Positions 1 to 23,512 of a stretch of DNA of 23,512 bases are shown piece by piece. The stretch's first letter is position 1. Each line of letters starts with the position of its first letter. Position numbers and translations under genes: made by a program. The DNA is from a virus. The stretch lies in the IMG/VR virus record IMGVR_UViG_3300006917_000158, positions 1 through 23,512 of that record, one strand, 5' to 3'. The notes below the pieces were generated by a model. That model was not told the origin of the DNA. It ran no database searches and saw only the letters and a program-made list of their open reading frames with translations.

Positions 1-141
1 GAACGCCTTGCGCTTCTCGAAGTCGCCGCCGCGCCCGATGTGGCCGTTGATGCCGCTCCAGAGCGTGCCGGCGCCGGATGCGTACCGCTTGCGCGTGCGG
101 TCCACGCCGCCCGCAAAGTTCTCGATGAGGAGGTAGGCCAA
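1..141 (-). CDS. N-terminus of a phage structural (tail-linked) protein, cut by the window edge
   Basis: Reading leftward from a TTG at 141, the frame stays open for 47 codons to the window edge. It encodes an N-terminus starting MAYLLIENFAGGVD, with KRYASGAGTLW near residue 18 and GRGGDFEKRKAF at the edge. This arrangement (short strand, NFAGGVD, then a Gly-rich stretch and EKRKAF) is typical of large structural proteins that follow the adaptor genes in podoviruses. The start is placed at TTG because it lies 3 nt past the upstream stop (145-147) and has an AGGGG ribosome-binding sequence at suitable spacing. The rest of the gene lies outside the window, so size and role in the tail cannot be judged. 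Confidence 0.6.
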   Translation of the reverse strand, partial: MAYLLIENFAGGVDRTRKRYASGAGTLWSGINGHIGRGGDFEKRKAF

Positions 142-144
142 GAC

Positions 145-474
145 CTAGCCCCTGCGGCCCGTAATCTGCATGGGCGCTCGGTACGGCGCCGACGGCATTG
201 CGGGCGCGGGGCCGGCGTTTACGCGGTCGCGCAGCGTGCGCCTCTCGTGCATCCTGTCCAGATACTCGGCACCGGGCAATGCGCGCTGCACGAGATGATC
301 GAAGAATCCGCCCTGAAACTCCTGCGGCCCCACCGTGAATTCCTGCGGCTGCGCGGCGGGCTGCGCCGTTCCTGAGAGCGGCACGCCACCAGCCGACATC
401 GGCACGAGCGGCCCGCGCGGGCGGTTGCCTTGCGCGGCGAGCCACGCGGCGATTTGTTGGGCTAGGGAGTCCAT
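145..474 (-). CDS. Small Pro/Gln/Ala-rich phage protein of unknown function
   Basis: The gene encodes 109 aa with no recognised domain. The N-terminus (MDSLAQQIAAWLAAQ) can form an amphipathic helix. The middle, residues 25-50, is rich in Gly, Pro and Gln and is probably disordered; the tail is basic. Its ATG overlaps the stop of the adaptor gene by one base (TGATG), and it ends 3 nt before the next structural gene, so it is expressed with the late virion genes. Position suggests a minor head-tail component or assembly factor, but nothing in the sequence proves this. Confidence 0.6.
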   Translation of the reverse strand: MDSLAQQIAAWLAAQGNRPRGPLVPMSAGGVPLSGTAQPAAQPQEFTVGPQEFQGGFFDHLVQRALPGAEYLDRMHERRTLRDRVNAGPAPAMPSAPYRAPMQITGRRG

Positions 475-1199
475 CAGCGCACGTACCTCGGATGACGCGG
501 CCAGCGATCATTCGACGCATTCACCGCGCCGAGTCCCATGCGAACACGCAGGCCGCTTCCGGTGTTCGCGCGAAGGCGCTCAAGGCGCGCGCCCGCAGCC
601 GCGCCCTTCACCTGCGCCGCCTTGTCCTGCGAGTTGCCCGCCAGGATCTCGGTCGCGGCCATCAGGACGACGAGGTGGTCGTCCAGATCCAGCCGCGAGG
701 TGTCGTCGGTGAGGTCGGTGACGAGCTTCTGGCCCTCGAAGGCCACCTCGTTCGATCCGTCGGCCACGCCGTTCGACGCGGGCAGAGGCCACACCTCGAA
801 TTGCGCCTCGCCGTAGGCCATCCAGCGCGTCACGGGGTCGGCGCGCTGGTCGTTGTCCGGGTCGAACGCGGTGCGCTCGCCGCCGTAGGTGATGCCGTAG
901 TCGAGCGGCAGCCACACGCCGCCCCATTTCACCCACGCGCGCTCGATCTTCTGCGGGTTCACCGCCGCCGGGTAGTCGTAGTAGCGGCTCCCGGCCTGAA
1001 GCACCTTGCGCGACACGCTGCTGTCGCGCTTCAGTTCAAGGTGCCGCCAGTCGTATTCCTCGGCGAGCGTCTTGTAGACGCGCTTCGTGATCGCCCGGAT
1101 GTTCTCGATGTGATCGACGCCGCGAGAGGTGTTCGTCGAGAGCCTTGCCTCGGCGCGCACCCGCTCGATTACGTCGCCCCAGGTCGAACGAAGCGCCAT
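474..1199 (-). CDS. Head-tail adaptor / P22 gp4-like tail accessory protein
   Basis: The protein is 241 aa, starting MALRSTWGDVIERVRAEA. The order of elements matches the gp4-like connector family as I know it: an N-terminal helix, a segment around residues 38-50 with YKTLAEEYDWRHLEL, the RYYDYPAAV strand, a KWGGVWLPLDYGI segment, a PVTRWMAYG plus EVWPLPAS pair, and the LDLDDHLVVLMAATEILA helix near the end. Such proteins sit below the portal and close the head after packaging. ATG 1199 is chosen over an upstream start in the same frame because it follows the previous stop by 4 nt and the upstream extension is Arg-rich and overlaps the previous gene. It lies in the late operon between an unknown gene and the small gene at 145-474. 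Confidence 0.7.
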   Translation of the reverse strand: MALRSTWGDVIERVRAEARLSTNTSRGVDHIENIRAITKRVYKTLAEEYDWRHLELKRDSSVSRKVLQAGSRYYDYPAAVNPQKIERAWVKWGGVWLPLDYGITYGGERTAFDPDNDQRADPVTRWMAYGEAQFEVWPLPASNGVADGSNEVAFEGQKLVTDLTDDTSRLDLDDHLVVLMAATEILAGNSQDKAAQVKGAAAGARLERLRANTGSGLRVRMGLGAVNASNDRWPRHPRYVR

Positions 1200-1203
1200 T
1201 GCT

Positions 1204-1653
1204 CTACGCCGTCGGCTGCAGGCCAGCCGCGCGCTGGAGCAGTTGCGCGCGCGCCGTCGCCTCGGCCGCATCGCGGATGCGGTTGTGCTCGGCGATCTCG
1301 GCCTGCCGGCGCTGGAAGCTTTCCTCGCGCTCCATCTCGGCCAGTTGCTCGCGTTCGGCGTTCCACTTCTGGAACCCCTCCATGCTGACGTGCAGCACCT
1401 TCTCGACCAGCAGCACGCCGGGGCGCGGGTCCATGCTCTTCGAGTACTTCACCGCGAGTTCGTAGAGTTCCACCTGCGGGTCGAGCAGCACTTCGCCGTC
1501 CTCGACCACGTTGACCACGCCGTCCTCGCCGTGGATGTGGCGCAGGAGGCGGATCTCGCGCTCGGTCATGCCCTCGCGCGGGATGCTGTTCAGGATGTTG
1601 CCGCCGAGGCGGATCTCGGCTTTGAAGGTCTTCGTCTTCTGCTTTTCGGCCAT
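1204..1653 (-). CDS. Phage protein of unknown function between coat and adaptor genes
   Basis: The gene encodes 149 aa. Residues 1-55 look folded and mixed alpha/beta (FKAEIRLGGNILNSI, then EREIRLLRHIHGEDGV). The C-terminal third (about 95-140) is a long charged helix rich in Glu, Arg, Gln and Ala, likely a coiled coil. I recognise no named family. Genes of this kind often sit between coat and adaptor genes in podoviruses, which suggests a minor head or connector role. The start ATG lies about 80 nt after the coat gene stop, with a stem-loop between them. Confidence 0.6.
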   Translation of the reverse strand: MAEKQKTKTFKAEIRLGGNILNSIPREGMTEREIRLLRHIHGEDGVVNVVEDGEVLLDPQVELYELAVKYSKSMDPRPGVLLVEKVLHVSMEGFQKWNAEREQLAEMEREESFQRRQAEIAEHNRIRDAAEATARAQLLQRAAGLQPTA

Positions 1654-1695
1654 GCGGGTCTCCTCAGTGCGCCGCGGAATCGGCCGCGACTTCCG

Positions 1696-1733
1696 GTGAC
1701 GGCAGCCGAGGCCGAAGCCCCGGCCGCCGTCAC
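1696..1733 (-). other. Stem-loop just after the major capsid gene
   Basis: GTGACGGC at 1696-1703 pairs with GCCGTCAC at 1726-1733. The stem continues inward with GCCG/CGGC and GG/CC, each after a single mismatch, around a 6-nt loop. It begins 2 nt past the capsid stop codon on the minus strand. No run of T follows in the transcription direction, so it is not a standard intrinsic terminator. It may instead protect the 3' end of the capsid message or partly attenuate read-through. Confidence 0.5.
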
Positions 1734-1735
1734 GA

Positions 1736-2773
1736 TCAGGCGATGCTGTAGACGCCGCTGCTCGAGAGCTGCGACGCCAGGATCGCGCCCGTGCAGGTGA
1801 TCGCGCGGTACATGACGTACTTCTCCGGCGGCCGGGCCGGAGTGTGGTTCTTCATCCACTCGCCTTCCATCTGCCAGAGCTTGATCGCGCTCATGTCGAG
1901 CACGTAGCCGTACTTCGCGCGCGAGAGGTCGTCCAGCAGCGGCTCGTACTGGATCTTGATGCCCTTGAACGCGATGTCGGCCACGCTGGCGTCGATCATC
2001 TTCTGGTTCGCCCAGCCCTCGAGCGTGTAGTTGCCCTTGGAGCGCAGTTCCTTCTCGAAGGCGTCCATGAAGTCGGAGCCAGCGAGGAAGACGTGCTTGG
2101 GCGACGCGGCGTACCGGCGCAGTTGCCGGAATTCCTTCTGCAGCGTGTTGACGAGGTTCTGGTTCGACGCCGTGGACGAGTCGATCGCCAGCGACGCGCG
2201 GTTGCGCCACCACGAGTTCGCCGCGCGGTCGATGCCGAACGTCGTGCCGGTCGACGGGCTGTCGAGGATGAACGACAGGATGCCGGGGATGGCCTTGGCG
2301 TCCTGCGTGCCGTCGCGCCAGAACATCTCGGCCAGCGACCGGCGCGCGCCCTCGTTCAACTGGCTGTTCTTGTACTCGATCACGTCCACCAGCGCGGCCA
2401 TCTCGGCGTCCGAGTGCGTGGTCGTGCGCGCCGAGTTCATGCTGTCGACCACGGTCACGCCGTACTTCTTCAGTTCGGTCAGCGTGGTCGAGATGCCGGC
2501 GCCGACTTCACGCCACGGCGTCTGCGCCTGCTTCAGCGTGGCCGGGTTGCTGTAGTTCTGCTCGTCGTCGTGAGCGTAGCCTTCCATCGTCACGTCGAAC
2601 GAACCCGAGACGCGGGCCGTGATGTTGTCCTTGCCGGCGCCGAAGGTCTTGGGGGCCTTCGTGAGCGCGTCGAAGAGCGGGCGGTCCTGGAGGGTCTGGT
2701 CCTTCCAGCCCTTCTGGTGGTAGTCGATGACGCTCGCTTCGATGTGAGCGAGTTCGGTAGCGGTGAAGGCCAT
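1736..2773 (-). CDS. Major capsid protein (HK97-type fold expected)
   Basis: The protein is 345 aa, the usual size for a coat protein of this class. It starts MAFTATELAHIEASVIDYHQ and contains an N-terminal segment with DRPLFDALTKAPKTFG, a central domain, and a C-terminal region with YVLDMSAIKLW and EKYVMYRAITCTGA. The last elements resemble the axial-domain end of phage coat proteins with HK97-type folds. Its place directly after the scaffold gene supports the call. The ATG is preceded by a GGAGAA ribosome-binding sequence whose first bases lie inside an inverted repeat, so initiation may be controlled by RNA folding. A stem-loop follows the stop codon. Confidence 0.85.
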   Translation of the reverse strand: MAFTATELAHIEASVIDYHQKGWKDQTLQDRPLFDALTKAPKTFGAGKDNITARVSGSFDVTMEGYAHDDEQNYSNPATLKQAQTPWREVGAGISTTLTELKKYGVTVVDSMNSARTTTHSDAEMAALVDVIEYKNSQLNEGARRSLAEMFWRDGTQDAKAIPGILSFILDSPSTGTTFGIDRAANSWWRNRASLAIDSSTASNQNLVNTLQKEFRQLRRYAASPKHVFLAGSDFMDAFEKELRSKGNYTLEGWANQKMIDASVADIAFKGIKIQYEPLLDDLSRAKYGYVLDMSAIKLWQMEGEWMKNHTPARPPEKYVMYRAITCTGAILASQLSSSGVYSIA

Positions 2774-2782
2774 GATGGTTCT

Positions 2783-2824
2783 CCGATTGGTTGTGGGAAT
2801 GCGACTGCGTGACGCACCAATCGG
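2783..2824 (-). promoter_or_regulatory. Inverted repeat over the capsid gene leader
   Basis: CCGATTGGT at 2783-2791 and ACCAATCGG at 2816-2824 are perfect 9-base inverse copies around a 24-nt loop, and TGCG/CGCA can pair inside the loop. In the minus-strand message the second arm runs directly into the AGAA of the capsid ribosome-binding sequence, so folding would hold part of that site. A second short palindrome, TCGGGG/CCCCGA, spans 2821-2836. No promoter is visible in the 122-nt gap between scaffold and capsid genes. Confidence 0.5.
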
Positions 2825-2850
2825 GGCCGACCCCGACGCACCTGCCGATC

Positions 2851-2869
2851 AGGCCGGAGCTACCGGCCT
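2851..2869 (-). other. Perfect 7-bp hairpin between scaffold and capsid genes
   Basis: AGGCCGG at 2851-2857 pairs with CCGGCCT at 2863-2869 across a 5-nt loop. It lies 27 nt past the scaffold stop codon. In the minus-strand direction no T run follows, so termination is uncertain; it may be a pause or processing site that sets the scaffold to coat ratio. Confidence 0.4.
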
Positions 2870-2895
2870 TTGCTGCCACTCGTCCTGCGGGCGAC

Positions 2896-3987
2896 CTATG
2901 CCGCCTGTCGTGCGCGCGCGAGGCCCAACTGCGCGGCCTCCAGCGCGTTCTTCGGTTCCTTCGTCGTGAGGACGGCCGCGCCGCCCGTCACGGTGTTCTT
3001 CGCGCGCGGGGCCGGGCGAATCCCGGCGAGCCGCGCCTCGATGTTCTTTCGCGCCTGCGAGGCGAGTTCCAGCACCTTCGCCTTCGGCACCGGCTGGCCG
3101 CCGTTGGCGCGCTGCTCCTCGGTGAGAAGCATCTGGAGTTCGGGCCACACGAAGGGCTGCTTCACCGCGAAGTCGGGGTCGGAGCCCTTCCACTGGTTCT
3201 CCCACCCCGTCACCGCGGCGGACACGTCGGCGACGTGGCGCGAGAAGGCTTCCTGCGTCTCGCGCGTGCGCTGCACTTCGGTCGTGCGCGCGATGTTGGC
3301 GTCGGCCACGGCCTTGGCGTTGCGGGTCGCGGCGAGTTCGCGCGCGCGGGCCTCCGAGAGCGTGCCGGCGTCCACCTCGGCGCGAAGGTCTTCGGGCAGC
3401 ACCTCGCCGACGTGCTCCTGCAGCGAGCGCACGAGCGGCGCGACGTGCTGGTACGCCTTGCCGGGGTCGGTCTTCACGAGCGCGGCGAATTGCATGAGCC
3501 ACGAGAATTCGCCCTGCGGGATCGCGTGCTGCTCGAGGAAGCCCTGCAATTGGCCGTCGCGCTGCACCACCGGCTCGAGCGAGCGCAGCTTGTCGCGGCG
3601 CTCGTTGTTCTGGCGGGTGAGGAAGCCGAAACGCTTCTTCACGATCGGCGGGAGGGCCTTGTACACCTCGTCCGGGATGCGCTCGCCGTCCTCGCCGCCC
3701 GCGTCGGCCTCGGCGGCCGGCTGCGCGGTCGCGGGGTCGCCCTGGGGCTTCTCGGTCGCGGGGGCGGCCTTCACCTCTTCGTCCGCGCGGCGCTTCGACT
3801 CCGCGCGCAGCACGGCCTCCAGCGCCGATTTCGGCTGGTCGTCGGCCTTCGACTGCCCCTGCGGCGACGCCGGATCGTCGGCGGCCGGGGAGGAGGAGCC
3901 AGATGCCGGCGGGGCGTCGGGCGCAGGGGCAGCGTCGGGCGCGGTCGCCGCGGGGGCTTGATCGAGGGCTTCGGTGTCGGTGTCCAT
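2896..3987 (-). CDS. Capsid scaffolding protein
   Basis: The protein is 363 aa, between portal and coat genes, which is the normal scaffold position. Residues 1-100 are acidic and rich in Ala, Pro, Asp and Ser and are probably disordered. The centre (about 150-260) is strongly helical and charged, and the C-terminal part contains NGGQPVPKAKVLELASQARK followed by a basic tail. An internal scaffold is expected to line the procapsid and leave before or during packaging. The start ATG has a strong GGAGGAT ribosome-binding sequence. A promoter candidate lies just upstream, so scaffold and coat may have their own transcript. Confidence 0.8.
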   Translation of the reverse strand: MDTDTEALDQAPAATAPDAAPAPDAPPASGSSSPAADDPASPQGQSKADDQPKSALEAVLRAESKRRADEEVKAAPATEKPQGDPATAQPAAEADAGGEDGERIPDEVYKALPPIVKKRFGFLTRQNNERRDKLRSLEPVVQRDGQLQGFLEQHAIPQGEFSWLMQFAALVKTDPGKAYQHVAPLVRSLQEHVGEVLPEDLRAEVDAGTLSEARARELAATRNAKAVADANIARTTEVQRTRETQEAFSRHVADVSAAVTGWENQWKGSDPDFAVKQPFVWPELQMLLTEEQRANGGQPVPKAKVLELASQARKNIEARLAGIRPAPRAKNTVTGGAAVLTTKEPKNALEAAQLGLARARQAA

Positions 3988-4013
3988 AGGTAAAAGGTAT
4001 CCTCCGTGTTTAC

Positions 4014-4042
4014 TCTATACGCTCAGACTATTGCGGCGTCAA
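4014..4042 (-). promoter_or_regulatory. Candidate promoter upstream of the scaffold gene
   Basis: On the minus strand TTGACG (4042-4037) and TATAGA (4019-4014) are separated by 17 nt, 5 of 6 and 4 of 6 matches to sigma-70 boxes. The -35 box lies in the last codons of the portal gene and the start site would fall near 4006, just ahead of the scaffold ribosome-binding sequence. It would give extra transcription of scaffold and coat genes. Confidence 0.45.
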
Positions 4043-6199
4043 GGGCGCCGGGGCCGCCCGAGCGTCGGGGGCGGGGTACATGTTCTGCGCCTTCGCGGGC
4101 GTCTGGACCGGGTTGTCGGCGTTCATCGCGCCGGCCGGGCCTTGAGCCTCGTTGCCGGGGCCGGGCGCGAGGTTTGGCTTCGCCATCGCGTTCATCGCCA
4201 CGATGGAGGGCAGCGCCGCATCAAAGAACTCGTCCGGGTCGATGTTCTCGTCGATCTCCTGGAACATGAAGTCCACGAGCTTGCGCGGCTTCACGCCGGG
4301 GATCTGCATGAGGAAGGGCGCCGTCTTCTCGATGGCCGCGAGGCGCGCCTGCCGGTTCGGCCGGCCACTGGAGCCCGCCTTCACTTCGAGGATCAGCTCC
4401 TCCGCGGCTTCCTTGCGGGAGGGCGGCATGTCGGGCCACACGGCGCCGGGACCGGCGATGGAGAGCACCGTCTCCTTTCGCATCTCGAGGAGGAGGATCT
4501 GCCCCGCCGAGCGCATCACGTCGGTCAGGAAGTCGTCCAGATCGTCGATGCACGATTGCAGCGTCGTGACGCGGCTATTCTCGGCGATGGAGGATTCCGT
4601 GGCCGTCGCGCCGGTCGTGCCGCCGACATTGGCCGCCTGGTCGCCCTGCGTGCGCTGGATGTCGGTGTAGACGTGCTCCACGTCGTACAGTTCGGGCGTG
4701 ATCGGGACCGTGGGCTTGGGGCGGATGAGCTTTGCGATGTCGTCGTTCTTCCCGACGCCCTTCAGTTCCATGATCTCGTGGTCTTCGTGCGACCCGAAGA
4801 GCAGTTTGTCGCCGTCGGACAGCACCCCGGCTGCCGCCACGGAACCCGGCCGGTTCGCCTGCCGATGCACGCGCAGGCCCTCGCGCGCGCGGTTGTACTC
4901 GACGGCCATCTTCGAGATCAGTTCCACGTCCGAGGGCGGGTACACCTCCTCGTCGGACTCGATGTCGTTGAAGGTGAGCGAGTAGTACGGGTGGAATTGC
5001 TCCGTCACCACCTCCGGGTCGCCGGGCTCCCTCAGGAAGTCCGGGTAGCCGTCGCAGACCGTGAAGCACGTCTGCCCCACGAGGTCGTACACCTCGTACA
5101 CGGCGCAGAGCTTCGTGTCGCCGTCGGCCATCGCTTTCTTCAGGCCCTTGGCGTCGTAGGCGTTGTAGTCCTTGCCGACATCCACGCCGTAGATTTTCTG
5201 CACCTGCGCCGGCGTGAAGAGGAATTCCTCGGCGATCCAGTCCGCGCCGACGAAGCCCTTCAGTTGCGTCATCGTGACCGACGGGATGATCGACCACGCT
5301 TTCGGGAAGGCGAACACCAGACCCTCGCGCAGCACGATCTCCTTCTGCTCGGTGAGGTTCTGGATGAGGAGGCGCAGTTGCTCGGCCTCGGCGCTGTCGT
5401 GCTGGATCTCGCCGTCGGCGAGGTCGGCCGACAGGCGCTCGATTTCCGAGAGTTTGTCGGTCGCGTCCTTGATGCGCGCGTCCAGTTCGGGGCCGTACTT
5501 CATGACCCGCTGGTAGCCCACCTTGATGTAGCCCACCTTGCAGGTGAGGACGCGGCGCACGAGCTGCTTCGCCTGCAGCTTGAAGCGCGGCTGCATCTCG
5601 TCGAGGCTGTACTGGCAGACGAGTTCCTGCGTGCGGCCCATCTTCGCGTACATGGCGCGGCGCTGCATGGCCTGCTGCGCGTCCTGCACGATCGCCTGCG
5701 CCTGCTCCGGCGGCATCGCGGGCGGCGGCATCGCGCCCATCGCCATCGCGGCGCCCGCCTGCATCGGGTTCTGCATCGCCATCATCGCCGACTGCATCGC
5801 CTGCTGCGCCGCGGCCAGTTGCTCGCGCGTGCCGTCCCACACCGTCGAATAGAGCCGCTGGCGGGGCGTCGCGCGCACGCGCGGGTTCTTCGCGTAGACG
5901 CTGGCGACGCGCTGGTTGATGTGGCGCAGTGTGATGTTGGCGATGTAGCGGTCGTCGTTCTCCTTCTGGTCCTCCCATTGCTTGCCGGCGGCGAACTTCG
6001 CGCTCTCGCGCATCTTGCAGAAGGCTTTCTTCTCCCAATGCGCCTTTGCCTTCTCGATCTTCTGCGTCCAGTCCTTCACCAACTCGGCGCGCGCGAGATC
6101 CACCTCCGGCGCGTCGCGCTGGACGACGTGCTGCTTCTGGCCGTCGTCGGCCATCGGCGGCATGCCGACCGCGGCCTCGGCGCTCTCTTCGATCATCAT
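4028..6199 (-). CDS. Portal protein (P22 gp1-like size class)
   Basis: From ATG 6199 the protein is 723 aa, close to the P22 portal (725 aa). The N-terminal third carries HWEKKAFCKMRESAKF and YIANITLRHINQRVASVYAK, a pattern typical of podovirus portals, where a helix is followed by NxxxxxV and a KNP turn. Residues about 100-150 are Met/Ala/Gln-rich. A cysteine-bearing strand region (CAVYEVYDL, CFTVCDGYPDF) precedes a wing-like section, and the C-terminus is Ala/Pro-rich. The portal ring is the DNA entry channel and terminase dock. Two adjacent ATG codons (6199, 6196) can start it; both follow the upstream stop (6208) closely. The longer open frame back to 6316 overlaps the upstream gene and is unlikely. 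Confidence 0.85.
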   Translation of the reverse strand: MMIEESAEAAVGMPPMADDGQKQHVVQRDAPEVDLARAELVKDWTQKIEKAKAHWEKKAFCKMRESAKFAAGKQWEDQKENDDRYIANITLRHINQRVASVYAKNPRVRATPRQRLYSTVWDGTREQLAAAQQAMQSAMMAMQNPMQAGAAMAMGAMPPPAMPPEQAQAIVQDAQQAMQRRAMYAKMGRTQELVCQYSLDEMQPRFKLQAKQLVRRVLTCKVGYIKVGYQRVMKYGPELDARIKDATDKLSEIERLSADLADGEIQHDSAEAEQLRLLIQNLTEQKEIVLREGLVFAFPKAWSIIPSVTMTQLKGFVGADWIAEEFLFTPAQVQKIYGVDVGKDYNAYDAKGLKKAMADGDTKLCAVYEVYDLVGQTCFTVCDGYPDFLREPGDPEVVTEQFHPYYSLTFNDIESDEEVYPPSDVELISKMAVEYNRAREGLRVHRQANRPGSVAAAGVLSDGDKLLFGSHEDHEIMELKGVGKNDDIAKLIRPKPTVPITPELYDVEHVYTDIQRTQGDQAANVGGTTGATATESSIAENSRVTTLQSCIDDLDDFLTDVMRSAGQILLLEMRKETVLSIAGPGAVWPDMPPSRKEAAEELILEVKAGSSGRPNRQARLAAIEKTAPFLMQIPGVKPRKLVDFMFQEIDENIDPDEFFDAALPSIVAMNAMAKPNLAPGPGNEAQGPAGAMNADNPVQTPAKAQNMYPAPDARAAPAPLTPQ

Positions 6200-6207
6200 C
6201 GGGTCAA

Positions 6208-7050
6208 TCAGGCGGCCTCCGCGTTGGCGGGCATGTAGAGGCGAAGCGCGCGCGTCACGTTGTCGAACGTGTCGCGCTCCCAAAAGAGCCGCTTCGCGCG
6301 ACGGTTGGTCGACCAATCGTGCGCGGGCGAGAATCCGCTGCGAACGAGGTGTTCACGGTGGCAGCACGGCACCTCCGGCACCTCCAGCCGAAAGCACATG
6401 AGCGGCACATCGGCGTGCAGGGCCATGACCATGACGCCGGAATTCGTCATCAGGTTCATGCTCGCCAGTTCGTAGAGCGCAAGGCGCAGCCCGACGCAGT
6501 GCGCCGCAGCGTGATAGACGCGCCCGTGACCGGCGGGGAAGTCCTCGCCGCGCATCTCGGCCTCGGCGTCGGGGATGATGACCGGCTCGTAGCCGTTCGC
6601 CTTCAGCCACACGGCCACGCGAAGCCAGTCGTTGCGCGAGGTGTTTCGCACCGGCTCGAAGTCGGACTCCCGCAGCGTGATCGTCACGGCATTGGCCGGA
6701 AGCCACGCGCGCACCTGTTCCAGCGCATGCGCCGGGGCACGGAAGATCGGCGCGAGCGGGCGGCCGGGATTGCCGTATGAAAGCTGCTGCTCGCCCTCCT
6801 CGACTACCACCACGCTCGCCACCGAGGGCATGAGCCACGCGAGCGGCGCGAGGAGGTGCTGGATGCGCCACGCGCGGCGCTCCTGCGTGTAGGCGAAGTC
6901 GCGCGGCGAGATCCGGCGCACGCCAGGGACGATCGCCACCTCGAGCGCGTCCTCGCCAGCCGCGATGCGCGCAGCCTCGGCGCGCGCGAGCCAGTTCACG
7001 AAGTCGTGCGTCGGGGGCGACTTGGCGAGGTCGTAGACGGCGCGCATCAT
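6208..7050 (-). CDS. Glycosyltransferase-like protein (GT-B / family 9-like C-terminal motif)
   Basis: The protein is 280 aa, starting MMRAVYDLAKSPPTHDFVNW. Residues about 120-160 form an alternating alpha/beta pattern with VTITLRESDFEPVRNTSRND and WLKANGYEPVIIPD, and the C-terminal part has MNLMTNSGVMVMALHADVPL followed by MCFRLEVPEV. That last element resembles the nucleotide-sugar end of GT-B enzymes such as heptosyltransferases, where a TNSG-type turn is followed by small residues and a strand. The assignment is by pattern only; the donor and acceptor are unknown. Its ATG overlaps the stop of the DUF6165-like gene (ATGA), so the two are translationally coupled. It lies between terminase and portal, an unusual place for a sugar enzyme. 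Confidence 0.5.
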   Translation of the reverse strand: MMRAVYDLAKSPPTHDFVNWLARAEAARIAAGEDALEVAIVPGVRRISPRDFAYTQERRAWRIQHLLAPLAWLMPSVASVVVVEEGEQQLSYGNPGRPLAPIFRAPAHALEQVRAWLPANAVTITLRESDFEPVRNTSRNDWLRVAVWLKANGYEPVIIPDAEAEMRGEDFPAGHGRVYHAAAHCVGLRLALYELASMNLMTNSGVMVMALHADVPLMCFRLEVPEVPCCHREHLVRSGFSPAHDWSTNRRAKRLFWERDTFDNVTRALRLYMPANAEAA

Positions 7051-7400
7051 CCCTGCTTCCTCCACGTCTTGAACTCCTCGGCGTCGCCGCATTCGACGTT
7101 GATGCGGTTCTTCAGCCCCACGCGCTCGCGGTTCAGGAGGTGCGCCTTGCGGCAGGCGGCGATGATGACGGCATCGGGCACCACCACCTCGCCGTCGAAA
7201 TGCTTGTGGATGATGTCCACGAAGTCCCACGCATCGCTGTTGACCGTCGAGAGCTGGCGCAGCGTGCTCGTCGGCCCGCGGTAGTACTCGCGCAGGGCGG
7301 CCAACTCCTCGGCCACCGGAGCGCCGTGCATCGCCTTCAGTTCGAGGATCGTGATCTTGTCGGCGATCTCGCCTTGAGAGAGTTTCGTGGGGTCGTGCAT
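7047..7400 (-). CDS. DUF6165-like protein
   Basis: The protein is 117 aa. Its start, LSQGEIADKITILELKAMHG, matches the family pattern GE-(V/I)-DK-(L/I)-TILE(I/L)K that I associate with DUF6165. The end, AHLLNRERVGLKNRINVE, matches that family's N-x-x-R-x-x-(I/L)-K-x-x-IN signature. The middle contains LREYYRGPTSTLRQLSTVN and WDFVDIIHKHFDG. Members often occur beside glycosyltransferase genes, which fits the coupled downstream neighbour. The biochemical function is not known to me. The start codon lies 15 nt past the terminase stop. Confidence 0.65.
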   Translation of the reverse strand: MHDPTKLSQGEIADKITILELKAMHGAPVAEELAALREYYRGPTSTLRQLSTVNSDAWDFVDIIHKHFDGEVVVPDAVIIAACRKAHLLNRERVGLKNRINVECGDAEEFKTWRKQG

Positions 7401-7414
7401 CGTCTCCGTCCCGC

Positions 7415-9064
7415 TTACATTCCGCGCAGCGCAGCACGTCGGCGGCTGCGTTCGCGTTCCTGATTGGCCGCGTGCTTCGTCCAGCCGAACGTCCCCACCT
7501 TCGGGAAGTCCACCACGTTCGCGCCGGGCTTGGAGGCGCGCACCGTGTCGCCGAGGGCCTGGCCGATGAGGGCGAGCATGTCCGCGAAGTCGTCAGACTT
7601 GTCGTCGCCAGAGCCCGTAAACTTCAGCAACTCCTCCTTCGCCGCCGGCCACCACGGCGCAAACGACGGGAAGAACACCTTGCCCTGCCGCATCCGGCCA
7701 CGGATCGACTGCGAGCGCATGCCCTTGTCGCCCGACACCGGCAGGCGCGTGAGCGTGAAGTAGGCCCCGGACTCCTGCATGCGCTTCTCGAGGAACGGGC
7801 CGATGGCGCGGTCGAGGACGCCCTTCTCGAAGAACGCCTCCATCACCTGATACCGCTTCCCCTTCTCGATGATGGCGTCCACCGACTCGTCGGAGGACTT
7901 GCGATCCCACCAGAGGTCGGGATGCAGGTAGAGATTGTCGTGCTCGTCCAGCCCCCACATGCCGACAGCCGAGCGGTCGGCGCCCTTGTCGGTGCTCACC
8001 GCGAGGTCGCCCGTCAGGTACGCGCGGCAACGCTTGGGGAAGTGCGTCGGGTCGTCGTAGGTGCGGATGTCGCTCTGCTTGTAGAACGAGCCTTCCGGGG
8101 GCGTGGGGCGGCCCATGTAGAGGGCCGAGAACGCCACGGCGTTCATCGTGCGCGCCGTCTCGAGGAGCGGCAGCGGGAAGCGTTCCGGCCACAGGGCCTC
8201 GCCCACCTTGCGCCCGAGCGCGGCGGCGATCTCGGCGTTGTCGATGATGGCCGGGATGTTGATGACCGCCCACTGATCCGCCACCTCCTTGCGGTAGTGC
8301 GGGTTCTTGGGGTCGGTGAGGCGCGCGATCAGGTCGTCGTCGCTCCAGCGCGTGGCGATGATGATCTGCCAGGTCAGCGCGTGGCAGCGGGCGTTGGCGA
8401 CTTGCGTGAACCACTGCCACAGCTTCTCGCGCGTGGCGCGGCTCGCGGCCTCTTCGGCGTCCTTCAGCGGGTCGTCCACGAGAAGGCCATCCGCCGGCCG
8501 GCCCGTGCCGCCCGCGCCGCGGCCGATGAACGTCACCTTGCCGCCGTCCTGCGTGACCATGTGATCCTTCGCCTTCGAGCCGGTGCGAAGCTTCACGCGC
8601 GGGTAGACGCGCCGGTATTCGTCGGTGAGAAGTTTCGCGCGCACGTCCTCGCCGTACTCGTCGGCGTAGGTCTGGTTGTACGTGCCGATCATCAGGTGCT
8701 TCCACGGAAAGCGGCCGATGTGCGCGGCGAGGAAGGTCTTGGCCAGCTCGGACTTACCATGCTGCGGTGCCACCGACAGGATGATCTTCAGCCGCTTGCC
8801 GTTCATCACGTCCTCGAAGGCGTTGGCGATGAGCCTGTGGTGCGGCGCGACCTTGTAGAGAGAGTGGTAGATGTCGCGCGGATGGTCAGGGTCCGGCTTC
8901 ATGTACCGCGCCAACTCGATCATGTTGTCGCGGCAGTGCTTGGGCTGCTCCTTCAGGTAGTACAGCTCGCCGTAGAGGCGTTCGGCCTCCTCGCGCCCGC
9001 CGAGGGCGGCGATGAGTTCTTCGCCTTCGAGGGCGGCGAGCGGGGGTTGGGCGGTGGCGGTCAC
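7415..9064 (-). CDS. Terminase large subunit (TerL)
   Basis: The protein is 549 aa from a GTG start that overlaps the holin stop (GTGA). The ATPase half has a Walker A-like motif near residues 98-106 (VAPQHGKSE), a Walker B motif near 193-198 (GLLVDD) and a coupling motif IIIATRW near 234-240. The nuclease half begins near residue 348 with YLTGDLAVSTDKG, whose Asp is the expected first metal ligand, and ends with an acidic SDDFADMLALIGQAL segment. It packages DNA through the portal and cuts concatemers. A small terminase gene is not seen next to it. The longer open frame upstream of 9064 lies inside the holin gene and is rejected. Confidence 0.92.
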   Translation of the reverse strand: MTATAQPPLAALEGEELIAALGGREEAERLYGELYYLKEQPKHCRDNMIELARYMKPDPDHPRDIYHSLYKVAPHHRLIANAFEDVMNGKRLKIILSVAPQHGKSELAKTFLAAHIGRFPWKHLMIGTYNQTYADEYGEDVRAKLLTDEYRRVYPRVKLRTGSKAKDHMVTQDGGKVTFIGRGAGGTGRPADGLLVDDPLKDAEEAASRATREKLWQWFTQVANARCHALTWQIIIATRWSDDDLIARLTDPKNPHYRKEVADQWAVINIPAIIDNAEIAAALGRKVGEALWPERFPLPLLETARTMNAVAFSALYMGRPTPPEGSFYKQSDIRTYDDPTHFPKRCRAYLTGDLAVSTDKGADRSAVGMWGLDEHDNLYLHPDLWWDRKSSDESVDAIIEKGKRYQVMEAFFEKGVLDRAIGPFLEKRMQESGAYFTLTRLPVSGDKGMRSQSIRGRMRQGKVFFPSFAPWWPAAKEELLKFTGSGDDKSDDFADMLALIGQALGDTVRASKPGANVVDFPKVGTFGWTKHAANQERERSRRRAALRGM

Positions 9065-9567
9065 TTCACCGGGCCGGCCTTCGCCAGAAGTTCGGTTTTC
9101 GTGTCGCTGCTGCGGCTCGAGCCGAAGTAGTACGCGAGCACCTGCTCGGCCTTCGCGGAGAGGTAGCCCACGAGCGTGCCGGCGAGCACGGACTCGACCT
9201 TGGCGTAGCCGAGGAGCGTCGCGCCCACCATTGCGATGAACGAGCCGACAATGGTGTAGGCGAGCACGCGGTTCGTGTTGTCCTTCACCGCCATCTCGCG
9301 CTGGCGCGCGCTGTCGCGGTCCTTGAATTCGAGTTCGGCGAACCGGAATCCGCGTTCGCTTTCCAGTTTCTTCAGTTCGATCTCGGCCACCTTGACGGCG
9401 GCGATCTGCTCGCCGGTCATCTGCCCGGACTTGAGGAGGTCGTCCACCTTTTCCTTCGTGGAATCCTCCCATCCGAGCGCGCTGCCGAGCGCGGTGACGG
9501 CGATGCCGGCGAGCGGGCCACCGAGGGCCGACGCCAGGGTCGGTGCGAGCGTCTTGAGCCAGTCCAT
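9061..9567 (-). CDS. Holin, 3TM type (gene-transfer-agent holin family)
   Basis: The protein is 168 aa. Residues 4-32 are a Gly/Ala-rich hydrophobic segment (TLASALGGPLAGIAVTALGS), followed by a charged helical linker (SGQMTGEQIAAVKVAEIELK and further to about 95). Two hydrophobic segments follow at about 102-125 (VLAYTIVGSFIAMVGATLLG) and 129-148. This layout matches the 3TM holin family described from gene transfer agents. Holins form inner-membrane lesions that let the endolysin reach the wall. It starts 1 nt after the endolysin stop and its own stop overlaps the terminase start. Confidence 0.75.
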   Translation of the reverse strand: MDWLKTLAPTLASALGGPLAGIAVTALGSALGWEDSTKEKVDDLLKSGQMTGEQIAAVKVAEIELKKLESERGFRFAELEFKDRDSARQREMAVKDNTNRVLAYTIVGSFIAMVGATLLGYAKVESVLAGTLVGYLSAKAEQVLAYYFGSSRSSDTKTELLAKAGPVK

Positions 9568-9568
9568 G

Positions 9569-10042
9569 CTAGTTGTCCTCCGCTGCGTACATGAGGTCGC
9601 GCGCGATCCTGCGCGCCCACCCGCGCCCGAACGTGTCCCACGCCTTGAGCGAGGCCATGAAGTCGAGCCGGTAGGCGAGGAACCGCAGGAGCACGTCGTT
9701 CGTGTCCATCGCGGCGTAGCGCGCGGCGCTCACCGCGCCCCAATGCCCGTCGTCGGCCACGCCAATCGCGGCTTGCAGCTTGCGGATGGCGGTCTGGATG
9801 CCGGAGTTCACGGCGAAGTCGAACACCTGAAACTTCACCGCCGGGTGCGCGTCTCCGAGGGGGAGCCAGAAGTCGCGCAGGTAGATGGCCTTCGCGCCAT
9901 CGACCGTGAGATTTGCGATGTCCACGTTCGGGTAGCTGCGCCTCGAGATGCCGAACTTCGTCTCGCCGCCTGGGTCGCGCGGGTCGTTGACATACCCGCC
10001 CTCGTGGCCGATGACGCGCTCGAATGCCGTGTCGAAATCCAT
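9569..10042 (-). CDS. Endolysin, glycoside hydrolase family 108 (N-acetylmuramidase)
   Basis: The protein is 157 aa, starting MDFDTAFERVIGHEGGYVND. Glu14 in the HEGGYVNDPRDPGG stretch is the expected catalytic acid of family 108 lysozymes, and TKFGIS follows as in relatives. The C-terminal half contains VFDFAVNSGIQTAIRKLQ, typical of the peptidoglycan-binding part fused to these enzymes. It cleaves the glycan backbone of the cell wall. No signal peptide is visible, so it depends on the holin. ATG 10042 overlaps the stop of the lipoprotein gene by one base (TGATG). A GTG 18 nt further upstream in frame would add six residues before the conserved core and is less likely. Confidence 0.9.
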   Translation of the reverse strand: MDFDTAFERVIGHEGGYVNDPRDPGGETKFGISRRSYPNVDIANLTVDGAKAIYLRDFWLPLGDAHPAVKFQVFDFAVNSGIQTAIRKLQAAIGVADDGHWGAVSAARYAAMDTNDVLLRFLAYRLDFMASLKAWDTFGRGWARRIARDLMYAAEDN

Positions 10043-10248
10043 CAGATCGCCGCCTTGCACACCTCGACGAAGCTACGCACCTGCACGTAGTCGCCGGCCG
10101 AGTTCTCGCCCACGCGCTGCACCTGCTCGCCCGCCACCGCGCAGCGGCGTTCCTGCGTCGCGCACCCCGAGAGCGTGGCGATGACGATCACCACGACCAG
10201 CGCCCACGCCGCGCCGATGCCGATTGCCTCCATGCGCTCGCGGCCCAT
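10042..10248 (-). CDS. Small lipoprotein, candidate outer-membrane spanin (o-spanin)
   Basis: The protein is 68 aa. A hydrophobic segment (residues about 8-28) ends in LSGC, a good lipobox, giving a mature lipoprotein of about 37 aa with CATQERRC at its start and two further Cys. It lies between a gene with the topology of an inner-membrane spanin and the endolysin gene, which is the normal place for an o-spanin. It lacks the proline-rich stretch of lambda Rz1, so the call rests on lipobox, size and position. Start and stop overlap both neighbours by one base (TGATG). Confidence 0.6.
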   Translation of the reverse strand: MGRERMEAIGIGAAWALVVVIVIATLSGCATQERRCAVAGEQVQRVGENSAGDYVQVRSFVEVCKAAI

Positions 10249-10598
10249 CAATCCCCCGCCCGGTGCGCGCTGCGCTGCGACAGGAGGATGTTCATCAGCT
10301 CCCGGTGCCGCGCCTCGCCGTCGTGGCCGATCTTCTCGATCTTCTCGTGCAGCGTGATGATGTTGTCGCGCGCCTCGCGCCGGTTCTGCTCCCACGTCTC
10401 GCGGTCGAGCTTCGTGTCCACTTTGGCATCCATGTCGGAGATCCCCTGTTTGATGGATCGAATCTCCTCGTCGTGCTTCTCGATCACGCGATGAAAGAGC
10501 CAGCCGCCGATGGTTGCGATGGCGCTGGCGACGGCGCCGAGGATGGCGCCGCCGTACTTGAGCATGAGCCCGGCCTCGGGTTCGGTCGGCGTCTGCAT
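10248..10598 (-). CDS. Membrane-anchored coiled-coil protein, candidate inner-membrane spanin (i-spanin)
   Basis: The protein is 116 aa. One N-terminal membrane segment (about residues 12-35, LMLKYGGAILGAVASAIATI) is followed by a long charged helix with heptad character (HRVIEKHDEEIRSIKQGISD and onward to about residue 105). This is the i-spanin topology: a membrane anchor with a periplasmic coiled coil. Paired with the lipoprotein gene that overlaps its end, it could form a complex linking the two membranes. An alternative is a small membrane protein of holin or hemolysin XhlA type. Confidence 0.55.
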   Translation of the reverse strand: MQTPTEPEAGLMLKYGGAILGAVASAIATIGGWLFHRVIEKHDEEIRSIKQGISDMDAKVDTKLDRETWEQNRREARDNIITLHEKIEKIGHDGEARHRELMNILLSQRSAHRAGD

Positions 10599-10600
10599 CG

Positions 10601-10900
10601 TCAGCCGCGGCCCTTGCGAAGCGCGGTAATTCGCGCGTCAACGTCGGCCAGCCACGCGCGGCCAGCATCGGTGAGAAGCGCCTCGCGCTTGCGGCGCTCA
10701 GTCACGCTCGCCTCGAGCGCGTCGATCTGCGCGTCGATGGCGGCGTTGTGCGCGACCTTCGGGTCCACCGGGTCGTGCAGCGTGTCGAGCGCGGGGATCT
10801 CCCATCCGGGAAGCGAAAGCTCGCCGTCCTGAAGCTGGTAGTCTTCATCAACGAGGCGCACGTCGTGCGCGCTACCGGAGGTCTTGCGGTAGACGATCAT
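10601..10900 (-). CDS. Small phage protein after the tail fibre gene
   Basis: The protein is 99 aa, starting MIVYRKTSGSAHDVRLVDED. A GWEIPALDTLHDP segment lies near residue 32 and the C-terminal half is a charged helix (DAQIDALEASVTERRKREAL). Small proteins with this kind of N-terminus commonly follow tail fibre genes and may help fibre folding or assembly; that role is inferred from place only. Its ATG overlaps the fibre stop (TAATG) and it ends 2 nt before the next gene. Confidence 0.6.
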   Translation of the reverse strand: MIVYRKTSGSAHDVRLVDEDYQLQDGELSLPGWEIPALDTLHDPVDPKVAHNAAIDAQIDALEASVTERRKREALLTDAGRAWLADVDARITALRKGRG

Positions 10901-13137
10901 TACTGGCCTCCGATGGGGAGCGAGTAACCGATGATGTCAACGTCGGCTGTCAGGGTAGAGGTGGAATTTTTGGTGAGGATGTAGAGCAGCGTCTGGGAGA
11001 CGTTCGGAAGCTCGACTTGCCCGCCGTTAGTTTGCCCACCCCCGCTGATCGACTGAATGAACCAGAGCGCGGTGTTACTGCTGCTGGACACGACACGCAG
11101 CTTCAGGTTGTCAACCCCGGACGCCGAGACGCTCCCCGACGACACGGCACCCTGCACAGAAAACGTCGAGGCAATCGGCGGGACAAAAGACGTGATCGTA
11201 ATGCTCGTTTCGGAGGTGGCGGTACCACTGCTGAGAACTGTCTGATACTGTGTGTAGAAGAACTTCCGGCCCCGCTGATACCCACCGATCAGGTTAGACG
11301 ATCCGTCATTCCGCACAGCCCCAACCAGCGCCTTGTAGGTGTACCCGCTCGGCATCGTCGGGGCGCTGCTGGAGGTCGAGAGGATGCCCGACTTCGTGCC
11401 GTCTGCCTTGGCGATGATCCAGACGTAGTACCACGTATTCGCCGCCTCCGCGCCGTTGTCGAGACCGCCAGCACCGCTCACCGTGAGGTCGAAGACTTGG
11501 CTGACCGACGACACCTTCATCGACTGGCTGCTCGCGTTGAAGAGCACCACGTTGTCGGCGGTGAAGGTGAACTGCGCGGCGGTGTTCGTCACGCCAGAGA
11601 AGTTCTTGCCGACGCTGGCAACGTCGGTCAGGCAGAGGACGGTGCCGTACAGGGCTTTCTTGGGGCCGCTAGCACTGGTGTCGTATCCACCCAAGTAGTC
11701 GGCAGCGACATCCGGCGAGGCGTCCTCGTCCAGTGTTTCCACGGCCGGCAGCGGCGAGAGAACGCCGTCGATCTGCGTCGGGTTGGAGGCCCACGTCCCG
11801 GCCGTGGCCTGCGTGTCCGTGGTGGTGGCAATCCACCTGAACGGCACGCTGGAGCGCGCCGACGTGGAATACATCACCGTAGCCGAGGTCGATCCCGACG
11901 ATACCGCCGTCGTGCTCACGATCCCCGAATGCCCGTGGAACTTGCCGCTCACGGCCAGTTCCAGCGTGCCGGAGTTGTCGATGAGATACCAGTGCAGCCG
12001 CCCCGCAACGGCGCTCGAATGCCCGAACGTGGCCCCGGATGGCGCGGTGAAGGTGAGCGACGACGTGACCGAGCGCGTGGCGTAGGTGCCGGTCGAGGCC
12101 GACGACGAGCGCATCGCCACCTGCACCGCGTCGGAGGCCGATGGCGTGCCGCCGGTCGCAGACTTCAGGCTTGCCGTCAGCGCCGAGGCGCCGGTCGAGA
12201 ACGAGATGCCGATGTTGCGGATGCTGTCGGCGTCGATTGCCGAGGTGCTGGCGCCCACCGGGTAGGCCGGGTTCTGCAGGAGCCAGCAGTCGTCGGACGA
12301 CGTGTAGACGAGTTCCAGCATGTGCCCGGCGCCCGCGATGTCGCCGATCACGAGCGCCTGCGCGTTGCCCTTCTTGATCGTCTTGGCGCTGGTCGAGGTG
12401 CTGCCGAGGGTCAGGTCGAAGGTCGGGCCGGTCGTGCCGTTGGCCGCGCTCGCCTTCACGCGCACGCGCATCTTGTCGGTGAGCGTGGTGAGGCCGCTTG
12501 CGATCGTGGCGGTCAGCGCGTCCGACGTGCCGCCCGCGGTGGCGGTGCAGAGGCTATCCTTCTGGATCTGCCCGGCAGCGACGGCGTGCGTGTCATCCGA
12601 CGCATCGGCCACGTCGAACGTCTGCGAGGTCGAGCCGGCGATGCGCGCCTTCTCGTCGGTCAGTTCTTCGAGGAACGCCTGCACGTTGGTCGCGGCGATG
12701 TGGCTGTAGGCCGAGGCGGTGATGCCGCTCGCGGCGGTGCCGGCGGCCTGGCCGAGCACGATCCACTTCCCGGCCGCGCGGTCGGTGGCAAAGACGCCCG
12801 AGGTGTGCACCGTGGCGCAGACGTAGGACACCGAGGACGTTTCCACCACGTCGCCCACGGCGTAGGCGGTCGCCGTGAGCCATGCGCCGCGCGGGGTCCA
12901 GTCGGAGGCGATGAGCGCCAGCGCCGCGGTCGAGAAGGCGTCCGCGTGGACGCTGGCGTTCTTCAGGTAGCCGTCGTCGCGCTGGATGATGGCGAGGTTG
13001 GTGCAGAGGTCATCCAGCGTCGTCTCGATGGCGTCGAGTTCGACATCGTGATCGGACCCGTTGTACGGCGCCGACGTGTGGTCGGTCGCGTACTGCGTGA
13101 AGTTCTTCAGCCTCGAATACGGAGTCGGTTGCGCCAC
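10900..13137 (-). CDS. Tail fibre / receptor-binding protein
   Basis: The protein is 745 aa. Residues 1-75 (YSRLKNFTQYATDHTSAPYN, ELDAIETTLDDLCTNLAIIQ, RDDGYLKNASVHADAF) match N-terminal virion-anchoring regions of podovirus fibres. Residues about 80-128 form a small domain with WLTATAYAVGDVVETSSVSY and FATDRAAGKWIVLG, a carbohydrate-binding-like repeat common in fibres. The rest is Ser/Thr/Ala/Gly-rich and beta-prone, as expected for a trimeric shaft and host-specific tip. The start is GTG with an AGGAGG sequence 8 nt upstream. Codon and base use in the last third is less GC-rich than the neighbours, consistent with exchange of the receptor-binding end. A promoter candidate precedes it. Confidence 0.85.
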   Translation of the reverse strand: MAQPTPYSRLKNFTQYATDHTSAPYNGSDHDVELDAIETTLDDLCTNLAIIQRDDGYLKNASVHADAFSTAALALIASDWTPRGAWLTATAYAVGDVVETSSVSYVCATVHTSGVFATDRAAGKWIVLGQAAGTAASGITASAYSHIAATNVQAFLEELTDEKARIAGSTSQTFDVADASDDTHAVAAGQIQKDSLCTATAGGTSDALTATIASGLTTLTDKMRVRVKASAANGTTGPTFDLTLGSTSTSAKTIKKGNAQALVIGDIAGAGHMLELVYTSSDDCWLLQNPAYPVGASTSAIDADSIRNIGISFSTGASALTASLKSATGGTPSASDAVQVAMRSSSASTGTYATRSVTSSLTFTAPSGATFGHSSAVAGRLHWYLIDNSGTLELAVSGKFHGHSGIVSTTAVSSGSTSATVMYSTSARSSVPFRWIATTTDTQATAGTWASNPTQIDGVLSPLPAVETLDEDASPDVAADYLGGYDTSASGPKKALYGTVLCLTDVASVGKNFSGVTNTAAQFTFTADNVVLFNASSQSMKVSSVSQVFDLTVSGAGGLDNGAEAANTWYYVWIIAKADGTKSGILSTSSSAPTMPSGYTYKALVGAVRNDGSSNLIGGYQRGRKFFYTQYQTVLSSGTATSETSITITSFVPPIASTFSVQGAVSSGSVSASGVDNLKLRVVSSSSNTALWFIQSISGGGQTNGGQVELPNVSQTLLYILTKNSTSTLTADVDIIGYSLPIGGQ

Positions 13138-13166
13138 CGTGCGGGCCTCCTAGCGTCCCGCTCGGC

Positions 13167-13195
13167 AGATTAATTCAGGCTATCGGCGGTGTCAA
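13167..13195 (-). promoter_or_regulatory. Candidate promoter upstream of the tail fibre gene
   Basis: On the minus strand a perfect TTGACA (13195-13190) is followed after 17 nt by TAATCT (13172-13167), which keeps the T1, A2 and T6 positions of a -10 box. It lies in the 73-nt gap between the VRR-NUC gene and the fibre gene, one of the few gaps in the minus-strand set. It could drive the fibre, lysis and packaging genes. Confidence 0.5.
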
Positions 13196-13210
13196 TTCGA
13201 TAGGGACGGT

Positions 13211-13588
13211 TTACGGGTTGGCCCCCAAATACGCCCTCACCACACCCACCGCCTCCGTCGCCCCGTACACCACGAGCGCGTTGTAGCCCTGCCGGCGCAG
13301 CTCGTAGAGCATCGCCTCCTGCTCGACGCTCGGCTTGTTCGGCGCGCGCTTGAATTCGAGGTAGAGCCCGTGGAACCCGCCGCGCGGGATCGCCAGCATC
13401 ACGTCGGGGATGCCCGCGCGCACGCCCTCGGCCTTGAGGAGCGCCGCGGTGATCTTCCCGCGCTTGCCGCCGTTCGGGATGGCGAAGCACAGGCTCGGGT
13501 GGATGCGCCGCTGCTGCGCGTAGATGAGCCACCACGCCATGAAGGCGGATTGCTCCTGGTGTTCGGTGGCGCGGAGGGTGCGGGTCAC
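13211..13588 (-). CDS. VRR-NUC domain nuclease
   Basis: The protein is 125 aa and consists of a single VRR-NUC domain. The catalytic core is visible as GIPDVMLAI with Asp62 and LYLEFKR with Glu78 and Lys80, followed by Gln90, matching the PD-(D/E)xK arrangement. FAIPNGGKRGKITAALLKAE precedes it as in phage members. Stand-alone VRR-NUC proteins in phages probably act on branched or flapped DNA in replication or recombination. The GTG start overlaps the stop of the tiny membrane ORF (GTGA). It is the last gene of the replication operon. Confidence 0.85.
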   Translation of the reverse strand: MTRTLRATEHQEQSAFMAWWLIYAQQRRIHPSLCFAIPNGGKRGKITAALLKAEGVRAGIPDVMLAIPRGGFHGLYLEFKRAPNKPSVEQEAMLYELRRQGYNALVVYGATEAVGVVRAYLGANP

Positions 13589-13665
13589 AGAAACCTCTCC
13601 GCCAGATGCCGCAGGATCACGGCCGCGAAGATGGCGATGCCGATGGCGGCGAGGCGAGGGCTCAC
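13585..13665 (-). CDS. Tiny single-span membrane protein (26 aa), tentative
   Basis: A GTG-initiated frame of 26 codons overlaps both neighbours in the GTGA style used throughout this operon. The product (SPRLAAIGIAIFAAVILRHL in its first part) is one hydrophobic segment with a basic end. The layout argues for real translation, but the ORF is so short that chance cannot be excluded. No function is assigned. Confidence 0.4.
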   Translation of the reverse strand: MSPRLAAIGIAIFAAVILRHLAERFL

Positions 13666-13874
13666 GGCTTCAGCCCCCACGCGTACTTCCTGCGCGTGCC
13701 GTGGCGCACCACCTCGCCGCGTTCGAGCATGCGCTTCAGGCTGCGGCACACGCGCCGGATGTCCTCTCCGCGCTGCTCGGCGATCCACCATGCCTCGAGC
13801 GGCCGGCCGTGCTCGGCGAGCATGCGGCGCAGTTCGCGCTGGCGGGGGCCGCCGCCTTTGGGGGTGTAGCTCAT
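13662..13874 (-). CDS. Small winged-helix-like protein
   Basis: The protein is 70 aa. Residues 10-65 (RQRELRRMLAEHGRPLEAWW, RRVCRSLKRMLERGEVVRHG) look like a winged helix: helix, helix-turn-helix with a recognition helix near VCRSLKRMLERG, then a short beta wing VVRHGTRRKYAW. It may bind DNA as a regulator or accessory replication factor. ATG 13874 overlaps the methyltransferase stop (ATGA). The longer open frame upstream lies inside the methyltransferase gene and is rejected. Confidence 0.55.
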   Translation of the reverse strand: MSYTPKGGGPRQRELRRMLAEHGRPLEAWWIAEQRGEDIRRVCRSLKRMLERGEVVRHGTRRKYAWGLKP

Positions 13875-14680
13875 GCGACCTCCGCGAACAACGGCGCATC
13901 GCCACGGATGCGGCGCTCGGCCATTGCCGCGTACTCGGGATTGAGTTCGATCAGGATGGCATCGCGTCCGTGGCGATCCGCGACGAGGCCGGTTGTTCCT
14001 GCACCGCCGAACGGGTCGAGAACGGTGCCGCCAGCAGGGCAGCCGGCGAGGATGCATCGACGGACTAACTCCGGCGGCATGGCGGCAATATGACCTGCGC
14101 TGTCGCCACCGGGCGAAATTTCCCAAACGCTTTTATTCATTTCGGCGGTGCGGTGAAACCAGTAACGCGGTTCTCGACTCAGCAAGAACACGTATTCATG
14201 AGACTTGCTCGGCCGGTCTTGGCGCGGCGGCTCGCTGGCGACTGGCTTTGACCACAGAATTTCGGCCCGCAGATACCACCCTGATGCGCTCAGAGACGCG
14301 CTAAGGATTGCCGGGATGCCGAGCAGTTCCTTTCTTTTCCACCCGTCAGGAGCGCCCTTGTAACCCCTGCGGTTGATGATCGACCGCCATTCGGGTTTGT
14401 CGCCCCAGCTGCCACCACCACCGAAACCGCCGGCAGAGTAGCCGTCCTGAACGTTAAGCCATGCCGTACCGTCGTGCCGCAGCACCCTGCGGACCTCATC
14501 GAACACAGCGACCATCTTCTCGACGTACTCGGCGGGCGTCGGCTCTAGTCCGATCTGTCCCGCCACGCCATAGTCGCGCAGGCCGAAGTACGGCGGGCTG
14601 GTGACGCAGCAATGCACGGAGGCCTCCGGCAGCGTCTTGAGCACGTCGAGGCAGTCGCCGTGGAGGATGCGGACGGTCAC
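13871..14680 (-). CDS. Site-specific DNA methyltransferase, beta class (N4-cytosine or N6-adenine)
   Basis: The protein is 269 aa from a GTG that overlaps the previous stop (GTGA). Motif IV TSPPY lies at residues 27-31 and the SAM-binding motif I DPFGGAGT at 222-229, so the order IV then I marks the beta class. The SPPY form favours N4-cytosine methylation but does not prove it. The central part (about 80-190) holds the likely target-recognition region. No restriction endonuclease is nearby except the VRR-NUC gene, which is not a usual partner, so it is probably an orphan enzyme that protects phage DNA or marks it for replication control. Confidence 0.88.
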   Translation of the reverse strand: MTVRILHGDCLDVLKTLPEASVHCCVTSPPYFGLRDYGVAGQIGLEPTPAEYVEKMVAVFDEVRRVLRHDGTAWLNVQDGYSAGGFGGGGSWGDKPEWRSIINRRGYKGAPDGWKRKELLGIPAILSASLSASGWYLRAEILWSKPVASEPPRQDRPSKSHEYVFLLSREPRYWFHRTAEMNKSVWEISPGGDSAGHIAAMPPELVRRCILAGCPAGGTVLDPFGGAGTTGLVADRHGRDAILIELNPEYAAMAERRIRGDAPLFAEVA

Positions 14681-15048
14681 GGCGCCCCCCTCAACGGCCC
14701 GCCCCTCGTCGTCATGTCGTGGTCGTCCGTGCCCGTGTGGCGCGCGGCACGATCGCGCCGGCCCATCTCCTCGGCGTAGCGGTTCTCGGCCTCGATCTCC
14801 AGCGCCCTCGCGCGCGCGGCGCCGGCCTGCACGCGCCGGTAGATGAAGTTCATCTTCACGAAGAGCGCCGACGGCACGGCGTTGTAGAACGCGCCATCCA
14901 CCTCGAAGGACTGGCCCTCGCTCGCGGAGCGGCGGATGTTCTTCTTCATCAGCCACACCTCGAGCCACCACAGCACGCCCGTCACGCCCGCGCCGAAGAG
15001 GGCGCCAAGGCACATCCACACCCACCCGTCCATCGTCACCTCGCTCAT
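14677..15048 (-). CDS. Small membrane protein of unknown function
   Basis: The protein is 123 aa. Residues 8-33 form one Trp-rich membrane segment (WVWMCLGALFGAGVTGVLWW), followed by a basic KKN turn, a region with FEVDGAFYNAVPSALFVKMN and a charged helical tail. The ATG overlaps the previous stop (ATGA) and has a strong AGGAGGAA ribosome-binding sequence. Within a replication operon it may anchor something at the membrane, but no family is recognised. Confidence 0.6.
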   Translation of the reverse strand: MSEVTMDGWVWMCLGALFGAGVTGVLWWLEVWLMKKNIRRSASEGQSFEVDGAFYNAVPSALFVKMNFIYRRVQAGAARARALEIEAENRYAEEMGRRDRAARHTGTDDHDMTTRGGPLRGAP

Positions 15049-15299
15049 CGCTTCCTCCTGTCGAAGTCGTTCTCGTAGCGGTACCGCTCCTCGCGCTCGG
15101 CTCGCGCGTCGGTGCGCGGCACGGTTCCGCCGTTCCACGTCCCGACGTGGAGGAGCCGGCACATCGGGCAGCGGTAGACCTTGATGCGTCCCTCGCGCCG
15201 GCGGTTCTGCGCGCGCGCCACGCCCTCGGCCACGCGGCGGTCGCGGAAGGCGTCCTTGCCGCTGCACATGGCGACGCGGCGTTCTTCGTCGGCCTTCAC
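15045..15299 (-). CDS. Small zinc-binding phage protein
   Basis: The protein is 84 aa. YRCPMCRLLHVGTW gives Cys44, Cys47 and His51, and CSGK with Cys12 may supply the fourth ligand, a pattern common in small phage zinc-finger proteins. The ends are highly charged. The GTG start overlaps the previous stop (GTGA). The role is unknown; DNA or RNA binding is likely. Confidence 0.6.
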   Translation of the reverse strand: MKADEERRVAMCSGKDAFRDRRVAEGVARAQNRRREGRIKVYRCPMCRLLHVGTWNGGTVPRTDARAEREERYRYENDFDRRKR

Positions 15300-15514
15300 G
15301 TCACCAGCTCGTCGAGGTAGTACTCGGCGACGACCTTGCCGTTGGCGAGGCGCGCGCGGCCGGTCTTGATGCGGTAGCCGGCGTCGCGCAACTCGGAAAC
15401 TCTCGCGGCAAGGCGCATGCAGTGGTAGCGCGTGATGGCCTGCAGCGGCGTGATGCGCCGGCCGAGCTTCAGGTCGGCGAGGATGGCGTCGCACTGGCTT
15501 TGCTCGTGGCTCAT
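15296..15514 (-). CDS. Helix-turn-helix protein (HTH_39-like)
   Basis: The protein is 72 aa. Residues 8-50 (CDAILADLKLGRRITPLQAI, MRLAARVSELRDAGYRIKTG) match the HTH_39 pattern: helix, a G-x-x-I-T-x-x-x-A turn, then a recognition helix RLAARVSELRDAGY. Such proteins are frequent in phage early operons and probably bind DNA. ATG 15514 is chosen because a GGAGGA sequence precedes it by about 10 nt; a TTG 45 nt upstream in the same frame is possible but would begin inside the previous gene. Confidence 0.7.
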   Translation of the reverse strand: MSHEQSQCDAILADLKLGRRITPLQAITRYHCMRLAARVSELRDAGYRIKTGRARLANGKVVAEYYLDELVT

Positions 15515-15552
15515 TCGGGGGCGTCCTCCGTCGTTGTCGCGTTTACCCTCAT
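15511..15552 (-). CDS. 13-codon ORF bridging two genes, tentative
   Basis: An ATG at 15552 overlaps the stop of the upstream gene (ATGA) and its 13-codon frame (MRVNATTTEDAPE) ends in a TGA that overlaps the next ATG (ATGA). It could carry ribosomes across the 34-nt gap and couple the two flanking genes. It contains the ribosome-binding sequence of the next gene. It may equally be chance. Confidence 0.25.
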   Translation of the reverse strand: MRVNATTTEDAPE

Positions 15553-15833
15553 GCCGCAAGCGTCTCGGCGTGTGGCGCTTCTTCCTTCAGGCAGTCGGGG
15601 TCGATGCGGCGCACGCGGCGGCGCTCGATCCAGCCGGCGTGGTCGATCTCGATCTCGGTGCCATCGGCCCGCACGGTTCGCCCGCACACGTCGCAGCCAA
15701 GCGTTCGCATCGCAGCCGGCGCGGCATCCGCCGTCACCGTCCCGATGTACCCCAGGCGCCGCGTCGAGCCGCAGCACGGCGTCGGCGACACCACGATCAC
15801 CATGTCGCCCTTCACGATCGGCTTTTCACTCAT
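15549..15833 (-). CDS. Small phage protein with a four-cysteine zinc site
   Basis: The protein is 94 aa. KGDMVIVVSPTP near residue 8 followed by a CC pair (20-21), then LGYIGTV, looks like a small beta barrel. CDVC (47-50) supplies the other two ligands, so a zinc ribbon inserted in a barrel is likely. The C-terminal strand WIERRRVRRIDPDCL ends the barrel. Comparable proteins are common in early phage operons and have no known function. The ATG lies inside the end of the previous gene (8-nt overlap). Confidence 0.6.
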   Translation of the reverse strand: MSEKPIVKGDMVIVVSPTPCCGSTRRLGYIGTVTADAAPAAMRTLGCDVCGRTVRADGTEIEIDHAGWIERRRVRRIDPDCLKEEAPHAETLAA

Positions 15834-16029
15834 CGTCCTCCCCCGGTTCGCGATCCACATCGTCGTCCGTCGCTGGCGCGCTTACGACCTCGGCAGCACG
15901 ATACGGCAGGCGGCCGATCGTGCGCGGCTCGCAGTCGAGATACCGGCGGCTCATCTCGTCCACCACGAGCACGAGGTATTCCTGCATCGGCCGGAACGTG
16001 TCCGGGTTGACCCACCTATCCCGCCACAC
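15826..16029 (-). CDS. Small phage protein of unknown function
   Basis: The protein is 67 aa from a GTG that overlaps the helicase end by 14 nt and has GAGGGG upstream. Residues 1-45 look folded (FRPMQEYLVLVVDEMSRRYL); the last 15 are acidic (DDDVDREPGEDDE). An internal ATG at residue 15 (MQEYLVLV) is an alternative start. No family is recognised. Confidence 0.5.
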   Translation of the reverse strand: MWRDRWVNPDTFRPMQEYLVLVVDEMSRRYLDCEPRTIGRLPYRAAEVVSAPATDDDVDREPGEDDE

Positions 16030-16984
16030 GGCTCAGACCCCTCCACGGTTCGGCGTAGCGGCCGGTCGCGATGTCGTACTCGAGCTTCGCCGCACCCTGG
16101 CGCCCGACGTGCTTGAAGCGCACCTTCTGCACGTACACCGTGACCTCGCGCGGCGGCGGGTCGCCGAATTCGCGGTAGACGGTGATGCAGTTGTCGGCCT
16201 TGTTCCACCAGTGCATCGACCCCGCGATCATGTCCGGGCGCGGGATCGGCAGTTGCCCATTTTCGCGCGCCTGCTTGGCCGGGTGCGCGACGATCCAGAC
16301 GTGAACCTTGTTCTCCCGCGCCCACGAGCGCACCTTCGAGAGCGTGGCCGACACGTACTCCGTCTCGCTGTACTGGCGCGGCCGGAAGTGCTCCAGCTCG
16401 TTCCACGGGTCGATCACGAGGCCCTTCTTGGCCTCTGCGTCGCGCCATTCGCCGGTCATTCGCCAGTGCGCCTCGGCCCCGTCCAGCACCTCCTCGATGG
16501 CGAAGGTGTCCTTTTCGGCGCTGAAGGTCGGCCCCATGATCGCGAAGCGCCCGGTGAGTTCGCCGATCGCCTCTTCCACCTCCTCGATCGTCATGCGCTC
16601 GGTCGGCCCCTCGCGGAAGGGCTTTCGCATGTGCTTTTCGAGGAGCTTGGCGAAGTGCTGCTCGTCGGGCTTGTTCTCGGCCGAGAAGAGGCAGAACCGC
16701 CAGCCCTGCACCGAGAGGTTCATCAGCATCGCGTCCAGCCACTCGGACTTCCCGCTCGAAGGCCAGCCGGTGACGACGGTGAACTGTCCCGGCACGACGG
16801 TGTAGAGCGCATCGACCGAGGGCCACCCGGGCTTGTCGCCCGGCGGGTTGCCGCGCTCGTAGAGGGCGAGGATGCGCTCGCGCAGCAGATCCGGCCCGCG
16901 CGCGGCCACCTGCGACTTTTGCGTGAGGTCGAAGAAGCGGCTCACCTCGGCCACATCATCCTGGCTCGGGCGATCGGCGCTCAA
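16016..16984 (-). CDS. Replicative DNA helicase, DnaB / Twinkle type
   Basis: From a TTG that overlaps the upstream stop (TTGA) and follows GGAAGG by 8 nt, the protein is 322 aa, about the size of the RecA-like C-terminal half of DnaB. Walker A is near 73-81 (GWPSSGKSE), Walker B near 188-192 (GLVID, then PWNELEH), and a motif with GSMHWWNKADNCITVYR lies near 255-271, as in DnaB-family helicases. FSAENKPDEQHF near 100 matches the catalytic Glu region. The usual N-terminal primase or DnaB N-domain is absent, so loading probably depends on the adjacent initiator. The longer open frame upstream would run through the initiator gene and is rejected. Confidence 0.88.
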   Translation of the reverse strand: MSADRPSQDDVAEVSRFFDLTQKSQVAARGPDLLRERILALYERGNPPGDKPGWPSVDALYTVVPGQFTVVTGWPSSGKSEWLDAMLMNLSVQGWRFCLFSAENKPDEQHFAKLLEKHMRKPFREGPTERMTIEEVEEAIGELTGRFAIMGPTFSAEKDTFAIEEVLDGAEAHWRMTGEWRDAEAKKGLVIDPWNELEHFRPRQYSETEYVSATLSKVRSWARENKVHVWIVAHPAKQARENGQLPIPRPDMIAGSMHWWNKADNCITVYREFGDPPPREVTVYVQKVRFKHVGRQGAAKLEYDIATGRYAEPWRGLSRVAG

Positions 16985-17694
16985 ATCGGGAGCCTTCCGG
17001 GTTGGAGCACGGCCGCGCTTCCGGCCGCCGGCCCGCCGCGGCGTTCCTTCCTGACCCAATTCCTCCACGCCGCCAGCCAGTCAGCCTTCTTACCCTCCGG
17101 CCGGTTGCGGTTCGCGGCCCAATGATCGACGAAGAGCCTCCACGCCGCATCGGGGTTAAGGTCCGGGCGCTCGGACACGCAGAACGCGCGCCACTCGTCG
17201 GGAAGTTCCGTCACGTCCAGCGCGTGACCAACCCCCCTTCCCCCTGCACCCCCAACCCCCGGCGCCCCCCCTGTATCTCTTTCCAGGGGGGATGTAGTTC
17301 TTTTATTCTTCTCTCTCTCTTCTCTAGTCACGCTTTCGTCACGTTCATCGCGTGACCGTTCCTTCCGCTTCCGCTCCGCTGCAAGTTCCCGTTTCTTGGC
17401 GCTTTTTCCGTTGTGCCGGTCGAACTTGGGGAAGGAAAGTGCCCCATCTTCACCCCTCAACCAGCCAACTTTTTTCAACGCCGACGCGACACCAGCGTGA
17501 CGCGAAATGCGATCTACGTGTGACATCGTCACGTTCAGAGCGTGACCATTGAGTGACTGCTGATCGGCCCAAATCCACACCCTGATGAGGTGCCCGACCA
17601 CCTGCTCCGGCTCCAGCCCGAGGTCCGCGGCCATCTGCGAAATCTCGGGCTTGTCTGGCGTCGTGTGCGCCAGCTTGATCCAGTCACCCGCCAT
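16981..17694 (-). CDS. Phage replication initiator / helicase loader-like protein
   Basis: The protein is 237 aa. Residues 1-95 form a winged-helix-like region (MAGDWIKLAHTTPDKPEISQ, VVGHLIRVWIWADQQSLNGH, RISRHAGVASALKKVGWLRG). Residues 97-150 are a charged, then Gly-rich linker. The end (about 160-225) has LPDEWRAFCVSERPDLNPDA and KKADWLAAWRNWVRKE, the pattern of DnaT-like and phage replication proteins. It precedes the helicase gene with a 4-nt overlap, like lambda O/P or DUF1376-type initiators. Three palindromic 21-bp repeats lie within it, so it probably binds its own gene as the origin. Codons in the linker follow a purine tract. Confidence 0.7.
   Translation of the reverse strand: MAGDWIKLAHTTPDKPEISQMAADLGLEPEQVVGHLIRVWIWADQQSLNGHALNVTMSHVDRISRHAGVASALKKVGWLRGEDGALSFPKFDRHNGKSAKKRELAAERKRKERSRDERDESVTREEREKNKRTTSPLERDTGGAPGVGGAGGRGVGHALDVTELPDEWRAFCVSERPDLNPDAAWRLFVDHWAANRNRPEGKKADWLAAWRNWVRKERRGGPAAGSAAVLQPGRLPI
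17209..17547. repeat. Three 21-bp palindromic iterons and AT-rich tract: candidate replication origin
   Basis: On the minus strand three copies of a 21-base repeat begin GGTCACGC and end ACGTGACG, at 17209-17229, 17337-17357 and 17527-17547. Every pair matches at 19 of 21 bases, and each copy contains GTCACG and CGTGAC as inverted arms 7 nt apart. Extra half-sites occur at 17327-17332, 17496-17501 and near 17520. A pyrimidine/AT-rich run lies at about 17299-17326, rare in this GC-rich DNA and a possible unwinding site. Two copies encode GHALDVT and GHALNVT; the third is in another codon phase, so the conservation acts on DNA. Confidence 0.7.
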
Positions 17695-17905
17695 GCGATT
17701 TCCTCGAGCGAACGTCGCGGATCAACTGCCTCTCGGCCGCATTGCGCGCGTCGATGCACGCGACGCAACCCCCGGTGAGTGTGTACCTGGGGGACTTGTG
17801 CCCCCGCTTGCAGGGCTCTCCGGTGAAGTACCGGACAGCCCCGCTTTCGATCGCCTCCTGCCTCGAGTCCGGAAGGCGCTCTGCCGTGTGCGCGACGTTT
17901 ACCAT
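17684..17905 (-). CDS. Small zinc-knuckle protein, first gene of the replication operon
   Basis: The protein is 73 aa. Residues 27-50 (FTGEPCKRGHKSPRYTLTGG, then CVAC) give Cys32, His36, Cys47 and Cys50, a zinc-knuckle or treble-clef pattern found in many small phage proteins and in HNH/endonuclease VII relatives. The catalytic residues of a nuclease are not evident. Its start codon lies inside the operator-like repeat of the early promoter, so the transcript leader is very short and no clear ribosome-binding sequence is present; leaderless or weak initiation is possible. It overlaps the initiator gene by 11 nt. Confidence 0.6.
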   Translation of the reverse strand: MVNVAHTAERLPDSRQEAIESGAVRYFTGEPCKRGHKSPRYTLTGGCVACIDARNAAERQLIRDVRSRKSHGG

Positions 17906-17941
17906 TTACGCAGAGTAAAGGCGGAGTAAGAGGTATGTCAA
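17905..17941 (-). promoter_or_regulatory. Early leftward promoter with overlapping operator-like palindrome
   Basis: On the minus strand a perfect TTGACA (17941-17936) is followed after 16 nt by TTTACT (17919-17914, 4 of 6). The palindrome TTTAC-GCAGA-GTAAA (17905-17919) covers the -10 box and the first base of the next start codon. Further TTACTC and GTAAAC words flank it, giving two half-sites on each side. It would drive the whole 13.2-17.9 kb operon and is placed to be switched off by a dimeric repressor. Confidence 0.55.
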
Positions 17942-18227
17942 GCGGGGATTTTTGGAGGAGGGTGGGTGAATTCCCGCGGCCCGCGCGATCGGGGGTGGCC
18001 GGGTGGGGTACGACCCGCGCGCCTGGCATGCGCTGAGCGCGCCAGCGCCACGCGGCGCGGCCGGAGGCTACCTAGCACTACCCGGCGCGCTGCGTGCAGC
18101 CTGCGCGATCCTGAGCGGTTCTGGAGGGGGTCGATTCCGGCCCGGCGAGGCCGTCCGGGACCGTCTACAGGATAGGGAATCCGGTGATCGTTCCCTATGG
18201 CGATGCGTCGCGCCGCAGGGGAAAGCG
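17942..18227. other. Non-coding, very GC-rich stretch with hairpins
   Basis: No convincing gene is seen. Arg-rich open frames on both strands have no protein character. Several imperfect hairpins are present, for instance CTGGC/GCCAG around 18021-18043. A perfect inverted repeat lies at 18172-18198. The piece GGGTCGATTCCGG near 18127 resembles a tRNA T-arm, but no cloverleaf can be drawn. Confidence 0.4.
18172..18198. repeat. Perfect 8-bp inverted repeat, operator-like
   Basis: ATAGGGAA at 18172-18179 and TTCCCTAT at 18191-18198 are separated by 11 nt. It lies 30 nt past the stop of the minus-strand gene at 18228. Arm spacing (11 nt) is the same as in the repeat at 18766-18790. No T run follows on either strand, so a protein-binding site is more likely than a terminator. 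Confidence 0.5.
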
Positions 18228-18716
18228 TCACGAAACCGGGTCAGGCTCCCGGCTGGACGAGGCCGGTTCGGCGTCGACCGTGATCGGGGCGCGGGGCATG
18301 CGAGCGCCGAGCGCCTGCGCCAGCTTGGCGAGCGTGGACTCGTGCTCGGCCTCGGCCGGATCGCGCCGATCCCGGCCGCCATGGATCAGGTCGAGCACCT
18401 TTAGCGCGGCACCGACCCGGACCGCTGCAGGTGCCTTAACCTGCCCCTCTATCACCCTCTCCACCAGATTCAGCGCCCCGACCCCGACATGCTCCAGCCG
18501 GCTAACTGTCGGATTTTCAACACCTGTCGATTTTTCGACACTTCCAACGGTCAACGGTCCTGCCAACGTGCGCGAACGGTCCTCCTCCGACTCGACCGTT
18601 GCGACCGTTGGCACCGATACCGTTTGAGGCTGCGAGGCGAGGCGCGCGCGACGCTCGGCAGCCTTCGCAATCCGGGCCGCAGTCGCCCGGCGAGCCCCTT
18701 CCGCAGTCCCCGCCAT
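18228..18716 (-). CDS. Unknown phage protein whose gene carries clustered DNA repeats
   Basis: The protein is 162 aa with a strong AGGAGG ribosome-binding sequence. Residues 1-30 are Ala/Arg-rich (RRATAARIAKAAERRARLAS) and probably helical and nucleic-acid binding. Residues 30-75 are Thr/Val/Ser-rich and coincide with the DNA repeats at 18507-18609. Residues 78-115 (NLVERVIEGQVKAPAAVRVG, then AALKVLDLIHGG) form a helical domain somewhat like those of small terminases. A small terminase is otherwise missing from the window, so this is a weak candidate, and a pac site inside that gene is known in P22. A regulator is the other option. Confidence 0.5.
   Translation of the reverse strand: MAGTAEGARRATAARIAKAAERRARLASQPQTVSVPTVATVESEEDRSRTLAGPLTVGSVEKSTGVENPTVSRLEHVGVGALNLVERVIEGQVKAPAAVRVGAALKVLDLIHGGRDRRDPAEAEHESTLAKLAQALGARMPRAPITVDAEPASSSREPDPVS
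18507..18609. repeat. Heptamer cluster AACGGTC (five copies) with two 16-bp palindromes
   Basis: AACGGTC occurs at 18546-18552, directly again at 18553-18559, and at 18575-18581; the inverse GACCGTT occurs at 18594-18600 and 18603-18609. Beside them TGTCGATTTTTCGACA (18525-18540, a perfect 6-bp palindrome) and TGTCGGATTTTCAACA (18507-18522) match at 13 of 16 bases. The first three heptamers fall in three different codon phases of the gene that contains them, so they are not a by-product of a protein repeat. Confidence 0.7.
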
Positions 18717-18751
18717 AGCCCCCTCCTATCGCCCGCCAGGTTCCCGATTGC

Positions 18752-18779
18752 GAAATATCATCGCCTAGTCAATCGTCAA
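18752..18779 (-). promoter_or_regulatory. Candidate leftward promoter for gene 18228-18716
   Basis: On the minus strand TTGACG (18779-18774) is followed after 16 nt by TATTTC (18757-18752, 3 of 6). It sits in the only AT-richer stretch of the divergent gap and overlaps the inverted repeat at 18766-18790. The -10 box is weak. Confidence 0.35.
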
Positions 18780-18790
18780 TGTCTTGACTA
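18766..18790. promoter_or_regulatory. Inverted repeat between divergent promoters (operator candidate)
   Basis: TAGTCAA at 18766-18772 and TTGACTA at 18784-18790 are perfect inverse copies 11 nt apart. The right arm contains the -35 box of the rightward promoter and the centre contains that of the leftward one (GTCAAT occurs twice). A dimeric repressor bound here would block both directions, as in phage immunity regions. Confidence 0.5.
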
Positions 18791-18812
18791 CGCCTGCTCG
18801 AAGCCCGATAGT
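18784..18812 (+). promoter_or_regulatory. Early rightward promoter
   Basis: TTGACT (18784-18789, 5 of 6) and GATAGT (18807-18812, 4 of 6) are 17 nt apart. The first rightward gene starts at 18856, leaving a leader of about 37 nt with a GGAGGA sequence. It is the only evident promoter for the small-gene operon to the right. Confidence 0.5.
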
Positions 18813-18855
18813 AGCAGCACGGCACTACCAGCCGTCAACCGATGGAGGACTAGCC

Positions 18856-19023
18856 ATGAAGCTGCAAGACGCCCCGGCCGCGCTGATTCTGCGCGACATC
18901 AAGAAGTTTCAGGACGCGCAGAAGCGATACAGCGCCACCTCGCCCATTCACGCCGACATCGGCAAGCAGCTTGCGCCCCTCTTCGCCGAGATGGCGCGCC
19001 GCCAGCGCGAAGGGATGCTGTAA
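18856..19023 (+). CDS. Small early phage protein of unknown function
   Basis: The protein is 55 aa, almost entirely helical and charged (LRDIKKFQDAQKRYSATSPI, ADIGKQLAPLFAEMARRQRE). It is the first gene of the rightward operon, with GGAGGA 6 nt upstream of the ATG. Its stop overlaps the next start (TAATG). No family is recognised; a small nucleic-acid or protein-binding factor is plausible. Confidence 0.55.
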   Translation: MKLQDAPAALILRDIKKFQDAQKRYSATSPIHADIGKQLAPLFAEMARRQREGML

Positions 19024-19328
19024 TGAGCGCCGCACACAAACCCGCTACTGCGCTGCCGCTGATCGGTGACGAGTACATGATCGACCAATACGGCTACATC
19101 TACCGGATGGAGCCTGACCAGCAAGGCGCGCATAGCGTCGTGGTCGCCAGCGTCAGCGTGCCGCCCGGCAGGAACAACGGAAGCGCAAAAGAGGCTTCCA
19201 AGATCATCGCCAAGGCTAACGCCTATCCCAAGCTCGTCGAGGCGCTGCGCGATGCCGTGAAGTTCTGCCCGGTTCCCACGCAGGACAAGATGTTGTCCCT
19301 CCTCCGCGAACTCGGCGAGCCCACCTAA
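19023..19328 (+). CDS. Phage protein with C-terminal AKANAYPKLVEALRD motif
   Basis: The protein is 101 aa. Residues 12-45 are beta-prone (LIGDEYMIDQYGYIYRMEPD). The end (KIIAKANAYPKLVEALRDAV) is a widespread phage motif in which a short helix AxANAxxxLxEAL closes small proteins of unknown function. The TAA stop at 19326-19328 lies within CCTAACG, the R'' box of an attC-like site, as is usual for the last codon of an integron cassette gene. Yet no matching cassette start is found upstream of it. Confidence 0.6.
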   Translation: MSAAHKPATALPLIGDEYMIDQYGYIYRMEPDQQGAHSVVVASVSVPPGRNNGSAKEASKIIAKANAYPKLVEALRDAVKFCPVPTQDKMLSLLRELGEPT

Positions 19329-19414
19329 CGTAGAAGTAACCGGCAAGCCCCCGCGCGGTGCTGCCGGAGCGAGATAGCCTGCCGGGGCTTGTCCGGTTGA
19401 CTGCCATGTTAGGC
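19323..19414 (+). other. attC-like recombination site 1
   Basis: R'' ACCTAAC (19323-19329) fits RYYYAAC and R' GTTAGGC (19408-19414) fits GTTRRRY. After a 7-nt spacer comes TAACCGG, and before R' come TCCGGTTGA and another 7-nt spacer. The arms pair (AACCGG with CCGGTT, then CAAGCCCC with GGGGCTTG) and leave one unpaired T, like the extrahelical base of attC sites. The loop between arms is about 32 nt. Total length is 92 nt, within the known range for attC. Confidence 0.65.
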
Positions 19415-19435
19415 CTGCGGGCCGAGAGGAAACGC

Positions 19436-19666
19436 ATGAAGCTGGAAGACCTACACATTGGCGTGTCGCCGCTGACGGACACCGTTTACCTGGGGACCGT
19501 GAGCAAGCGCGACCGGGGAGCGTGGGCCAGCAAGGTGGACTGCACCAGCAAGTTCATCGGCGCGCTGATGGACTGGACGCCACCTGGCACCGTGCGCCTG
19601 GTGAACGACAACCACGGCAACCGCTACGAGATTGAAGTGCGCAAGTTGCCGAATGATCAGGCCTAA
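19436..19666 (+). CDS. DUF7446-like phage protein in a cassette-like unit
   Basis: The protein is 76 aa. LHIGVSPLTDTVYLGTVSK (residues 6-24) and NRYEIEVRKL near the end match a small phage family I know as DUF7446, in which (I/V)SPLT and YEI(T/E)VR are conserved. Function is unknown. The ATG lies 22 nt past the GTTAGGC core, with GAGAGGA as ribosome-binding sequence, which is typical cassette spacing. The TAA stop lies in the R'' box GCCTAAC of the next site. The unit from core to core is about 300 bp and holds this one gene in the direction expected for a cassette. Confidence 0.65.
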   Translation: MKLEDLHIGVSPLTDTVYLGTVSKRDRGAWASKVDCTSKFIGALMDWTPPGTVRLVNDNHGNRYEIEVRKLPNDQA

Positions 19667-19714
19667 CGCCTAGCTAACCGGCGCGAAGCGTCCGGGTTGA
19701 GCGCCGGGTTAGAG
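19661..19714 (+). other. attC-like recombination site 2
   Basis: R'' GCCTAAC (19661-19667) is followed by a 7-nt spacer, TAACCGG, a short loop CGCGAAGCG, TCCGGGTTGA, a 7-nt spacer and R' GTTAGAG (19708-19714, 6 of 7 to GTTRRRY). The inner arms pair as CCGGCGC with GCG-T-CCGG, again leaving an unpaired T. Length is 54 nt. Spacers, L boxes and unpaired T agree with site 1, although the loops differ. Confidence 0.7.
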
Positions 19715-19730
19715 ATTTTACGGAGACAAA

Positions 19731-19991
19731 ATGAACACGCTGATAAAGAAGGTTGTGACGCAAGTGACGTTCCGCGAAAACGTGAGCGGGGCGAGTGACG
19801 TTCGATACCTGCGGCTGCGGTACGACAGCGAAGGCGCGGGGCGGTATTTCGTGCTGACGGACGAAAGCGACTTCGACGGAAAAGGAAACGAGATTCACCT
19901 TTCCAGCCCGGAGGATTTTCGGATGCTCTATGAGGCAGCAAAAGAGATGTGGGATCAAGGGTCGATCTACTGCGAAGGCGACGACTGGTGA
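19731..19991 (+). CDS. Acidic protein of unknown function in a cassette-like unit
   Basis: The protein is 86 aa. Its first half is beta-rich (VVTQVTFRENVSGASDVRYL, GRYFVLTDESDFDG) and the second a helix (SPEDFRMLYEAAKEMWDQGS) with an acidic end. No family is recognised. Base composition is less GC-rich than the phage average. It starts 17 nt past the core GTTAGAG with GGAG as ribosome-binding sequence, and its TGA is followed directly by the inverse core ATCTCTAAC. Single small gene, short leader and matching ends are all cassette-like. Confidence 0.6.
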   Translation: MNTLIKKVVTQVTFRENVSGASDVRYLRLRYDSEGAGRYFVLTDESDFDGKGNEIHLSSPEDFRMLYEAAKEMWDQGSIYCEGDDW

Positions 19992-19992
19992 T

Positions 19993-20041
19993 CTCTAACC
20001 CCTGACGCACCGCAGAGCCCTTCGCCGGGCTCTACAGTGCG
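19993..20041 (+). other. Partial attC-like site 3 / hairpin
   Basis: R'' CTCTAAC (19993-19999) is the exact inverse of the GTTAGAG core that opens this unit. A 7-nt spacer follows, then a 15-bp stem with two mismatches: CGCAC with GTGCG outside (20006-20010, 20037-20041) and AGAGCCC with GGGCTCT inside (20014-20020, 20027-20033). No GTTRRRY box follows within 40 nt, so the site is incomplete. The inner hairpin has no T run and is not a typical terminator. Confidence 0.5.
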
Positions 20042-20088
20042 CCAGCACTCCCGGCAACCAACCGGGCAACCACGAAAGGGACTAGACC

Positions 20089-20283
20089 ATGCGCCACCGC
20101 ACCAACCCCCACGCCAAGACGGCCGCTGCGATCATGCGCGACGTCGAGGCCAACGTCCGCGCGTTCGACCGGCTGCAATCGGCGACGGATCGTATCGACC
20201 CCCGCAGCGCGCTGGAACTGCTGCGCGACTGCGCCGACCGCGCGATGCACGCCCGGAGGCTGATCGAAGGGAGGGCGCGGTGA
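20089..20283 (+). CDS. Small early phage protein of unknown function
   Basis: The protein is 64 aa, basic at its start (MRHRTNPHAKTAAAIMRDVE) and helical after (DRLQSATDRIDPRSALELLR, DCADRAMHARRLIEG). It returns to high GC after the cassette-like region. GAAAGGGA precedes the ATG. The leader (GGGACTAGACCATG) resembles that of the first operon gene (GAGGACTAGCCATG). The stop overlaps the next start (TGATG). Confidence 0.55.
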   Translation: MRHRTNPHAKTAAAIMRDVEANVRAFDRLQSATDRIDPRSALELLRDCADRAMHARRLIEGRAR

Positions 20284-20555
20284 TGACCGGCGATAAGCCC
20301 TACATCACGCGGCGGGGTTTCACCGAAGAAAACGAGTGGCGCGACGCCCTCGGCCACTACGAGCCGCTGCACTTCTTTGGCTCCGTTGGCTACTGCCACG
20401 CGACAAAAACCGAAGCAAAAACATTTTGCGAAGTTCACAACAAAGTAAACACCTCTGGCAGCACTGCCTCATGGGTGCGTGTTGGCCCCTGCCAGTATCA
20501 AGTAATCATCAAAGAATGCCCGACGTTTGAACAACATTTTTTCCGGGGCAAATAA
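20283..20555 (+). CDS. Unknown protein with a base-composition break inside the gene
   Basis: The protein is 90 aa. The first 35 residues are encoded by GC-rich DNA (MTGDKPYITRRGFTEENEWR); from about 20390 the sequence becomes AT-richer and codes for KTEAKTFCEVHNKVN and WVRVGPCQYQVIIKECPTFE. It has three Cys and many aromatic residues and no known family. The composition break suggests a join between phage backbone and acquired DNA. Start and stop overlap both neighbours (TGATG, TAATG). Confidence 0.5.
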   Translation: MTGDKPYITRRGFTEENEWRDALGHYEPLHFFGSVGYCHATKTEAKTFCEVHNKVNTSGSTASWVRVGPCQYQVIIKECPTFEQHFFRGK

Positions 20556-20755
20556 TGAATATCGAGTGGGGTTCAATCAATAACGATCTGTGCAAATCGG
20601 ATGCCGTAATCATGGCTCACAATTTCGCGCATCAAATTGGCGAGCCGGTTTATGCGGTCGAAACCAAATGGGGCTGGACTTGCGCTAAAAACAAACCTTC
20701 CTTGCGATTTGGGAAGGTTATTGAGTGCTACCAAGGAAAGGAATGCATCGCATGA
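20555..20755 (+). CDS. Small AT-richer protein of unknown function
   Basis: The protein is 66 aa (MNIEWGSINNDLCKSDAVIM at its start, then PVYAVETKWGWTCAKNKPSL). It has three Cys and several Trp and Tyr. Codon use is clearly less GC-biased than in the flanking phage genes. The stop overlaps the next start (ATGA). No family is recognised. Confidence 0.5.
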   Translation: MNIEWGSINNDLCKSDAVIMAHNFAHQIGEPVYAVETKWGWTCAKNKPSLRFGKVIECYQGKECIA

Positions 20756-20988
20756 TTAACAACACATCATGCTGGTATTGCTCGGTTGTCTATCCAAAAG
20801 ACTGGCCGAAGTGTCCAGAATGCAATCATCCAAACGCGAATGAAGATTTGAAAGCCGCGCTGCGAGAACTCTATCCAGTCATCGGCGACGAAACGGATGA
20901 TGACCCCTATTGCCAGTGCGGAAACGATCCTTACGAGGAAGAAGCCGCTAGCGGCAAATGTGCTTCGTGCGGAAAGGAATTGCCATGA
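20752..20988 (+). CDS. Small protein with two zinc-ribbon-like Cys clusters
   Basis: The protein is 78 aa. CWYC (residues 7-10) and CPEC (21-24) form a first four-Cys set; CQCG (about 53-56) and CASCG (about 71-75) form a second. The segment between them is a helix (NEDLKAALRELYPVIG) followed by an acidic stretch. Paired zinc ribbons suggest nucleic-acid or protein binding. The DNA is AT-richer than the phage average. ATG 20752 is chosen because it overlaps the previous stop (ATGA); an earlier start in the same frame would lie inside that gene. Confidence 0.55.
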   Translation: MINNTSCWYCSVVYPKDWPKCPECNHPNANEDLKAALRELYPVIGDETDDDPYCQCGNDPYEEEAASGKCASCGKELP

Positions 20989-21305
20989 ATGCGCATGACC
21001 ACTGTTTGCGCCGGATCAACCGACTGGCGTTTGAGAATGGGCAACTGCGGTTTTACCTGCGTGAAGCAATTACCTCAATGGCGCATGCCGAAGTATTCAT
21101 TAGCACTCGCGAGAAAATGCACCAGACCGGACAGGAACTGTGGCATGATCTGTTGACCAGGATGGAAACATGCCTGAACGAGAAAGGGGAACGCTGCGCC
21201 GAGTGCGGTGGCGCTCTGCCTGTAACCGGGCGGAACGATGCGACGGGTGAATGTTCTTGCGTTGTTGCCGATGACTGCGGCGGGCCAGCAAGGAGGATTT
21301 CGTAA
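20985..21305 (+). CDS. Small protein with C-terminal zinc ribbon
   Basis: The protein is 106 aa. Residues 1-65 are helical (RRINRLAFENGQLRFYLREA, REKMHQTGQELWHDLLTRME). The end has CAECGGALPVTGR and CSCV, a likely four-Cys ribbon. It is the last gene of the AT-richer block. ATG 20985 overlaps the previous stop (ATGA). No family is recognised. Confidence 0.55.
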   Translation: MNAHDHCLRRINRLAFENGQLRFYLREAITSMAHAEVFISTREKMHQTGQELWHDLLTRMETCLNEKGERCAECGGALPVTGRNDATGECSCVVADDCGGPARRIS

Positions 21306-21335
21306 AATTCACAACGCGTGGCTAAAGGATAACCC

Positions 21336-21449
21336 ATGACGCGACCAACTGCGAGCACGCCGCCGCGCGCTATGCGCTCGAGCGCGCCGCCGAAGCCAAC
21401 CCGGCGCCCGAATCGCCGCCCGCTGGTTCAACTAGGGCGCGCACCATGA
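21336..21449 (+). pseudogene. Short ORF with conflicting reading frames, possibly a broken gene
   Basis: ATG 21336 opens a 37-codon frame that ends in TGA overlapping the next ATG (ATGA), but its product is Pro/Arg-rich and unlike a folded protein. The frame two bases later reads DATNCEHAAARYALERAAEA with strongly GC-biased third positions up to about 21420, and the remaining frame ends in ARIAARWFN and a stop. One lost base at the start codon and one further change would turn this into a normal small gene. Decay or sequence error are both possible. Confidence 0.3.
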
Positions 21450-21646
21450 CCCTCTACCGCATGGTCTACGCCAAGCCAGACGGCCGCACCGCAGGCGCCA
21501 CCTTCGCCGCGCTGGACGCCCACCACGCCCACGAGCGCGCCCAGGATTGGGCCGCCCGCTGGCGCGTGACGCTTCTCACGGTGAACCTCCTCGACCGCCT
21601 GCGGCGCGAGCAGGCCGCCGAGCAGCCGCAGCTCTTCCCCGCATGA
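21446..21646 (+). CDS. Small phage protein of unknown function
   Basis: The protein is 66 aa (MTLYRMVYAKPDGRTAGATF, HERAQDWAARWRVTLLTVNL, then a Gln/Glu-rich end). A short beta hairpin followed by helices is likely. It overlaps both neighbours by ATGA junctions. Role unknown. Confidence 0.5.
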   Translation: MTLYRMVYAKPDGRTAGATFAALDAHHAHERAQDWAARWRVTLLTVNLLDRLRREQAAEQPQLFPA

Positions 21647-21753
21647 AGCCCCGCCGCCCCGCCTACAAACGCGCGCGCATCCCTCGCCAAGTCCGCGAAG
21701 CACTGCGGGCGATGCGCGAGGCTGCGCGCATCACGCGAAAGGCTCGCCCATGA
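21643..21753 (+). CDS. Tiny basic protein (36 aa)
   Basis: The product is Arg/Lys-rich and helical (MKPRRPAYKRARIPRQVREA). Both ends overlap neighbours by ATGA, which supports translation. Size and charge suggest nucleic-acid binding, but no family is recognised. Confidence 0.4.
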   Translation: MKPRRPAYKRARIPRQVREALRAMREAARITRKARP

Positions 21754-21977
21754 TCCGCTATCTGGAAATCCTCCTCCTGCAGCACCGCCGTCGCATCATC
21801 CTCGACGACATCGAGCACCATGAAGGCGTGGCGCGCGTGGGCGAAGCGAGAATCGCCGCCATCCGCGAGGACAACGTGCGCCGGCACGCGCAGGCCGAGG
21901 CGATCGGGCGCAGGCTTGCGCTCCTCGAGCGGCCCGAAGTCCTGATTCGCGCCAGCACCACGGCGCGCGAAGCATGA
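21750..21977 (+). CDS. Small helical phage protein of unknown function
   Basis: The protein is 75 aa, mostly one charged helix (MIRYLEILLLQHRRRIILDD, RVGEARIAAIREDNVRRHAQ) with a short hydrophobic start. It overlaps both neighbours by ATGA junctions. A coiled-coil role is possible; no function is assigned. Confidence 0.5.
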   Translation: MIRYLEILLLQHRRRIILDDIEHHEGVARVGEARIAAIREDNVRRHAQAEAIGRRLALLERPEVLIRASTTAREA

Positions 21978-22240
21978 CCCCGGACGACGTGCGCGAGATC
22001 CTCGCGCGCTCGCGCTTTCGCCCGCGGATCGCGCAGGCCGTCGAGCTTGTCCTCGCGCACGGCAGGAGCGTGCCCGAGGCGATGCTCGCCTGCGGCATCC
22101 GGCACCGCCAGCAGGTGCACCAGGCGCTCGACACCGTGCGCGCGCGGCTGGCGAACCGATGCCCGCATTGCGGTGCGCCTATAAAGGCGGGCGCAAAGAC
22201 CACGCGCAGCGCAACAGTAATCGACGCATCGGACGGCTAG
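21974..22240 (+). CDS. TrfB/KorA-like helix-turn-helix protein with zinc motif
   Basis: The protein is 88 aa. Residues 16-58 (RPRIAQAVELVLAHGRSVPE, AMLACGIRHRQQVHQALDTV) resemble the KorA/TrfB HTH: a helix, VLxxGxSxxEA, then a recognition helix with RQQV. CPHCG (63-67) adds a Cys pair, and the tail is basic. It is a likely transcriptional regulator of this operon or of the divergent control region. It starts with an ATGA overlap. Confidence 0.6.
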   Translation: MTPDDVREILARSRFRPRIAQAVELVLAHGRSVPEAMLACGIRHRQQVHQALDTVRARLANRCPHCGAPIKAGAKTTRSATVIDASDG

Positions 22241-22241
22241 A

Positions 22242-22605
22242 ATGCCGCGCGTGAATACTCCCGCCGCCAGGCTTTGCCGCGCCCTTACCCTGCGCGGCCA
22301 CGAGTGCCGACCCGCCGAGATCGTCAAGCTGATGCGCGAGCACGGGCACACCGTCAGCCGCCAGCTTGCCGCGCGCTGGCTCTCCTCGGGCACCAAGTAC
22401 ATGAAGCCCGTCCACCTATGGGCGCTCGCCGATGCCCTCGACATCTCGGCCCGCTGGCTCGCCGCGATCGACGATAAGACGGCGATGTTGAAGCCCCTGA
22501 ACCTCTCGGCCCACGAGGTGGCGCGCCGTGCTGATTGCGCGCCACCTCGACGCGAAGCACCGCACCGCGTGGCTTCGCATGGGCGCCGACCTCGCCGGCC
22601 TATAA
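22242..22605 (+). pseudogene. Cro/CI-type HTH regulator with an apparent frameshift
   Basis: The first 96 residues from ATG 22242 are protein-like: ALTLRGHECRPAEIVKLMRE, TVSRQLAARWLSSG as the HTH, then KPVHLWALADALDISARWLA, as in phage Cro-type regulators. After residue 96 this frame turns Arg/Pro-rich and runs on to 22706. In the +1 frame, 22528-22605 reads LIARHLDAKHRTAWLRMGAD and ends in a stop, a fitting C-terminus. A one-base change near 22510-22527 would join them to about 120 aa. It may be a broken gene, a sequence error, or a programmed shift. A GTG at 22251 is a second possible start. Confidence 0.5.
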
Positions 22606-22618
22606 CGGCATCGGGGTC

Positions 22619-22634
22619 GGTGCGTTTTCGCACC
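22619..22634 (+). other. Perfect 6-bp hairpin with T4 loop
   Basis: GGTGCG (22619-22624) and CGCACC (22629-22634) flank TTTT. It lies 13 nt past the stop of the regulator's +1 frame. AAAC follows, not T, so termination on the plus strand is unlikely. Confidence 0.35.
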
Positions 22635-22653
22635 AAACCCGCGACAAATGAAG

Positions 22654-22682
22654 TTGTCATGCGCCGGGATTTGTGGTCGAAT
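22654..22682 (+). promoter_or_regulatory. Candidate rightward promoter
   Basis: TTGTCA (22654-22659, 5 of 6) and TCGAAT (22677-22682, 4 of 6) are 17 nt apart. GACAA-ATGAAG-TTGTC (22643-22658) is an inverted repeat that covers the -35 box, so repression is possible. It lies upstream of the gene at 22710. Confidence 0.35.
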
Positions 22683-22709
22683 CCTGATACCACCCCTACG
22701 GAGTAGCCC

Positions 22710-22966
22710 ATGCCTGCCACGCACGCATTGCTCGCGCGCCTCGTCTCGCCAACCGTTCCGAGTTCTTCCGCTTGATCGAAGAGATCGAGCGCACCGCGCA
22801 CTGTTCCATCGAACCGATGCGCGCGGCCGGCGTGATCGACGGCGAATTCGCCGGGCGCAGCACCATCACCGCCGACGAAATGCGTTCGCTCCTCTTCCAG
22901 CTCGCCGAGCCGCCCCACGCCCCATGGGACGCCTTGCCCCGCGCGAGAAAAGAAAAGGCCCGCTAG
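22710..22966 (+). pseudogene. Small phage gene with an apparent frameshift near its start
   Basis: ATG 22710 (after ACGGAGTAGCCC) opens a 21-codon frame ending in TGA at 22773-22775. The main frame, read from a TTG at 22772 that overlaps this stop, gives 64 aa (MIEEIERTAHCSIEPMRAAG, ADEMRSLLFQLAEPPHAPWD). That frame is protein-like further upstream too (PRLANRSEFFRL), so the original start was probably ATG 22710 with one base gained or lost between 22730 and 22750. TTG initiation at 22772 remains possible. No family is recognised. The stop codon lies in the loop of a terminator hairpin. Confidence 0.45.
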
Positions 22967-22975
22967 AAGCGGGCC
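22947..22975 (-). terminator. Intrinsic terminator, leftward, with bidirectional hairpin
   Basis: GGCCCGC (22957-22963) and GCGGGCC (22969-22975) form a perfect 7-bp stem with a 5-nt loop. On the minus strand it is followed by TTTTCTTTTC (22956-22947), a good terminator tail for the gene at 23049. On the plus strand the tail (ATTCT) is weak, but the hairpin may also slow rightward transcripts. Confidence 0.8.
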
Positions 22976-23048
22976 ATTCTCCGAGCGGCACGACGGGACT
23001 AGACGCCGCACCCTCTGGCCGCGCTTACCAGGCGCGGTTGCCTGAATT

Positions 23049-23510
23049 CTACTTCACCCCAAGCGCCACGCGGCGCCGTTCCGCCCGGCGCACGCGCTGC
23101 TCCTCGCGCCCATGCACCAGCTCGCGAATCGGAATGCCGGTGAGCATATGCACCCACGGCGTCACGTCCACCGGGAACTGCTCGAGGCCCTGCCAGCCGT
23201 TGACGTGCTGGCGCGTGAAGCGCTTGCCGCTCGTCCTCGTGAGCGCCTGCGCGAAATCCGCCGCCGTGGCATCGGCCCCGAGCGTGCGGATGGCGCGATC
23301 AACGATGTTCCCCGGATCGCGCGGCCTGGGCTGCGCGACGACCAGCTCCTCGACCGTAATGCCCGTCAACCGCTCGACGTGGATCATCGCCCACCGCGGG
23401 AACACGCCGCGCATCCGCCAGCCGTTCACCACCTGCCGGCTCACCGGCTGGCCGGCGTACTCCGAGAGCCTTCGCCCAAGCCCCAAGCTCGGCCGGCGAG
23501 CCGCCGACAT
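23049..23510 (-). CDS. DNA-binding protein with two tandem HTH-like repeats (Cro/YdaS-like)
   Basis: The protein is 153 aa from ATG 23510, 2 nt from the window edge; a start further upstream cannot be excluded. Residues 15-57 and 90-132 align without gaps over 43 positions with 18 identities: both contain RQxVNGW, FP, LTGI and ELV at the same places. Each half resembles one Cro/YdaS-type HTH domain, so one chain may act like a dimer. The tail (133-153) is basic. It is transcribed toward the rightward operon and ends at the terminator at 22947-22975. A repressor or transcription regulator of the phage switch is the likeliest role. Confidence 0.65.
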   Translation of the reverse strand: MSAARRPSLGLGRRLSEYAGQPVSRQVVNGWRMRGVFPRWAMIHVERLTGITVEELVVAQPRPRDPGNIVDRAIRTLGADATAADFAQALTRTSGKRFTRQHVNGWQGLEQFPVDVTPWVHMLTGIPIRELVHGREEQRVRRAERRRVALGVK

Positions 23511-23512
23511 GC

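Follow-up and report, generated by a model that had tools for sequence, protein, structure and literature searches.

Gene cassettes antiparallel to their attC sites in the early operon of an uncultured phage and in related viral arrays

The window analysed here is the whole of IMG/VR virus record IMGVR_UViG_3300006917_000158, a stretch of 23,512 bases that is possibly a fragment of a longer genome. Its minus strand encodes a terminase large subunit, a major head protein and a primase/helicase. A phage-type DNA methyltransferase gene (13871-15025, minus; phrog_67, E 2e-66) also lies on this late strand, outside the array described below. An early operon runs from left to right, starting at about 18.8 kb, and within it lies a two-cassette CALIN, that is, a cluster of attC sites without an integrase. 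The two sites are 340 bp apart, and with no TIGR02249 (intI) match in the record the array does not classify as a complete integron. An earlier note, made from the sequence alone, had proposed an attC cluster without an integrase in a phage, and the phage genes on the contig and the lack of an intI match in the record bear this out. No DNA similarity to the cultured-phage collection was found; there is no close relative among cultured phages, and the viral contigs gave one weak terminase relative only.

The hairpins of this array are attC sites, as judged by a model that is independent of them. This covariance model, R1, was built from 11 attC sites located between annotated genes of plasmid class-1 resistance integrons, and its training set includes no window or phage sequence. 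With filters off, R1 gave exactly two matches above 11 bits in the 23.5 kb, each of them on minus, and no other place scored higher than 10.1 bits. Site 1 (19322-19414, minus) scored 38.0 bits (E 5e-7) and was reported on the minus strand only, while site 2 (19660-19714, minus) scored 32.1 bits (E 1.2e-5) and just 6.8 bits on the plus strand. Thus, a model of class-1 sites alone finds both of the sites that the earlier note had called attC.

The details of the two sites agree with this assignment. In plus-strand order, site 1 reads ACCTAAC, 7 nt, TAACCGG, stem, T, CCGGTTGA, 7 nt, GTTAGGC. Core boxes of the form RYYYAAC...GTTRRRY are present on the minus strand of site 1 (GCCTAAC...GTTAGGT) and of site 2 (CTCTAAC...GTTAGGC), whose last R'' box begins with a base other than R. 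In both sites there is an additional base in the L''/L' arms, along with an unpaired T (plus strand TAACCGG / T-CCGG(G)TT-G-A), at the positions read in class-1 bottom strands. As single-stranded DNA, the plus strand of site 1 folds into the expected long hairpin (z = -4.35); the most stable fold predicted for site 2 is another pairing (z -1.95). A third core box, CTCTAAC (minus GTTAGAG), was read directly at the end of the array (19993-19999, minus). R1 found no attC match behind it, in keeping with the earlier description of a third site without a partner. Directly behind the array there is a strong hairpin (20002-20045; z -3.6) that has neither a T-run nor attC features.

Cassette 1 (19329-19666, plus) is 338 bp long and consists of a C, attC 1, a leader, a DUF7446-like gene and a TAA; its ends, between TAA and C, would be the crossover points of IntI. 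The passenger gene (19436-19666, plus; 76 aa) matches Pfam PF24233 above the curated cut-off (E 1.1e-8), which upholds its earlier description as DUF7446-like. Cassette 2 (19667-19998, plus; 332 bp) consists of a C, attC 2, a leader, an 86-aa gene and a core box through its TAA, a boundary that is predicted from the rule seen in units shared between viral contigs. Its passenger gene (19731-19991, plus) ends with a TGA just before the third box. Its coding score is 19, and that of the open reading frame antisense to it is -11; it has no Pfam or PHROG match and no relative among the viral contigs. Direct reading confirmed the inverse pairing of core boxes across each unit. For the first, GTTAGGCCTG (19408-19417) and CAGGCCTAAC (19658-19667) are exact inverse complements (10/10). 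For the second, GTTAGAGAT (19708-19716) and ATCTCTAAC (19991-19999) are an inverse match that extends to 11/11 when the flanking GG/CC is counted, so that the cassette ends are GGGTTAGAGAT and ATCTCTAACCC.

Where does the array begin? The gene immediately upstream (19023-19328, plus; 101 aa) has the C-terminus ...LLRELGEPT, and its TAA forms the left half of the first core box, such that the array starts exactly behind the stop (...LLRELGEPT-TAA-C). The stop codons of this gene and of 19436-19666 do lie in core boxes, as had been noted, each being the TAA of a CTAAC. The suggestion that an incomplete first cassette precedes site 1 did not survive: distant relatives of gene 19023-19328 in five other viral contigs end in ...LLRELGE(E/AE/AS) at the stop, and no attC was found at those five loci. 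We therefore dropped this gene as a candidate passenger and regard it as a native phage gene. With L271-L275, it makes up a phage early-protein family that has a conserved LLRELGE end at the stop and no Pfam or PHROG match. Native phage DNA picks up again at C19999. The predicted empty site would read GAGCCCACCTAA followed directly by CCCCTGACGCACC, joining CCTAA to CCCCTGACG, and the putative native core, ACCTAAC (minus GTTAGGT), would fit GTTRRRY.

Each cassette in the window is an attC followed by a gene, and the gene is antiparallel to the attC. In plasmid sequence with annotated genes, the class-1 strand opposite the gene has the form CTAACG..TTAAG..stem..T-CGGCTTGA..GTTAG. In the window, this bottom-strand form is found on the gene strand, which places the top strand of attC on minus and the genes on plus. 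A canonical cassette is a gene and then an attC in parallel; here the attC precedes the gene, with genes on plus and attC on minus. In the earlier note, the top strand was taken to be plus, and the exchange to follow the G of the GTTRRRY on that strand. This was also the polarity that we tried first, and we abandoned it after the comparison with a second viral contig, L002, the R1 scores on the two strands, and the count of break points in shared units.

Cassette 1 recurs in L002, a phage whose terminase differs from that of the window; over the 279 nt that align, identity is 92.8%. The attC arms and the spacers before the gene are common to both and the loop differs; the right break lies 3 nt past the TAA of the CTAAC box. 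For stretches shared between viral contigs, 15 ends at attC fall in the CTAAC box, 7 inside attC and one in the GTT box. Together, the shared-unit ends and the L002 match indicate that what moves is an attC together with the gene that follows it, and that the cut falls between TAA and C. By the L002 match and the 15:1 rule, the cassettes of the window have these same boundaries, with attC 5' of the gene. Whole units are exchanged between unrelated phages: L017 and L045 share one 327-bp unit that is 99.7% identical from CTAAC to CTAAC, and are otherwise similar in attC only. The passenger's own stop codon is the TAA of a CTAAC box in 44 of the 105 passengers scored. The claim that core-box pairing follows the unit rather than the site also holds more widely. 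Across 145 viral units, a full core-box match beyond GTT was seen for 67% of unit ends, 27% of comparisons within a site and 20% of random pairs; the corresponding values for bacterial cassettes, among the matches listed, are 72%, 14% and 12%.

We then surveyed gene polarity with a pattern that was taken from the window and represents a single attC arm family; it is present in 106 stretches in viral contigs and in more than 117 stretches in genomes. A codon model, for which long ORFs served as the training set, assigned gene direction; the directions are statistical ORF calls, and some of the contigs are fragments. Units were counted as ORFs between neighbouring model-detected attC sites, by the same procedure for viral and bacterial sequences. 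In viral contigs, 127 units were inverted and 6 canonical (of 133 scorable), or 57 versus 1 when counted as contigs. At bacterial loci, among the matches listed, 4 units were inverted and 48 canonical (of 52), or 0 versus 20 contigs. When similar units and contigs were clustered, the viral ratios were 112:5 for units and 49:1 for contigs (Fisher p ~1e-31 and ~1e-16, respectively). For the most part, the larger viral units scored as "canonical" seem to be antisense shadows; for example, a high-scoring antisense ORF in L005 (11420-11860) that was counted as canonical looks like a shadow frame. Since shadow frames were kept in the counts, the skew is conservative.

Some inverted loci were found in bacterial assemblies, and the four whose neighbours were scanned all adjoin phage genes: Erf/Gam (L166), a phage-type ParB (L167), RecE/RecT (L172) and a minor tail protein (L201). 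Among cultured phages, PH101 (L279) has four weak R1 matches on the plus strand between GenBank genes on the minus strand, and is hence inverted by gene calls independent of ours. Phage TJE1 (L226) has canonical polarity, and inversion is thus not universal in phages. One viral array that is otherwise inverted includes a canonical-direction gene (L019, 2426-2653, oriented by attC), possibly a captured bacterial cassette. A small viral contig of 4484 bp (L027) has at least 12 attC sites, with genes mostly inverted or of unclear direction, and may be part of a much longer array. Four large viral arrays were compared with cultured phages; three gave no match, and the fourth matched HNH-endonuclease and methyltransferase genes only.

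Matches to Pfam and PHROGs were sought for 73 passengers. DNA methyltransferases are numerous among those identified (eight of the N6/N4 type and one each of the C5 and D12 types); the others include Mom, Lar (restriction alleviation), a dATP/dGTP hydrolase, RNA ligase, PAPS reductase, a queuine tRNA-ribosyltransferase (TGT)-like protein, an endolysin/RNA-polymerase inhibitor and an HNH endonuclease. From these similarities, the passengers appear to serve mostly counter-defence and nucleotide and DNA metabolism. By eye, the translation of a cassette in L003 (9490-9770, minus) looks like a truncated version of a Mom-type DNA modification protein.

Few of the viral arrays come with an integrase gene. 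A search of 104 viral records gave an intI that passes the curated cut-off in three of them, and fragments in a fourth. In the inverted arrays of these three, intI is at the downstream end and co-directional with the cassettes: L267 (10945-11922), L269 (17052-17876), where the gene is apparently split over two frames (two overlapping matches), and L270 (18327-19343). On these three contigs, attC is on the opposite strand from intI and on its 5' side. This is the bacterial arrangement; gene direction alone differs. Among the matches listed, a full intI is present in 17 of the 25 bacterial genomes that carry attC sites of this form.

CALINs have been found in 17 phages in a recent study (Qi et al. 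2023, PMC9892861). The attC sites of PH101 and TJE1 are reported there to recombine with attI1 via IntI1, better from the bottom than from the top strand, and the PH101 bottom strands are on par with attC-aadA7 in crosses with attI1 (PMC9892861). Like the array in the window, these are attC clusters without intI; the arrays in that study carry methyltransferase passengers, and PH101 is also inverted. In contrast, the TJE1 array is canonical, and the window array comes from an uncultured phage. Both the PH101 and the TJE1 array are called typical, and in the text that we could consult the inversion in PH101 apparently goes unremarked (Qi et al. 2023, PMC9892861). For a further phage, P12002L, R1 gave no site, although divergent sites are reported there (Qi et al. 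2023, PMC9892861).

Similarities to bacterial integrons extend to the attC but not to the direction of the genes. The cassettes of class-1 integrons (aadA1, aadB, catB3) have R and L boxes, 7-nt spacers, an extra L-box base, an unpaired T and GTTRRRY, as in the window; their genes are parallel to attC and before it, whereas those in the window are antiparallel and after it. Sedentary chromosomal integrons of Beta- and Gammaproteobacteria (Thauera, Azoarcus, Endozoicomonas, Methylobacter) have attC sites of the same arm family as the window, but their genes are canonical in 48 of the 52 units among the matches listed. A departure from the standard direction has been described in spirochaete integrons, where intI is "generally in reverse orientation" (as cited in PMC9668308). 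The two cases are alike in departing from the standard and differ in what is reversed: in spirochaetes it is intI, and in the viral contigs the relation of intI to attC is standard and the genes are reversed. Inverted phage cassettes did not turn up in the open-access papers that we searched, and inverted polarity as a phage-wide rule appears to be new.

What could account for cassettes of this kind? We consider it highly probable that they are "mirror" cassettes, defined by their inverted polarity and by units that run between TAA and C, that form arrays across many phages and are exchanged among them, with an integron integrase as the presumed agent and the direction of reading as the presumed cause. 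The integrase would fold the bottom strand of attC, which here is the coding strand, cut between TAA and C, and join units at these points, so that units are added or swapped. Since the cut would spare the stop codon of the upstream gene, an incoming unit would add a complete gene with its leader to an active operon. In most phages the integrase would have to come from the host, and a few phages would encode their own at the downstream end of the array. Bacterial arrays are transcribed outwards from a promoter at intI/attI. Phage arrays would instead be read by a phage early promoter, from the end opposite attI/intI; from this side, only cassettes with reversed genes would be expressed and kept. 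The lack of intI in the window, the canonical TJE1 array and the derivation of the survey from one attC arm family count against this reading.

Several alternatives can be weighed against these data. That the hairpins are ordinary intergenic RNA elements, such as terminators or processing sites, is hardly credible, even though they are strong stem-loops, intergenic and on the sense transcript: the class-1 attC model matches them (E 5e-7 and 1e-5), an unpaired T and G are conserved at the positions of the attC extrahelical bases, core boxes pair by unit, T-runs are absent and there is no Rfam match. We rejected this candidate on the strength of the attC model and the Rfam result. It is also very unlikely that phages simply captured canonical host cassettes, with orientation set by chance and no phage-specific polarity. 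Reversed genes do exist in bacterial integrons (4 of 52 units among the matches listed), and TJE1 is canonical; yet the viral clusters are inverted by 112:5 (units) and 49:1 (contigs), the passengers are phage-type genes, and in the three viral contigs that carry intI, attC keeps its usual polarity relative to it.

A more serious alternative, which we nonetheless think improbable, is that attC-bearing units are now moved by homologous recombination alone, through 60-80 bp of attC, as part of phage mosaicism, with any role of IntI long past. The attC arms of unrelated arrays are indeed alike (84-86% for sites of L017 and L045), 7 of 24 attC-related ends lie inside attC, and intI is missing from most phages. 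However, the 15 ends concentrate at the CTAAC box rather than being scattered over attC, and complementarity of the cores follows the unit and not the site, as expected from core exchange. A separate alternative concerns the cause of the polarity. If the coding strand is exposed as single-stranded DNA, in the transcription bubble or during phage replication, attC sites in this orientation may recombine better. Recombination of attC requires single-stranded DNA, and the strand bound by the integrase is the coding strand in every inverted array. Bacterial arrays are subject to the same physics and have the opposite polarity, and we regard strand exposure as a possible but rather unlikely cause.

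Beyond the "mirror" cassettes themselves, the difference in polarity would keep the phage and bacterial cassette pools separate. We are evenly divided on whether there is a private phage pool of such cassettes, with genes for counter-restriction and DNA metabolism, that is shuffled by the host's intI or by a co-transcribed intI of the phage and kept apart from the bacterial pool by polarity.

To our knowledge, integrons are usually seen as belonging to bacteria, with phages acquiring a fragment of one now and then. For integron annotation of viral data, our observations mean that gene direction should not be assumed from attC. If phage cassettes are a distinct population with reversed genes, this would bear on how cassettes are formed; phages would then run a modular exchange of accessory genes of their own, which would be site-specific at stop codons and differ from mosaic recombination. 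If true, this would offer a testable reason for the rare mixing of phage and bacterial cassettes, and a concrete route by which anti-restriction genes may be swapped among unrelated phages.
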